DNA of 64,000 nucleotides from Cupriavidus taiwanensis (GTDB lineage Bacteria > Pseudomonadota > Gammaproteobacteria > Burkholderiales > Burkholderiaceae), in assembly GCF_900249755.1 (NCBI RefSeq), contig NZ_LT976853.1, forward strand, positions 346,011 through 410,010. The letters run 5' to 3'. Positions 1 to 64,000 of this stretch are shown piece by piece. Below the pieces are notes generated by a model. It was not told the DNA's origin and did not search any database. It was given only the letters and a program-made list of their open reading frames with translations. Position numbers and translations under genes: made by a program. Each line of letters begins with the position of its first letter. The first letter of the stretch is position 1.

Positions 1-489
1 GACTGGGAAGTGGAGCTCGGCGTGGTCATCGGCACCACCGCGCGCAACGTCTCGCGCGAGCAGGCGCTGGAGCACGTGGCCGGCTACTGCGTGGTCAACG
101 ATGTCTCTGAGCGCGAATTCCAGATCGAGCGCGGCGGCACCTGGGACAAGGGCAAGGGCTGCGACACCTTCTGCCCGGCCGGGCCGTGGCTGGTGACGCG
201 CGACGAAGTGCCGGATGCGCAGGCGCTGGGGCTGTGGCTGGAGGTCAACGGCGAGCGCGTGCAGCAGGGCAGCACCGCCACCATGGTGTTCGACGTGGCC
301 ACGCTGGTCAGCTATGTCAGCCGCTTCATGACGCTGCTGCCGGGCGACCTGATCGCAACCGGCACGCCGCCGGGCGTGGGCATGGGCTGCAAGCCGCCGC
401 GCTTCCTGAAGGCCGGCGACACCATGCGCCTGGGCGTGAAAGGACTGGGCGAGCAGATGCAGCGCGTGGTGGCGTACGGCGAGCGCTGA
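1..489 (+). CDS. FAH-family hydrolase, C-terminal part (5' truncated by window edge)
   Basis: The reading frame is open from the first base and ends at TGA 487-489, so only about the last 162 residues are visible. The fragment has the fumarylacetoacetate hydrolase C-terminal fold: an acidic start (WEVELGVVIG), a VNDVSERE segment, the KGCDTFCPAGPWLVT stretch and the family signature GDLIATGTPPGVG. This family acts on 2-oxo or 2,4-dioxo acids (dioxo-acid hydrolases, decarboxylating isomerases, hydratases). The KGCDTFCPAGP pattern resembles 2,4-diketo-3-deoxy-fuconate hydrolase-type and ureidoglycolate lyase-annotated members, but the substrate cannot be settled from this part. It lies upstream of, and co-oriented with, an M20 amidohydrolase, with a 200-base gap that carries an operator-like dyad. 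Confidence 0.9.
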   Translation, partial: DWEVELGVVIGTTARNVSREQALEHVAGYCVVNDVSEREFQIERGGTWDKGKGCDTFCPAGPWLVTRDEVPDAQALGLWLEVNGERVQQGSTATMVFDVATLVSYVSRFMTLLPGDLIATGTPPGVGMGCKPPRFLKAGDTMRLGVKGLGEQMQRVVAYGER

Positions 490-519
490 TTAAGACCGCC
501 AGAAGGGTTCCCCATCGAT

Positions 520-558
520 ACGCTTTCATACAAAGCGTTGGGTTTCCACACAAAGCGT
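520..558. promoter_or_regulatory. operator-like inverted repeat plus extra half-site upstream of the M20 gene
   Basis: A perfect inverted repeat ACGCTTT-N5-AAAGCGT occupies 520-538, and the half-site AAAGCGT recurs at 552-558, exactly 20 bases (about two helical turns) after the first copy. Phased half-sites in an intergenic gap are typical of transcription-factor binding, but no matching regulator family was identified. The only nearby regulator gene is the AraC-type one at 1962-2834; a link is inference only. Confidence 0.4.
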
Positions 559-693
559 ACGATTAGGGCAACAGTTCTGGCGCAGAAAGCAGCCGGATTA
601 CATGGTTTTACAGGAAATACCGGGCCTGGCGTGTCGTTCGGGTTTTCTGCGTGAAATACTGGTTATACAGGTTTCGCCAGAGAGCAAAACACC

Positions 694-1938
694 ATGTCAG
701 AGCACGCCCCCGAAATCGAGTCTTATCTCGGCACCACGCTCCAGTCCCCCGCGTCATCGCTGAAGCACCGATACTGCGCGCTGGCCGATACGCTGGACAG
801 CCGCGCCGAACTCGAAGCCATCCGGCGCAATATCCACCAGCATCCTGAACTGGCCTTCGACGAGGTCCGCACTTCGGGCCTGGTCGCCACCCTGCTGGAA
901 ACGTGGGGCTACGCGGTCACGCGCGGCGTGGGCGGGACCGGCGTGGTGGGCACGCTGCGCAACGGCGAGAGCGGGCACAGCGTGGGCATCCGCGCCGACA
1001 TGGATGCGTTGCCGATCCACGAGCGCACCGCGCTGCCGTACGCCAGCGTCAATGCCGGCCGCATGCACGCCTGCGGCCACGACGGCCACACCGCGATCCT
1101 GCTCGGCGCGGCCCGGCAGCTGGCGCGCACGCGCCATTTCAACGGCACCGTGCACCTGATCTTCCAGCCGGCCGAAGAGATCGGCGCCGGCGGCGGCGCC
1201 GAGCGCATGCTGGCCGACGGCCTGTTCGAGCGCTTTCCGTGCGATGCGATCTTCGGGCTGCATAACCATCCGGGCGTGGAGCAGGGCACTTTCCTGTTCC
1301 GCCCGGGCCCGTTCATGGCGGCGTGCGACACCGTCACCATCACCATCCGCGGCAAGGGCGGCCACGCCGCGCGCCCGCACCAGTCCGTCGACCCGATCCT
1401 GGTGGCGGGCAGCCTGGTGATGGCGCTGCAGTCGGTGGTGTCGCGCTATGTCGACCCGAACGAAACCGCGGTGGTGACGATCGGCACGCTGCATGCCGGC
1501 CACGCCCCCAACGTGATTCCGGACCACGCGCGCATGGAGCTCAGCGTGCGCTCGTTCAGCCCCGACGTGCGCGCCTCGCTGGAGCAGCGCATCCGCCAGC
1601 TCGCCACCTCGCACGCCGAAGGCTACGGCGCGGTGGCCGAGATCGATTACGTGCGCGGCTACCCGGTGCTCGTCAACAGCGAGCGCGAGACCGAGTTCGC
1701 GCGCCAGGTGGCCGAGGAACTGGTCGGCGGCGGCAAGGTGGTGGACAACGCCGCGCGCATCGCCGGCAGCGAGGACTTTGCCTACTTCCTGCAGCAGCGC
1801 CCGGGCTGCTTCGTGCGGCTGGGCAACGGCGCCAACCAGCCGCTGCTGCACAACGCCGGCTATGACTTCAACGACGACAACCTGACCGTCGGCGCGGCCT
1901 ACTGGACGCGGCTGGTCGAGCGCTACCTGGGCAACTGA
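694..1938 (+). CDS. M20 family metallopeptidase / amidohydrolase (hippurate hydrolase-like)
   Basis: This 414-residue protein belongs to the M20D amidohydrolases, which remove acyl or amide groups from N-acyl amino acids such as hippurate. Visible hallmarks are HACGHDGHTA with metal-ligand Cys127 and His129, the QPAEE catalytic/metal motif at about 159-163, a dimerisation lid starting near GPFMAACD with the GKGGHAA motif, and a C-terminal GSEDFAYF metal segment. The first ~30 residues precede the conserved start of the fold, so a later start is possible; the ATG at 694 follows AGAGAGCAAAACACC. No signal peptide is seen, so it is probably cytoplasmic. Substrate is not determinable from sequence alone. 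Confidence 0.88.
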   Translation: MSEHAPEIESYLGTTLQSPASSLKHRYCALADTLDSRAELEAIRRNIHQHPELAFDEVRTSGLVATLLETWGYAVTRGVGGTGVVGTLRNGESGHSVGIRADMDALPIHERTALPYASVNAGRMHACGHDGHTAILLGAARQLARTRHFNGTVHLIFQPAEEIGAGGGAERMLADGLFERFPCDAIFGLHNHPGVEQGTFLFRPGPFMAACDTVTITIRGKGGHAARPHQSVDPILVAGSLVMALQSVVSRYVDPNETAVVTIGTLHAGHAPNVIPDHARMELSVRSFSPDVRASLEQRIRQLATSHAEGYGAVAEIDYVRGYPVLVNSERETEFARQVAEELVGGGKVVDNAARIAGSEDFAYFLQQRPGCFVRLGNGANQPLLHNAGYDFNDDNLTVGAAYWTRLVERYLGN

Positions 1939-1961
1939 GCGCGGCTTCCGCGCGCCGGCGC

Positions 1962-2834
1962 TTAACGGAAGAACGCGCTCGGCGGCACGCCGAACTGCCG
2001 CCGGAACATGGTCGCGAACGCGCTCGGGCTGTCGTAGCCCAGGTCCAGTGCCACATCCACCACCTTGCTGCCGGCCGCCAGTTTTTCCAGCGCGGCCAGC
2101 AGGCGCGCCTGCTGGCGCCATTGGCCGAAGGTCATGCCGGTCTCGCGCGCAAAGCGGCGCTGGATGGTCTTGGGGTCCAGCGCCAGCCGCGCGCCCCAGT
2201 CGGCGAGTGTCAGCGCGGTGTCGGGCGCGGCGGCGATGGCGTCGCAGATCTGCCGCAGGCTGGCATCGGCCGGGCGCGGCAGGTGCAGCGGCAGCGACGG
2301 CACCAGCATCACCTCGTCGAGCAGCAGCCGCATCAGCCGCGCGTCGCGCGTGTCGGGCGCGTAGGGCAGGGCGATCTCCACCGCGGCCAGGATCAGCTCG
2401 CGCAGCAGCGGCGTGATGCCCAGCACGGTGCAGCGCTGCGGCAGGTCGGGCGCGGCATCGGGGCGGATATAGGCGGTGCGCATCTGCACCCGGCCCACCA
2501 TGCGGATCCAGTGCGTGGTGCCGCCCGGCATCCACATGCCGCGCGTGGGCGGCACGATCCACTGGCCTTCCGCGGTGGCCACGACCATCACGCCGTGCAC
2601 GGCGTGGATCAGCTGCGCATGCGGATGCTGGTGCGGCTGGGTCACGTGGCCGGGCAGGTAATCGGCCGCCATCGCGGTGACCGGCAGCGGGCTGCGGTCG
2701 AAGCGGAAGTAGGGCGGCGGGTCGGCGTAGGTGTCGCCCAGCGCCAGCGTTTCGGGCGTGGGATCGGGCAGCGGCTGCCGCGTACGGCGGTCGGCGGGGG
2801 CCGCAGCAGAAAGAGGGCGGGGGGCGCGCGCCAT
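1962..2834 (-). CDS. AraC family transcriptional regulator (NimR-like)
   Basis: This 290-residue regulator has an N-terminal cupin-type sensor (HQHPHAQLIHAVHG around residues 72-85) and a C-terminal double helix-turn-helix. The first HTH lies around the LTLADWGARLALDPKTIQRR segment and the second spans the VVDVALDLGYDSPSAFATMF segment with the conserved GY-S-S-F pattern. The start is supported by AAAAGGAC just upstream of the ATG. It diverges from an MFS transporter gene and ends facing the M20 gene. Overall layout resembles NimR-type regulators that control a neighbouring MFS exporter, so control of the adjacent transporter is a reasonable inference. Confidence 0.87.
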   Translation of the reverse strand: MARAPRPLSAAAPADRRTRQPLPDPTPETLALGDTYADPPPYFRFDRSPLPVTAMAADYLPGHVTQPHQHPHAQLIHAVHGVMVVATAEGQWIVPPTRGMWMPGGTTHWIRMVGRVQMRTAYIRPDAAPDLPQRCTVLGITPLLRELILAAVEIALPYAPDTRDARLMRLLLDEVMLVPSLPLHLPRPADASLRQICDAIAAAPDTALTLADWGARLALDPKTIQRRFARETGMTFGQWRQQARLLAALEKLAAGSKVVDVALDLGYDSPSAFATMFRRQFGVPPSAFFR

Positions 2835-2961
2835 GTCCTTTTCTCCAAGGTTGCGGACCTATTCTCGCAGGACAGGCGCTGGCGCGCCAGCTAGCATCGT
2901 GGCTCAGATCCTTGCTGGCCGGCGCCCCCGCTGGCCGCTTTCCGCTTGTCGAGAGCCGCCA

Positions 2962-4221
2962 ATGAGCACAACCATCGACTCCGCGCCCGCTGGCGCAGCC
3001 CCCGCGACCCCGTCGCCATCCTCGTCTTCGTCGCAGAGCCCGCAGGCGGAACGCACCGGTTTCCGCGTGCTGTCGGCAATCAGCTTCGCCCACTTCCTCA
3101 ACGACATGATCCAGTCGTTGATCCTGGCGATCTATCCGATGCTCAAGGGCGGCTTCAACCTGAGCTTCACCCAGATCGGGCTGCTGACCATGACCTACCA
3201 GGTCACCGCGTCGTTGCTGCAGCCGGTGGTGGGGCTCTACACCGACAAGCATCCCAAGCCGCATTCGCTGGCGGTGGCGATGGCCTTTACGCTGGCCGGC
3301 CTGCTGCTGCTGTCGGTGGCGCCCAGCTATGGCGTGCTGCTGGCGGCCGCGGCGCTGGTCGGCACCGGCTCGTCGATCTTCCATCCGGAGTCTTCACGCG
3401 TGGCGCGCATGGCGTCGGGCGGCCAGCACGGGCTGGCGCAGTCGATCTTCCAGGTGGGCGGCAACGGCGGCAGCGCCATGGGCCCGCTGCTGGCCGCGCT
3501 GATCGTGCACCAGCAGGCCAGCCTGGCGTGGTTCTCGCTGGCGGCGCTGGTGGGCATCGTGGTGCTGTGGCGCATCGGCGGCTGGTACGCGCGCCAGCTG
3601 GCGCAGGGCGCGCGCAAGCGCAAGGCCGCCGGCGCGGTGGCCAGCCCGGTGGCGACGCGCGTGGTGGTGCGGGCCATGGTGGTGCTGATGGTGCTGGTGT
3701 TCTCCAAGTACTTCTACATGGCCAGCCTGACCTCGTACTACACCTTCTACCTGATGGAGCGCTTCGCGCTGGCGCGCCAGGATGCGCAGCTGCACCTGTT
3801 CCTGTTCCTGTTCGCGGTCGCGGCCGGCACCATCCTGGGCGGCCCGATCGGCGACCGCATCGGCCGCAAGCGCGTGATCTGGGCGTCGATCCTGGGCGTG
3901 GCGCCGTTCACGCTGCTGCTGCCGCACGTGGACCTGTTCTGGACCACGGTGCTGACCTTCATCATCGGCTTTATCCTGGCCTCGGCGTTCTCGGCGATCC
4001 TGGTGTTCGCGCAGGAACTGATCCCCGGCAAGGTCGGCATGGTCTCCGGCCTGTTCTTCGGCTTTGCCTTCGGCATGGGAGGCATCGGCGCCGCGGTGCT
4101 GGGCGGCATGGCCGATACGCACGGCATCCGCGCGGTGTACGAATACTGTGCCTACCTGCCGCTGCTGGGGCTGCTGACGGTGTTCCTGCCCGACGTGCGC
4201 GAGCGTCCGCAGCGCGCCTGA
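2962..4221 (+). CDS. MFS transporter, fosmidomycin-resistance (Fsr) family
   Basis: This 419-residue inner-membrane transporter has about twelve hydrophobic segments after a Ser/Pro-rich cytoplasmic N-terminus of ~35 residues. The Fsr-type opening (SFAHFLNDMIQSLILAIYPM) and the DKHPKPHS loop after helix 2 are seen; the second half carries GDRIGRKRVIW, the classical MFS loop motif. Fsr relatives export fosmidomycin and other small compounds. The ATG at 2962 is chosen because the fold starts soon after; an upstream in-frame start exists but lacks family support. Divergent from the AraC-type regulator, which probably controls it. Confidence 0.87.
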   Translation: MSTTIDSAPAGAAPATPSPSSSSSQSPQAERTGFRVLSAISFAHFLNDMIQSLILAIYPMLKGGFNLSFTQIGLLTMTYQVTASLLQPVVGLYTDKHPKPHSLAVAMAFTLAGLLLLSVAPSYGVLLAAAALVGTGSSIFHPESSRVARMASGGQHGLAQSIFQVGGNGGSAMGPLLAALIVHQQASLAWFSLAALVGIVVLWRIGGWYARQLAQGARKRKAAGAVASPVATRVVVRAMVVLMVLVFSKYFYMASLTSYYTFYLMERFALARQDAQLHLFLFLFAVAAGTILGGPIGDRIGRKRVIWASILGVAPFTLLLPHVDLFWTTVLTFIIGFILASAFSAILVFAQELIPGKVGMVSGLFFGFAFGMGGIGAAVLGGMADTHGIRAVYEYCAYLPLLGLLTVFLPDVRERPQRA

Positions 4222-4235
4222 GAAAGTGCGGGTGC

Positions 4236-4787
4236 CTAGTCGCCCGCCTTGCCGTCGCCGCCACTGTCCGGTGGCGGCTCGAACATGCGCAGCCAGCGGC
4301 GCAGCAATGCGGCCAGCTGCGCGCGCTCGGTTGCGGTCAGCCCTTCAAGCAAGCGGTGCTCGTTGGCGACGTGCAGCTTCACCGCGTCATCGACGCGCGC
4401 GCGGCCGGCGTCGGTCAGCGCCACCAGCAGCCCGCGCCGGTCCTCCGGATTGGGCTCGCGCCGCACCAGCCCGGCCCGCTCGAGATGGTCGAGCCGGTTG
4501 GTCATGGTGCCCGAGGTGATCATCAGCGAACCGATCAGCGCGCCCGGCGACAACGCATAGGGCGGCCCGGCCCGGCGCAGCGTCGCCAGCACATCGAACT
4601 CCCACGGCTGCAGGCCGGTGGCGCCCAGCGCGGCTTCGATGGCGCGGCTGGTATGGCGGTTGAGCCGGCCCAGCCGACCGAGGATGCCCATCGGCGAGGC
4701 ATCGAGGTCAGGGCGTTCGCGCGCCCACTGGGCAAGGATGCCGTCGACATGGTCGGGCGCGTCTTCAGGTTTGCGGCGGGCGGTCAT
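4236..4787 (-). CDS. MarR family transcriptional regulator
   Basis: This 183-residue protein has the MarR winged-helix fold: dimerisation helices at both ends and a central recognition region (PYALSPGALIGSLMITSGTMTNRLDHLERAGLV) followed by the wing with the family signature RREPNPEDRRGLLVALT. The ATG at 4787 starts MTARRKPEDAPDH; a start 48 bases upstream would place the first operator very close to the coding region. It diverges from an EamA transporter, and the 95-base gap contains two copies of a MarR-type operator, so autoregulation plus control of the transporter is likely. Ligand unknown. The HIS-poor, compact form argues for a small-molecule sensor rather than a redox type. Confidence 0.88.
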   Translation of the reverse strand: MTARRKPEDAPDHVDGILAQWARERPDLDASPMGILGRLGRLNRHTSRAIEAALGATGLQPWEFDVLATLRRAGPPYALSPGALIGSLMITSGTMTNRLDHLERAGLVRREPNPEDRRGLLVALTDAGRARVDDAVKLHVANEHRLLEGLTATERAQLAALLRRWLRMFEPPPDSGGDGKAGD

Positions 4788-4823
4788 CAGGGCAGGGGGA
4801 CAGAGGCAAGATAGACCGAAGTA

Positions 4824-4837
4824 TCTTGACATCAACC
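4824..4837. promoter_or_regulatory. MarR-type operator, copy 1 (imperfect)
   Basis: TCTTGA-CA-TCAACC lies in the divergent gap; it matches copy 2 at 12 of 14 positions (TATCTTGACATCAA is shared). It is 37 bases upstream of copy 2 and 37 bases from the marR start codon, suited to repressing the regulator gene itself. Confidence 0.65.
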
Positions 4838-4860
4838 AATCGCCTTCGTAAAGTGATTTA

Positions 4861-4874
4861 TCTTGACATCAAGA
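4861..4874. promoter_or_regulatory. MarR-type operator, copy 2 (perfect dyad)
   Basis: TCTTGA-CA-TCAAGA is a perfect 6-2-6 inverted repeat, of the TATCTTGATATCAAGATA style known for MarR regulators. It ends 8 bases before the EamA start codon, where binding would block transcription or initiation of the transporter gene. Confidence 0.7.
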
Positions 4875-4882
4875 ATATCGAC

Positions 4883-5794
4883 ATGAAGGCGAACGGCAAT
4901 TCGACACCCGCGGCGGCCGGCCCCAGCCTCAGGGACATCCTGCTGACCGGGCTGGCCCCCGCGATCTGGGGCAGCACCTACCTGGTGACGAGCCAGTGGC
5001 TGCCGCCGGGGCAGCCCTTGCTTTCCGGCGTGATCCGCGCGCTGCCGGCCGGGCTGGCGATGCTGGCCTTCGGCAGGCAGTTGCCGCAGGGCGGCTGGTG
5101 GTGGCGCGCGGCGGTGCTGGGCGTGCTCAATATCGGCTTCTTCCAGGCGATGCTGTTCATCGCCGCCTATCGGCTGCCCGGCGGCGTGGCCGCAACGGTC
5201 GGCGCGATCCAGCCGCTGATCGTGGTGGTGCTGGCGTGGGCCTGGCTGGGCGCGCGTCCGCGCCCGGCTGCCTGGATGGCGGGCGCCGGCGGGCTGCTGG
5301 GCGTGGCGCTGCTGGTGCTCGGGCCGGCCGCCCGGCTCGATGCCGTCGGCGTGGCGGCGGCCGCCGCGGGGGCCGTGTCGATGGCCGTGGGCACGGTGCT
5401 GACGCGCCACTGGCGTCCGCCGGTTTCGCCGCTGGTGCTGACGGCATGGCAATTGTGCGCGGGCGGGCTGTTCCTGCTGCCGTTCGCGCTGGTGCTGGAA
5501 CCGCTGCCGGCGCACTTCACGCTGGCCAACTGGCTTGGCTACGCGTGGCTCAGCATTGTTGGCGCCGGCTTCAGCTACGCGCTGTGGTTCCGCGGCGTGG
5601 CGCGGATGCCGTCCGCGGCGGTGGCGGCACTGGGTTTGCTCAGCCCGGTCAGCGCCACGGTGCTTGGTTTCCTGGTGCTGGGACAGGCACTGACGGCGGT
5701 CCAGGCCGCCGGTGCGCTGCTGGTGCTGGCCAGCGTGTGGCTTGGCCAGCGCGCGGCGGCGCCAGCCACGGTGGCGCGCGCGCAGGCTGCCTGA
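4883..5794 (+). CDS. EamA (DMT superfamily) transporter
   Basis: This 303-residue inner-membrane protein has ten predicted hydrophobic helices arranged as two EamA repeats (about residues 20-145 and 165-290). The opening GLAPAIWGSTYLVTSQWLPP and the repeat hallmark GGVAATVGAIQPLIVVVLAW are typical of YdcZ/RhaT/RarD-like metabolite exporters. The ATG at 4883 is used because the operator dyad sits immediately upstream. An in-frame TTG lies 57 bases earlier but inside operator copy 1. The transported compound is unknown. It is probably repressed by the divergent MarR protein and induced by its ligand. Confidence 0.87.
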   Translation: MKANGNSTPAAAGPSLRDILLTGLAPAIWGSTYLVTSQWLPPGQPLLSGVIRALPAGLAMLAFGRQLPQGGWWWRAAVLGVLNIGFFQAMLFIAAYRLPGGVAATVGAIQPLIVVVLAWAWLGARPRPAAWMAGAGGLLGVALLVLGPAARLDAVGVAAAAAGAVSMAVGTVLTRHWRPPVSPLVLTAWQLCAGGLFLLPFALVLEPLPAHFTLANWLGYAWLSIVGAGFSYALWFRGVARMPSAAVAALGLLSPVSATVLGFLVLGQALTAVQAAGALLVLASVWLGQRAAAPATVARAQAA

Positions 5795-5880
5795 TGTCAT
5801 CCGCGAAAGGTGCTGCTGCCGGGCGGAGTTTTGCTGCATCATGGCGGGCACTCAGTCAGACGTGCCCGTTCCCGCCGACG

Positions 5881-6168
5881 ATGCCACCAGCCCCAGCTCC
5901 TTCCGCGGCCACTTCGGCCTCTCCCGCCTCTCCCGCCACGCCGCCCTGCGAGCGCTGCCTGGCGCTGGCCGATGACCCGCGCCGGCGCGAGCCGCCGGCG
6001 TGCCTGGCGCTGCGCGGCACGGCACCGGTGGTGACGCAGAGTGCCGCCGGGGTGCCGTACAGCATGCTGTCCTTTAGCTGCCGCGACTGCGGCACGGGCT
6101 GGCGGCTCTATGACCGCGCCAACGAGCTCTTTGTCTCGTGGGTGCCGGAGCGGCCGCTGGAGCGCTGA
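5881..6168 (+). CDS. small cysteine-motif hypothetical protein
   Basis: A 95-residue protein with two Cys pairs: PCERC near the N-terminus and CRDCGTGW in the C-terminal half, together looking like a small zinc ribbon. The N-terminal 20 residues are Ala/Pro/Ser-rich. An in-frame ATG at 5794, overlapping the stop of the EamA gene (TGATG), would give 124 residues and translational coupling, so the start is uncertain. The C-terminal region (YSMLSFSCRDCGTGWRLYDRANELFVSWVPE) looks conserved-protein-like rather than random. No function can be named. Confidence 0.6.
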   Translation: MPPAPAPSAATSASPASPATPPCERCLALADDPRRREPPACLALRGTAPVVTQSAAGVPYSMLSFSCRDCGTGWRLYDRANELFVSWVPERPLER

Positions 6169-6267
6169 GCGCGCCGCATGATCGGCTAAGATAGCGGCTG
6201 TTCCGCGCCAGGCCGGCCCGTTGCCGCCGCGTGGCCGCTCCTGTCGAATTTCTCCCGCTTTCCCATC

Positions 6268-7257
6268 ATGGCCTTCCCCTTCCGCTCGTCGCCGCTGGCC
6301 GCAGCGTGCGTCTTCAGTGCTGCCGCACTGGCCCCCGCCGCTGCCGCCGCGGCCGACACCTATCCCAGCCGCCCGATCCGCCTGATCGTCGCCTATCCCA
6401 CCGGCGGCATCAGCGACACCGTGGCGCGCGCGCTCGGCGAGCGCCTGTCGGCGCAGATGGGTACCTCGGTGGTGGTGGAGAACAAGGCCGGCGCCGGCGG
6501 CAGCATCGGCATCGATGCGGTGGCCAAGGCCGCGGCGGACGGCTACACGCTCGGCTTCGCCGCGACCAGCCCGCTTACGCTGAATCCGCATGTCGGCCGC
6601 GTCAACTACGATCCGCAGAAGGACGTGGCGCCGGTAATGAGCGTGATGTACTCGCCGGTGCTGGTGGTCGCGACGTCCGCCTTCAGCGGCAAGAGCTTTG
6701 CCGACGTGGTCGGCCAGGCCAGCGCCAAGCCGGGTTCGGTACGCTGGGCCACGTCGGGCCTGGGCACGGTCGGCCATGTGGTGCTGGAACAGGTCAAGCA
6801 GAAGTCGAAGGCCGACATCGTGCTGATTCCGTACAAGGGCGCGGGCCAGCAGATGAACGATGCGCTCGGCGGCCAGTTCGAGGTGATGAGCACCAACGCC
6901 AGCCCGGTGCTGAGCCAGCATATGCAGGCCGGCCGCCTGCGCGCGCTGGCGGTAGGCGCGCCGAAGCGCCTGGAGAGCCTGCCGGCGGTGCCGACGCTGG
7001 CCGAGCTGGGCTATCCCAAGGCCAACCTGACCTCTACCTTCGGCATCTTCGCGCCGGGCAAGACGCCCGCGGCTATCATCAACCGCCTGAACGCCGAGCT
7101 GAACAAGGCGCTGGCGGAGCCGGAAGTCCATGAGCGCCTGCTCAAGGGCGGCGAAGTGCCGACCGGCGGCACGCCGGCGCAGTTTGCCAAGGCCATCCGC
7201 GAAGAGTCTGCCGAGAACGCCCGCATCGTCAGGGAAGCCGGCATCAAGGCTGAATGA
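6268..7257 (+). CDS. Bug-family tripartite tricarboxylate transporter substrate-binding protein
   Basis: This 329-residue periplasmic receptor starts with a signal peptide (FPFRSSPLAAACVFSAAALAPAAAAAA, cleavage near residue 29) followed by the family opening YPSRPIRLIVAYPTGGISD. Other hallmarks are VVVENKAGAGGSIGIDAVAKA, the VLIPYKGAGQQMNDALGGQ segment and the LAELGYP motif. Bug proteins bind carboxylates or similar small acids for TctAB permeases. None is encoded nearby, so this is an orphan receptor, as is very common in Cupriavidus and Bordetella. The ATG at 6268 directly precedes the signal peptide. Confidence 0.93.
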   Translation: MAFPFRSSPLAAACVFSAAALAPAAAAAADTYPSRPIRLIVAYPTGGISDTVARALGERLSAQMGTSVVVENKAGAGGSIGIDAVAKAAADGYTLGFAATSPLTLNPHVGRVNYDPQKDVAPVMSVMYSPVLVVATSAFSGKSFADVVGQASAKPGSVRWATSGLGTVGHVVLEQVKQKSKADIVLIPYKGAGQQMNDALGGQFEVMSTNASPVLSQHMQAGRLRALAVGAPKRLESLPAVPTLAELGYPKANLTSTFGIFAPGKTPAAIINRLNAELNKALAEPEVHERLLKGGEVPTGGTPAQFAKAIREESAENARIVREAGIKAE

Positions 7258-7288
7258 CGGGCCTGGCTGAAGCAGTGGTCCAGCTGCG

Positions 7289-7969
7289 CTAGGCCGCATC
7301 GAGCCGGCTGCCCAGCCCATACACCGACGACAGCCGCACCCCGTTGTGCGGCCACAGCGCCAGCTTGGTGCGCACGCGCGACAGGTGGCTGTCCACCGTG
7401 CGCGAGGCCGCGTCCACGTGATAGCGCCACACCTGCTCGACCATGGTTTGGCGCAGCACCAGCGAGCCCAGGTTGCGGAACAACAGCACCGCCAGGTCGA
7501 ATTCCTTCGGGGCCAGCAGCACCGGCTTGCCCTGCACCCACACCTGCCGCTCGGCGGTGGCAAAGCGGAACGGCCCGTGTTCCAGGTCGCAGTCAGCACT
7601 GGCTGGCTGCGCGCGGCGCAGCAGCGCCAGCACGCGCGCGGCCAGTTCCGCGGTGCGCAGCGGCTTGGGCACGTAGCTGTCCGCGCCCTGCGCCAGGCAG
7701 GCCGCGACAAAGCCCTCTTCGTTCGACGTGCCGGTCAGCATCACCGGCATGTCATTGCCCAGCGTGCGGCGCACCCACGCCAGCACTTCCAGTGCCGGGA
7801 TGCCCGGCGTATCGCAATCCAGCATCAGCAGGTCGAACGACCTGGCGCGCAGCGCGCCGATCAGCGCGCGCCCGCTGAGGTAGCGCGTGCACTGGTGGCC
7901 GTTCAGGCGCAGGGTCTGTTCGATGCTGACGGCGAGGGTGGGGTCCGCCTGCAGCGCGGCGATCTTCAC
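7289..7969 (-). CDS. atypical OmpR-family response regulator
   Basis: This 226-residue protein has a receiver domain (about 1-115) and an OmpR-type winged helix (about 130-226, with the PKEFDLAVLLF and TVDSHLSRVRTKL hallmarks). The phospho-acceptor Asp51 (LMLDCD), Thr79 and Lys102 are present. However, the acidic pocket normally read as VEDD is LQAD: the Glu and the Mg-binding Asp are Gln7 and Ala8. Phosphorylation may therefore be lost or unusual. The GTG start is chosen because AGGAG lies 9 bases upstream and the fold begins at once; a TTG at 8002 is the alternative. It is divergent from, and similar to, the intact regulator at 8195. Confidence 0.85.
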   Translation of the reverse strand: MKIAALQADPTLAVSIEQTLRLNGHQCTRYLSGRALIGALRARSFDLLMLDCDTPGIPALEVLAWVRRTLGNDMPVMLTGTSNEEGFVAACLAQGADSYVPKPLRTAELAARVLALLRRAQPASADCDLEHGPFRFATAERQVWVQGKPVLLAPKEFDLAVLLFRNLGSLVLRQTMVEQVWRYHVDAASRTVDSHLSRVRTKLALWPHNGVRLSSVYGLGSRLDAA

Positions 7970-8194
7970 GGGGTGTGGCTCCTGTGCGCGGGCGCACTGC
8001 AATGCGCCGGTGGATTGGACACAGCTCGGTCACTACGGGCGACATTGGGCCCGCGGCGAAGCCCATGGTAGGAGCGGCCTGCTGAGGCGAGAAGTAAAAG
8101 ATTGTTGAAAGGCGAGATTGAGCCCTTTCCTATTCGTGCGGCCCGCAACACCGGCTTAAATGTCTCGCAAATGGCCAGTTCCGTCGGAGGCAAT

Positions 8195-8923
8195 ATGGGA
8201 AAGAAAACGGCATCGCGCATTGCATCGCTTGAGGACGCGCCCGCGGATGCGGCGCTGATCCGCCAGGTCGTCGCCGGCGCGGGATTCGAATGCGTGGGCT
8301 TCAGCGAAAGCCGGCGCCTGCTGCTGGCGCTGCGCGACGCCGGCTTCGACCTGCTGCTGCTGGACTGGCAGATGCCTGACCTGTCCGGGCGCGAGGTGCT
8401 GGCCTGGGTGCGCACCCACCTGGACCGGCGCATCCCGGTCATGTTCCTGACCTGCCGCGATGCCGAGCACGACATCGTCAGCGCGCTCGCCGCGGGCGCC
8501 GACGACTACATGGTCAAGCCGATCCGCCCGGCGGAGCTGGCCGCGCGCATCGAATGCCTGCTGCGGCGCGCGTATCCCGCGCAGGCGTCGCCGCACGCGC
8601 CGCTGCGGCTGGGCGACTATGCGTTCGACTGCGCGCTGCGCAAGGTCACCTGCAACGGCCAGCCGATCGGCCTGACGCCTAAGGAGTTCGACCTCGCGGT
8701 GCTGCTGTTCCGCCACGAGGGCCGCATCGTCACGCGCGACCATATCACCGCCGCGGTCTGGGGCCGCGAGATCTCGCCCATGTCGCGCACCATCGATACC
8801 CACGTGTCGCGCGTGCGCAGCAAGCTCGGGCTGCAGGCCGAACACGGCATGCGGCTGACCCCGGTCTATACGCATGGCTACCGGCTGGAGCGCATGGCAC
8901 ACGCCGAGCGGGCCGCGGCATGA
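8195..8923 (+). CDS. OmpR-family response regulator
   Basis: This 242-residue DNA-binding regulator has a complete receiver: acidic Glu13/Asp14, phospho-acceptor Asp57 (LLLLDWQMPD), Thr86 and Lys108, followed by an OmpR-type winged helix with LTPKEFDLAVLLF and a final TIDTHVSRVRSKLGL recognition region. The ATG at 8195 follows GGAGG closely; in-frame ATG 8171 is an alternative. Its last four bases overlap the start of the histidine-kinase-like gene (ATGA), so the two are translated together. It resembles the divergent regulator at 7289 in the receiver (EVLAWVR) and output domain, suggesting duplication. Confidence 0.88.
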   Translation: MGKKTASRIASLEDAPADAALIRQVVAGAGFECVGFSESRRLLLALRDAGFDLLLLDWQMPDLSGREVLAWVRTHLDRRIPVMFLTCRDAEHDIVSALAAGADDYMVKPIRPAELAARIECLLRRAYPAQASPHAPLRLGDYAFDCALRKVTCNGQPIGLTPKEFDLAVLLFRHEGRIVTRDHITAAVWGREISPMSRTIDTHVSRVRSKLGLQAEHGMRLTPVYTHGYRLERMAHAERAAA

Positions 8924-9687
8924 CGGCGCGCCCGCTGCGCCAGGCGCTGGTTGCCGCAACGTTGTGCCTGGGCGCGTACTGGCTGGCGCGGCGCACCCGC
9001 GGCGCCGCAGCCGTGCCGGCGCGGCCAGGCCAGGGCAATGCCGACGTGCGCGACCCGGCCGCCGTGCTCGACATGCTGCTGCATGTGCTGGGCCACGACC
9101 TGCGCCAACCCAATGCCTCGCTGCTGGCGTGGCTGGCGCTGCGCGAGACCCGGTCGCAGGCCGATGCCGCACTGCTGGCGCAGGTGGGCGGCCATGCGCG
9201 CCGCTCGCTCGCCCATATCGACGACCTGAACCGGCTGCTGCGCGAAACCCGGCATGCCTACCGGATGCGGCGGATCGCCATGGAAACCTTGCTCGATGAA
9301 GCGCTGGACCGCGTCTGGACCGAAGCCGGCGAGGCCGGCATCCGGCTGGAGCGCCCGGCCGGACGCCTGCCGCGCATCGGCGGGGACGCGGCGATGCTCG
9401 CCGGCACGCTGCAATGGCTGCTGGCCAGCGCCATCGGCGCCGCGGCGCGTGGCACGGCCCTGCGTACCACATGCCGCGGCCATGCCGGTGGCATGGCGCT
9501 GTCGATCGTGTTCCAGCCCCCCGACGACGCAAGCGCCGCGCAACTGGCCCGGCCCGGGCCCGCACTGCTGTGCGCGCAGCGCGTGGTGGCGCGCCATGGC
9601 GGGCTGCTGGTGCCGCTGCAGCCGCTGCAAGGCGCCGCGGCGCAGGCCGGCTGGTACCTGTGGCTGCGGCGCCGGCCGCGCCCATGA
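8920..9687 (+). CDS. degenerate sensor histidine kinase-like protein
   Basis: This 255-residue protein starts with one membrane segment (about 8-23) and contains a good H-box, LGHDLRQP, with His59. The rest of the kinase is eroded. At the N-box position WLLASAIGAAARGTAL lacks the ATP/Mg-binding Asn (Ser170), no DxGxG G1 box is seen, and the G2 region reads GPALLCAQRVVARHGG instead of a GxGLG loop. There is no periplasmic sensor domain. It overlaps the upstream response-regulator gene by 4 bases. It may act only as a phosphotransfer dimer or phosphatase, or need another kinase. Loss of function is equally possible. Confidence 0.75.
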   Translation: MTARPLRQALVAATLCLGAYWLARRTRGAAAVPARPGQGNADVRDPAAVLDMLLHVLGHDLRQPNASLLAWLALRETRSQADAALLAQVGGHARRSLAHIDDLNRLLRETRHAYRMRRIAMETLLDEALDRVWTEAGEAGIRLERPAGRLPRIGGDAAMLAGTLQWLLASAIGAAARGTALRTTCRGHAGGMALSIVFQPPDDASAAQLARPGPALLCAQRVVARHGGLLVPLQPLQGAAAQAGWYLWLRRRPRP

Positions 9688-9713
9688 AAAAAGGCACCCG
9701 AAGGTGCCTTTTT
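9687..9713. terminator. bidirectional intrinsic terminator
   Basis: AAAAAAGGCACC-CGAA-GGTGCCTTTTT: an 8-bp GC-containing stem with flanking A and T runs, starting at the kinase stop codon and lying 27 bases before the convergent porin stop. It can serve both strands. Confidence 0.85.
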
Positions 9714-9739
9714 GCCAGGAACTGCTGATCAGGTATCGA

Positions 9740-10828
9740 TCAGAAGATGTGGCGGATACCGATGGCAGCGCCGGTCTGGTTGTTGCGGCCCGGCATTTCG
9801 GTGATGGTGCCGCCCGAAACCTTGTTGAAGTCAACCGTGCCGTAGACCTGGGTGCGCTTGGACAGCGAGTACTCGGCCAGCAGCACGCCGGTGTAGCGAC
9901 GGCCGTTGTTGTCGTTCACGCCGTTGACGTTTTCGACATAGTCGCCGTAGAACACGCCGGTTAGCGCCAGCGCAGGGGTGGCCTGGTAGGTCACGCCGAT
10001 GTAGCCGATGGTGTCCTTGCGCGGGTTGGCCGCTGCGTTGCCACCTGCCGGGATCGGGTTCATCGTCGTGGCGCCGGTCGAGGTGTCGAAGTTCAGCGAA
10101 GCGTCGACACTGCCGGTGCGGTCCTTGCCACCGATATAACCCACGAAGACCTTTGCCGGGCCGATCGAGTATTTACCCGCAGCGCCCCACATCTGCTGCT
10201 TCTCGCCGGTGGTGTTGCGCACTTCCTGGTACACGCCGCCGATGCCGAACGGACCAAAGGTGTAAGCGGCACGCGCGCCCCAGTACTGGTTCTGGCTCAT
10301 GCTGCCCGGCTGCTCGCCGAAGCCGTAGCTGGCGCCGACGTCCAGGCCGCCGAACTTGCCGCCGTAGCTGACGACGTTGTCGTTACGGAAGTTGGTCAGG
10401 AAGAACGGCCAGGCGTTGTTGGTGTAGTTGCCGATGGTCAGCGGATCGTAGTCGCCGAAGAAATTAAAGCCTTCGGTGTACTGGCGGCCCAGCTTGATCG
10501 TGCCGAAGTCGCCGCTCAGGCCCACGTAGGCCTGACGACCAAACAGGCGGCCATTCTGGTTGGCGCGACCGGTGTCCGGATCAAAGCCGTTTTCCAGCTG
10601 GAAGATCGCCTTCAGGTTGTTGCCCAGGGCTTCGCTGCCCTTGATGCCCCAGCGGCTGTTGGTGACGGCGCCGTTGGTCAGTTCCCACGAGTTGTCATTG
10701 TTGGCGTTCGCGTTCGTCTGGAAGCGGATGCTCTGGTCGACGATACCGTACAGGGTGACGGAGGTTTGTGCGAAAGCCGAACCTGCCAACAGGCTGCCGG
10801 CTGCGAGGACGATGGCCGATTTCTTCAT
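9740..10828 (-). CDS. Gram-negative general porin (Burkholderiales OmpC-like)
   Basis: This 362-residue outer-membrane protein has a signal peptide with an AFA/Q cleavage site after about residue 20. The mature start QTSVTLYGIVDQSI is typical of porin_4 trimeric porins. Alternating beta-strand sequence continues through LGRQYTEGFNFFGDYDPL and ends with the terminal Phe (IGIRHIF) needed for Bam-assisted assembly. Sixteen strands are expected. It allows diffusion of small hydrophilic solutes. AAAAGGAGC precedes the ATG. Codon choice looks more biased towards frequent codons (high AAC, GGC, ACC) than neighbours, consistent with high expression. It is monocistronic with its own convergent terminator. 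Confidence 0.94.
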   Translation of the reverse strand: MKKSAIVLAAGSLLAGSAFAQTSVTLYGIVDQSIRFQTNANANNDNSWELTNGAVTNSRWGIKGSEALGNNLKAIFQLENGFDPDTGRANQNGRLFGRQAYVGLSGDFGTIKLGRQYTEGFNFFGDYDPLTIGNYTNNAWPFFLTNFRNDNVVSYGGKFGGLDVGASYGFGEQPGSMSQNQYWGARAAYTFGPFGIGGVYQEVRNTTGEKQQMWGAAGKYSIGPAKVFVGYIGGKDRTGSVDASLNFDTSTGATTMNPIPAGGNAAANPRKDTIGYIGVTYQATPALALTGVFYGDYVENVNGVNDNNGRRYTGVLLAEYSLSKRTQVYGTVDFNKVSGGTITEMPGRNNQTGAAIGIRHIF

Positions 10829-11163
10829 GGTGCTCCTTTTCTGTCTTGTACTGTGCCCTGCGCCGGATCACGGCGGGGATCAGGTCTACGTTTCGTGTAA
10901 ACGCCGCGAAAATTTAACAAAACGTAAGGAACAAGGACACAAAACTCCGTGGAGCCGCGCTTTCAAGCAGGAAATTGGTGCAATTCCGTTGTCTGGCCGC
11001 TACAGAATTCTGCGTTTGGGGGCAGCGGCAGCGATTCGGCACCGCCTCGAAGCCGGGCTGGCGCGGCGGCGACGCGTTGGCGCGTCAGGGCGGGAAGGCG
11101 AAAGAAGGGAGCGGGGCGGGGCGCCCCGAAGGCGCATGGACCCGGCGCTGCCGGGTCCGGTCC
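10829..11163. other. intergenic region between minE and the porin gene
   Basis: No gene seen. The part next to the porin start is AT-rich for this genome (TTTTGTTAAATTTTC on the minus strand at about 10905-10920) and probably holds the porin promoter and leader. The part next to minE is very GC-rich and holds the hairpin at 11138-11158. Confidence 0.6.
11138..11158 (-). terminator. hairpin after minE, possible terminator
   Basis: GGACCCGGC-N3-GCCGGGTCC is a perfect 9-bp stem just past the minE stop. It lacks a T-run, so it may stabilise the mRNA end or work with Rho rather than terminate alone. Confidence 0.4.
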
Positions 11164-11418
11164 TCAGTGCTGCGGGATTTCGATCTTGACCTCGAGCACC
11201 TCGAGGTTGTCCTGGCGTTCCAGGCTGACACGCAGGTCCTGGTCGCCGATCTTGACGTATTTGGAGATCACCGCGACCAGCTCGCGCTGCAGCGCGGGCA
11301 GGTAGTCGGCGGGGGCGGAATGGCCGGTGCGCTCGTGCGCCAGGATGATCTGCAGCCGCTCCTTGGCGACTGACGCGGACTTCTTCTTCTCTCCCAGCAG
11401 GAAGGAAAGGATCGACAT
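11164..11418 (-). CDS. minE: cell division topological specificity factor MinE
   Basis: This 84-residue protein is the usual MinE length. The N-terminal membrane/MinD-contact segment ([29 protein letters not shown]) is followed by the dimeric beta domain around [15 protein letters not shown] and ending [11 protein letters not shown]. MinE stimulates MinD ATPase and drives pole-to-pole oscillation so that the division inhibitor is lowest at midcell. It is the last gene of minCDE, 21 bases after minD. Confidence 0.97.
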
Positions 11419-11439
11419 GGGGTGAGCCCTCCTTGACCG

Positions 11440-12255
11440 TTACTTGTTGCCGAAGATGCGCGAGAACAGCCCCGGCTTCTGATAGTCGGTGAAACGCATC
11501 GGCTTGTCCTTGCCGAGAAAGCGGTCCACCACGTCGCCATAGGCGTCGGCCACGTCGCTGCCTTCCAGGTGGATGGCGGGCGTGCCCTGGTTCGAGGCGT
11601 GCAGCACGGCTTCCGATTCCGGCACCACGCCGATCAGCTTGATGCGCAGGATTTCCTGGATGTCGGTCAGCGACAGCATTTCGCCGCCATGCACGCGCTT
11701 GGGGTTGTAGCGGGTGATCAGCAGGTGTTCCTTGATCGGCTCGCCGCCCTCGGTGGCGCGCTTGGTCTTGGATGCCAGGATGCCGAGGATGCGGTCCGAA
11801 TCGCGCACCGACGACACTTCCGGGTTGGTCACGATCAGCGCCTCGTCGGCGAAGTACATGGCCATCAGCGCGCCCGACTCGATGCCGGCGGGCGAGTCGC
11901 AGATGATGAATTCGAAATCCATCTCGATCAGGCCGTTGATGACCTTCTCGACGCCCTCGCGCGTGAGCGCATCCTTGTCGCGCGTCTGCGACGCCGGCAG
12001 GATGAACAGGTTCTCGCACTTCTTGTCCTTGATCAGCGCCTGGCGCAGGTTGGCTTCGCCCTGCACCACGTTGATCAGGTCATACACCACGCGGCGTTCG
12101 CAACCCATGATCAGGTCGAGGTTGCGCAGGCCGACGTCGAAGTCGATCACGGCAGTCTTGTGGCCGCGCAGGGCCAGGCCGGCGGCAAAGCTGGCGCTGG
12201 TGGTGGTCTTGCCGACGCCTCCCTTGCCGGAGGTCACAACGATGATTTTTGCCAT
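11440..12255 (-). CDS. minD: septum site-determining ATPase MinD
   Basis: This 271-residue ParA-like ATPase carries the deviant Walker A motif SGKGGVGKTT (residues 9-18, signature Lys11 and Lys16), switch I/II segments (DFDVGLRNLDLIMG and the DSPAGIESGA Walker B) and a C-terminal amphipathic helix ending KPGLFSRIFGNK that binds the membrane in the ATP form. It recruits MinC and is released by MinE. Second gene of minCDE, with spacing of 68 bases after minC. Confidence 0.97.
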   Translation of the reverse strand: MAKIIVVTSGKGGVGKTTTSASFAAGLALRGHKTAVIDFDVGLRNLDLIMGCERRVVYDLINVVQGEANLRQALIKDKKCENLFILPASQTRDKDALTREGVEKVINGLIEMDFEFIICDSPAGIESGALMAMYFADEALIVTNPEVSSVRDSDRILGILASKTKRATEGGEPIKEHLLITRYNPKRVHGGEMLSLTDIQEILRIKLIGVVPESEAVLHASNQGTPAIHLEGSDVADAYGDVVDRFLGKDKPMRFTDYQKPGLFSRIFGNK

Positions 12256-12323
12256 GGCTCTTTGGTCCAGTAATAAGTTGAAGCTTGCGCTCTCTGCGAT
12301 TTCGGTCCCGACAGGTGCCGCGG

Positions 12324-13124
12324 TTACTTGAGCCGCAGCGCTTCGAGGATCAGTTTTTCATCGGCCAGGCGCACCTGGGCGGTCTTGCCGTGCACATCGG
12401 CCGGAAGCGTCTGCTCCGCGGTCCGGTAGATGCCGGCGATGGAAATCAGTTCGGGCTCCATGCACGTGCTGAAGATGCGCGCCGCGGTGTTGCCCTTGAC
12501 GCCCGCCAGCGCGCGGCCGCGCAGCGGGGCATAGATATGGATGTTGCCTTCGGCGATGACCTCGGCGCCGTAGCTGACCACGTCCATGATCACCACGTCG
12601 CCATGCGCGTAGACCTGCTGGCCGGAGCGCAGCGGCTTGTCGATCAGCAGGGTCTGGGTCTGGCGCACGGCGGCGGCCACGGCGGCGTCGGTCGCGGCCT
12701 GCGCCGCGGCGCGGGCGGCTTCCTCGCGCGCCGCGTGTTCGGCGGCAGCCTGTTCCGCAGCGGCGGCGGCCCTGGCCTCGGCGGCGCGCTCGGTGGCGCC
12801 GCTGCGGCGGGCCTGGCTGTCGAGCAGCGGCAGGCCGAAGCGCTCGGCCCACTCGCGCTGGCCGGCTCGGGCCACCACGCCGATGGCGCGCGCCTTGAGC
12901 GTCGCCAGCGTGTCGATCACGGTGCCGAGCGCAACTTCGCTGTCATCGTCGAGCGCGCGCAGGTCCAGCGCGATCACGTCATTGGAGAAGAAGTCGGGGG
13001 TGGCTTCGAAGCGGGTCAGGAGGTCATCCCGCAGCGCAGCCATGTCGGCGGTCTGGAGGGCGAGAAGGAGGGCGTCGACGTTGCCACTGCGCAGCTCGAA
13101 GCGTGGCGATTTCTTCTGGGACAT
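12324..13124 (-). CDS. minC: septum site-determining protein MinC
   Basis: This 266-residue FtsZ-ring inhibitor has an N-terminal FtsZ-binding domain (SPRFELRSGNVDALLLALQ to about residue 105), an Ala/Glu-rich linker (about 110-160, longer than in E. coli MinC of 231 residues), and the C-terminal beta-helix beginning LLIDKPLRSGQQVYAHGDVV, which dimerises and binds MinD and septa. The start MSQKKSPRF at 13124 is chosen by family comparison; an in-frame ATG nine codons earlier has no family support. It heads the min operon. Confidence 0.95.
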   Translation of the reverse strand: MSQKKSPRFELRSGNVDALLLALQTADMAALRDDLLTRFEATPDFFSNDVIALDLRALDDDSEVALGTVIDTLATLKARAIGVVARAGQREWAERFGLPLLDSQARRSGATERAAEARAAAAAEQAAAEHAAREEAARAAAQAATDAAVAAAVRQTQTLLIDKPLRSGQQVYAHGDVVIMDVVSYGAEVIAEGNIHIYAPLRGRALAGVKGNTAARIFSTCMEPELISIAGIYRTAEQTLPADVHGKTAQVRLADEKLILEALRLK

Positions 13125-13149
13125 AGCCGGGTGACCGTGGAAATGCCAC

Positions 13150-13155
13150 ATTCTA
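13150..13155 (-). promoter_or_regulatory. candidate -10 element for minCDE
   Basis: On the minus strand TAGAAT lies about 26 bases before the minC start, within an AT-richer stretch. An upstream TTACAG at a 19-base spacing is a weak -35 candidate. Confidence 0.35.
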
Positions 13156-13343
13156 ACGTTGTATCTGTGGCGAACTGTAACAATTGGATCGATATGTACC
13201 GCAGGTGGCGCGGGGGCTGCATGTGCGCGCGGGTTGCGCGGCGCAAGTGTGGCCGGCGCGGCTTGCGCGGCCTCGGCAACCGCGCGCCCGGGCCTTCGCG
13301 CAAAGCCTTGTTACGATTGCGCCATCTGATCAGCGGAGTTTCC

Positions 13344-14315
13344 ATGGGCGCCATCGTCAATTGCGTGGCTTACCGGCAGGGCAAGCGGCTCGGCACGGTA
13401 AGCATGGAAGAAATCCGGACGGTGCTGGCCGTGCCCGGCACCTTCGTCTGGCTGGGCCTGCACGAGCCCGAGCTGGCGCTGCTGCGCCAGGCGCAGCAGG
13501 CTTTCGGCCTGCATGACCTTGCGGTCGAAGACGCGACCAACGCGCACCAGCGGCCCAAGCTCGAGGCCTACGGCGATTCCGTGTTCGTGGTGCTCAACAC
13601 CGCGCAGCTGGTCGAGGACGAAGTCGTGGTCGGCGAGACCCACCTGTTCGTCGGCCCCAACTACGTGGTCTCGGTGCGCCACGGCGCCAGCAGCACCTAT
13701 GCGCCGGTGCGCGAGCGCTGCGAAAACGACCCGCACGGCCTGGCCAATGGCCCGGGCTATGTGCTGTACGCGCTGATGGACTTTGTCGTCGACCACTACC
13801 TGCCCATCGTCACGCGCCTGGAGGACACCTTCGAGGCGCTGGAGCAAAACATCTTCCGCGACGAATTCGACCGCGCCGCGATCGAGCGCCTGTACCAGAT
13901 CAAGCGCCAGGTGCTGCGCCTGCGCAATGCGGTCAGCCCGGTCGAAGACATGTGCGGCCAGCTGATCCGGCTGCACGAGGAGGTGGTGCCGAAGGAGTTG
14001 CGCGCCTATTTCCGCGATATCGAAGACCACGCCAGCCGGCTGGTGCGCACGCTCGACGTGGTGCGCGAAATGCTGACCACGGCGGTGCAGGTCAACCTGG
14101 CGCTGGTGACCGTCGGGCAGAACGAGGTGGTCAAGCGGCTGGCCGGCTGGGGCGCGATCCTGGCGATCCCGACGGTGGTGTTCAGCCTGTATGGCATGAA
14201 CTTCGATTTCATGCCGGAGCTGAAAGTCCACTACGCCTATCCGGCCGTGATCGGCGTGACCGCGCTGGCCTGTGGCGCGCTGTGGCGGCGGCTGCACCGC
14301 GCAGGCTGGATCTGA
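13344..14315 (+). CDS. CorA family divalent cation transporter
   Basis: This 323-residue protein has the CorA arrangement: a large soluble N-terminal domain, a long helix region (about 140-255) and two C-terminal membrane helices. The first helix ends in the signature YGMNF, which forms the ion-selective pore entrance; the second helix is YPAVIGVTALACGALWRRL. It forms a pentamer in the inner membrane taking up Mg2+, or Co2+/Ni2+ in some members. The very short distance between the last helix and the C-terminus is normal. ATG 13344 follows GGAG. It is divergent from minC and stands alone. Confidence 0.93.
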   Translation: MGAIVNCVAYRQGKRLGTVSMEEIRTVLAVPGTFVWLGLHEPELALLRQAQQAFGLHDLAVEDATNAHQRPKLEAYGDSVFVVLNTAQLVEDEVVVGETHLFVGPNYVVSVRHGASSTYAPVRERCENDPHGLANGPGYVLYALMDFVVDHYLPIVTRLEDTFEALEQNIFRDEFDRAAIERLYQIKRQVLRLRNAVSPVEDMCGQLIRLHEEVVPKELRAYFRDIEDHASRLVRTLDVVREMLTTAVQVNLALVTVGQNEVVKRLAGWGAILAIPTVVFSLYGMNFDFMPELKVHYAYPAVIGVTALACGALWRRLHRAGWI

Positions 14316-14325
14316 ATCCGCTGGG

Positions 14326-14388
14326 TTTATTGGTGCGATGAATGACGCGGATCGTATCGATGGGTGGTTGATTATTCGCACCAATAAT
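14326..14388. promoter_or_regulatory. paired 18-bp dyads upstream of the Sel1-repeat gene
   Basis: ATTATT-CGCACC-AATAAT (14371-14388) is a perfect 6-6-6 dyad. A reverse-oriented degenerate copy, TTTATT-GGTGCG-ATGAAT, lies at 14326-14343, so that TTATTGGTGCGA and TCGCACCAATAA form a perfect 12-base inverted repeat across 61 bases. The centres are 45 bases apart. The AT-rich sites stand out sharply from the GC-rich surroundings and suggest a cooperative regulator; its identity is unknown. Confidence 0.5.
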
Positions 14389-14458
14389 CCTGTCGCTATC
14401 GGGCGCCCGCGCGGACTCCTACACTGGAGCCAGGAAGGCGCCGCGCCCGGAGTCCGCC

Positions 14459-15160
14459 ATGTCGAAAGCCCGTTCCCCGCAAGCTGCCGTGCTGGCCGGC
14501 ATCCTGTACGCATGGTTGTGCCTGCCTCCTGCCGCCGCCGCGCCGCAACCCCCCACGCCCGCACAGGCGCAGACGCGCGACGCCGTCACTGCTTACGAAG
14601 CGGGGCGCTTCGCCGAGGCCTTGCAGGGTTTTGCCGGCGCCGCGCGCCAGGGCAACCGCCTTGCGCAATTCAACTACGCGATGATGCTGCTGCGCGGCGA
14701 GGGCACCGCCGCGCGGCCGCAAGAGGCGCTGGCGTGGCTGCGCAAGGCGGCCGACAACGGCATGACCCATGCGCAATACACCTGGGGCGACCTGTACGAG
14801 CGCGGCGAGCTGGTGCCGAAATCGCTGGAAGAGGCGAACCGCTGGTACGAGCGCGCGGCGCAGGGCGGCCACGTGCAGGCGCAGATGGAACTGGCGACCA
14901 ACTACTTCACCGGGCGCGGCATGCCGCGTGACTACGCCCAGGCGTTTGCGTGGTACCGGCGCGCGGCGAGCGCTGGCGATGGCGGCGCGCAGTACATCGT
15001 CGGCAGCTTCTATGAGCGCGGCGAACCCGGCGTGGTCGACCAGGATATCGAGCAGGCCAAGATCTGGTACGCGCGCTCCGCGGCGCACGGCGATCCGGGG
15101 GCGCTGGCGAAGCTGAGGTCGTTGCTGGAGGAGACGGTGAAGGGGAGGGCGGGGATGTAG
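14459..15160 (+). CDS. secreted Sel1-repeat (TPR-like) protein
   Basis: This 233-residue protein has an N-terminal signal peptide (hydrophobic ~12-28, ending near PAAAAPQ) and then at least four Sel1-like repeats of about 36 residues. These show the A-x-x-G-x-x-x-A-Q-x pattern: GNRLAQFNYAMML, GMTHAQYTWGDLYERG, GHVQAQMELATNYFTGRG and GDGGAQYIVGSFYERG. Such repeats form helical scaffolds for protein-protein contacts in the periplasm. Paired dyads sit upstream. The specific partner is unknown. It is followed by a convergent intergenic repeat. Confidence 0.85.
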   Translation: MSKARSPQAAVLAGILYAWLCLPPAAAAPQPPTPAQAQTRDAVTAYEAGRFAEALQGFAGAARQGNRLAQFNYAMMLLRGEGTAARPQEALAWLRKAADNGMTHAQYTWGDLYERGELVPKSLEEANRWYERAAQGGHVQAQMELATNYFTGRGMPRDYAQAFAWYRRAASAGDGGAQYIVGSFYERGEPGVVDQDIEQAKIWYARSAAHGDPGALAKLRSLLEETVKGRAGM

Positions 15161-15187
15161 AAGCAACCCACGCATGGGGAGGCGATC

Positions 15188-15397
15188 GGTGTTGGGTGCA
15201 CCCAGGCCGCCCGAGCTGGCCCGGGCAAGGTGTTCTCCCTCTCCCCTCATGGGGAGAGCGCCGGGGTGAGGGGTGGGCTAGCCAGGTACCACGTCAAGCA
15301 AGGCCAGCGGTGTTAACCCACGGGCGTCAGCTGTTGATGCTCATGCCCTCACCCCCGGCCCCTCTCCCGCGAGCGGGAGAGGGGAGCAAACCAGCGG
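15188..15397 (+). repeat. ~210-bp intergenic repeat, copy 1
   Basis: This element fills the gap between the Sel1 gene and gatB. It contains CTCTCCCC-TCAT-GGGGAGAG (about 15239-15258) and a 12-bp-armed hairpin CCCCTCTCCCGC-GA-GCGGGAGAGGGG (about 15360-15385). Its outer parts are also imperfectly complementary (CCGGGGTGAGGGG against CCCTCACCCCCGG). Copy 2 at 27292-27503 is the same sequence in reverse orientation with scattered mismatches. It encodes no protein and looks like a REP/MITE-like structured repeat. Confidence 0.85.
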
Positions 15398-15416
15398 GAT
15401 AGATAAGGACTGCGGC

Positions 15417-16874
15417 TTACCCCAGCTTCTTCCTCAGCAACTCATTCACCTGCGCCGGATTCGCCTTGCCCCTGGTCGCCTTCATCGCCTGGCCGACCAG
15501 CGCGTTGAACGCCTTTTCCTTGCCCGAGCGGAATTCCTCGACCGACTTGGCGTTGGCGGCCAGCACGTCGTCGATAATCTTTTCCAGCTCGCCGCTGTCG
15601 GACATCTGCTTCAGTCCCTTGGCCGCGATGATGGCGTCGGCGTCGCCGCCGTGCTCGCCCGCCCACATCGCCGGGAACACGTCCTTCTTGGCGGTGTTGT
15701 TCGACACCGTGCCGTCGGCGATGCGCGAGAGCAGCTTCGCCAGTTGCGCCGGCTTGACCGGTGCCGCGTCGATGGCGATGCCTTCGCGGTTCAGTTGCGA
15801 GGCGACGTCGCCCATCAGCCAGTTGGCGGCGGGCTTGGCGCTGGCGGCGCCGGCATCGGCGAGCACGGCCTCGTAGTAGGCGGCGAAGGCCTTGGTCGCG
15901 GTCAGCGTGGTCGCGTCATACGCCGACAGGCCGTATTGCGAGACGAAGCGCGCCTGCATCGCGGCCGGCAGCTCGGGCAGCGCATTGCGCACGCGCTCGA
16001 TCCAGGCCGGTTCGATTTCCAGCGGCATCAGGTCCGGGTCGGGGAAGTAGCGGTAGTCGTGCGCGTCTTCCTTGGTGCGCATGGCGCGGGTCTCGCCGGT
16101 GTCCGGATCGAACAGCACGGTGGCCTGCTGGATCTTGCGGCCGTCTTCGATCTCGGCGATCTGCCACTGCACTTCGTATTCGATGGCCTGCTGCAGGAAG
16201 CGGAACGAGTTCAGGTTCTTGATCTCGCGGCGCGTGCCGAATTCCTTCTGGCCGAGCGGGCGCACCGACACGTTGGCGTCGCAGCGGAAGCTGCCTTCCT
16301 GCATGTTGCCGTCGCAGATGCCCAGCCACACCACCAGCGAGTGCAGCGCCTTGGCGTAGGCCACGGCTTCGGCGGCGCTGCGCATGTCGGGCTCGGTGAC
16401 GATTTCCAGCAGCGGCGTGCCGGCACGGTTCAGGTCGATGCCGGTCATGCCGGCAAAGTCCTCGTGCAGCGACTTGCCAGCGTCTTCTTCCAGGTGTGCG
16501 CGGGTCAGGTTGACGGTTTTCTCGTAGAACTCGCCCTTCTTGCCCTCGACCTGGATCGTGATGGTGCCGCCCTGGACCACGGGGATCTCGTACTGGCTGA
16601 TCTGGTAGCCCTTGGGCAGGTCGGGGTAGAAGTAGTTCTTGCGCGCGAAGACGCTGCGCGGCGCGATGGTGGCGCCGATCGCCAGGCCGAACTGGATCGC
16701 GCGCTCGACCGCGCCCTGGTTGAGCACCGGCAGCACGCCGGGCAGCGCCAGGTCCACCGGCGATGCCTGCGTGTTGGCCTCGGCGCCGAAGGCGGTGGAG
16801 GTGCCGGAAAAAATCTTGGAGGCCGTCGACAGCTGCGCGTGCGTTTCGAGGCCGATCACCACTTCCCATTGCAT
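15417..16874 (-). CDS. gatB: Asp/Glu-tRNA amidotransferase subunit B
   Basis: This 485-residue subunit matches GatB length. The start [15 protein letters not shown] is the family opening; further hallmarks are [32 protein letters not shown], the [10 protein letters not shown] motif, RCDANVSVR, and a C-terminal YqeY-like tail (residues ~330-485) that contacts tRNA. With GatA and GatC it phosphorylates Glu/Asp-tRNA and amidates it to Gln/Asn-tRNA in the cytoplasm. It is separated from gatA by two unrelated genes, which is unusual compared with a contiguous gatCAB. Confidence 0.97.
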
Positions 16875-16963
16875 GGCGGTATTCCTGTTCGGTTCTTTCG
16901 GTGTTGTCTGTTGCGAGGGAGCGGCTGCGCCGCCCCGGTGTTGTGTCTGTCCTGGCGTGGCCG

Positions 16964-18073
16964 TCAGGGGTCGGGGCTGGCCAGCCAGGAGTCGAGCTGG
17001 GCCAGCGCGGCCACGCGCGCCACCGCATCGCCGCCGACGGTGACGCCCTGGCTCTTGCGCATCGCGGCGGCGGGCACGTCGGTGCGCCGGTGCAGTTCGC
17101 TGGTGCCGTCGAAGCCGTGATAGGCGCCCGGAAAGATCTCCAGCCGGAAGCGCGCGCCCGGCTGGCGCGCCTGCACCGCGCTCTGCAGCATGGCGCAGCG
17201 GGTCGCCGGGGTCCAGTCGTCGGCGCCGCCGATCATCAGCAGCAGCGGCGAGCGCAGGCGGAAGCTGTGCTGCTGCACCGCGCGCTTGCAGCCCGGGTAG
17301 AACGCCACCGCGCGCTCGACCAGCGGCGTGCCGGCCGGCCACGGGCGGCTTGCGTCGATGGTGGCCAGCACCGCCTGTGCGCCGTTCGACCAGCCCAGCA
17401 GCACGATGCGCGCGGCATCGACCGCGGGTTGCTGCGCCACCCAGCGCAGCGCGGCGAGCGCGTCGGCGCGGCGGGTGCGGTCGTCGATGGCGCGGTTGTC
17501 GAGGGGCTCGGCGCAGATGCCGTGGGGCTTGCCGCGCGCGCTGAAGCTGTCGGGCATCAGCACGGCGTAGCCGCGCTCGGTGAGCCAGTGCGCGTATTCG
17601 CGGTAGCGTTGCTGCAGCCCTGCGGCAACGTCGGCGGTGTCAGCGCCCGTTGGCGCCAGGCTGCCGTCGCGCGGGGCGCGCTGCGCCAGCAGGCCGCCGC
17701 AGCCGTGCAGCGCCACCACCACCGGCAGCGCGCGCGGCGTGGCGCCTTCGCGCGGCAGGAACCAGTAGGCGGTCAGCGCCGGCGTGCCCGCATCGCCGCG
17801 CAGCTGGACCCGCTGCGCGGGCACGGGAGCGACCGCCGCCCTGGCGGCTGCCGATGAGGCGGGCGCCGCGCGGCTCACCGCGTTCGGCGCCAGCACGCCC
17901 GCCGGCGTCAGCGGTGCCGTCGCGTCCAGCGGGGGTGCCTGCAGGTCCGGCGTATGCGCCGCGGCGCCGGCCAGCCACGCGCCCAGGCCCAGCGCCACCG
18001 CGGCGCGCAGCCAGGCGGCCGCCGGGCGGGCGGCGCGCGGCGCGGGTTGCGGGGTGGCGTGGGCGTGGAGCAT
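16964..18073 (-). CDS. secreted dienelactone hydrolase-family protein
   Basis: This 369-residue alpha/beta hydrolase has an N-terminal hydrophobic segment (about 24-40) followed by an Ala/Pro-rich linker, so it is probably exported or membrane-anchored. The catalytic core shows [11 protein letters not shown], the nucleophile elbow GWSNGAQA (Ser in G-x-S-x-G form), GGADDWTP carrying the likely acid, and AYHGFDG carrying the likely His. These motifs match the dienelactone hydrolase family; substrate unknown. It lies between the lipoprotein gene and gatB, all on one strand, with 90 bases to gatB. Confidence 0.83.
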
Positions 18074-18099
18074 GGCCGGTTTCAGTGGCGGCAGTGGCT

Positions 18100-18558
18100 T
18101 CAGCGCGTGCGGGCGCAGGCGCCGGTGCCGGGCTCGAACATCACCGGCCAGGCTTCCTCGTAGATGCCCGGGGTGCAGCGCTGCTGGCAGTTGGCGTGCG
18201 CCAGCGTGACGCGGCGCGGATCCTGCCAGACCATCAGCTTGCAGCCGCTGCCGTCGTTGGCGCGCAGTTCGATATGCGGCTTCTTCTGGACCTGGCGGAA
18301 CTCGGCCAGGTTGAAGCTGCACGAGCCGCGCTTGCCCACCCACAGCTTCCACGACAGCTGCTGCACGCTGTTGTCCGCGATGCGCAGCTGCGCGTCTTCG
18401 CGGAAGCCGTCTTCCTCGGTGCGGCGGCAGTCGCCGGCCAGGTCGATGTCGCGGCTGGCGATCGGCGTGGGCTTGCCGAGGATCGGCAGCCGGATGCAGC
18501 CGGCCACCAGCGCGGCGAGTGCTGCAGCGGCGAGCAGGCGGAGCAGGGAGCGGGTCAT
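18100..18558 (-). CDS. hypothetical lipoprotein
   Basis: This 152-residue protein has a lipoprotein signal peptide ending in the lipobox LVAGC, so Cys21 would be acylated after export. The mature part has seven further Cys residues, several near the C-terminus (SGCKL, ANCQQRC, TGAC), suggesting disulfide bonds in the periplasm. The start ATG is only 2 bases after the gatA stop, giving tight coupling to gatA. No family was recognised. Confidence 0.78.
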   Translation of the reverse strand: MTRSLLRLLAAAALAALVAGCIRLPILGKPTPIASRDIDLAGDCRRTEEDGFREDAQLRIADNSVQQLSWKLWVGKRGSCSFNLAEFRQVQKKPHIELRANDGSGCKLMVWQDPRRVTLAHANCQQRCTPGIYEEAWPVMFEPGTGACARTR

Positions 18559-18560
18559 GG

Positions 18561-20066
<1,506 letters not shown>

Positions 20067-20145
20067 GACAGTCGGTTGGCATCAGGGGTGGCGTACTGGC
20101 GGGCGGACCGCGGCGCGCCTGGCGGCGGCACGGGCCGGGCAACGG

Positions 20146-20445
20146 TCATTCGATGACCTTGGGCACCAGGTACAGGCCGTTTTCGGTGGCCGGCGCGGGG
20201 CGCTGGTAGTCGGCGCGGCGGTCGGCCTCGGTGACCACGTCTTCGCGCAGGCGCTGGACCATGTCGCGCACGGCCGACAGCGGGTGCGCCAGCGGCTCGA
20301 TGCCGGTGGTGTCGACCGCCTGCATCTGCTCGACCAGCGAGAAAAAGTTGTTCAGCTGCGCAAGCGTCTGTTCGGCCTCGGCATCGCTGGTTTCGATGCG
20401 GGCGAGGTGGGCAATGCGCTTGACGTCGGATAGGTCGAGGGCCAT
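20146..20445 (-). CDS. gatC: Asp/Glu-tRNA amidotransferase subunit C
   Basis: This 99-residue helical subunit wraps around and stabilises GatA-GatB. The start [17 protein letters not shown], the [16 protein letters not shown] segment, the EPLAHPL motif and the LREDVVTE ending are typical. First gene of the gat cluster, with a consensus TATAAT promoter element about 187 bases upstream. Confidence 0.96.
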
Positions 20446-22094
<1,649 letters not shown>

Positions 22095-22290
22095 GCAGGA
22101 CGCTCACGTGGCGATGCGCGGCCTGCCGGATCGACCGATCATGGCGGCGTCGCGGCGCCGCATCCGCCGGGGCCCGGCCCTGGCTGCTCCCGCCGCCCGG
22201 CCGTGCCGTGCCTGTCCCCGCCAGGGGCCGGGGCGCGGCAAGGCGGGCGGCGGGGCGTTTCCGCGTGGCCTCCGGCCTTTGTTCGGGTAA

Positions 22291-23256
22291 ATGGATTACT
22301 CCCCTCCGCCGCTCTTCAAGCAAGGCACCTCGGCCGTCGCCAGGCTGGTCCTGTACGTGGGCATCGCGCTGGCGCTGCTGGTGGTCGACGCCCGCTTCGA
22401 CGCGCTGCGCGTGGGCCGGCAGGTTGCCGCCACCGTGCTGATGCCGGTCGAGCGCCTGGTGCTGGCGCCGCGCGACGCGCTGCGCACCCTGTTCGACTAC
22501 GCGCAGTCGTCGGCGACGCTCGCCACCGAGAACCGCGAGCTGCGCCAGAACGCCGTGCAGCAGGCGCAGGCGTCGGTGCGCCAGGCGCAGCTCGAGGCCG
22601 AGAACAGCCAGCTGCGCAAGCTGCTCGGGCTGGCGCAGCAGTCGGCCACGCCGGTGACCGCCGCCGAAATTCTGTATGACGCGCGCGACCCGTACAGCCA
22701 GCGCATCGTCATCGACAAGGGCAGCCAGCACGGCCTGCGCGCCGGCTATCCGGTCATCGACGAGCGCGGCGTGGTCGGGCAGGTTACGCGCGTGTCGCCG
22801 TTCCAGTCCGAGGTGACGCTGCTGACCGACAAGGATCAGGCGATTCCGGTGCAGGTGGTGCGCAACGGCCTGCGCAGCGTGGCCTTCGGCGGCGCGCGCG
22901 CGGGCCAGCTGGACCTGCGCTTCATGGCCGCCGCCGCCGACCTGCAGCAGGGCGACCTGCTGGTGACCTCGGGCCTGGACGGCACCTATCCGCCGGGCCT
23001 GCCGGTGGCGAAGATCGTGCACATCGAGCGCAAGGCCGATACCGCGTTCTCGCGCGTCTATTGCGAGCCGGTGGCCGGCGTGCGCGCGCACCGCCAGCTG
23101 CTGGTGGTGCGCTACGACGCCGCCATCCCGGCGCGCGAAGCGGTCGAGGCGCGCCCCGAAGCACCGGTCAAGGGCGCCAGATCGGCCGCGGCACGCGCCG
23201 CCGCCGACAGCGCCGCGGCCGGCAAGGCGGCGCCCGCCAAGGAGGCACCACGGTGA
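22291..23256 (+). CDS. mreC: rod shape-determining protein MreC
   Basis: This 321-residue bitopic inner-membrane protein has one membrane helix (about 19-34), a periplasmic coiled coil (about 65-112, QNAVQQAQASVRQAQLEAENSQLRKLL) and the beta-barrel-like MreC core (VIDKGSQHGLRAGYPVIDERGVVGQV, VTSGLDGTYPPGLPVAKI). The Ala/Lys-rich last 40 residues are variable. MreC activates PBP2-RodA. A 196-base gap separates it from mreB, and its last 4 bases overlap mreD. Confidence 0.96.
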   Translation: MDYSPPPLFKQGTSAVARLVLYVGIALALLVVDARFDALRVGRQVAATVLMPVERLVLAPRDALRTLFDYAQSSATLATENRELRQNAVQQAQASVRQAQLEAENSQLRKLLGLAQQSATPVTAAEILYDARDPYSQRIVIDKGSQHGLRAGYPVIDERGVVGQVTRVSPFQSEVTLLTDKDQAIPVQVVRNGLRSVAFGGARAGQLDLRFMAAAADLQQGDLLVTSGLDGTYPPGLPVAKIVHIERKADTAFSRVYCEPVAGVRAHRQLLVVRYDAAIPAREAVEARPEAPVKGARSAAARAAADSAAAGKAAPAKEAPR

Positions 23257-23765
23257 CCAATCCCCAATACCTGCTGCGGCCGGTCAACCCGGCCTTTATC
23301 GCCTTCAGCTTCGTGCTGGCGTTCCTGTTCAACCTGATGCCGTGGGGCACCACGCTGTGGATCCCGGACATGGTGGCGCTGGTGCTGGTGTTCTGGAACA
23401 TCCACCAGCCGCGCAAGGTGGGCATGGGCGTGGCGTTTCTTCTCGGCCTGCTGATGGACGTGCACGATGCCCGGCTGCTGGGCGAGCACGCGCTGGCGTA
23501 CACGCTGCTGGCCTACTTCGCCATCACCATCCACCGCCGCGTGCTGTGGTTCACGGTCTATACCCAGGCGCTGCACGTGCTGCCGCTGCTGTTTATCGCG
23601 CACGCGGTGCCGGTGCTGATCCGGCTGGCCATGGGCGCGCCGCTGCCGGGCTGGCCGCTGCTGCTGGCGCCGGCGATCGAGGCGCTGCTGTGGCCGCTCG
23701 CCACCAGCCTGCTGCTGGCGCCGCAGCGCCGCTCGAGCGATGTCGACGAGACCCGGCCGATCTGA
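23253..23765 (+). CDS. mreD: rod shape-determining protein MreD
   Basis: This 170-residue protein has five to six hydrophobic helices, the usual MreD profile, with the central PDMVALVLVFWNIHQPRKVG and GLLMDVHDARLLGEHAL segments. It starts at GTG 23253, overlapping the mreC stop (GTGA), with AAGGAGG 7 bases upstream inside mreC. It is a membrane partner of MreC in the elongasome. Confidence 0.95.
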   Translation: MTNPQYLLRPVNPAFIAFSFVLAFLFNLMPWGTTLWIPDMVALVLVFWNIHQPRKVGMGVAFLLGLLMDVHDARLLGEHALAYTLLAYFAITIHRRVLWFTVYTQALHVLPLLFIAHAVPVLIRLAMGAPLPGWPLLLAPAIEALLWPLATSLLLAPQRRSSDVDETRPI

Positions 23766-23818
23766 CGCCGCATGCACCCGACCGCACCTGAACGCTCATT
23801 CCTGGCCAACGCAGTACC

Positions 23819-26125
23819 ATGACCGAAATCCGCAACGTCGAACTGGAAATCGGCCGCTTCCGCATCCGCGTGGCGGCCGCGGCGCTGTTTACGGTGGTCT
23901 GCTTCGGCCTGCTGTTCTCGCGCTTCCTGTGGCTGCAGTGGTACAAGCACGACCAGTACTCGGCCAAGGCCGAGGACAACCGCATTTCGGTGGCGCCGAT
24001 CGAACCCAACCGCGGCATCATCATGGACCGCAACGGGATCGTGCTGGCGCGCAATTATTCGGCGTATACGCTGGAGATCACGCCGTCCAAGCTGACCGAT
24101 ACGCTGGACAACACCATCGAGAGCCTGTCCGGCCTGGTCGATATCCAGCCGCGCGACCGGCGCCGCTTCAAGCGGCTGATGGAGGAATCGCGCAGCTTTG
24201 AAAGCCTGCCGATCCGCAGCCAGCTGACCGACGAAGAGGTGGCGCGCTTTTCCGCGCAGCGCTTCCGCTTTCCCGGCGTCGACGTGCGCGCGCGGCTGTT
24301 CCGCCAGTACCCGCTGGGCGAGTCGGCCTCGCACGTGGTCGGCTACCTGGGCCGGATCTCGCAGCGCGACCAGGAGCGCATCGAGGCCATGGACGTGGCC
24401 AACGACGCGGACGGCGCTAAATATGACCCGCGCAAGGACGCGGACAACTACAAGGGCACCAACTACATCGGCAAGATCGGCCTGGAGCAGAGCTACGAGA
24501 GCGAGCTGCACGGGCTGACCGGCTTCGAGGAAGTCGAAGTGAGCGCGGGCGGGCGCCCGATCCGCACGCTGTCGACCTCGCCGGCAACGCCCGGCAACAA
24601 CCTGATCCTGTCGCTCGACATCCGCCTGCAGCAGCTGGCCGAGGCGCTCTATGGCAACCGCCGCGGCGCGCTGGTGGCGATCGAGCCGTCCACCGGCGAC
24701 ATCCTGGCCTTCGTCTCCAAGCCGACCTTCGACCCCAACCTGTTCGTCGAGGGCATCGACACCAACACCTGGAACGAGCTCAACGGCTCGCCCGACAAGC
24801 CGCTGCTGAACCGGCCGTTGCGCGGCACCTATCCGCCCGGCTCGACCTACAAGCCGTTCATGGCGCTGGCCGCGCTGACCACCGGCAAGCGCACCGCGGC
24901 GTGGGGCATGTCCGACCCGGGCTACTTCACGCTGGGCAACCACACCTTCCGCGACGACAAGCCGGGCGGCCACGGCTGGGTCGACATGCACAGCTCGATC
25001 GTGCATTCGTGCGACACCTACTACTACGCGCTGGCGCGCGACATGGGCGTCAACGGCATCCATGACTTCATGAAGCCGCTGGGCTTCGGCCAGATCACCG
25101 GCATCGACATCGAGGGCGAAAGCCGTGGCATCCTGCCGTCGACCGAGTGGAAGCGCAAGGCCTACCGCAAGCCCGAGCAGCAAAAGTGGTACGAGGGCGA
25201 GACCATCTCGCTGGGCATCGGCCAGGGCTACAACAGCTTCACCATCCTGCAGCTGGCGCAGGCCACCTCGGTGATCGTCAACGACGGCAAGGTGATGAAG
25301 CCGCACCTGGTCAAGGCGGTCGAAGACGCGGTCACGCGCAAGCGCACGCTGACCGTGCCCAAGGAGAGCTACACCATCCCGTTCAAGCAGGCCGACATCA
25401 ACGTGATCAAGCGCGCCATGGTCGCGGTGACGCACTCCGGCACGGCCGCGCGCGTGTTTGCCGGCGCCGCCTACGAGTCCGCCGGCAAGACCGGCACGGC
25501 GCAGACCTACAGCCTGTCCAAGGGCGAGAAGTACAACCACCACGCGCTGGCCGAGCACAAGCGCGACCACTCGCTGTACACCGCGTTCGCGCCGGCCGAC
25601 AACCCCAGGATCGCGATCGCGCTGATCGTCGAGAACGCCGGCTTCGGCGCCGCGGTGGCGGCGCCGATCGCGCGCAAGGTGATGGACTACTACCTGACCG
25701 GCAAGTGGCCCGCCGAACTGGAGGCGATCGCCCCGCCCGCCGGCGAGCGCATGGCGGGCCGCGCGCCGGTGGATACGCCGAGCGTGTTCACCACCGGCCA
25801 GACCGCCAGCATTGCCAGCGCCACGGTGATGTCCAGCGGCGGCGCGCCGGCCAGCGGCGCCGCCGCCAGCGCGGTGGCCGCGGCGTCGGCCGCGCACGTG
25901 CCGACGCCGGAGGCGATCGCCGCGACGCTGGACCCGGACGCCATCGCCCCGGCCTCGGCGGTGCAGTCGCTGGACCAGCGCATGCTGCAGGCGCTGGGCC
26001 ACAGCAAGCCGCAGACCCCCGCGCCGGCCTCCGCGACGGTCGTGCCGGCCAAGGCGCCCGCGCCCAAACCACGCGTCAAGCCCGTGGCTGCCAAGGCAGC
26101 CAGCGGTGCCGACGCCAATCGCTGA
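23819..26125 (+). CDS. mrdA: penicillin-binding protein 2 (elongasome transpeptidase)
   Basis: This 768-residue class B PBP has one N-terminal membrane helix (about 18-40), a dimerisation/pedestal domain and a transpeptidase domain. The active-site motifs are S342-T-Y-K345, S-C-D (SIVHSCDTYYYALA) and KTGTAQ. It cross-links lateral-wall peptidoglycan with RodA. The catalytic part ends near residue 635, as in E. coli PBP2 (633 residues), and is followed by ~130 Ala/Pro/Ser-rich residues of low complexity, which is an odd extension. It starts 53 bases after mreD. Confidence 0.96.
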   Translation: MTEIRNVELEIGRFRIRVAAAALFTVVCFGLLFSRFLWLQWYKHDQYSAKAEDNRISVAPIEPNRGIIMDRNGIVLARNYSAYTLEITPSKLTDTLDNTIESLSGLVDIQPRDRRRFKRLMEESRSFESLPIRSQLTDEEVARFSAQRFRFPGVDVRARLFRQYPLGESASHVVGYLGRISQRDQERIEAMDVANDADGAKYDPRKDADNYKGTNYIGKIGLEQSYESELHGLTGFEEVEVSAGGRPIRTLSTSPATPGNNLILSLDIRLQQLAEALYGNRRGALVAIEPSTGDILAFVSKPTFDPNLFVEGIDTNTWNELNGSPDKPLLNRPLRGTYPPGSTYKPFMALAALTTGKRTAAWGMSDPGYFTLGNHTFRDDKPGGHGWVDMHSSIVHSCDTYYYALARDMGVNGIHDFMKPLGFGQITGIDIEGESRGILPSTEWKRKAYRKPEQQKWYEGETISLGIGQGYNSFTILQLAQATSVIVNDGKVMKPHLVKAVEDAVTRKRTLTVPKESYTIPFKQADINVIKRAMVAVTHSGTAARVFAGAAYESAGKTGTAQTYSLSKGEKYNHHALAEHKRDHSLYTAFAPADNPRIAIALIVENAGFGAAVAAPIARKVMDYYLTGKWPAELEAIAPPAGERMAGRAPVDTPSVFTTGQTASIASATVMSSGGAPASGAAASAVAAASAAHVPTPEAIAATLDPDAIAPASAVQSLDQRMLQALGHSKPQTPAPASATVVPAKAPAPKPRVKPVAAKAASGADANR

Positions 26126-26136
26126 AGGAGACGCGC

Positions 26137-27279
26137 ATGGATCGACGCCGCGTCCTGTCCCTGGTCAAGACCGCGCTGACCGGCTTTGACAAGCCGCTCT
26201 CGCTGATCGTGTTCCTGCTGTTCGCCACCGGCATCGTGGCGCTGTACTCGGCCGCCATCGACATGCCCGGCCGGGTCGAGGACCAGCTGCGCAACATCCT
26301 GCTGTCGTACGTGGTGATGTTCGTGATTGCCTACCTGCCGACGCAGACGCTGATGCGGGTGGCGGTACCCATCTATACCGTGGGGGTGGCGCTGCTGATC
26401 GCGGTGGCCATGTTCGGCCTGATCCGCAAGGGCGCGCGCCGCTGGCTCTATGTCGGCATGGTGATCCAGCCGTCCGAGATCATGAAGATCTCGATGCCGC
26501 TGATGCTGGCGTGGTATTTCCAGAAGCGCGAGGGCGTGATCCGGTGGTTCGACTTCGTCGTCGCGCTGGGCCTGCTGCTGATCCCGGTGGGCCTGATCGC
26601 CAAGCAGCCCGACCTGGGCACGGCGCTGCTGGTGATGGCCGCGGGCCTTTACGTGATCTACTTCGCCGGGCTGTCGTGGAAGCTGATCCTGCCGCTGATG
26701 GGGATCCTGGTGGTCGCCATCACGCTGCTGATCACGTTCCAGAACGACATGTGCGCGCCGGGCGTGAACTGGCCGGTGCTGCACGACTACCAGCAGCACC
26801 GCGTCTGCACGCTGCTGGACCCGACCAGCGATCCGCTCGGCAAGGGCTTCCACACGATCCAGTCGATCATCGCGATCGGCTCGGGCGGGGTCGAGGGCAA
26901 GGGCTGGCTCAAGGGCACGCAGACCCACCTGGAGTTCATCCCCGAAAAGCACACCGACTTTATCTTCGCGGTGTACTCGGAAGAATTCGGGCTGATCGGC
27001 AACGCGGTGCTGCTGCTGCTGTACCTGCTGCTGATCTTCCGCGGGCTCTTTATCGCGGCCAATGCGCCAACCCTGTTCTCGCGGCTGCTGGCGGGGTCGA
27101 TCACGCTGATCTTCTTCACCTATGCCTTCGTCAACATGGGCATGGTCAGCGGCATCCTGCCGGTGGTGGGCGTGCCGCTGCCGCTGCTGAGCTACGGCGG
27201 CACCGCGCTGGTGACGCTGGGCGCGGGCATCGGCATCCTGATGAGCATTTCGCGGCAGAAGCGGTTGATTCAGACGTAG
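26137..27279 (+). CDS. rodA: SEDS peptidoglycan polymerase RodA
   Basis: This 380-residue polytopic protein has about ten membrane helices and the SEDS hallmarks GARRWLYVGMVIQPSEIMKI, KQPDLGTALLVMA (catalytic-region Asp), FIPEKHTDFIFAVYSEEFG and GVPLPLLSYGGTALV near the end. It polymerises glycan strands together with PBP2. AAGGAG lies 8 bases before the ATG, and the gap to mrdA is 11 bases, so the two are co-expressed. Confidence 0.97.
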   Translation: MDRRRVLSLVKTALTGFDKPLSLIVFLLFATGIVALYSAAIDMPGRVEDQLRNILLSYVVMFVIAYLPTQTLMRVAVPIYTVGVALLIAVAMFGLIRKGARRWLYVGMVIQPSEIMKISMPLMLAWYFQKREGVIRWFDFVVALGLLLIPVGLIAKQPDLGTALLVMAAGLYVIYFAGLSWKLILPLMGILVVAITLLITFQNDMCAPGVNWPVLHDYQQHRVCTLLDPTSDPLGKGFHTIQSIIAIGSGGVEGKGWLKGTQTHLEFIPEKHTDFIFAVYSEEFGLIGNAVLLLLYLLLIFRGLFIAANAPTLFSRLLAGSITLIFFTYAFVNMGMVSGILPVVGVPLPLLSYGGTALVTLGAGIGILMSISRQKRLIQT

Positions 27280-27291
27280 GGTTTTTCTGTA

Positions 27292-27503
27292 CCGCCGGTT
27301 TGCTCCCCACTCCCGCGTGCGGGAGAGGGGCCGGGGGTGAGGGGCAGGAGGGCTAAAGGCTGAGGCCTGTGGGTTAACACCGTTGGCCTTGCTTTACGTG
27401 GTTCCTGGCTAGCCCACCCCTCACCCCGACCCTCTCCCCATGAGGGGAGAGGGGGAACACCTTGCTTAGGCTAGACCGGGCGGCTTGGGAGCATCCAAAA
27501 CCG
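27292..27503 (-). repeat. ~210-bp intergenic repeat, copy 2 (inverted relative to copy 1)
   Basis: The reverse complement closely matches copy 1 at 15188-15397 from end to end, including GGGGTGAGGGGTGGGCTAGC, CAAGGCCA-CGGTGTTAACCCAC and both GC-rich hairpins. It fills the gap between rodA and the DUF484 gene. The hairpin next to rodA (CTCCCGCGTGCGGGAG) may also serve as the operon's 3' end. Confidence 0.85.
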
Positions 27504-27571
27504 TGCGTTCCTGCGCAGGCAAGTGGGTTTGCTAAACTGCCACCCACTTTACCTCCACCGGTCCACGCCCC

Positions 27572-28252
27572 ATGAACGCCCAAGACGTTGCCGCCTACCT
27601 GCAGAGCCATCCTGAATTCTTCGAAGAGCATGCCGAGCTGCTGGCCGCGGTGCAGCTGACCAGCCCGCACAGCCATCGTGCCGTGTCGCTGCAGGAGCGC
27701 CAGATGGAAATCCTGCGCGAGAAGAACAAGGGCCTGGAGCTGCGCCTCGCGGACCTGGTCCGCCATGGCCACGAGAACGACCGCACCCAGCAGCGCCTGC
27801 ACGACTGGCAGCTGCGCCTGCTGGCCGAGGCCGATTCGCACGCGCTGCCGTATGCGGTGCAGGACGGCCTGCAGCAGGTGTTCGACGTGCCGGCGGTGGC
27901 GCTCAGGCTGTGGGATGTCGCCGAGCAGTACGCGCACATCGAAGTGGCGCAGGGCGCCAGCGAAGACCTGCGCATCTTTGCCGAAGGCCTGCGCGCGCCG
28001 TACTGCGGCAGCAACAGCGGCTTCGAGGCGGCCGGCCTGCTGGAGCGCGACGATATCACCTCGCTGGCGCTGGTGACGCTGCGCGTGCCGGTGCGCGCGC
28101 CCGAGCCCGGCGCCGAGGTGCGTGGCGCCGCCTTTGGCCTGCTGGTGCTGGGCTCGCCCGATCCGCGCCGCTTCCACGAAGGCATGGGCACGGCCTACCT
28201 GTCGCAGATCGGCGAAGTCGCGGGCGCCGCGCTGAACCGGCTGCGCGACTGA
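27572..28252 (+). CDS. DUF484 family (GAF-like) protein
   Basis: This 226-residue protein matches DUF484: the start MNAQDVAAYLQSHPEFFEEH, a coiled segment LQERQMEILREKNKGLELRLADLVRHGHEND (about 42-72) and a GAF-like C-terminal part with LLVLGSPDPRRFHEGMGTAYL. Homologues are found next to xerC in many proteobacteria, as here (19 bases apart), but the molecular role is unknown. Confidence 0.9.
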   Translation: MNAQDVAAYLQSHPEFFEEHAELLAAVQLTSPHSHRAVSLQERQMEILREKNKGLELRLADLVRHGHENDRTQQRLHDWQLRLLAEADSHALPYAVQDGLQQVFDVPAVALRLWDVAEQYAHIEVAQGASEDLRIFAEGLRAPYCGSNSGFEAAGLLERDDITSLALVTLRVPVRAPEPGAEVRGAAFGLLVLGSPDPRRFHEGMGTAYLSQIGEVAGAALNRLRD

Positions 28253-28271
28253 AGCCGCCCGGCCCGACGCC

Positions 28272-29342
28272 ATGACTGCACGCCGGCCGCCGCGCGATGC
28301 GGTCACGCCTGCTTCCCCCCGCGCCGAAGCGCCCCCGCCAGACCCGCTGGTCACGCGCTACCTGGACTGGCTGCGCGGCAGCCGCAAGCTGGCCGACCAC
28401 ACGCTGTCGGGCTACGCGCGTGAACTGCGCGTGCTGCAGGCGCACGCGGCGCAGCATGCGCCGGGCGTCGCGCTGCTGGCGCTGCAGACCCACCATATCC
28501 GCAATTTCGCCGCGCGGCTGCATGCCGCCGGGCTGGTCGGCACCAGCATCGCGCGCGCGCTGTCGGCGTGGCGCGGCTTCTACCTGTGGGCGGCGCGCCA
28601 TGGCCATGGTGTCAGCGTGAATCCGGTCGACGGCGTGCGCGCGCCGCGCTCGGGGCACGCGCTGCCCAAGGCGCTGTCGGTCGAGCACGCGGTGGCGCTG
28701 GTGGCGCACCCGGCCGGCACCGACGCCGAGGCGCTGCGCGACCAGGCCGTCTACGAACTGTTTTACTCGAGCGGGCTGCGGCTGTCCGAGCTGGTGCAGC
28801 TGGACCTGCGCTATGCCGATGCCGGCGGCTACCGCTCCAGCGGCTGGCTCGACCTGGACGGCGCCGAAGTCACCGTGACCGGCAAGGGCTCGCGCCGGCG
28901 CTCGGTGCCGGTCGGCAGCAAGGCCGTCGCCGCGCTGCAGGCGTGGCTTGCGGTGCGCGACACCTTGCTGCGCCCGGGTGCCGCGCCCGAGGACGCGCAT
29001 GCGCTGTTCCTGGGTCCGCGCGGGCGGCGGCTGTCGATGCGCACGGTGCAGCTGCGGCTCAAGCAGCAGGCGCTGCGCGCCGGCGTGCCGGCCGATGTGC
29101 ATCCGCACATGCTGCGGCATTCCTTCGCCACGCACCTGCTGCAGTCTTCGGGCGACCTGCGCGCGGTGCAGGAGATGCTGGGCCATGCCAGCATCTCGAC
29201 CACGCAGGTCTACACCGCGCTGGACTTCCAGCACCTGGCCAAGGTCTACGACAAGGCCCACCCGCGCGCCGGCCGGGCGCGCGCGAAACCCGCGGCCGAT
29301 GCCGCCGGCCGCGCGGATAGCGGCGAAACGCCGGAAGACTGA
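28272..29342 (+). CDS. xerC: site-specific tyrosine recombinase XerC
   Basis: This 356-residue recombinase with XerD resolves chromosome dimers at dif. The SAM-like N-terminal DNA-binding domain (about 25-115) precedes the catalytic domain with R170 (SSGLRLSEL), K205 (GKGSRRR), H279-x-x-R282, H305 (LGHASIS) and nucleophile Tyr314. It is somewhat longer than E. coli XerC (298) because of a Pro/Ala-rich N-terminus and C-terminal tail (about 325-356). Its gene is convergent with a LysR gene, 1 base apart. Confidence 0.94.
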   Translation: MTARRPPRDAVTPASPRAEAPPPDPLVTRYLDWLRGSRKLADHTLSGYARELRVLQAHAAQHAPGVALLALQTHHIRNFAARLHAAGLVGTSIARALSAWRGFYLWAARHGHGVSVNPVDGVRAPRSGHALPKALSVEHAVALVAHPAGTDAEALRDQAVYELFYSSGLRLSELVQLDLRYADAGGYRSSGWLDLDGAEVTVTGKGSRRRSVPVGSKAVAALQAWLAVRDTLLRPGAAPEDAHALFLGPRGRRLSMRTVQLRLKQQALRAGVPADVHPHMLRHSFATHLLQSSGDLRAVQEMLGHASISTTQVYTALDFQHLAKVYDKAHPRAGRARAKPAADAAGRADSGETPED

Positions 29343-29343
29343 C

Positions 29344-30300
29344 TCACTCCCACTGCGCCAGCACTTCGCGGAAACGCTCGATCTCGGGCAGCAGCCAGCC
29401 GCGGAACGCCTGCACCTTGGGCAGGTTCAGCGAACCCGGCGCGCACACGAAGTACAGCAGCCACGGGCACGGGATGCTGACATCGAACAGCCGCACCACG
29501 CGCCCGGACAGCAGGTCGTTGCAGGCCAGCGATGAACGGATCAGGGCGATGCCCTGGCCTTCCGAGGCGGCCTGCAGCAGCAGCGACGAATCTTCCAGCA
29601 GCAGGCCCTTGCGCGGCTCGGGCCAGTCGAGCCCGGCGGCATCGAACCACGGCTTCCACGGATCGCCCTCGCCGCGCAGCAGCGGCAGGCCCGCCATGTC
29701 CTGCGGCCGTTCGGGCAGCCGTCCGCCGTTGAAGGCGGGGCTGCAGACCGGGAAGAACACGTCGTCGAGCAGCCGCTCCACGTACAGGCCGGGATAGTCG
29801 CCGCTGCCCATGCGCAGCGCGATATCGACCTCTTCGTGGGCAAAGTTGACCAGCGTGTTCGACGACAGCAGCTCGACATCCAGCTCCGGGTGGCGCTCGA
29901 TAAAGCTGCCGATGCGCGGCGTCAGCCAGCGCGCGGCAAACGACGGCATGGTGCTGATGGTCAGGCGCTTGTCGCGGTTGCCGGCCTGCAGCGCGCGCGT
30001 GGCATCGGCGATCTGCAGCAGCGCGTCGCGCACGCGCTCGGCGTAGAGGCGGCCCGCCGGGGTCAGCGCCACGCGCTTGCCGTGGCGCTCGAACAGCGGC
30101 ATCCCCAGTTCTTCTTCCAGCGCGCGGATCTGGTGGCTGACCGCGCCGTGCGTGACGAACAGCTCCGTCGCCGCGCGCGAAAAGCTCTCGTGGCGCGCCG
30201 CTGCCTCGAAGGCGCGCAGCGCGGTCAGCGCAGGCAGGCGCGGCAACTCGCGGTGCCAGCCGCGCGGCATGTCCTTCTCCCAGGCGCTTTTCCAGGCCAT
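29344..30300 (-). CDS. LysR family transcriptional regulator (GcvA-like)
   Basis: This 318-residue regulator has a winged helix at about 20-80 (LPALTALRAFEAAARHESFSRAATEL followed by VTHGAVSHQIRALEEELGMPLFER) and a type-2 periplasmic-binding-fold sensor domain. The GcvA-like opening and FxRHGKRVALTPAG are clear. ATG 30300 has GGAGG 5 bases upstream; MPRGW at 30270 is an alternative. It diverges from a DUF2917 gene, and related LysR-DUF2917 pairs suggest it controls that gene. Confidence 0.9.
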   Translation of the reverse strand: MAWKSAWEKDMPRGWHRELPRLPALTALRAFEAAARHESFSRAATELFVTHGAVSHQIRALEEELGMPLFERHGKRVALTPAGRLYAERVRDALLQIADATRALQAGNRDKRLTISTMPSFAARWLTPRIGSFIERHPELDVELLSSNTLVNFAHEEVDIALRMGSGDYPGLYVERLLDDVFFPVCSPAFNGGRLPERPQDMAGLPLLRGEGDPWKPWFDAAGLDWPEPRKGLLLEDSSLLLQAASEGQGIALIRSSLACNDLLSGRVVRLFDVSIPCPWLLYFVCAPGSLNLPKVQAFRGWLLPEIERFREVLAQWE

Positions 30301-30548
30301 GGCCACCTCCAGACGGTTGGGGTTATGTGAGATTGGCTAACAAGAACAAAGAAAATATATCGTTTTGATAGTGGCCGGGCAATCACTAATATTCGATCAC
30401 CGGCCCCCGCAGTTGCAGTCTTCTTTACGGCGATCTTCACAGGATTTAACTGGCTTGGCCGATTTGCCGGGCCAGTCCGGCTACCTCGCCGCGAATCCGT
30501 ACTGTGTCAGGCGTATCCCCGCCGAGGCTGGCCGAACGGAGAACCACC

Positions 30549-30917
30549 ATGAAAACCGTGCTCACAACGACCGAGTTCACCCTGAATCCTGGCGAAGTCA
30601 CCACGCTGTCGGTGCACGCCGCGCAGCGTCTGCACATTGCCGAAGCCCGCGGCACCGATGTGTGGCTGACCCGCGAGAACGATTCGGAGGACTACTGGCT
30701 GCGTTGTGGCGGCAGCCTGCTGCTGCGCGCCGGCGACGAGGTGGTGCTCAGCGTCGATCCGCGCGCGCTGCATCCGGTGCGACTGGCGCTGATTGCCGAG
30801 GCCCGCCGCCCGGCGCTGGCGCTGGCCGACCTGCCGCACCTGGTGTACCGCAGCCTGCGCCGGCTGGTTCGAGGCACCGAGTGGACGCCTAACCAGGACC
30901 GGGTCACCGCTTCCTGA
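30549..30917 (+). CDS. DUF2917 domain protein
   Basis: This 122-residue protein is DUF2917-like: a small beta-rich domain with FTLNPGEVTTLSVHAAQRLHIAEARGTDVWLTREND, then LLLRAGDEVVLS, resembling a cupin-type barrel. It has no signal peptide. It is divergently arranged with the LysR gene at 29344 and lies before a terminator. Function unknown. Confidence 0.82.
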   Translation: MKTVLTTTEFTLNPGEVTTLSVHAAQRLHIAEARGTDVWLTRENDSEDYWLRCGGSLLLRAGDEVVLSVDPRALHPVRLALIAEARRPALALADLPHLVYRSLRRLVRGTEWTPNQDRVTAS

Positions 30918-31035
30918 AACCGGGACGGGCGGGACACCGAGCGCGCCGCACCGGCACCGGGGCCATCTGCGCCTGGTCTGGTCGCGTGACGCAGCGGACG
31001 GTTCCGCACCGCCCACCCCCTGAACGGGGCAGGCA

Positions 31036-31059
31036 GGGCCGGCGCAAGCCGGCCCTTTT
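31036..31059 (+). terminator. intrinsic terminator before lipB
   Basis: GGGCCGGC-GCAA-GCCGGCCC followed by TTTT: an 8-bp GC stem with a GNRA loop, ending 15 bases before the lipB start. It could end DUF2917 transcripts; a TACACT element (31063-31068) next to it might be part of a lipB promoter, but this would leave a very short leader. Confidence 0.7.
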
Positions 31060-31074
31060 CGTTACACTCTCGCC

Positions 31075-31803
31075 ATGCATCCGATTCAAGTCATCGAACG
31101 CGGCCGCGAGGACTATCAGCCGTGTTTCGACGCGATGCGCGCCTTCACCGCCGCACGCACCCCCGAGACGCCCGACCAGATCTGGCTGGTCGAGCATGCG
31201 CCGGTCTACACGCTGGGCCAGGCGGGCGACCCCGCGCACCTGCTGGCCCCGGACGAGCGGATTCCGGTGGTGCAGATCGACCGTGGCGGGCAAATCACTT
31301 ATCACGGACCGGGCCAGGTGGTGGCCTACCTGCTGCTGGATCTGCGCCGCCGCCGGCTGATGGTGCGCGAGCTGGTGCACGGCATCGAGCAGGCCGTGCT
31401 GGACACGCTCGCGGCGTATAATCTCGCAGCCGAACGCAAGCCCGGCGCCCCCGGCATCTACCTGTCCGGCGGGCCGCACCAGGGCGCCAAGATTGCCGCG
31501 CTCGGCCTCAAGATCCGCAACGGCTGCAGCTATCACGGCGTCAGCCTCAACGTGCAGATGGACCTGTCGCCGTTCCTGCGCATCAATCCCTGCGGCTATG
31601 CCGGACTGGAAACGGTCGACATGGCCACCGCGGGAGCCACCTGCCCGGTGGCGGATGCCGATGGCGCGCCGGTGCCCGTGACCGCGGCAACACAACCCGA
31701 GATCGCACAGCGCCTGGCGGCTGCATTGTGCGAGGTGCTGGCAGCGCACGAGGCTCGCGTGCTGGCGGCTGAACAACCTGCCGCCCCGGCCCTGGCCTCC
31801 TAG
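31075..31803 (+). CDS. lipB: lipoyl (octanoyl) transferase LipB
   Basis: This 242-residue enzyme moves the octanoyl group from acyl carrier protein to lipoyl domains. It shows [23 protein letters not shown], the Lys motif [14 protein letters not shown] with the catalytic Lys, and the active-site Cys in the NPCGYAGLE segment. Family length is about 210-240. It is followed 40 bases later by lipA, so octanoyl transfer and sulfur insertion are encoded together. Confidence 0.96.
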
Positions 31804-31843
31804 TCAAAAGCGAAATGCACGCCGAGCGCGTGCGGAGAAATGT

Positions 31844-32848
31844 ATGAGCGACGCACTGATCGCCCCGATCACCTCCTCCGGCGAAGCCCCGCAGTCCCCC
31901 GCGGAGCAATACGATCCGACCCGCAAGCAGAAATCGGCCGACAAGACCGCGCGCATCCCCATCAAGATCGTGCCGGCCGAGAAGCTCAAGAAGCCGGACT
32001 GGATCCGCGTGAAGGCCGCCACCGGCAATTCGCGTTTCTATGAGATCAAGGACATCCTGCGCGCCAACAACCTGGTGACGGTGTGCGAGGAAGCCAGCTG
32101 CCCCAATATCGGCGAATGCTTCGGCAAGGGCACGGCCACCTTCATGATCATGGGCGACAAGTGCACGCGCCGCTGCCCGTTCTGCGACGTCGGCCACGGC
32201 CGCCCCGATCCGCTCGATGTCAACGAGCCGGGCAACCTGGCCCGCACCATCGCCCAGCTCAAGCTGAACTACGTGGTCATCACCAGCGTCGACCGCGACG
32301 ACCTGCGCGACGGCGGCGCCCAGCACTATGTCGACTGCATCTCGCAGACGCGCGAGCTGTCGCCCGCCACCCGCATCGAAGTGCTGGTGCCCGACTTCCG
32401 CGGCCGCCTGGACAAGGCGCTGGACATCCTGCAGGCGTGCCCGCCCGACGTGATGAACCACAACATGGAAACCGTGCCGCGCCTGTACAAGCAGGCCCGC
32501 CCCGGCGCCGACTACGCGCACTCGCTCAAGCTGCTGCAGGAATTCAAGCGCCGCAACCCCAACGTCCCGACCAAGTCCGGCCTGATGGTCGGCCTGGGCG
32601 AGACCGACGAGGAAATCCTGGAAGTCATGCGCGACATGCGCGCGCACGATATCGACATGCTGACCATCGGCCAGTACCTGGCGCCGTCCAACCACCACCT
32701 GCCGGTGCTGCGCTACGTGCATCCCGACACCTTCAAGATGTTCGAGGACGAGGCCTACAAGATGGGCTTCACCCACGCCGCCGTGGGGGCGATGGTGCGC
32801 AGTTCCTACCATGCCGACCAGCAGGCGCATCAGGCGGGGTTTGCCTGA
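31844..32848 (+). CDS. lipA: lipoyl synthase LipA
   Basis: This 334-residue radical SAM enzyme inserts two sulfur atoms into octanoyl groups. The auxiliary Fe-S cluster ligands are in [12 protein letters not shown] and the radical-SAM triad in [14 protein letters not shown] final RSSY-type motif ([11 protein letters not shown]) supplies the Ser ligand. The lower N-terminal part (about 1-50) is the usual variable extension. An intrinsic terminator follows. Confidence 0.97.
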
Positions 32849-32872
32849 GCGGTTGTCAGCGAATGGAATAAG

Positions 32873-32907
32873 AAACGGCCGGGATTCCCCCGGCCGTTTT
32901 TGTTTTT
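32873..32907 (+). terminator. intrinsic terminator after lipA
   Basis: AAACGGCCGGG-ATTCC-CCCGGCCGTTT, an 11-bp stem followed by TTGTTTTT. It closes the lipB-lipA operon. Confidence 0.9.
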
Positions 32908-32978
32908 GGCACCCCTCGGCAAGCCCGTAGCCAACCTAGGGTCAACCCCGACTGTCCCGTCTAGCACAATCTCGATAT

Positions 32979-33007
32979 GATGAATTCATCGATAAATTAT
33001 CGATGAA
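32979..33007. promoter_or_regulatory. overlapping palindromic operators upstream of pxpB
   Basis: TTCATCGATAA-A-TTATCGATGAA (32985-33007) is a perfect 23-base palindrome. It overlaps a second perfect one, GATGAATTCATC (32979-32990), so GATGAA/TTCATC half-sites occur three times. It ends 66 bases before the pxpB start, where a repressor or activator of the 5-oxoproline operon would bind. A GntR- or LysR-type protein is plausible; none is encoded next to it. Confidence 0.65.
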
Positions 33008-33073
33008 ATGCAATCACATCACATTCCGGCTTGTCTGCCTACACTGGGTATCAAGTGCGCTAACGGGAATCTC

Positions 33074-33721
33074 ATGAACTGCACCGTCCACCGACTTGCC
33101 GAGCAGGCGCTGCTGTACAGCGTCGCGCCGCCCGCATCGCTGGCAGTCCAGCGCCGGATCTGGGCCATGGCCGCGCGCGCGGCGGACTGGCGCGGCGTGG
33201 TGGACGTGGTGCCGGGCATGAACAACCTGACCGTGATCTTCGACGGCAGCGCCGATGTCGATGCGCTCGAGCGCAACCTGAAGCTGGCGTGGGCCTCGGG
33301 CGAGGCGCGCAATGCCACCGGCAAGCTGGTCGAGATCCCGGTGCGCTACGGCGGCGAGCATGGCCCGGACCTGGGCGACGTCGCCGCGCATACCGGGCTG
33401 ACGCCGCAGGAAGTGGTGCGCCGCCATGCGGCGGGCGAGTACGTGGTCTACTTCCTTGGCTTCCAGCCCGGCTTCGCCTATATGGGCGGGCTGGCGCCGG
33501 AGCTGGCCACGCCGCGCCGGCGCGAGCCGCGGGTGGCGGTGCCGGCCGGGTCGGTCGGCATCGGCGGCGAGCAGACCGGGATCTATCCGGCGGTGCTGCC
33601 GGGCGGCTGGCAGCTGATCGGGCGCACCGACGCCGAACTCTTCGTGGCGGACCGTGATCCGCCGTCCCTGTTCGCGCCCGGCGATACCGTGCGCTTTGTC
33701 GCCGAGGAAATCATCGCGTGA
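33074..33721 (+). CDS. pxpB: 5-oxoprolinase subunit PxpB
   Basis: This 215-residue protein is of the KipI/PxpB type (carboxyltransferase subdomain-like), with PGMNNLTVIFDG, IPVRYGGEHGPDLGDVA, VYFLGFQPGFAYMGGL, and RREPRVAVPAGSVGIGGEQTGIYP. With PxpC and PxpA it forms the ATP-dependent bacterial 5-oxoprolinase. ATG 33074 starts MNCTVHRLAEQ; an in-frame ATG 66 bases earlier abuts the operator and is less likely. It overlaps pxpC by 4 bases (GTGA). Confidence 0.94.
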   Translation: MNCTVHRLAEQALLYSVAPPASLAVQRRIWAMAARAADWRGVVDVVPGMNNLTVIFDGSADVDALERNLKLAWASGEARNATGKLVEIPVRYGGEHGPDLGDVAAHTGLTPQEVVRRHAAGEYVVYFLGFQPGFAYMGGLAPELATPRRREPRVAVPAGSVGIGGEQTGIYPAVLPGGWQLIGRTDAELFVADRDPPSLFAPGDTVRFVAEEIIA

Positions 33722-34743
33722 TCGAGATCCTTCGTCCCGGCGCGCTCGCCTCGGTGCAGGACCTGGGCCGTACCGGCTTCCGCCGTTTTGGCGTGGGGCG
33801 CTGCGGCGCCATGGACATGCTGGCGGTGGAGGTCGGCAACCGCCTGCTTGGCAATGCCCCTGACTGCGCCGCCATTGAATTCACGCTGGGCCGCGCCGCG
33901 GTGCGCTTCCATGCCGATATGCGCGTGGCGCTGGCCGGCGCCGAATGCGGCGCCAACCTGGACGGCGTGCCGGTGTGGTCGTGGCATGCGTTCGACGCGC
34001 ACCAGGGCGAGACCCTGACGCTGCCGTCGACGCGCGGCGGCACGCGCGTGTACCTGTGCGTGGCGGGCGGCATTGCGGTCGAGCCGGTGATGGGCTCGCG
34101 CAGCACAGACCTGAAGTCCGGTTTCGGCGGGCTGGGCGGACGCGCGCTGCAGGAAGGCGACCGCCTGCCGGCGGGGCGCCCGGGGCTGGAAGCCGAGACC
34201 GACTGGATCGGCGTGCAGGCGCCGGCGTGGGCGCTGCCCGCCCCGGTCGAGGGCAAGGCCACCGCGATCCGCATGCTGCCCGGCACGGAATACGAGGATT
34301 TCGACGCGGCCTCGCAGGCCGCGCTGTGGCAGGCCGACTGGACCGTCACGCCCAACAGCAACCGCATGGGCCTGCGCCTCGCCGGCCCGGCGCTGGCGCG
34401 GCGCCCCGAGCGCAGCGCCGACCTGCTCTCGCACGGCGTGATGCCGGGCGTGATGCAGGTGCCGCCGGCGGGCCAGCCGATCGCGCTGATGGCCGACGCG
34501 CAGACCACCGGCGGCTATCCGAAGATCGGCGTGGTGATCGGCGCGGACCTGTGGCGGCTTGCGCAGGTGCCGCTGGGCGCGCCGGTGCGCTTCGTGCAGG
34601 TCACGCTGGCGCAGGCGCAGGCGGCGCAGGAAGAGCTGGCACGCTACCTGCGCCAGATCGAGCAGGCGCTGCGGTGGCAGGGCGACGGCATGCCGATTGC
34701 CGCGCGCCGGCGCACGCGCACGCGCACGCGCGCGGCAGCATAA
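33718..34743 (+). CDS. pxpC: 5-oxoprolinase subunit PxpC
   Basis: This 341-residue protein is of the KipA/PxpC type: [25 protein letters not shown] at the start, the GNRLLGN segment, [13 protein letters not shown], and [11 protein letters not shown] in the second half. It starts at GTG 33718 inside the pxpB end. The C-terminal tail is Arg/Thr-rich ([12 protein letters not shown]), encoded by a CGCACG-type simple repeat, and looks like an unconstrained extension. Confidence 0.94.
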
Positions 34744-34777
34744 GAAAGGCGCCAGGGCGCCGCACAGGAGAATGGCA

Positions 34778-35518
34778 ATGCAGATCGATTTGAACGCGGA
34801 TCTTGGTGAAGGCTGTGGCAATGACGAGGCGCTGCTGGCGCTGATCAGCTCGGCCAATATCGCCTGCGGCTGGCATGCGGGCGACGCCGCCACCATGGTG
34901 CAGACGGTGCAGTGGGCGCTGGCGCGCGGCGTGGCGATCGGCGCGCACCCGAGCTACCCGGACCGCGAGAACTTCGGCCGCACCGAGATGCAGCGCGACC
35001 CGGAACACGTCTACGCCGACGTGCTGTACCAGATCGGCGCGCTCGATGCGATCGTGCGCGCGCAGGGCGGCAAGCTGCATCACGTCAAGCCGCATGGCGC
35101 ACTGTACAACCAGGCCGTGCGCGATCCGGCGCTGGCGCGCGCGATCGTGCGCGCGGTGCGCGACTTCGACCCGGACCTGGTGTTCTTCGGCCTGGCCGGC
35201 AGCCAGATGATCGATATCGCCAAAGAGGCCGGCCTGCGCGTCAAGCAGGAGGTCTTTGCCGACCGCGGCTACAACCCCGACGGCACGCTGGTCAGGCGCG
35301 GCACGCCGGGCGCGCTGCACGAGGACGAGGAAGTCGCCCTGAACCAGACCCTGACCATGGTGCGCGAGCAGCGCGTGCGCGCCATCGACGGCACCTGGGT
35401 ACCGATCCAGGCCGAAACCGTGTGTCTGCACGGCGACGGCGCCCACGCGCTGGCCTTTGCGCGCCGCATCCGGGAACGGCTGGGCGCGGAAGGCATCGCG
35501 ATCCGCGCCGGCGGCTGA
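34778..35518 (+). CDS. pxpA: 5-oxoprolinase subunit PxpA (LamB/YcsF family)
   Basis: This 246-residue protein of the LamB/YcsF family has a polysaccharide-deacetylase-like barrel: [57 protein letters not shown], and the ending [19 protein letters not shown] lies 7 bases before the chosen ATG. It completes PxpABC, which opens 5-oxoproline to glutamate using ATP in the cytoplasm. Confidence 0.96.
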
Positions 35519-35625
35519 GCGCGTTTATCCGCTTTCACGCCGGCATTGTCCACACGCGGCCTGCCTCGTCACGCGTCACGACGGCTGCTGTCCGCGCGCC
35601 TTCGTTATCTTCGTTTGGTGTTTTC

Positions 35626-36354
35626 ATGGAACAGGCAGTCAATCTCTGGCCCCTTGTCGGGGTAGGCGTCATCATCGTCGGCTTCGTGCTGCGCTTCAAT
35701 CCCATGCTGGTGGTGGTGCTCGCCGCGCTGGCCACCGGCCTGGCCGCGCCGATGCCGCTGATGCAGATCTTCGCGGCGATCGGCACCGCCTTCGTCAAGG
35801 CGCGCAACCTGCCGCTGATCATCCTGCTGCCGCTGGCGGTGATCGGCCTGCTGGAGCGGCACGGGCTGCGCGAGCATGCGCAGGCGTGGATCGCGCGCAT
35901 TGCCTCGGCCACGGTCGGGCGCCTGCTGATCGTCTACCTGGGCGTGCGCGAGCTGACCGCGGCAATCGGCCTGACCAGCCTGGGCGGCCATCCGCAAATG
36001 GTGCGCCCGCTGCTGGCACCGATGGCCGAGGGCGCGGCCGAGAACCGCTTCGGCCATCTGCCCGAGCCGGTGCGCCAGCGCGTGCTGGCCTTCTGCGCCG
36101 CCACCGACAATGTCGGCCTGTTCTTCGGCGAGGACATCTTCGTCGCGTTCGGCGCGATCGCGCTGATGCATACCTTCCTGCTGTCGTCGAACATCGAGGT
36201 CGAGCCGCTGCATATCGCCGTGTGGGGCATCCCCACCGCGATCTGCGCCTTCCTGATCCATGCCGTGCGCCTCAGGCGCCTGGACGGCTGGCTCGAGCGC
36301 GAGCTGGGCGGCAACGCCGCCGGCACCGCGGTGGCTGCCCGGAGCGCAGAGTAA
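35626..36354 (+). CDS. DUF969 family membrane protein, likely 5-oxoproline transporter subunit
   Basis: This 242-residue protein has about six membrane helices, with features of DUF969 (opening LWPLVGVGVIIVGFVLRFNPMLVVVLAALATGL; conserved ELTAAIGLTSLGGHPQMVRPLL; ATDNVGLFFGEDIFVAFGAI). DUF969 and DUF979 genes are repeatedly found with pxpBCA and have been suggested to transport 5-oxoproline. The order here (pxpA, then this gene, then DUF979, then pcp) supports that. Not proven by the sequence itself. Confidence 0.88.
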   Translation: MEQAVNLWPLVGVGVIIVGFVLRFNPMLVVVLAALATGLAAPMPLMQIFAAIGTAFVKARNLPLIILLPLAVIGLLERHGLREHAQAWIARIASATVGRLLIVYLGVRELTAAIGLTSLGGHPQMVRPLLAPMAEGAAENRFGHLPEPVRQRVLAFCAATDNVGLFFGEDIFVAFGAIALMHTFLLSSNIEVEPLHIAVWGIPTAICAFLIHAVRLRRLDGWLERELGGNAAGTAVAARSAE

Positions 36355-36364
36355 GGAGCGCGCC

Positions 36365-37315
36365 ATGATCATCTCGATTGAATACCTCTACTGGCTCGCC
36401 GGCCTGGTGCTGGCCATCACCGCGCTGATGACCTTCACCGACCGCGCGCATCCGCGCCGCCTCAGCACCGGCCTGTTCTGGCTGCTGTATGCGATCGTGT
36501 TCCTGGTCGGCGACCGGCTGCCGCCGGCCGCGGTCGGCATCGGCGCGGTGGTGATGGCGCTGATCGCCGGCTTCGGCGGCGTCGGCCACGGCAAGCACGA
36601 CAGCCTGCCGGAGACGGAACGCCGCGCCAGCGCCAGCCGCCTCGGCAACAAGCTGTTCATCCCGGCGCTGCTGATCCCGCTGGTCACCGTGATCGGCACC
36701 ATGCTGTTCAAGGACGTGCGCATCGCCGGCGTGCCGCTGCTCGATCCGAAGAACGTGACCTTCGTCTCGCTCGGCATCGGCTGCCTGGTCTCGCTGGCAG
36801 TGGTGTGCTGGCTCACGCGCGACACCGTGGCGCAGGGCCTGCGCGAATCGCGCCGGCTGACCGAGTCGCTGGGCTGGGCGCTGGTGCTGCCGCAGATGCT
36901 GGCGATGCTGGGGCTGGTGTTTGCCGACGCCGGCGTCGGCAAGGCCGTGGCGCACCTGACCACCGCCTACATCAACATGGACTACAAGCTGGTGGCGGTG
37001 GCGGTCTACTGCGTCGGCATGGCGCTGTTCACGGTGATCATGGGCAACGGCTTTGCGGCCTTCCCGGTGATGACCGGCGGCGTCGGCGTGCCGATCCTGG
37101 TCGGCATGTTCGGCGGCAATCCGGCGGTGATGGCGGCGATCGGCATGTTCTCGGGCTATTGCGGGACGCTGATGACGCCGATGGCGGCCAACTTCAATAT
37201 CGTGCCGGCGGCGCTGCTGGAGCTCGACGACAAGAACGCCGTGATCCGCGCGCAGGTGCCGACCGCGCTGGCGATCCTGGCGGCGAATATCGTGCTGCTG
37301 TACTGGCTGATGTAA
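36365..37315 (+). CDS. DUF979 family membrane protein, likely partner of DUF969
   Basis: This 316-residue protein has about nine membrane helices and the DUF979 opening IEYLYWLAGLVLAITALMTF, an RLGNKLFIPALLIPLVTVIG segment, a GNGFAAFPVMTGGVGVPILV loop and the conserved GYCGTLMTPMAANFN. AAGGAG lies 7 bases upstream. The gap to DUF969 is 10 bases, as expected for subunits of one transporter. Substrate inferred from neighbours: 5-oxoproline. Confidence 0.88.
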   Translation: MIISIEYLYWLAGLVLAITALMTFTDRAHPRRLSTGLFWLLYAIVFLVGDRLPPAAVGIGAVVMALIAGFGGVGHGKHDSLPETERRASASRLGNKLFIPALLIPLVTVIGTMLFKDVRIAGVPLLDPKNVTFVSLGIGCLVSLAVVCWLTRDTVAQGLRESRRLTESLGWALVLPQMLAMLGLVFADAGVGKAVAHLTTAYINMDYKLVAVAVYCVGMALFTVIMGNGFAAFPVMTGGVGVPILVGMFGGNPAVMAAIGMFSGYCGTLMTPMAANFNIVPAALLELDDKNAVIRAQVPTALAILAANIVLLYWLM

Positions 37316-37330
37316 CTACAGGAGCCCACC

Positions 37331-37981
37331 ATGCCTGTCGTGCTGCTGACCGGCTTCGAGCCGTTCGAGGATGAACCGGTCAACCCGTCGTGGGAAGCCG
37401 TGCGCGCGCTCGACGGCGAACGCGTCGGCGGCGCGGTGATCGTCGCGCGCCAGCTGCCGTGCGTGTTCGGCGCGGCGATCGATGCGATCGGCGCACTGCT
37501 CGACACGCTGCGGCCGACGCTGGTGATCGCCGTCGGCCAGGCCGGCGGGCGCGCCGAGATGTCGGTGGAGCGCGTGGCGATCAATGTCGACGATGCGCGC
37601 ATCGCCGACAACGCCGGCGCCCAGCCGATCGACACCGCCATCGCCCCGGACGGCCCGGCCGCGTACTTCGCCACGCTGCCGATCAAGGCGATGGTGCGCG
37701 ACATGCGCGCGGCCGGCGTGCCGGCGTCGGTATCGCAGACGGCCGGCACTTTCGTCTGCAACCATGTGTTCTACGGGCTGATGCACCGGCTGGCACGGCA
37801 ACCGGACGGCGCGGTGCGCGGCGGCTTTATCCACATTCCGTACCTGCCCGAGCAGGCGGCGCGCCATCCCGGCCAGCCGAGCCTGGCGCATGAAACGCTG
37901 GTGAAGGGCCTGCGCACGGCGGTGGCCACGGCGCTGTCGACCCGCGCCGACGTGCGCGAGCAGGGCGGCCAGCTGCACTGA
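37331..37981 (+). CDS. pcp: pyrrolidone-carboxylate peptidase (pyroglutamyl peptidase I)
   Basis: This 216-residue C15 cysteine peptidase removes N-terminal 5-oxoproline from peptides. The triad is Glu80 ([10 protein letters not shown]), Cys143 ([12 protein letters not shown]) and His168 ([11 protein letters not shown]); the opening [18 protein letters not shown] is canonical. It is the last gene of the 5-oxoproline operon, 15 bases after DUF979, so it would release substrate for PxpABC from imported peptides. Confidence 0.96.
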
Positions 37982-38006
37982 GGCCCGCCGCCGCGCCTGT
38001 CCCGCC

Positions 38007-39257
38007 TTACTCCTGCAAGTTGGCCGCGGCCGCCTCGCGACGCGCCGCGGCTTTCTTCATCGCATGGCGGCGCAGGCTGACCTGCTCGAAGCGCCAGATC
38101 ACATAGCAGAACGCCAGGAACGGCCACAGCCAGCCGAGCCACTGCGCCAGGCTGTTGAAGTGGATGAAGCGGCCCATGCGCCAGCCTTGCTCCGAGATCC
38201 ACGCATAAGGGTTGGACGGCAGCACGTTGGTCAGCGCCACCAGAAGGATCAGCGCCGCCATCGCCAGCACCGCGCGCAGCCAGCGCGGCAGGTACAGCAG
38301 CAGCGCCAGCACCAGCGAGCTGGTCAGCAGCGCGAAGCGCCCGCCTTCGGACAGCCAGACGAAGGCGCTTTCGGTGGGGAACTGCAGCTCGGCCGCGGTG
38401 GCCTTGAGCAGCAGCGCCGCCGCCAGCAGCCCGGCGAGGATGCGCAGCATCGGCGCGCTGCGGCGCATCGCGATCGAGGCGAACAGGCCGGTGCCGATCC
38501 AGCTGCTGGCGGTCACCAGCGATTCCAGCAACTGCTGGCTCTGCATGTCCTCAGGGCGCAGGCCGATATGGTCCTGCCAGGCCTCCAGCTGCGGGAACAC
38601 CATCTGCAGCACCTGCATCGGCCACGATTCCGGGTCGGTCAGCCATTCGCGCACGATGCCGCCCATGCCGAACAAATGCTCCTGCGGAAACACCTGCGCG
38701 AACGGCCACAACAGCAGCAGGATGATGGCAAAGCTGGCATGCGGCTCGAACCAGGCATGGCGCAGCCGCGTGAGGCGCCCGTCGTCGATCAGCGCGCGCG
38801 TGAACGGCGCCACCACGGCGCCGCCGAGCAGCGCGCCGAGCGCATTGGTGATCAGGTCGATGTTGGACGAGATCCGGCTGGGCAGCCAGGTCTGGAACGC
38901 CTCCATGCACGCCGACAGCAGCGCGCCGGCCACCAGCGCCACCAGCGTCGCGCGCCCGCCCGACACGCGCGGATGCAGCGACAGCACCACCAGCGCGCCG
39001 AACGGGAAATACCCCAGCACGTTGGTGAGCAGGTCGAAGTCGGTGATGTAGCGCGGCTTGGGCGCGCTGAGAAAGGCGAAGGGCGAGATGCCGTTGTCGA
39101 TCCAGCCGGAGAACGGGTACAGGCTGGCATACACCACCAGCAGCGTGAAGCAGAGCAGCCCCACGCGCGCCAGCGGCGAGTGCTGCGGCGCGGCGGCGGG
39201 TGGTGCTGGCGGAGCCGCCGGCGGCGGCGCGGAGAGCGGCGGGGGAGCCGGCTCCAT
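38007..39257 (-). CDS. VanZ family membrane protein
   Basis: This 416-residue protein has about eleven hydrophobic helices. The N-terminal half is VanZ-like (LFTLLVVYASLYPFSGW, DFDLLTNVLGYFPFGALVVLSL, the SNIDLITNALGALLGGAV core). The C-terminal half has more helices and a basic end. VanZ-like proteins are implicated in teicoplanin resistance or envelope modification in other organisms. It starts 18 bases after the lipoprotein gene of an Mla-like operon, so it may be part of that lipid-transport unit. Confidence 0.82.
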   Translation of the reverse strand: MEPAPPPLSAPPPAAPPAPPAAAPQHSPLARVGLLCFTLLVVYASLYPFSGWIDNGISPFAFLSAPKPRYITDFDLLTNVLGYFPFGALVVLSLHPRVSGGRATLVALVAGALLSACMEAFQTWLPSRISSNIDLITNALGALLGGAVVAPFTRALIDDGRLTRLRHAWFEPHASFAIILLLLWPFAQVFPQEHLFGMGGIVREWLTDPESWPMQVLQMVFPQLEAWQDHIGLRPEDMQSQQLLESLVTASSWIGTGLFASIAMRRSAPMLRILAGLLAAALLLKATAAELQFPTESAFVWLSEGGRFALLTSSLVLALLLYLPRWLRAVLAMAALILLVALTNVLPSNPYAWISEQGWRMGRFIHFNSLAQWLGWLWPFLAFCYVIWRFEQVSLRRHAMKKAAARREAAAANLQE

Positions 39258-39275
39258 GGCAAATCTCCTGTGGCT

Positions 39276-39908
39276 TTACTTTAGCTGCAGCGTGCCGATC
39301 CAGTCGAGCAGCGCGGCAATCACGGCATCGCTGGCTTCGGCCAGCGCCTTGACGCCGCCGGCGCCGTCGGCGCTGGGCGCAGGGCGGCGCGCCTCGAAGG
39401 TCTGCTGGCCGAGCATGCCGTGCCGGTACACCGTGGCGCGCAGCCGCACCACGCCCTGGCTGGCGGTGGCGCTGTCGAACACCTGGTCGAACTCGAGCAG
39501 TTCCACCTTCAGCGCCGGAATGCTGCCGTCGCCGGACCAGCCCAGCGTGCCGCGCGCGGCCACGGCCTCGCGCAGGCGCTCGTCGAACAGGCGCGTGGGA
39601 GACATCACCCAGCGCTGCGTGGCGTAGGCCTGCAGGCGCTGCGCCTGGGCGTACTGCAGCCGGTAGAACAGGGCATTGCCTTCCAGCCAGTTGGGCCCGT
39701 CGGTCTGTGCCACGCGCAGTTTGGGCAGCGGCGCGGGCGCAGGGTTCCCGGTGGCGGAGGCCGCCGGGGCCGCCACGGCCGGGCCGAGGTCATAGGTGAT
39801 GATGGGCTCGCCGCGCGTCAGCGCGCAGCCAGACAGCGCCAGCCCGGCGGCGGCGAGCAGCAGGGCCGCGCGCAGGCGGGCGGGTGCGGAGCGCAGGAAG
39901 CGTGGCAT
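39276..39908 (-). CDS. ABC-type transport auxiliary lipoprotein (PqiC/MlaX-like)
   Basis: This 210-residue lipoprotein has a signal peptide with lipobox LALSGC (Cys28). The mature start ITYDLGP and LRVAQTDGPNWLEGNALFYRLQY, then the conserved RLFDERLREAVAARG and a C-terminal Ala/Asp-rich helix, match the ABC-transport auxiliary component family. Such lipoproteins bind MCE rings at the outer membrane. The ATG at 39908 is chosen because it directly precedes the signal peptide; an in-frame ATG at 40004 is less likely. Confidence 0.85.
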   Translation of the reverse strand: MPRFLRSAPARLRAALLLAAAGLALSGCALTRGEPIITYDLGPAVAAPAASATGNPAPAPLPKLRVAQTDGPNWLEGNALFYRLQYAQAQRLQAYATQRWVMSPTRLFDERLREAVAARGTLGWSGDGSIPALKVELLEFDQVFDSATASQGVVRLRATVYRHGMLGQQTFEARRPAPSADGAGGVKALAEASDAVIAALLDWIGTLQLK

Positions 39909-40011
39909 CTCGGTCGCAGGGGTCACGGCGGATTCTCGCGGTTGGCGTTTGGCGTTATCGACGGGGGCGGTGGGGCCGGCGGGGCTGGGGCGGTGCCGCA
40001 TCACGGCCGCG

Positions 40012-40956
40012 CTACGGCGCTGCGCTGAAGCCCGGCTCGCCGGGGCCCGGCGCGGGCGCGGGCGCGCCGAACAGCACGCTGCTCGGGCTCTCGTTGAACT
40101 GGCCGGCGGCGCGCTCGAAGCTGCGCGCGGTCTGGCGCGCGTCGCGGGCCAGGCCGTTGAGCTGCGGCAGGGTCTCTTCGCTGAAGGTGCCCGCCGCCGA
40201 CTGCACCGACGCGGCCGCGCCCTGCAGGTCGCGCCCGACGCTGTCGACGGTGCGCATCACGGTGCCGTTGGGATTGGCCAGTTCCTGCGTCAGGCGCCGC
40301 GTCGATTCGAGCGTTGCGTTCAGGTTCTCGGCTACCTTGGGCAGCCGCTGCGCCGCCGGCGCGAGCGAATCGGACAGGCGCGAATAGTCTTCGGCGGTCT
40401 TGCGCACCGAGCGGATCGCCGCCATCAGCTCGTCGCGGTTGGCGCCCTGGAACATGTCGTTGAGCGAGCCCATCAGGGTCTCGGCCTGGGTCAGCAGCGA
40501 ATCGCCGCGCTTTTCCAGTTCCTCGAAGAAGCCGGGCCGCATGGCGATGCGCGCCACCGCCCGGGGCGAGGTCGGCAGCGGCGGCGAGGCGCTGGCGCCG
40601 TCGTGCGCGGCGGAGTCGTCGAGCTGCACGTAGGCAATCCCGGTCACGCCCTGGAAGCCCAGCGTGGCGTAGGTGGTGCGCGTGATCGGCGTTTCGCGGT
40701 TGACGTTGACGCGCACGATGATCTGCCCCGGCACCTGTGGATCGAACTTGATCGACTCGACCTTGCCCACCGCCAGCCCGCGGTACTTGACGTCGGCCTG
40801 CGGGCCCAGGCCGTTGACGGTGGAGCGGGTGATCAGGTCATACGGCACGCGCACGGCGTGGTCGGTGCTGAACCAGAAGATCGCGAACAGCACCAGCACG
40901 GCCAGGCCGATGGTGAACACGCCGGCAAGGAAGGCGTGGGACTTGTTTTCCATCAT
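40012..40956 (-). CDS. MCE (MlaD-like) periplasmic lipid-binding protein
   Basis: This 314-residue protein has one N-terminal membrane helix (about 8-27), an MCE domain (about 40-120, with GLGPQADVKYRGLAVGKVESIKFDP and GVTGIAYVQLDDS) and a long helical region (about 170-285) rich in DNLN-type heptads. It forms the lipid-binding ring of an inner-membrane ABC transporter. The ATG overlaps the ATPase gene stop (ATGATG), so coupling is tight. Confidence 0.92.
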   Translation of the reverse strand: MMENKSHAFLAGVFTIGLAVLVLFAIFWFSTDHAVRVPYDLITRSTVNGLGPQADVKYRGLAVGKVESIKFDPQVPGQIIVRVNVNRETPITRTTYATLGFQGVTGIAYVQLDDSAAHDGASASPPLPTSPRAVARIAMRPGFFEELEKRGDSLLTQAETLMGSLNDMFQGANRDELMAAIRSVRKTAEDYSRLSDSLAPAAQRLPKVAENLNATLESTRRLTQELANPNGTVMRTVDSVGRDLQGAAASVQSAAGTFSEETLPQLNGLARDARQTARSFERAAGQFNESPSSVLFGAPAPAPGPGEPGFSAAP

Positions 40957-41801
40957 GCTTCTCCAGGGGGCGGCGCCGCGGGCTGCCCGGGCTGGGGCAG
41001 CGCCTGCAGGGCGCGCTGGGCGCGCTCGCCCAGGAAATACTCGCGGATGAAGGGGTGCTCCACCTTCACCACTTGCGGGATCGGCGCGGCGGCGATCACC
41101 TTGTGGTCGGCCAGCACCGCGACGCGGTCGGACAGCGCCACCAGCGTGTCGAGGTCGTGCGTGATCATCACCACGGTCAGGCCCAGTTCGCGGCGCAGCT
41201 CGCGGATCAGCGCGACGTAGTCGTCGGACGCCATCGGGTCCAGGCCGGCCGTGGGTTCGTCCAGGAACAGCAGCTCGGGCTCCAGCGACAGCGCGCGCGC
41301 CAGCGCCACGCGCTTGATCATGCCGCCGGACAGGTCCGACGGCATCTTGTCGGCATCGCGCGCGGACAGCCCGACCAGCTGCAGCTTGAGCAGCGCGGCC
41401 TGGCAGATCAGGTTGTCGGGCAGCGCGCGCAGCTCGCGCAGCGGCAGCGCGATATTGTCGATCACCGACAGCGCCGAGAACAGCGCGCCGCGCTGGAACT
41501 GCAGGCCCCAGCGGCTGCGCAGCGCCTGCAGCTGCGCCGGCCGCAGCCGGGTCGGGTCTTCGCCGAACACCTTGATGGTGCCCGAGGTGGGGCGCTCCAG
41601 CCCGACGATCTGGCGCAGCAGCACGGTCTTGCCGCTGCCCGAGCCGCCGACGATCGACAGCACCTCGTCGCGGTAGACGTCCAGGTTGACATGGTCGTGC
41701 ACCACCGCCTTGCCGAAGCGCTTGACCAGGTCGCGCACCTCGATCACCGGGGTGCGGTCGGGCGCGCCTGGCGGGGTCGCGTTCGCTTGCGCCGCGCTCA
41801 C
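40953..41801 (-). CDS. ABC transporter ATP-binding protein (MlaF-like)
   Basis: This 282-residue ATPase has Walker A GGSGSGKTVLL, the Q-loop FQRGALFSALSVIDNIALPL (the GALF motif typical of MlaF), signature LSGGMIKR and Walker B LLFLDEPTAGLD followed by the H-loop ITHDLD. A C-terminal tail (about 255-282) is Pro-rich. It starts at GTG 41801, overlapping the permease stop by 4 bases. It powers the MlaE-like permease downstream in this operon. Confidence 0.95.
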   Translation of the reverse strand: MSAAQANATPPGAPDRTPVIEVRDLVKRFGKAVVHDHVNLDVYRDEVLSIVGGSGSGKTVLLRQIVGLERPTSGTIKVFGEDPTRLRPAQLQALRSRWGLQFQRGALFSALSVIDNIALPLRELRALPDNLICQAALLKLQLVGLSARDADKMPSDLSGGMIKRVALARALSLEPELLFLDEPTAGLDPMASDDYVALIRELRRELGLTVVMITHDLDTLVALSDRVAVLADHKVIAAAPIPQVVKVEHPFIREYFLGERAQRALQALPQPGQPAAPPPGEA

Positions 41802-42934
41802 AGGCCCACGTCCTTGAACAGGATGGCGAAGACCGCGTCGGCCAGGATCACGATGGTGATCGCGGTCACCACCGACGCGGTGGTGCCTTCGCCCAGGCTC
41901 TGGGTGTTGGGCTTGATGCGCAGCCCGAAGTGGCAGGCGGTCAGCGCGATCAGGATGCCGAACACCACGCCCTTGCCCAGCCCCAGCCACAGGTTGGCCA
42001 CCGGCACCGCGTCGGGCAGCTCGCGCAGGAAGAACGCGGCGCTGATGCCCAGCTGCATGCGCGCGGCCAGCATGCCGCCGGCCAGCGCCATCACGTCGGT
42101 CCACGCCACCAGCAGCGGCATGGCGATGGCCAGCGCGATCACGCGCGGCATGATCAGCCGGAAGCCGTGCGAGATGCCCATCACGCGCATCGCGTCCAGC
42201 TCTTCGGTCACGCGCATCACGCCGATCTGCGCGGTGATGGCCGAGCCCGAGCGGCCCGCGATCAGGATCGCGGCCAGCACCGGACCCAGCTCGCGGATCA
42301 CGGCCATGCCCAGGATATTGACGATGAAGGTGCTGGCGCCGAAGGTGCGCAGCTGGTTGGCCGACAGGTACGACAGCACGATGCCGATCAGGAAGCCCAC
42401 CAGCGCCGTGATCCCCAGCGCCTTGTAGCCGACGTTGTAGATGTTGGCCGAGATCTCGCGCCACGGCCCGCGCTGCGGCATGCGCGCAAAGCGCAGCAGG
42501 TCGAACGCGAGCTGGCCCAGCATGGTGATGCCGTTGCCCAGCTGCGCGCCGAACGACATCACGTTGGCGCCGAGCAGCGTGACCGGGTTGAAGCGGTCCA
42601 CCATGTGCTTTTTCCAGCCCTCGTCCTGTACCGCGGCAATGCGCGCGAACACGCGGCGCTGGCCCTCGCTGGCCTCGAGCCGTTGCGGCAGCGCGCCGTT
42701 CCAGGCCTGCCACAGCAGTTGAGCACCGATATGGTCGAGCCGCCCGATGCCGGCCAGCGACCATTGCGCGTGGTTCGGCGCCTGCGCCAGTTCGTGCAGC
42801 TGCGCGCGCAGCTGGCGCGCCTGGTGGCACCCGGCCAGCGCGAGCGCGGTCCAGTCGCCACGCAGCTGTACGCTGACGGTTCCGTCCCCGCGCGTGATCT
42901 GGAAATCTGGCGTCGTCTGGCGTTCCAAGGGCAA
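41798..42934 (-). CDS. STAS-permease fusion, MlaE-like ABC permease
   Basis: This ~378-residue protein has an N-terminal STAS-like domain (about 1-110, [21 protein letters not shown]) fused to an MlaE/YrbE permease of about five helices (FKDVGL end; [29 protein letters not shown] and [11 protein letters not shown] hallmarks). In E. coli Mla the STAS protein MlaB and permease MlaE are separate. Start is uncertain: TTG 42934 is assumed; an ATG at 43006 gives 402 residues. First gene of the operon, divergent from birA. Confidence 0.87.
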
Positions 42935-43107
42935 GCGATGTGATGGCCGAGTCTCGATTCTAAGCCACGCGCCCCGCCGGCGCGACCGCGCCGTGCCCGG
43001 TCGCATGCCCGGGCGCGCGGCACGGCTACAATGCGGCATCAGCCGCAGGCGCCGGGTTCCGGCCCGTGCCGACCGCAATCCCGCCCATCCCTGTCCAATT
43101 GCCGCGC

Positions 43108-43983
43108 ATGTCCGCCGTTCCCCCGAATCCACCCGATCCCGCCGCCGCTCCCCGCTGGCGCATCGATGCCGGCGCGCTGCGCGCCATGCTGTCGCCCGCG
43201 CTGCGCGAATGGAGCATCGAACTGGTCGAGGAAACCGGCTCGACCAATGCCGACCTGACCGCGCGCTGCCGCCAGGCGCCGTGGTCCGATGCCGGCACGC
43301 TGCGCCTGGCCTATCGCCAGACCGCCGGGCGCGGACGCCAGGGCCGGCCGTGGCAGGGGCAGGCCGGCATGACCTTCTCGGTTGCGCTGCCGCTGGCGCT
43401 GGCGCCGGCGCAGCTGAGCGGGCTGAGCCTGGCGGTGGGGCTGGCGCTGGCCGAGGCGCTGGGCGACGTCGCGCCGGCGCTGGGCGCGCGGGTGGGCCTG
43501 AAATGGCCCAACGACCTGCAGATCGATGGCCGCAAGCTGGCCGGCATCCTGATCGAGTCGGTGCCGGCCGGGCCCCAGCGGGTCTGGGCAGTGATCGGCA
43601 TCGGGCTAAACCTGGTGCGCGATGCGCAGATGGAGGCCGCGCTGGGCCGCCAACTGGCGGGCGTGGCCGAGGCCATGCCGGGCTTCGATGCCGGGCGCGA
43701 TGCGCCGCGCCTGCTGGCCGCGGTGCTGGAGCGGCTGGCGGCGATGCGCGCGGACTTCCTCGCGCACGGCTTCGGGCCGATGGCGCGGCGCTGGTCCGCC
43801 GCCGATGCCTATCGCGACCAGCCGGTGCGGCTGCTGCACGATGGCCAGGTGATCGCCGAAGGCATGGCGCGCGGCGTCGACGAAGCCGGCCACCTGCTGC
43901 TGGAAACGCCCGCCGGGCTGGAGCGCATCGCCAGCGGCGAGCTGTCGCTGCGGCCCGCCCCGGGCGACGGGGAGGCGGCATGA
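43108..43983 (+). CDS. birA: biotin-[acetyl-CoA carboxylase] ligase, monofunctional
   Basis: This 291-residue enzyme makes biotinoyl-AMP and attaches biotin to carboxylase subunits. Motifs are [13 protein letters not shown], the adenylate loop [33 protein letters not shown] with the catalytic Lys, and a C-terminal SH3-like domain (about 235-290). There is no N-terminal HTH, so it is not a repressor, unlike E. coli BirA. ATG 43108 is used; an upstream GTG at 43066 adds 14 residues. Overlaps coaX by 4 bases. Confidence 0.94.
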
Positions 43984-44822
43984 ACGCGCCGCGGCTGCTG
44001 GTCGATATCGGCAATACCCGGCTCAAGTGGGCGTGGTGCGACGCCGGTGCGGCGCTGCCCGCCATCGGCGCGCTGCCTGTGCCGTGGCAACACGCCGGCG
44101 CGGTGGCGCATGCCGAGGACGGCGCGCTGCGGGCCCTGGCTGCCGAGCTGCGCGCGCTGCGCGCCGGCGGGCCGATGCCTTCGGTGTGGATCAGCAACGT
44201 GGCCGGGCCGGTGCTTGCTTCCGCCCTCGATGCCGCGCTGGCCGATGCCTTCGGCGGCTGCGCGCCGGTGCAATGGGTGCGCAGCGCCGCCGCGCACGGC
44301 GATCTCGCCAACGGCTATCGCGAACCCACGCAGCTGGGCGTCGACCGCTGGGTCGGCGCCGTCGGCGCGCACCGCTGGCTGCCGCGCGACACGCTGCTGG
44401 TGGTCACTGCCGGCACCGCGACCACGCTGGATATCGTCACCGTGGCGGCGGATGGCGCGGCGCGCTTCGAAGGCGGGCTGATCCTGCCGGGGCTGGCGCT
44501 GATGCTGGGCACGCTGGCCCGCAATACCGCGCAGCTGCCGGCGCTTGAGGTCGGCGAGGCCGGCAGCGTCGCCGGCGCGCAGCGGCGCTGGGCCGACAAC
44601 ACCCACGACGCCATTGCCGCCGGCTGCCTGGCCGCGCAGGCCGGCGCCATCGAGCGCACCTGGCGCGCGCTGGGCGAGCGCAGCGACGCTTCGCGCCCGC
44701 CGCGCTGCCTGCTGTCCGGCGGCGCGCGCGGCGCGCTGGCCGGGGCGCTCGCGGTGCCGTTCGAGATGCACGATAATCTGGTGCTGCTCGGCCTGCATGC
44801 GATGGCGCTGGCCGACGCGTAA
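43980..44822 (+). CDS. coaX: type III pantothenate kinase
   Basis: This 280-residue enzyme phosphorylates pantothenate, the first step of CoA synthesis; the type III form is K+-dependent and not feedback-inhibited by CoA. The ASKHA-fold motifs are [15 protein letters not shown] (P-loop 1), [11 protein letters not shown] (pantothenate site), GTATTLDIV (phosphate 2) and [12 protein letters not shown]. It overlaps birA by 4 bases (ATGA); birA-coaX pairs are common in Burkholderiaceae. Confidence 0.95.
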
Positions 44823-44845
44823 CGACACCACATCCATCCAGCCCC

Positions 44846-45070
44846 ATGACCACCCCCGGCCTGCCCCGCTCGCTGTGCATCGCGTTGCTGTTGCTGCTGT
44901 TCGCCAACGCCGTGCTGCTGGCCGCGGTGCTGGGCGCGTTCGGCGCGCAGCCGCTGTCCGGATGGTTCGAATCGTCGCGCGAGCCGCACCGGCTGGAGCA
45001 GCAGGTGCGCGGCGAACGGATGCGGCTGCAACCCCTGCCGGCCACGCCGGCGTCGGCGCCCGCCGCATAG
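44846..45070 (+). CDS. small single-pass membrane protein after coaX
   Basis: This 74-residue protein has one strong membrane helix (about 9-33, SLCIALLLLLFANAVLLAAVLGAFG) followed by a polar, Arg/Glu-rich tail. It follows coaX by 23 bases. Sequence and position look like a conserved protein of Burkholderiaceae, but no function is known and no motif was recognised. Confidence 0.68.
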   Translation: MTTPGLPRSLCIALLLLLFANAVLLAAVLGAFGAQPLSGWFESSREPHRLEQQVRGERMRLQPLPATPASAPAA

Positions 45071-45085
45071 CGCGGGCGCGGCGGC

Positions 45086-45577
45086 TCAGCCCTGGCGCAC
45101 CTTGGTCAGCAGCTTGGTGGTCGAGCGGTCGTGCAGGAAGGGGATGGCATAGGCCTGGCCGCCCCAGCTGCGCACCAGCCGGGTTTCTTCCAGCGTATCG
45201 ATGTCGTAGTCGCCGCCCTTGACGTAGATGTCGGGGCGCACCTGGCGGATCAGCTCGACCGGGGTCTGCTCGCGGAACATCGCCACCAGGTCGACCGACG
45301 CCAGCGCGGCCAGCAGCGCCATGCGATCCGATTCGTGGTTGAGCGGGCGGTCGTCGCCCTTGCCCAGCATCTTCACCGACGCATCGCTGTTGACCCCGAC
45401 CACCAGGCTGGCGCCGAGCGCGCGCGCCTGCGCCAGGTAGGTGGCATGGCCGCGGTGCAGGATGTCGAAGACGCCGTTGGTAAACACCAGCGGGCGCGGC
45501 AGCGTGGCGATGCGCGCGGCCAGCGCGGCGGGATCGTCGGCGGGAGTCAGCTTGGATTCGAAGGCGGGTACGGACAT
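45086..45577 (-). CDS. rfaE2: D-glycero-beta-D-manno-heptose 1-phosphate adenylyltransferase
   Basis: This 163-residue nucleotidyltransferase corresponds to the C-terminal half of E. coli HldE. It has the HxGH-like motif (FTNGVFDILHRGHATYLAQA), LVVGVNSDASVK, and the C-terminal VKGGDYDIDTL and FLHDRSTTKLL motifs. It adenylylates heptose-1-phosphate for lipopolysaccharide inner-core heptose. A separate kinase (RfaE1) would be needed elsewhere. It is convergent with the small membrane protein gene. Confidence 0.95.
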   Translation of the reverse strand: MSVPAFESKLTPADDPAALAARIATLPRPLVFTNGVFDILHRGHATYLAQARALGASLVVGVNSDASVKMLGKGDDRPLNHESDRMALLAALASVDLVAMFREQTPVELIRQVRPDIYVKGGDYDIDTLEETRLVRSWGGQAYAIPFLHDRSTTKLLTKVRQG

Positions 45578-45734
45578 GGATCAGGGCATGGGATGGGTGG
45601 AGGCCGGCCCCACGAGCGGAGCCGGCGCGCTTGGCCGAATGGTACCTGTTCTTGCGGCGCGCACCGGGCCGCCCGTGATTGCCGCCGCGGCATGACGGTG
45701 CCAACGACGGCACCAATGACAGTGCGGCAGGGAT

Positions 45735-45752
45735 GTAGTAACCGGCTACTAC
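45735..45752. promoter_or_regulatory. perfect GTAGTA dyad
   Basis: GTAGTA-ACCGGC-TACTAC is a perfect 6-6-6 inverted repeat, extended by outer GCAGG...CCTGC arms. It lies about 158 bases upstream of the rfaE2 start and could be a protein-binding site or hairpin. Confidence 0.35.
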
Positions 45753-45878
45753 CTGCGTGATGGCTGTCACGCTTATCATCGCCGGCACCGTATTTCCGGG
45801 AACAGGAAAACGGCGTCGTACCCTGCCCGCCGCAGCGGGCCGCATTTGTCGGGAATGCGTGAAGGTAAGAAAGAAGGC

Positions 45879-45912
45879 AAAAAAATGCCCCGCTTCGGCG
45901 GGGCATTTTTTT
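45879..45912. terminator. strong bidirectional terminator
   Basis: ATGCCCCGC-TTCG-GCGGGGCAT, a 9-bp stem closed by a stable C(TTCG)G tetraloop with A-run before and T-run after. It serves the di-iron protein gene, whose stop is 18 bases away, and may stop opposite transcripts. Confidence 0.92.
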
Positions 45913-45929
45913 GTCCGGGGCCGGACCGC

Positions 45930-46793
45930 TCAGGCTTGCGCCGGGCTGGCGCCGCCGGCGCCTTGCAGGCTGGCGTTCAGTTCCTTGCGGTAGCGGTTCA
46001 GGTCCTGCACGGTTTCAAAGGTGCGTTCGAACAGCAGCGACATGTTGTGCAGGATCCGTTCGATGACCTTTTTCTCCCAGCCTTCGTCGAAGCGGATCTG
46101 CTCGTCCAGCCAGTGCTCGAGCCAGTCCGGGTCCGGCAGGCGCGACTGCACCGTGTCGTTGGGGAACAGCGCCTTGTTGACGTGCAGGTTGGTCGGGTGC
46201 AGCGGCTTCTCGGTGCGGCGCGCCGAGGCCATCAGCACGCCGATCTTGGCGAAGGCGGCGCGCGCGCTGTCGCCGAACTGCGCCAGGTACTTCTTCATGT
46301 AGCGCAGGTAGGCGCCGCCGTGGCGGGCTTCGTCCTGCGACAGGGTGCGGTAGATATGCTTGATCACCGGTTCGGTGTGCCATTCGGCGGCACGGCGGTA
46401 CCAGTGGTTCAGGCGGATCTCGCCGCAGAAATGCAGCATCAGCGTTTCCAGCGGCGGCGCCGGGTCGAACTCGAAGCGCACCGCGTGCAGTTCTTCCTCG
46501 GTCGGCACCAGGTCCGGGCGGAAGCGGCGCAGGTACTCCATCAGCACCAGCGAATGCTTCTGTTCCTCGAAGAACCAGATGCTCATGAACGCCGAAAAGT
46601 CAGAGTCGTGGCGGTTGTCGCGCAGGAACATCTCGGTCGCGGGCAGGGCGGACCATTCCGTGATCGCATTCATGCGAATGGTCTTGGCCTGGTCGTCCGT
46701 CAGCATGCTGGCGTCGAAGGACTCCCAGGGGATGTCCTTGTCCATGTGCCAGCGGACGGCTTCCAACGATTTGAACAGTTCGGGGTAGAGCAT
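45930..46793 (-). CDS. ferritin-like di-iron protein
   Basis: This 287-residue helical protein has two ExxH iron motifs, E77-x-x-H80 (FFEEQKHSL) and E155-x-x-H158 (SQDEARHGG), plus Glu residues in TEWSALPATE and CGEIRLNHW that fit a four-helix carboxylate-bridged di-iron centre. It resembles acyl-ACP desaturase/AurF-like ferritin-fold proteins. The reaction is unknown. Transcribed alone, behind an extended -10 element with a Fur-like dyad upstream. Confidence 0.82.
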   Translation of the reverse strand: MLYPELFKSLEAVRWHMDKDIPWESFDASMLTDDQAKTIRMNAITEWSALPATEMFLRDNRHDSDFSAFMSIWFFEEQKHSLVLMEYLRRFRPDLVPTEEELHAVRFEFDPAPPLETLMLHFCGEIRLNHWYRRAAEWHTEPVIKHIYRTLSQDEARHGGAYLRYMKKYLAQFGDSARAAFAKIGVLMASARRTEKPLHPTNLHVNKALFPNDTVQSRLPDPDWLEHWLDEQIRFDEGWEKKVIERILHNMSLLFERTFETVQDLNRYRKELNASLQGAGGASPAQA

Positions 46794-46818
46794 GGTAAGC
46801 CTTTGAAATTACGGGCAG

Positions 46819-46843
46819 ATTCTACCAGATGCGAATTATTCTC
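46819..46843 (-). promoter_or_regulatory. extended -10 element with Fur-like dyad
   Basis: On the minus strand TGGTAGAAT is a good extended -10 (46819-46827), 26 bases before the start. Just upstream GAGAAT-A-ATTCGC (46831-46843) is a near-dyad that matches 5 of 6 arm positions and vaguely resembles a Fur site. Iron control of the di-iron protein is possible but weakly supported. Confidence 0.35.
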
Positions 46844-46991
46844 TTCTCCTTTTTTAGGCCGGATCGGGGCAAATGCAACGCTTTGGGCGGGGTTTGCCGG
46901 CGCGCTGTGCATTTTCCGGGCGATCAGCGCCGGGGCGGCGCGGCAAAGTGCCGGCTGCGGCTCCACGCGGCCATGATGTGATGGTGGCGGC

Positions 46992-48269
46992 TCAGGGCGA
47001 GACCGCCTGCTCGGCCGCGTGGTCTCCCGCGGGGGGCGCCGCGGGCGCCGTGCCCGGGACGATGCCGTAGAGGAACGCCGCCAGCTCGTCGGCCTGGGCC
47101 GCGGCGTCGCGCTCGCCCAGCGCGATCAGCGCCTGCGTGAAGGCCGGCTCGAACAGCAGGTAGCTGGCGAACGCGGCGCCGCGCGCCTCGGTGCCGCCCA
47201 GCGGGGCCAGCAGCGCACGCACGGTGCGCGGCAACTGCTTCTGGTGCTCGGCGGCAATGGCCTCGATCGGCTCGCTGGGCGCGACCGTCATCACCTGCAC
47301 CGGGCGCCAGCCCTCGCGGTCGCCCGCGACCTCGGGCATGCGCGCGAGCAGCCGGTTGATATGCAGCAGCCGCTCCAGGTCGGTGTTCAGGCCGTCGAGG
47401 AAGATGCTGGCCAGCGCCTGGCCGCCCACCTGCGCCAGCGACGGATAGCCGCCCCCCGGCATGGTGTCGAACCAGCCCGAGCGCTGCCGCGAGGCCGCGC
47501 CGATCGCCAGGATCCGCGACGCGCCCAGGTGGATCGCCGGCGACAGCGGCGACATCTGCCGCATGGTGCCGTCGCCGAACCACTCGTGGTGGCCGTCCAG
47601 CTCCAGCGGCATGGCGGGGAACAGGAACGGGATCGATGACGACGCCAGCAGGTGGTCCACCGTGATCTGCGCCGGCACCGCGATGCGCTGGCTGCGGTGC
47701 CACGGATGGATGCGGTGGTGCGACTGGTAGAAGGTCACGTGGCGGCCGGTGCTGTACGACAGCGCCGTCACCGCGAACGCCTGCAGCGCGCCGCTGTCCA
47801 GGCTGGCCTGCACCCGCGCGGGCTCGAACAGCTCGCCCAGCATGCTGCCCAGCGGGGTGTTGTCGAACAGCGCGCGCGGCGCGCGCCGCTGCGTGGCCCA
47901 GCCCAGCGCCAGCGTCGACAGCCAGCGCGCCCCCGACACGCCCACGCGCAACACATCGGTGCGGTAGACCTCGTCGGCATGGATGCTGTGCCAGAGCGCG
48001 CCCAGGCTCTGCGTGGCGGCCTGGAAGTCGGCGGCGTGGATCGCCAGCCCGGCGCCGTTGATGGCCCCGGCCGAGGTGCCGGCGATGATGCCGAACGGCA
48101 GCGCCGCCTGCGCCTTGCCGTGGCGCGCGGCGATGCGTGCGACGCCGTTGAGCACGCCGGCCTGGTAGGCGGCGCGCGCGCCGCCGCCCATCATGATCAG
48201 GGCGGTGGCGGCGGGGTTGGGTGCGGAGGCGGGCGCCGCCGGGGGCAGCGGCAGGGAATCGCGGTGCAT
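46992..48269 (-). CDS. patatin-like phospholipase
   Basis: This 425-residue acyl hydrolase has the patatin catalytic dyad: oxyanion loop GGGARAAYQAG (28-38), nucleophile GTSAG with Ser66, and Asp233 in FGDGTMRQM. The C-terminal half (about 290-425) resembles the DUF3336-less bacterial RssA-type extensions but was not identified. No signal peptide is seen. Substrates would be phospholipid or other acyl esters. It is followed by the phaM-like gene on the same strand upstream, a 42-base gap. Confidence 0.88.
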   Translation of the reverse strand: MHRDSLPLPPAAPASAPNPAATALIMMGGGARAAYQAGVLNGVARIAARHGKAQAALPFGIIAGTSAGAINGAGLAIHAADFQAATQSLGALWHSIHADEVYRTDVLRVGVSGARWLSTLALGWATQRRAPRALFDNTPLGSMLGELFEPARVQASLDSGALQAFAVTALSYSTGRHVTFYQSHHRIHPWHRSQRIAVPAQITVDHLLASSSIPFLFPAMPLELDGHHEWFGDGTMRQMSPLSPAIHLGASRILAIGAASRQRSGWFDTMPGGGYPSLAQVGGQALASIFLDGLNTDLERLLHINRLLARMPEVAGDREGWRPVQVMTVAPSEPIEAIAAEHQKQLPRTVRALLAPLGGTEARGAAFASYLLFEPAFTQALIALGERDAAAQADELAAFLYGIVPGTAPAAPPAGDHAAEQAVSP

Positions 48270-48311
48270 GGGCGCTTCGGGGAAGGGGGCGTCAGGCAGC
48301 GGCAGGATTCA

Positions 48312-49124
48312 TCAGTTGGTGACGCTGCCGCCGGCGCCGCCATTGCCGCCATTGCCGCCCTCGCCGGCATCCCGGGCCGGCTTGGCCTTGGCCGACTGGT
48401 TTGTCGATTGATTGGCCGGCTTCCTTGCAGCGGCTTTCTTCGCCGGCGCCTTCTTCGCGGCAGGCCCGCCAGTCCCGGCCGACGGCGTCTTGCCGGCGGC
48501 CGCGGGCTTCGGTGTCTCTGCGCCGGACGGCGTCGCGGCGGCGGGCGTGGCGGCGCCGGCAGCGCCACCAGCGCCGAAGCCGCCCATGCCACCCATGCCG
48601 AACGGCACCATGCTGGCCGCCGCGGCGCTGCTGGCAATCTGGTTGAACTGCTGTTGCAGCATATCCCACCACAGCGCGGCGTTGGGCGCCGGGGCGGCAT
48701 CGGCGTCGCTGGCGGCGGCCTCGGCGGGCTCGGCTTGCCTGCCGCTGCCGGCCTCTGCGCCAGTATCAGCACCGGTGCGTTGCGGCGCCTCCGCGCTGGG
48801 CGCGTTGGCCGCGCGCGCGACGTTTTCCATCGCCGATTGCATCGCTTCGGGAGACAGCGCGTTGCCGAAGGTCTGCAGCGCCACCAGCGTGGCGCGCTGC
48901 ACCTCCAGCCCCTGGATGGTGGTGCGCAGCAGGTTGGTATTGAGCTGCAGCCAGCTTTCCACCGCCTTCAGGTCGGCGATGCGCTTGTCGAGGTCTTCCA
49001 GGTCCATCGGCGGGGTCATGGCCTGCAGGCCGGGCATCAGGCCGGCGGGCATGCCGGCGCCGCCGCCCCAGAGCCGGCGCATGAAGTCGAAGCCGTTGGT
49101 GAAATCGGGAATCTGTCCGAACAT
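48312..49124 (-). CDS. phaM: PhaM-like polyhydroxybutyrate granule/nucleoid-linking protein
   Basis: This 270-residue protein has a PhaM-type N-terminal half (PDFTNGFDFMRRLWGGG, then a helical segment DLEDLDKRIADLKAVESWLQLN). It continues with an Ala/Gly/Met-rich middle (FGMGGMGGFGAGGAAG) and a Lys/Ala-rich tail (AAKKAPAKKAAARK) of the PAKKA type reported for PhaM of Ralstonia eutropha, which binds DNA and activates PHB synthase. Identification is by recalled features, not alignment. Confidence 0.82.
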   Translation of the reverse strand: MFGQIPDFTNGFDFMRRLWGGGAGMPAGLMPGLQAMTPPMDLEDLDKRIADLKAVESWLQLNTNLLRTTIQGLEVQRATLVALQTFGNALSPEAMQSAMENVARAANAPSAEAPQRTGADTGAEAGSGRQAEPAEAAASDADAAPAPNAALWWDMLQQQFNQIASSAAAASMVPFGMGGMGGFGAGGAAGAATPAAATPSGAETPKPAAAGKTPSAGTGGPAAKKAPAKKAAARKPANQSTNQSAKAKPARDAGEGGNGGNGGAGGSVTN

Positions 49125-49189
49125 GGTCGCGCGCTCCGTGTGCGGCGCAGCCTGGTGCCCGGAACTCCGGGAGCACGGCTGCGTCGTCG

Positions 49190-50023
49190 TTACCTGAACT
49201 GAGGCGGCCGCTTTTCGCGCAGGCTCGCCATGCCTTCGTGCACGTCGGGGCCGGCAAAACCCATGAATTCCAGCGCCAGCGAGGTATCGAAAGCGGGGCC
49301 GGCCATGCGCAGCCAGTTGTTGAGGGCGTACTTGGTCCAGCGGATCGCGCTCTGCGACCCTGCCGCCAGCCGGTTGGCCACCTCGAACGCGCGCGCCACC
49401 AGTTCGTCCTCATCCACCGCCAGCGAGACCAGGCCGATCCGCTCGGCCTCTTCGCCGCTGACCGACTCGCACAGCATCAGATAGTACTTGGCCTTGGCCA
49501 TTCCGCACAGCAGCGGCCACACGATCGCGGCATGGTCGCCCGCCGCCACGCCCAGCCGGGTATGGCCGTCGACGATGCGCGCGGTCTTTGCCGCGATCGA
49601 GATATCGGCCAGCAAGCCCGCGACCAGCCCGGCGCCGACCGCCGGGCCATGCATCGCCGAGACCACCGGCTTGTCGCAGTTGATGACGTTGTAGACCAGG
49701 TCGCGCGCCTCGTGCCAGACCCGGGTGCGGGTGTCGAAGTCGCGGGCCATGTCCTCGACCAGCGCCAGGTCGCCGCCGGCGGAGAAGCCCTTGCCCTCGC
49801 CGCGGATCAGCGCGACGCGCACGTCGGGGTCGGCGGAGACGTCGCGCCAGATTTCGGCCAGCTCGCGGTGCATGCTGGCGTCGGCGGTGGCCAGCTTCTG
49901 GTTGGCCGACTGGGCCGCGCCCATGACGATTTCCAGGATCGGGCCGTGGCGGCGCAGCGTCAGCGCGCGGTAGCGCTCGTAGCGCGGGGACAGGGCGGCG
50001 GTGTCAGCGGAGGGAGTGGTCAT
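49190..50023 (-). CDS. enoyl-CoA hydratase/isomerase family protein
   Basis: This 277-residue crotonase-fold protein shows the oxyanion-hole segments [14 protein letters not shown] and [22 protein letters not shown]. The catalytic Glu normally expected near the second region is not obvious, so hydratase activity is uncertain and it could be an isomerase or other crotonase. A C-terminal segment [15 protein letters not shown] is typical. It follows a palindromic TetR-type operator upstream, suggesting control by a regulator encoded elsewhere. Confidence 0.87.
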
Positions 50024-50074
50024 GGGGGCCTTTTATGTGGACGCCAGCGCGGGCGCCGCAAGCATGGTTAATTT

Positions 50075-50092
50075 ACCAACCGATCGGTCGGT
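50075..50092. promoter_or_regulatory. TetR-type operator upstream of the enoyl-CoA hydratase gene
   Basis: ACC-A-ACCGATCGGT-C-GGT is an 18-base dyad with one mismatch pair, and it sits in AT-rich flanks (AATT on both sides). ACCGACCGATCGGTCGGT-like sites are typical of TetR-family regulators of fatty-acid or branched-chain catabolism. It is 52-69 bases upstream of the start. No TetR gene is in the window. Confidence 0.6.
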
Positions 50093-50143
50093 TAATTATA
50101 TGCAATTCCGGCTCGCGGCCCCGGCTTGCGGCCCCGGCTTGCC

Positions 50144-51124
50144 TCAGCCCGCCGCCACCAGCTGGTCGATCGCGCCGAACACCGAATGGCCCTGCGCGTC
50201 GAACATCTCGATCTTGACCGCGTCGCCGAACTTCATGAATTCGGTCGCCGGCTTGCCCTGGTCGATGGTCTCGAGCATGCGTTTCTCGGCGATGCAGCAG
50301 TAGCCCTTGGTGCGGTCGACGTTGGAGATCGTGCCCGAGCCGACGATGCTGCCGGCGCGCACGTTGCGCGTCTTGCAGATATGCGCGATCAGCTGGCCGA
50401 AGTCGAACACCATGTCGGTGCCGCAGTCGGGGTGGCCCACCTTCTTGCTGTTCCAGTGCACGGTCATGGGCAGGTGGACCTTGCGCTCGCGCCAGGCGTC
50501 GCCGAGTTCGTCGGGGGTCACCGCCACCGGCGAGAACGCGGTGGCCGGCTTGCTCTGGAAGAAGCCGAAGCCCTTGCCCAGTTCGGCCGGGATCAGGTTG
50601 CGCAGCGAGACATCGTTGGCCAGCATCACCAGCCGGATGGCGTCGCCGGCCTGCTCGGGGGTGGCGCCCATCTTCACGTCGCCGGTGATCACCGCGACCT
50701 CGGCCTCGAAGTCGATGCCGAAGGCCTCGCTGGCGCAGACGATGTCGTCCTGGGGGCCCAGGAAATCGTCGGAGCCGCCCTGGTACATCAGCGGGTCGGT
50801 CCAGAACTCGGGCGGCATCTCGGCGCCGCGCGCCTTGCGCACCAGCTCGACATGGTTGACGTAGGCCGAGCCGTCGGCCCATTGGTAGGCGCGCGGCAGC
50901 GGCGCCATGCAGTTCTTCGGCGCGAACGGGAACGGATGGCGCGCGCGGCCGGCGTTGAGCGCGTCGTACAGGTCCTGCAGCTGCGGCGCGTAGAACTGCC
51001 AGTCGTCGAGCACGGTCTGCAGCTTGCCGGCGATGTCGGTGGCGAAGTGCGCGCTCTTCAGGTCGCGCGACACGACCACCAGCTGGCCGTCGCGCGAACC
51101 GTCTTTCAGGGTTGCGAGTTTCAT
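50144..51124 (-). CDS. fumarylacetoacetate hydrolase family protein
   Basis: This 326-residue member of the FAH family has the N-terminal SH3-like region (KLATLKDGSRDGQLVVVSRD), then the catalytic domain with metal-binding EFWTDPLMYQGGSDDFLGP, FEAEVAVITGDVKMG, ANDVSLRNLIP and the final GSGTISN-type signature (GSIVGSGTISNVD). It could be fumarylacetoacetase of tyrosine/homogentisate breakdown or a related 2-keto-acid hydrolase. Divergent IclR regulator gene 277 bases away is a likely controller. Confidence 0.88.
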   Translation of the reverse strand: MKLATLKDGSRDGQLVVVSRDLKSAHFATDIAGKLQTVLDDWQFYAPQLQDLYDALNAGRARHPFPFAPKNCMAPLPRAYQWADGSAYVNHVELVRKARGAEMPPEFWTDPLMYQGGSDDFLGPQDDIVCASEAFGIDFEAEVAVITGDVKMGATPEQAGDAIRLVMLANDVSLRNLIPAELGKGFGFFQSKPATAFSPVAVTPDELGDAWRERKVHLPMTVHWNSKKVGHPDCGTDMVFDFGQLIAHICKTRNVRAGSIVGSGTISNVDRTKGYCCIAEKRMLETIDQGKPATEFMKFGDAVKIEMFDAQGHSVFGAIDQLVAAG

Positions 51125-51322
51125 GGGGTACGGTAGGGATCAGGGGCGCCCGCCGGGCAGGCGCGATGGCCGCTAGTCTAACGCGGCGCGCGTGCCGGCC
51201 AGGCGACCGTGCGGGGCGCATCGGTGGCCTCCATGGTAAAACGGGGCCCGGCCTGGCGGGCTGCACCGGCGCCGCACCGGCCAGGCCCGTGGCGAAGACA
51301 ATCTGCCGAGCACTTAAAAACT

Positions 51323-51352
51323 GGTAAATCGATTTCGCTATAGTAAATTACC
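51323..51352. promoter_or_regulatory. dyad and promoter region between FAH and IclR genes
   Basis: GGTAA (51323-51327) and TTACC (51348-51352) form arms around a region with TATAGT at 51339-51344 (possible IclR-gene -10). IclR proteins often bind such spaced palindromes in divergent promoters. The link to the adjacent IclR gene is inference. Confidence 0.4.
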
Positions 51353-51400
51353 TGGGATTTTTCCCTTCCCCCGCCAGTCAGCAGACACCCTGCCACCCGC

Positions 51401-52234
51401 ATGTCAGAGATCGAAGAAGAAGACCCCAAGCTGCGTTCCGGCATCCAGTCCATCGAGGTGGGCTTCAAGCTGCTGCAGGCGCTGGCGGCATCGCCGCGCG
51501 CGATGATGCTGCGCGACCTCGCCGCCGCCGCGGGCATGAACCCGGCCAAGGCCCACCGCTACCTGGTCAGTTTCATGCGGCTGGGCGCGGTGGCGCAGGA
51601 CCCGGTCAGCGGGCGCTATGACCTGGGGCCGTTCGCGCTGCAGCTGGGGCTGGCCGGGCTGAACCGGCTCGACCCGGTCAAGAAGGCGCGCCCGATCCTG
51701 TCGCAGCTGCGCGACGAGCTCGACCTGACCGCCGGCATCGCGGTGTGGGGCAACCACGGTCCCACCGTGGTGCACTGGGAAGAGTCCAGCCATCCGGTCA
51801 CGGTCAGCCTGCGCCTGGGCGACGTGATGCCGATGCTGAACTCGGCCACCGGCCGGCTCTACGGCGCCTACCTGCCGCGCAAGCAGACGCTGCCGCTGAT
51901 CGAGCGCGAACTGGGCGCGCGCGGCCATGACGGCGTGCCCGACATGCCGCGCACGCTGGCCGACTACGACGCGATCTGCGCCGAGGTGCGCGCGCACGGC
52001 GCCGCGCGCACGCTCGGCGGCGTGCTGCCGGGCATCAATGCGTTCTCGATGCCGGTGTTCGATGCCAACGGGCATCTCGCCATGGGGCTGATCGTGCTGG
52101 GCGCGCAAAGCATATTCGATGCAGAATGGGGCGGTACGATGGATCGCCGCGTGCGCGCCATCGCCCAACAGCTCTCATCGGAACTCGGCTACCTTGGTGC
52201 CGCCGCCCCGCCCGGACAAACCGTCCAAGCCTGA
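51401..52234 (+). CDS. IclR family transcriptional regulator
   Basis: This 277-residue regulator has an N-terminal winged helix (SIEVGFKLLQALAASPRAMMLRDLAAAAGMNPAKAHRYL, about 12-50) and a C-terminal effector domain of about 170 residues with VHWEESSHPVTVSLRLGDVMPM and AFSMPVFDANGHLAMGLI. It is divergent from the FAH hydrolase gene, with dyad sequences in the gap; such pairs usually regulate degradation of an aromatic or keto acid. Its end overlaps the start of the next gene. Confidence 0.93.
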   Translation: MSEIEEEDPKLRSGIQSIEVGFKLLQALAASPRAMMLRDLAAAAGMNPAKAHRYLVSFMRLGAVAQDPVSGRYDLGPFALQLGLAGLNRLDPVKKARPILSQLRDELDLTAGIAVWGNHGPTVVHWEESSHPVTVSLRLGDVMPMLNSATGRLYGAYLPRKQTLPLIERELGARGHDGVPDMPRTLADYDAICAEVRAHGAARTLGGVLPGINAFSMPVFDANGHLAMGLIVLGAQSIFDAEWGGTMDRRVRAIAQQLSSELGYLGAAAPPGQTVQA

Positions 52235-53303
52235 TCCCCACGCCCGTCCCGGCGCGGATCCCCGCGTCTGGCGCCGGCGCCGCTGGATCTTCGTAATTGC
52301 GCTGGTGCTGCTGGTCCACCTGATGGCGGTGGTGGGTCTGGTGCGCATGCCCGGGCCGCTGATCCCGGTCGATGTCAGCGACACCCCCACGCTGGAAGCC
52401 GTGCTGCTGCCGCCGCCGGCGCCGCCGGCTCCCCCAAAGCCCCGGCCGATCGCCCGCGCGCCGCGTCCGCAGCCCAAGCCCGCGGCGCCAACGCCCGAAC
52501 CCGAAGTGCCCGCCCCGGCTCCCGAGCCGGCGCCGCCGCTCGCCACCAGCCCGCAGGGCGCGGCCGAGATGGCAGCCGGCACCGGCGGCGAAGGCAGCGC
52601 GGCCGCGCCCGCCGCCGCGCCGGCTCCCGCCCCTTCCGGCGGGCCGCAGGGCGGCGTCAACGGCGTGCGCTACAGCGCGCCCGCGTCGGCTACCCTGCAT
52701 TACGCCAGCTTCGTCAACGGCGTGCAGAACCCGGACGGCCTGATCCGTTGGGAGCAGGACGGCAGCCGCTACCGCCTCGCCGTCGAGACCCGCGTGCTGT
52801 GGTTCCGCTTTGCCTTCCAGAGTAGCGGCGCGCTGGCCGAGCAGGGCCTGCTGCCGGAACGCTACGAAGAACGCCGCCGCAACAAGGTCGAGGCCTCGCG
52901 CATCGATACCGGGGCGGGCACCGTGACCTTCGCCTCGGGCGCGCAGGCGCCGTTCCCCGCCGGCGCGCAGGACCGCTTCAGCGTCTTCCTGCAACTGGTG
53001 GGGCTGGTGCGCGGCAACCCGCAGCGCTATGTAACGCCCGGTGTGACGGAAACGTTCCAGGTGGCCGACACCCGGGATGTCGAACCCATGCAAGTGCAGT
53101 ATGTTGGAGAGGACGAGATCGACACCGGCCAGGGCGTGGTGCGCGCCAAGCACTTCGTGCGGCTGCCGCGCCGCGCCAACGACAGGCGCCGCGTCGAGGT
53201 CTGGCTGGCGCAGTCGCTGGGCTGGATGCCGGTGCGGTTGCGCCAGACCGAGCCCGACGGCACCCAGATCGACCTGGTGTACCGCGGCCGCGAAGGACCG
53301 TAG
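52197..53303 (+). CDS. DUF3108 domain membrane-anchored protein
   Basis: This ~368-residue protein has one N-terminal membrane helix (about 22-45, RRRRWIFVIALVLLVHLMAVVGLV) after an arginine-rich start, then a long Pro/Ala-rich linker (about 60-160). It ends in a DUF3108 beta-rich periplasmic domain (GVRYSAPASATLHYASFVNGVQNPDGLIRW, LAEQGLLPERYEERRRN, VTPGVTETFQVADTRD). Start is uncertain; GTG 52197 is assumed, overlapping the IclR end by 38 bases. Function unknown; the domain appears in envelope proteins. Confidence 0.8.
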   Translation: MPPPRPDKPSKPDPHARPGADPRVWRRRRWIFVIALVLLVHLMAVVGLVRMPGPLIPVDVSDTPTLEAVLLPPPAPPAPPKPRPIARAPRPQPKPAAPTPEPEVPAPAPEPAPPLATSPQGAAEMAAGTGGEGSAAAPAAAPAPAPSGGPQGGVNGVRYSAPASATLHYASFVNGVQNPDGLIRWEQDGSRYRLAVETRVLWFRFAFQSSGALAEQGLLPERYEERRRNKVEASRIDTGAGTVTFASGAQAPFPAGAQDRFSVFLQLVGLVRGNPQRYVTPGVTETFQVADTRDVEPMQVQYVGEDEIDTGQGVVRAKHFVRLPRRANDRRRVEVWLAQSLGWMPVRLRQTEPDGTQIDLVYRGREGP

Positions 53304-53345
53304 CGCCGCCGGTTTGCGCCGCCGGTTTGCGCTGCCGGTTTGCGC
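53303..53345 (+). repeat. 13-bp tandem repeat (3 copies)
   Basis: GCGCCGCCGGTTT is repeated at 53303-53315 and 53316-53328, with one variant copy at 53329-53341 (GCGCTGCCGGTTT) and then GCGC. It begins on the DUF3108 stop codon and extends into the gap before the hydrolase gene. Confidence 0.8.
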
Positions 53346-53382
53346 ATATCCATGCAGGCTTGACCGAAAAGGAGCATCCGCC

Positions 53383-54225
53383 ATGACCGCTGCCACGCCG
53401 CCCACCGAAACCCGCCGCATCCACGCCGACGGCGCCGAGCTGCACGTGCGCCTGGACGGCGCCGACGGGCCCTGGGTGATCCTGACCCATGCCCTGGCCG
53501 CCGACCACACCTTGTGGGATATCACCGCGCAGCATCTCGCCGGCCGCTACCGCGTGGTGCGCCCGGACCTGCGCGGCCACGGCGCCAGCGAGGCGCCGCT
53601 CGGCCCCTACACCATGACGCGGCTGGCCGACGACGTGGTCGCCGTGATGGACGCGCTGGAGATTCCGCAGGCGCATTTCTGCGGCATCTCGGTGGGCGGC
53701 ATGATCGGGCAGAGCATGGGGCTGCGCCATCCGGAGCGGCTGCTGTCGCTGACGCTGGTGGCGACCAACAGCCAGACGCCGATGGAAGCCCACCCGATGT
53801 GGCACAACCGCATCGGCCAGGCCGAGGCCCATGGCATGGCCGGGCTGGCCGATGCCACCCTCGGCCGCTGGCTGACGCCGGCGTTCCACGCGTCGCATCC
53901 CGACGAAGTGTTGCGTATCCGCGACATGCTGGTGGCGACTCCGGTACGTGGCTACGTGGGCGTGGCCGAGGCCATCATGGCTTTTGACCTGGCGGGCGCG
54001 CTTTCCCGCATTCATTGTCCTACGCTGGTAATAGCGGGCGAGCAGGACCAGGGCGCGACCGTGGCGATGGCCCAGAGCATCGCCGCGGCGATCCCCGGGT
54101 CCCGGCTCGAGGTAGTGCCGCAAGCGGCGCACCTGGTGCACGTGGAGCAGCCGGAACGCTTCCACGCCGCGCTGGACGCCTTCCTGGGGAGCGCCGCATG
54201 CGGGGGCCAGTGCGACGTTCCGTGA
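53383..54225 (+). CDS. alpha/beta hydrolase, 3-oxoadipate enol-lactonase-like
   Basis: This 280-residue hydrolase has the triad Ser103 (GISVGG), Asp222 (EQDQGAT) and His250 (QAAHLVH). The opening WVILTHALAADHTLWDI, then VRPDLRGHGASEAP, matches PcaD-like enol-lactonases of the beta-ketoadipate pathway, though other ester hydrolases share this pattern. No other pca genes are near, so the assignment is tentative. GGAG lies 9 bases before the ATG. Confidence 0.82.
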   Translation: MTAATPPTETRRIHADGAELHVRLDGADGPWVILTHALAADHTLWDITAQHLAGRYRVVRPDLRGHGASEAPLGPYTMTRLADDVVAVMDALEIPQAHFCGISVGGMIGQSMGLRHPERLLSLTLVATNSQTPMEAHPMWHNRIGQAEAHGMAGLADATLGRWLTPAFHASHPDEVLRIRDMLVATPVRGYVGVAEAIMAFDLAGALSRIHCPTLVIAGEQDQGATVAMAQSIAAAIPGSRLEVVPQAAHLVHVEQPERFHAALDAFLGSAACGGQCDVP

Positions 54226-54463
54226 CAAGCAACACACTGATGTTCCAGGCTCAAGAAACTTGTTGCATTGGCCGATGCCCAATTCATGTAAGGCAGAAAA
54301 TCGTGGCAACGTGGTGACAGGCACCCGGAAACTTGCGCATAGCTTGATTTCCCGCCGGTCACCCCAAGTTTGGAGGTAAAGCCGCGGCGCCCCCCTCAAG
54401 GCATCAACTGAGGCAAGAACCACAAGGGCGAGCCGCCCATCCATGACGCCCAGGAGGTGTGCC
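54226..54463 (+). other. long leader region before the DUF3567 gene
   Basis: 238 bases with no gene. The part after 54300 contains possible structured segments (for example CCTCA-N10-TGAGG at about 54394-54413, after GGAGGTAAAG). The function of a leader this long is unclear; no known riboswitch class was recognised. Confidence 0.35.
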
Positions 54464-54721
54464 ATGCAAATGATCTACAACAGCGACAACTACTGCATCG
54501 TTGAATTCGGTGCGGATGTCGAGCAAGCGCCGCTTGAGTTCGGGGGCTACGAAATCGTCGACAAGAACCTGAAGCGCGAGATTTTCCTCGGCGGCCAGCT
54601 CGCCGAAAGCTTCCGCGCCGACGTCAAGCGGCTGATTGAAAGCGAGCCGTCGGTGGAGGAGGTCGATGACTTCCTCGGCAAGTTCGACAACGTGATGACG
54701 CATCCGCTGGTGATGCACTGA
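54464..54721 (+). CDS. DUF3567 family protein
   Basis: This 85-residue acidic protein starts MQMIYNSDNYCIVEFG, continues EFGGYEIVDKNLKREIFLGG and ends with a helical DDFLGKFDNVMTHPLVMH, typical of DUF3567 of betaproteobacteria. AGGAGG sits 7 bases upstream, which is strong. No function is known. It is transcribed singly, followed by a hairpin terminator. Confidence 0.86.
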   Translation: MQMIYNSDNYCIVEFGADVEQAPLEFGGYEIVDKNLKREIFLGGQLAESFRADVKRLIESEPSVEEVDDFLGKFDNVMTHPLVMH

Positions 54722-54780
54722 GCAGACCCCCGGGGCGGCGCGCCGAGCCGCCGCGCCGCCCCGGTTCAGCAACGACGACC

Positions 54781-54803
54781 AAAGCCCGCTTCGGCGGGCT
54801 TTT
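54781..54803. terminator. intrinsic terminator between convergent DUF3567 and rhodanese genes
   Basis: AAAGCCCGC-TTCG-GCGGGCTTT followed by TTTT-like bases: a 9-bp stem with a TTCG tetraloop, between the two convergent stops. Confidence 0.85.
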
Positions 54804-54829
54804 GCTTTCTTCCGGCCAGGTGACGCGGC

Positions 54830-55222
54830 TCAGTACTGCTCCCACGGCAGCCCGTCGTGACGCCAGCCGTTGAGCGTATTGCGGTGGCGCTGCGCATCGA
54901 GGTCGCCCTCGAAGCCGTGCAGCACATACTGGACGTTGGAGAAGCCCGCCCCCTCCAGCGCGCGCGCCGCCGCGGAAGAGCGGTTGCCGCTGCGGCAGAT
55001 CAGCAGCACCGGCCGGGCCGAGGCCTGGCCGGCCAGCTTCTTCACCATCTGCACGAAATGCGGGTTGACCTCCCAGTCGGGGCCGTCGTTCCAGGGCACG
55101 TTGTGCGCGCCCTTGGGATGGCCGACGAACAGGTACTCCATTTCGCTGCGGCAGTCGATAAACAGCGTCTCGGGCGATTGCGCCAGCAGGTCGTAGGCGT
55201 CGGTTGGGGCGAGGTGTTGCAT
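54830..55222 (-). CDS. rhodanese-like sulfurtransferase
   Basis: This 130-residue single-domain rhodanese has the catalytic Cys76 loop CRSGNRS, the opening QHLAPTDAYDLLAQSP with FIDCRSEMEYLFVGHPKGAHNVPW, and the ending LNGWRHDGLPWEQ. Single-domain rhodaneses transfer sulfane sulfur or act in sulfur relay. ATG 55222 gives the compact domain; upstream in-frame extension has no family support. It is divergent from metH1. Confidence 0.9.
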   Translation of the reverse strand: MQHLAPTDAYDLLAQSPETLFIDCRSEMEYLFVGHPKGAHNVPWNDGPDWEVNPHFVQMVKKLAGQASARPVLLICRSGNRSSAAARALEGAGFSNVQYVLHGFEGDLDAQRHRNTLNGWRHDGLPWEQY

Positions 55223-55336
55223 GGTCGGCAGGGAAGCGCGGCGCAAGGCCGGCGCACGGTGACGTTTACGTCTCTCAGTGTAGGCGCCGGAGCGTCCGGC
55301 AGGCAACCGAGGGCGGCCGCAAGGCCTTGATACACC

Positions 55337-55345
55337 TGATAAAAT
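55337..55345 (+). promoter_or_regulatory. candidate extended -10 promoter for metH
   Basis: TGATAAAAT is a good extended -10 (TG-N-TAAAAT), 79 bases before the metH1 start. No convincing -35 is required for an extended -10. Confidence 0.4.
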
Positions 55346-55424
55346 CGCACCTCTTTGGCCGCCATCGGCCACCGCGGCCTACCGTCGAAGCTCCGCCGGC
55401 CCCGCCTTTCCAGAGTTCCCCGCC

Positions 55425-56501
55425 ATGAGTGCCCCTGAATCCCGTGCCCCTGAATCCCGCGCGGCCGCACCGCGCCCCTACACCCGGGCTGCCGAGCTGC
55501 CCCGGCTGCTGCAAGAACGCATCCTGATCCTGGATGGCGCCATGGGCACCATGATCCAGCGCTACAAGCTGAGCGAGGCCGACTACCGCGGCACTCGCTT
55601 CGCCGACCACAAGGTCGACGTCAAGGGCAACAACGAACTGCTGCTGCTGACGCGGCCGCAGGTCATCAGCGAGATCCACGAGCAATACCTGGCCGCCGGC
55701 GCCGACCTGATCGAAACCAATACCTTCGGCGCTACCCGCGTGGCGCAGGAAGACTACAAGATGGCCGAGCTGGCGTACGAGATGAATGTCGAGGCCGCGC
55801 GCCTGGCGCGCGCCGCCTGCGACAAGTACAGCACGCCCGGCAAGCCGCGCTTCGTCGCCGGCGCCTTCGGCCCCACGCCCAAGACCGCCAGCATCTCGCC
55901 CGACGTCAACGACCCCGGCGCGCGCAACGTCACCTTCGAAGAGTTGCGCGAGTCGTACTACGAACAGGGCAAGGGCCTGCTCGAAGGCGGCGCCGACGTG
56001 TTCCTGGTCGAGACCATCTTCGACACCCTCAACGCCAAGGCCGCGCTGTTCGCCATCGACCAGCTGTTCGAGGATACCGGCGAGCGCGTGCCGGTGATGA
56101 TCTCCGGCACCGTGACCGACGCGTCGGGCCGGATCCTGTCGGGGCAGACCGTCGAGGCGTTCTGGAACAGCCTGCGCCACGCGCGCCCGGTCACGTTCGG
56201 CCTGAACTGCGCGCTCGGCGCGACGCTGATGCGCCCGTATATCGCCGAGCTGGCCAAGATCTGCGACGCCGCGGTGTCGTGCTACCCGAACGCGGGCCTG
56301 CCCAACCCGATGAGCGATACCGGCTTCGACGAAACCCCCGAAGTCACGTCATCGCTGGTCGAAGAGTTCGCCGCCTCCGGGCTGGTGAACCTGGTGGGCG
56401 GCTGCTGCGGCACCACCCCCGAGCACATCGCCGCCATCGCCCAGCGCGTGGCCGACAAGAAACCCCGCAGCTGGCCCAGCCAGTACCGCGACGCCGCCTG
56501 A
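55425..56501 (+). CDS. metH: methionine synthase, homocysteine-binding subunit (split MetH, part 1)
   Basis: This 358-residue protein equals the homocysteine domain of cobalamin-dependent methionine synthase. The domain starts [17 protein letters not shown] and shows the zinc-ligand region: a Cys in FGLNCALG and the Cys pair in [11 protein letters not shown]. The protein ends at the boundary of the E. coli MetH homocysteine module, so it must act with the second protein encoded 18 bases downstream. Together they remake methionine from homocysteine with methyltetrahydrofolate. Confidence 0.95.
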
Positions 56502-56519
56502 GCCCGAGAGCCCGACAAC

Positions 56520-59267
<2,748 letters not shown>

Positions 59268-59539
59268 CCGGGTGCGACGCCCGGGCGGCAGCGGCGGCGG
59301 CGGTGCCCCGCCGCCAGCCCGTCGATGCGCGTTGATGCGGCAGGAAAAGCGCAGCGGTTGGCCTGCACCGCGCCGCCGGGGTGGTGTGCGGGCCGCCTCA
59401 CAACTCCTTACAGTGCCTTGCAACTGCTCACAGACCGGCGCAGTGCGGCTCCCTAGACTGAGGGCTCGATACACGCAACCACCGGCGTGATCACCGCGGC
59501 GAATGTTTCGCTGCGGGGCATCCTGAAAGGAGTCTGTCC

Positions 59540-59995
59540 ATGAAGAAACTGCTGCTCTCCCTGTCCGCACTGTCGATCGCCGCCGCTTCCTCGCTGGCCA
59601 TGGCCCAGGGCACCGGCGTTGCCGTTGGCACCAAGGCCGATGTCGGTGCCTCGGTGACCACGCCCTCGCCCGCCGCGGCGGCGCAGGGTGGCCTGAACGC
59701 CGTCGGCGGCGCCGCAACCGGTGCCGCGGGCGCGGCCGAGAAGGGTTTGTCGACGGCCGGCGCGGCGACCGACAAGGGCCTGTCGGCAGCGGGCACGGCG
59801 GCTGACAAGGGCCTGTCGACCGCGGGCGCGGCAGTCGACAAGGGCGCCGGCACCGCCGCCGACGCCACCGGCTCGGCCAAGGCAGACGCCGGCAGCAAGG
59901 CCAAGCATGGCAAGCACGCCGCCAAGTCGGCCAAGAAGTCGAAGGCCGAGGTCGGTGTCGGCGCCAGTGCCGAGGCAGGCGCCAAGGCGCAGTAA
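59540..59995 (+). CDS. secreted Ala/Lys-rich protein with 11-residue repeats
   Basis: This 151-residue protein has a signal peptide (KKLLLSLSALSIAAASSLAMA/Q) and then four tandem 11-residue repeats, at 67-77, 78-88, 89-99 and 100-110, of the form D/E-K-G-L-S-x-A-G-x-A-x. Such 11-mers resemble LEA and apolipoprotein amphipathic helices. A Lys-rich segment (114-137, KAKHGKHAAKSAKKSKAEV) follows. It is probably periplasmic. No close function is known; it may bind membranes or protect in stress. AAAGGAG precedes the ATG. Confidence 0.78.
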   Translation: MKKLLLSLSALSIAAASSLAMAQGTGVAVGTKADVGASVTTPSPAAAAQGGLNAVGGAATGAAGAAEKGLSTAGAATDKGLSAAGTAADKGLSTAGAAVDKGAGTAADATGSAKADAGSKAKHGKHAAKSAKKSKAEVGVGASAEAGAKAQ

Positions 59996-60315
59996 GCGCA
60001 CGGCAAGCAAGCCCCATCGTTTCTTGCAGTACTAGCCTCAGCTTCAACCGGTAACGGCCGCGCCGGGCCCCCTCCAGGGATGTTCCGGGCCTGACGCGCC
60101 GCAGCAAAGCGGGACGGATGCTATCCGTCCCGCTTTGCTTTTGGCGCCGGCACAACGCAGCTTTGCCTGCCCTTGCCGCCACGCCGCATTGTCAGCCTGA
60201 CACCGACAGCCTGCGCACGCGGGCGGCACTACAATGACAACATCGCAAGCGGTTCCGCCTGCACCCGTCGTGCACCGGGCCGAAGTGCCGGTCCGTTAAA
60301 CCCGTGGAGCCACAC
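59996..60315. other. intergenic region between repeat protein and NarL-type regulator
   Basis: Holds a perfect terminator stem (60104-60142) and the putative promoter of the regulator: TACAAT at 60230-60235, about 80 bases from the start, preceded by the perfect dyad TGTCAG-C-CTGACA (60190-60202), a possible operator. No gene seen. Confidence 0.5.
60104..60142 (+). terminator. intrinsic terminator after the repeat protein
   Basis: GCAAAGCGGGACGGAT-N3-ATCCGTCCCGCTTTGC, a perfect 16-bp stem followed by TTTT. It closes the repeat-protein gene and is one of the strongest in this window. Confidence 0.92.
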
Positions 60316-60948
60316 ATGATCCGCGTCCTGATCGCCGACGACCACGAGATTGTGCGTGCCGGGCTGCGTCAGTTTATTTCCGAAGAACCCGATATTCAGG
60401 TGACCGGCGAGGCCGGCAGTGGCGATGAGGTCATGGCGCAGCTGCGCGATGCCGAGTTCGACGTGCTGGTGCTGGACATCTCCATGCCGGACCGCAACGG
60501 CATCGACGTCCTCAAGCTGATCCGCCAGCGCAAGCCTGATCTGCCGGTACTGATCTTGTCGACGTACCCGGAAGACCAGTACGCGATCAACCTGATCCGT
60601 GCCGGCGCCTCCGGCTACCTAACCAAGGAAAGCGCGCCGGACGACCTGGTCAAGGCGATCCGCACGGTGGCGCAGGGCCGCCGCTACGTCAGCGCCACCG
60701 TGGCCGACCTGCTGATCGGCGGCCTCGACAAGCCGACCGAGCAGCCGGTGCACCAGATGCTGTCCGAGCGCGAGTTCCAGATCTTCTGCAAGCTGTCGCG
60801 CGGGCAGTCGGTGTCGGTGATCGCCGACGAGCTGTTCCTCAGCGTCAAGACCGTCAGCACCTACCGTTCGCGCATCCTGGAGAAAATGGGCATGAAGACC
60901 AACGCCGACCTGACCTACTACGCGATCAAGAACGGCCTGGTGGAATAG
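60316..60948 (+). CDS. NarL/LuxR-type response regulator
   Basis: This 210-residue regulator has a receiver domain with Asp8, Asp9, phospho-acceptor Asp54 (LVLDISMPDRNG), Thr83 and Lys104, and a C-terminal LuxR HTH (about 148-205; LSEREFQIFCKLSRGQSVSVIADELFLSVKTVSTYRSRILEKMG). Target genes are unknown; the promoter region upstream contains a dyad. It is followed by a receiver-only protein and a convergent sensor kinase, a likely phosphorelay unit. Confidence 0.92.
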   Translation: MIRVLIADDHEIVRAGLRQFISEEPDIQVTGEAGSGDEVMAQLRDAEFDVLVLDISMPDRNGIDVLKLIRQRKPDLPVLILSTYPEDQYAINLIRAGASGYLTKESAPDDLVKAIRTVAQGRRYVSATVADLLIGGLDKPTEQPVHQMLSEREFQIFCKLSRGQSVSVIADELFLSVKTVSTYRSRILEKMGMKTNADLTYYAIKNGLVE

Positions 60949-61001
60949 CAGTTCAATTGCGGCCCCCGCGGGCCGCCCCGGAAGGGACCGCAATACACAA
61001 T

Positions 61002-61403
61002 ATGTCGGAGCAGGATTCGAACACTTCCTACCGGGCGCTGAACGTGCTGCTGATTGAAGATTCGGCGGTCCTGCGCGGCATGCTGCTCGAATACCTGAAG
61101 GATTTCCCGTTTGTCGAGAACGTCGACTGGGCGGATACCGAAGCGATGGCCCTGCGCCTGCTCGCCGCCGGCAAGTACGACGTCGCCATCGTCGACCTGC
61201 AGCTGCGCCAGGGCAACGGCATCAACGTGCTGCGCGCCATGCAGCGCGCCGACAACGGCACGGTGCGCATCGTCTACACCAACCATGCCCAGCTCGAGAT
61301 GTACCGGCGCCAGTGCGCCGAGGCGGGCGCCGACTACTTTTTCGACAAGTCGCTGGAGCTCGAGCAGGTGTTCCGCGTGATCGAGGAACACGCCGCGCCC
61401 TAG
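61002..61403 (+). CDS. stand-alone receiver (CheY-like) protein
   Basis: This 133-residue protein is a single receiver domain with Glu19/Asp20, phospho-acceptor Asp65 (AIVDLQLRQGNG), Thr93 and Lys116. It lacks an output domain. It follows the NarL-type regulator by 53 bases and faces the CHASE3 kinase (10-base gap). It could compete for or relay phosphate between kinase and regulator. Confidence 0.88.
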   Translation: MSEQDSNTSYRALNVLLIEDSAVLRGMLLEYLKDFPFVENVDWADTEAMALRLLAAGKYDVAIVDLQLRQGNGINVLRAMQRADNGTVRIVYTNHAQLEMYRRQCAEAGADYFFDKSLELEQVFRVIEEHAAP

Positions 61404-61413
61404 CCTGACGGCT

Positions 61414-62817
61414 TCAGGCGCGTGCCGGCTCCGGGCTTTCGGGTTCTTCGGCCGGCGCCAGCACCGATGCGGTCAACGGCACCTCGATCCGGATCCGCAC
61501 CCCGGCATCCGGCGACGAATCGATCTGCATGCTGCCGCCGAGCGCGGTGACGCGCTGCTCCATCCCCAGCAGCCCGTGGTGGCCGGCCGTGCTGCCGGCG
61601 TCGAAGTCCGGCGGCAGTCCCTTGCCGTCGTCGCGCACGGTCAGCGTGAGCAGCTCGCCCTGGCAGGCCAGCGCGACCTCGACGTGCCTGGCCTCGGAAT
61701 ACTTGCTCGCATTGGTCAGCGATTCCTGCACGATCCGGTACAGCGCGATCGCGGCTTCGTCGCGCAGCGCCGGCAGGTCTTCGGGCACGCTGACGTCGGT
61801 TTCCCAGTTGTTGCGCGCGCCCACTTCCTCGACCAGCTGGCACACCGCCGCGCGCAGGCCCAGGTTGAGCAGCACGGTGGGGCGCAGGTCTTCGATCAGG
61901 CGGCGCTTGATCTGGATGCCCTGGTCCACGTGCAGCATCACGCGCGTCAGGCGCTCGGCGGCCACCGGATGGTCGGCCTGTACCTTGCGGCGCACCCAGT
62001 GCAGGTCCAGCTTGATCGCGGTCAGGATGGCGCCGAGTTCGTCATGCAGCTCGCGCGCGAGCCGGGTCTTCTCGTCTTCGGTCACGCGCTGCAGGTGGGC
62101 GGCCAGCGCCGACAGCTGGCGCGTGCGCGCGCGCACCTTGCGGTCCAGCCGCACGCTTTCCTCTTCCAGCTGGGTGCGCACCGCCTCGGCCATCGCCAGC
62201 CGCTTGGCGTGGCCGATGCCGACCGCCATCAGCAGGATGATGTTGATGGCGGTGAGCAGGCCGATGCCGTAGCGCGACAGCTGCACGTCGTTCTCGGCGC
62301 CCTCGAGCCGGTGCGAGACCGCGCCGGCCTCGCGCGCCTGCAGCTGGTCGAGCCCGCGGCGCGCGTTGTCCATGGTCTGCTTGCCGTAGTCGGTGCGGAT
62401 CAGGTCAAGCGCCACTTCCAGGTCGCGCTTGCCGTACACCAGCGTCAGCGCCATTTCGTTGAGCTTGCTGTTGACCAGCTTGGAGGTATCGCCGAACTGC
62501 TTCAGGCCTTCGGGGTCATTGGCGTAGCCGGCGCGGATCTGCGCCGTCAGCTCGGCGATGCGCGGCAGCGCCTTGTAGTACGGTTCCAGGTAGCTTTCCT
62601 TGCCGGTCAGCAGGAAGCCGCGCTGCCCGGCCTCGGCATTGACCAGCTCGCCGTTGAGCGCGGCCAGCTCGGTCTGCAGGCGCTGCGAGCGGATCACGTC
62701 GGTATAGCTTTCGCGCAGGCGGATATTGCCGGTTTCCGATGCCACCAGCACCGCCAGCGTCAGCAGGATGCCGCCCGCGAGCAACAGCGTGTGAGGGAGA
62801 AATGACTGCTTGAACAT
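61414..62817 (-). CDS. CHASE3 sensor histidine kinase (HisKA_3 type)
   Basis: This 467-residue kinase has a membrane helix at 12-27, a CHASE3 periplasmic domain (about 40-180), a second helix (about 183-203), HisKA_3 with His258 (ARELHDELGAILTAI), and a HATPase with Asn369 (SLTNASKYS), DDGKG (about 396-400) and GLLGM. HisKA_3 kinases usually pair with NarL-type regulators, as at 60316. The ATG at 62817 directly precedes the first helix. It senses an envelope or extracellular signal of unknown nature. Confidence 0.92.
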   Translation of the reverse strand: MFKQSFLPHTLLLAGGILLTLAVLVASETGNIRLRESYTDVIRSQRLQTELAALNGELVNAEAGQRGFLLTGKESYLEPYYKALPRIAELTAQIRAGYANDPEGLKQFGDTSKLVNSKLNEMALTLVYGKRDLEVALDLIRTDYGKQTMDNARRGLDQLQAREAGAVSHRLEGAENDVQLSRYGIGLLTAINIILLMAVGIGHAKRLAMAEAVRTQLEEESVRLDRKVRARTRQLSALAAHLQRVTEDEKTRLARELHDELGAILTAIKLDLHWVRRKVQADHPVAAERLTRVMLHVDQGIQIKRRLIEDLRPTVLLNLGLRAAVCQLVEEVGARNNWETDVSVPEDLPALRDEAAIALYRIVQESLTNASKYSEARHVEVALACQGELLTLTVRDDGKGLPPDFDAGSTAGHHGLLGMEQRVTALGGSMQIDSSPDAGVRIRIEVPLTASVLAPAEEPESPEPARA

Positions 62818-63149
62818 GGGGCTATTCCTATCGTGAAGGCGCGCTCGCCCGCCGCGGCGCCAAGGGAGCGCCCATGGAATCACATCGACCGCCATGGGTC
62901 AACCCGGCGCCCGGCATCCGGGAGCGTTTCCGCGCCAGCACGGCAGTTCGGCGGGCGCCCTGCGCGGGCCCGCGTGGCGCGCGGCGCGCGTTGTAGGACT
63001 CGGCTGACAGCGGAATCGGCTGCCGGTCGGTATTGGCACGAAGCGTGGCTTTCTACGATGAGGCTATGAGCTTGCACCCCGTGGCGCAAGCCCTCACATG
63101 GGCCCAGCCAGTGCGCCTGGCCTGGTCCGAAATCTTCGGGAGCCTAGCC
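62818..63149. other. intergenic region between kinase and DUF1328 gene
   Basis: 332 bases without a supported gene. A TTGGCACG at 63033-63040 looks like half of a sigma-54 site but has wrong spacing to the next GC. No hairpin terminator or other signal was recognised. Confidence 0.4.
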
Positions 63150-63317
63150 ATGCTGCAATATGCACTCGTATTTTTCGTCATCGCCCTGATCGCCGCGATC
63201 TTCGGCTTCGGCGGCATTGCCGCCGGTGCCGTGGAAATCGCCAAGATCCTGTTCTTCATCTTCCTGGTCGTGGCGCTGGTTGCCGCGGTGATGGGCCTCG
63301 TGCGCAGGGGACGATGA
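63150..63317 (+). CDS. DUF1328 (YtjA-like) small membrane protein
   Basis: This 55-residue protein has two membrane helices (about 3-24 and 29-50), with the glycine-rich [25 protein letters not shown] core characteristic of DUF1328. Such proteins are often linked to envelope or stress operons. ATG 63150 follows GGGAG. It is 52 bases before the DUF883 gene. Confidence 0.9.
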
Positions 63318-63369
63318 ACCCGGCGCAAGCCGGCGTAACCCCCGGAACGACCGACCCTGAGGAGAACAT

Positions 63370-63798
63370 ATGCTGACGCAGAACCCCAAAGTCCGGAAGG
63401 AACTGAACCACCTGTCCGACAGTGCCGACAGTGCGATCCGCCATATCAAGCATGCCGCACGCGATACGCGCGAGGCAGCGGCGCCGGTGTCCAGCGAAGT
63501 CAAGTCGCTGATCTCGCAGCTCGAGCACACCATCCAGGTGCTGGCGCGCGAGGGCTCTGCCGAGAGCCTGCAGGCCGGCCATCGCCTGCGCGAACGCGCC
63601 AGCGAGATGGCGCACCGGCTGCGCGCCCAGACCGCCGATGGCGTGATGCGTGCCCGCGAGCGCGTCGATGGCGCGGTGGTGCAGGCCCAGCACCGCGTGG
63701 CCGAATCCCCGCTGAAGGCGGTGGCGATCGCCGCAGCCGTCGGCGCGGTGATCGGGCTGCTGCTGGCCAACGGCCGGCACCATGCCGATGAGGAATAA
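63370..63798 (+). CDS. DUF883 (ElaB/YqjD-like) membrane-anchored protein
   Basis: This 142-residue protein has a long helical coiled-coil N-terminal part (KELNHLSDSADSAIRHIKHAARDTREAA, then a further helical segment up to about residue 105) and one C-terminal membrane helix (about 117-137). It matches DUF883/ElaB proteins, which bind ribosomes or the inner membrane in stationary phase in E. coli. AGGAG precedes the ATG. It is followed by a terminator. Confidence 0.88.
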   Translation: MLTQNPKVRKELNHLSDSADSAIRHIKHAARDTREAAAPVSSEVKSLISQLEHTIQVLAREGSAESLQAGHRLRERASEMAHRLRAQTADGVMRARERVDGAVVQAQHRVAESPLKAVAIAAAVGAVIGLLLANGRHHADEE

Positions 63799-63895
63799 CC
63801 GCGCGGATTAGCTGACAACTACTGCGGAGACCCCCTGGTTCCCTCCAGGCGGGTCCCGCGGGAATTCCCCCCTTTCCGGAACCCTCGTCCGGAAG

Positions 63896-63929
63896 CCCGG
63901 CTGCCAGTTGTGGTGCCGGGTGTTTTTTT
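63896..63929 (+). terminator. intrinsic terminator after DUF883 gene
   Basis: CCCGGC-N13-GCCGGG followed by TGTTTTTTT, a 6-bp stem with a long T-run, about 100 bases after the DUF883 stop. Confidence 0.7.
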
Positions 63930-64000
63930 GTCCGCCAGCGGTGAACTGGCGGGTGGCGCTCAGCGCCGTGCGGCCCGCCGGCCTTGCTCAGACTCCCCAG

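Follow-up and report, generated by a model that had tools for sequence, protein, structure and literature searches.

Does a histidine kinase that has no ATP site still work by phosphate chemistry, and how does a response regulator come to escape phosphorylation? Pseudo-histidine kinases and pseudo-receivers are common and their function is mostly obscure. A locus in the window (the 64,000-nucleotide stretch of Cupriavidus taiwanensis DNA analysed here) makes both questions testable: at one syntenic site in nearly 60 related species, a pseudokinase has been lost independently several times, and the receiver site of the adjoining regulator is lost only where the pseudokinase is gone. The original prediction described this locus as two paralogous OmpR-type regulators facing away from each other, the right-hand one overlapping a kinase-like ORF by 4 bases. 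That layout holds in the coordinates and strands of all three frames and in the overlap itself (ATGA). Pfam finds Response_reg and Trans_reg_C domains in both regulators, which makes them OmpR/PhoB type, and they are ~45% identical to each other. The features of the locus are as follows.

6268 to 7257, plus strand: TctC/Bug-type tripartite tricarboxylate transporter receptor, a synteny anchor (Pfam, synteny)
7289 to 7969, minus strand: RRL, OmpR/PhoB-family regulator with a pseudo-receiver (Pfam and alignment)
7970 to 8194, no strand: divergent intergenic region common to RRL and RRR, 225 bp
8091 to 8136, plus strand: conserved block, probable shared promoter/operator (from conservation)
8195 to 8923, plus strand: RRR, OmpR/PhoB-family regulator with an intact receiver (Pfam and alignment)
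8920 to 9687, plus strand: kinase-like protein, a pseudo-histidine kinase (alignment, AlphaFold model)
9688 to 9713, no strand: hairpin, probable shared bidirectional terminator (from sequence)
9740 to 10828, minus strand: Gram-negative porin, a synteny anchor (Pfam, synteny)

We searched all 60 Cupriavidus genomes and read their loci. The gene order TctC, RRL (minus), RRR (plus), kinase-like gene where present, porin (minus), minE and minD is conserved in Cupriavidus, and 58 of the 60 genomes contain all or part of the regulator locus; the species concerned include C. alkaliphilus, C. necator, C. neocaledonicus, C. gilardii, C. basilensis and C. respiraculi. The module is no single-strain accident; it is syntenic across the genus. 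Twenty-seven genomes carry the kinase-like gene (one of them, L064, has a stop codon in RRR); it is frameshifted (L043, L044) or deleted (L060) in three relatives of the window and absent from a further 27, among them C. pinatubonensis, C. pauculus and C. pampae; one more locus (G012) is truncated. At L060 (G029, 3774–4800), the deletion has removed RRR along with all but the last ~40 codons of the kinase, which adjoin an intact RRL. Beyond the genus, the best regulator matches are ~50% identical and include regulators linked to CHASE2 kinases; the three-gene arrangement was not found in the four loci read outside Cupriavidus, and a search of a plasmid collection returned a 72-base porin match and nothing more.

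The closest intact relatives found are a Burkholderiaceae CHASE2 kinase and its OmpR-family regulator, which are 23–26% identical to the kinase-like protein over the kinase core and ~50–54% identical to RRR, respectively. This system differs from ours in pairing a full CHASE2-PAS-HisKA-HATPase kinase with a canonical regulator, and it lies at another locus. Alignment with the intact CHASE2-type kinases reveals that all 26 kinase-like orthologues (27–89% identical to the window protein) lack the N, G1, F and G2 boxes as well as the lid. Where the intact kinases carry NLVSNAIKFS as their N box, the kinase-like protein reads QWLLASAIGAA, and their G1 (DQGPGI) and G2 (GTGLGL) motifs have no counterpart. 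The phosphoacceptor histidine of a canonical HisKA H box, by contrast, is retained: H59 is invariant in 26 of 26 aligned orthologues, one of 13 invariant columns that also include R62, and D60 and P64 are nearly invariant. The original prediction had His59 kept, with the N-box Asn, G1 and G2 missing and no sensor domain, all of which hold, and the alignment adds the F box to the list of losses. Profile searches give the same picture. Pfam reports no domain in the window protein, and among the 26 orthologues it recovers HATPase_c in none and HisKA in six (E 0.017 or worse), as against HATPase_c scores of 4.6e-24 or better for three intact paralogues; NCBIfam finds weak similarity to CreC/PhoR/HK models.

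The AlphaFold model of the kinase-like protein (pLDDT 86, pTM 0.75) predicts a DHp hairpin at ~46–111 that includes H59, followed by an α/β CA-like domain at ~117–250 with no ATP site; a hydrophobic N-terminal helix (4–27) occurs only in the window's clade. Its best solved fold matches by Foldseek are ZraS, the pseudokinase DivL, HK853, CusS and RetS, and a profile search agrees. As modelled, the protein is a pseudo-histidine kinase, in which a histidine kinase fold is predicted and the catalytic residues are missing. One could argue from the CA-like α/β sandwich, predicted with high confidence, that the protein binds nucleotide in an unusual site and retains kinase activity, but we consider this extremely improbable given that every orthologue is without all four boxes and the lid. 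The family also has conserved features of its own: E109, H112 and Y114 are near-invariant here and not in the intact CHASE2-type paralogues, and W245 is invariant here and missing from them, which suggests a constraint peculiar to the kinase-like family. In the window's clade, ω for the gene is 0.36 overall (DHp 0.28, CA 0.30, N terminus 0.61), compared with 0.12 for RRR and 0.14 for RRL. The kinase-like gene is thus under purifying selection but is less constrained than the regulators, and it diverges fast, with 27–37% identity between the window protein and those of other clades.

RRL is also atypical. Under a published definition (PMC12632262), a receiver that is missing one or more of its five conserved residues counts as a pseudo-receiver, and by its sequence RRL falls within this class of atypical response regulators. 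In the window, Q7, A8 and G80 replace E/D, D and T/S, while D51 and K102 are kept. The substitution of Gln and Ala for the acidic pair had been correctly read from the sequence, as had the retention of Asp51 and Lys; the Thr thought to be retained is not. In the motif PVMLTGT, the fifth position after Pro, equivalent to T86 of RRR and occupied by Ser in canonical RRLs such as that of L059, is Gly80, with T79 lying one residue early, so RRL lacks three of its five active-site residues. At least one of these residues is missing from RRL in 45 of 49 scored genomes, the canonical exceptions being L059, L113, L116 and L117. The lesion varies by clade: QA with D51 and K kept in the window's clade; QA or QT with K lost in L096–L100; EA in L101–L105; D51 changed to Ala or Thr with K lost in L045–L050 (without L048) and L064; K changed to Gln in L107–L110, L112, L114, L115 and L119–L122; and Q, with D and K, in L051–L053, L056, L057 and L063. 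Every clade preserves the recognition-helix region RT[VIL]DSHLSR. Taken together, the clade-varying lesions and the conserved helix point to a regulator that still binds DNA but has become independent of receiver phosphorylation. Within the ω of 0.14 for RRL, the receiver stands at 0.19 and the DNA-binding domain at 0.09, and the RRL frame is open where RRR and the kinase are broken, shortened or deleted (L043, L044, L060). We also considered whether RRL arose by a recent duplication of RRR: in the regulator tree RRL forms a supported clade, and a grouping of RRL with RRR relative to the CHASE2-linked regulators was neither supported nor rejected.

Decay confined to this strain can be rejected. 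The window's clade as a whole carries the Q7/A8 pair and the ATP-site motifs are absent from 26 of 26 orthologues, and this sharing refutes the view that one strain simply carries decayed copies and favours a non-canonical switch. Since the kinase has been lost outright in about half of the genus, decay is also part of the story.

The partner of the kinase-like protein is most readily sought in RRR, which, as originally predicted, has a fully canonical receiver (E13, D14, D57, T86 and K108, all five active-site residues) in the window. On a species tree of TctC, MinD and MinE (59 rows), the kinase-like gene is best taken as ancestral because it is syntenic in deeply separate clades, and it has undergone at least five losses. 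In the kinase-less loci L096 and L097, an in-frame stump consisting of the gene start and end, ATG...GCGCGCCCATGA, persists between RRR and the terminator. None of the 26 scored kinase-bearing genomes departs from the RRR site pattern E/D, E/D, D, T/S, K, and 16 of the 25 kinase-less genomes are short of at least one of its residues: the metal-site acid, the Asp or the Thr. These lesions change the second acid to A, N, S or G, the Asp to Thr (L109) or to Glu, or the Thr to Ala. There have been at least eight losses of the RRR site, in five lineages, all on kinase-less branches and none on kinase-bearing ones, and the total branch length is similar with the kinase (1.64) and without it (1.81). 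A model in which the rate of RRR loss depends on kinase presence fitted better (LR 7.9, p 0.005), given an assumed rooting and a kinase-bearing ancestor; the same test on RRL gave p 0.14 with the opposite trend. The lesions are confined to two of the five kinase-loss clades, and after the three other losses (L096–100, L106, L111) RRR is still canonical; an independent-pairs test of RRR lesions against kinase loss had too few pairs for significance. Following kinase loss, the rate ratio is 1.84 for the RRR receiver and 1.58 for its DNA-binding domain, against 1.23 for TctC and 0.82–1.08 for RRL, so that RRR accelerates relative to TctC and RRL does not. Since the RRR site is complete in the presence of the kinase and shows decay only in its absence, these comparisons suggest that the broken kinase still serves RRR. 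The lesion that turns the RRR Asp into Glu, a potential phosphomimic, is found in L113, L114, L115, L116 and L117, which belong to two kinase-less lineages.

These patterns bear on whether the kinase-like gene is instead a relic in slow decay, its conserved residues merely historical. Such a relic would be expected to show what we see in its five or more losses, its frameshift and deletion alleles in the window's relatives, its fast divergence and its dispensability in half of the genus. We nevertheless think this unlikely: ω is low in both folded domains in the window's clade, H59 is unchanged even between the earliest-diverging branches of the genus tree, and the site of the partner RRR decays only after kinase loss. 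The loss of the ATP site is itself old, being common to all carriers of the gene.

The same comparisons separate the two regulators. The original prediction took all three parts to form one rewired switch; its non-canonical character stands, but the single three-part switch is not favoured, as RRR is intact and tracks the kinase while RRL lesions occur regardless of it. Because RRL breaks independently of the kinase and outlives both RRR and the kinase, the locus is better described as RRR with its pseudokinase plus an independent pseudo-receiver regulator. We put at about an even chance the reading in which RRR and a phosphotransfer pseudokinase form a working pair beside a phosphorylation-independent RRL. 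In this scheme, the kinase-like protein would have lost ATP binding and autophosphorylation and kept the dimerization/phosphoacceptor hairpin with His59. His59 would receive a phosphoryl group from another source, either a paralogous kinase in trans or another receiver, and would hand it to D57 of RRR, in the manner of Spo0B, ChpT and PhyT. A natural candidate donor is the CHASE2 sensor kinase on contig 2 of the same genome (G000 contig 2, L130), where a CHASE2-PAS-HisKA-HATPase kinase (1869–4817) accompanies an OmpR-family regulator (6014–6715) that is 50% identical to RRR. RRL, for its part, would act as a phosphorylation-independent OmpR-family regulator on the divergent promoter region that it has in common with RRR. 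A phosphotransfer role towards RRR is favoured by the combination of no ATP site anywhere in the family, an invariant His and RRR decay only after gene loss.

Two other roles for the protein have to be weighed against phosphotransfer. Autokinase activity is not a prerequisite for a DHp domain to dephosphorylate a regulator, so the kinase-like protein could be an RRR phosphatase, with another kinase phosphorylating RRR, and its co-loss with the RRR site would fit. The HisKA phosphatase motif H-E/D-x-x-T/N, however, is not kept: every orthologue carries Q, E, A, S, V or C at its fifth position (H+4). This makes phosphatase activity less likely, and we regard this role as distinctly improbable. 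Alternatively, the protein might dock onto or form heterodimers with RRR, a paralogous kinase or both through its DHp helices, sequestering or steering them, with His59 kept for fold or docking. RetS acts in such a way on GacS, and the profile and fold matches to DivL and RetS, the presence of the paralogous CHASE2 kinase and regulator in the same genome and the conservation of E109, H112 and Y114 outside the phosphoacceptor site are all in keeping with it; sequestration or heterodimerization also fits the same co-loss pattern. Docking alone, though, does not need full invariance of the phosphoacceptor His (DivL carries Tyr at that position), and the fact that the RRR phosphorylation site stays whole wherever the kinase-like gene is kept speaks for phosphate chemistry, so that we judge docking rather unlikely. 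A precedent for it is the ChrS pseudokinase of Corynebacterium glutamicum, which heterodimerizes with its paralogue HrrS, and HrrS cross-phosphorylates ChrA (PMC9491836). ChrS resembles our protein as a CA-dead histidine kinase beside a paralogous kinase that phosphorylates its regulator, but it arose by a laboratory-evolved frameshift in a full sensor kinase, whereas the window family represents a fixed, lineage-wide state.

For phosphotransfer through the conserved His, the nearest likenesses are ChpT of Caulobacter crescentus and Spo0B, both dimeric histidine kinase-like phosphotransferases, and PhyT of Sphingomonas melonis. In ChpT the CA-like domain fails to bind ATP and the protein shows no autophosphorylation (PMC3433190); the window family appears to combine likewise, as judged from sequence and model, a kept His with an ATP-incompetent CA-like domain. 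We detected no sequence relationship to ChpT or Spo0B: the Pfam HPTransfase model matches 1 of 26 orthologues at E=2, and ChpT is absent from the 50 PDB fold matches listed. PhyT (formerly PhyP) relays phosphate from SdrG to PhyR via a conserved His (PMC5898713) and, like the window protein, is derived from a histidine kinase, has a degenerate ATPase domain and is encoded at its regulator's locus. It differs in its HRxxN-type DHp, its membrane anchor, a putative periplasmic sensor, its known donor SdrG and its target PhyR, whereas the window protein is of the HDLRxP HisKA type, has no sensor and has an OmpR-family partner and a donor that is only a candidate. CmrRST of Clostridioides difficile (PMC12548384) likewise has two OmpR-family regulators, one canonical and one a probable pseudo-receiver; its abstract mentions no degenerate kinase, and the organization and lineage are different. 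Pseudo-receivers and degenerate kinases are therefore known kinds; in the literature searched, whose coverage was incomplete, we found no description of this kinase-like family, its placement or the co-decay pattern. Somewhat short of an even chance, in our estimate, is the broader idea that a genus-wide family of ATP-site-less histidine kinases, recognized by no Pfam family, is the dedicated phosphotransfer partner of one OmpR-type regulator, and that its repeated loss lets RRR shed or mimic phosphorylation (Asp to Thr, Asp to Glu). If true, the genus would offer a natural series of steps between a phosphorelay and a regulator free of phosphorylation, next to a sister regulator in which this change is complete.

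Both regulators may be controlled from the DNA between them. Most of the genus retains the block at 8091–8136, GAAGTAAAAGATTGTTGAAA...ATTGAG...TTTCCTATTCG, whose core is found at this one place in the window's own genome; it is probably a promoter/operator shared by RRL and RRR, through which the two might share autoregulation. A wider regulon acting through this block was considered and rejected: two other hits in the genome have 3 mismatches, near the reversed-pattern control. Read by eye, the regions upstream of the porin, TctC and the paralogous regulators contain no such block. At the other end of the module, the hairpin at 9688–9713 (GGCACC-CGAA-GGTGCC, with flanking A and T runs and a U-tract) separates the convergent kinase-like and porin genes, is also retained in the kinase-less loci inspected and, judging by these features, is probably a shared bidirectional terminator. 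In L051, L052, L053, L056, L059 and L063 the kinase-like frame runs through this hairpin, which gives the protein a hairpin-encoded end, ...KKAPEGAFLP. Upstream of the module, a short ORF at 5890–6168 (plus strand) with two CxxC pairs (CERC...CRDC), possibly a small zinc-ribbon protein, sits between a drug/metabolite-transporter-like gene and TctC.
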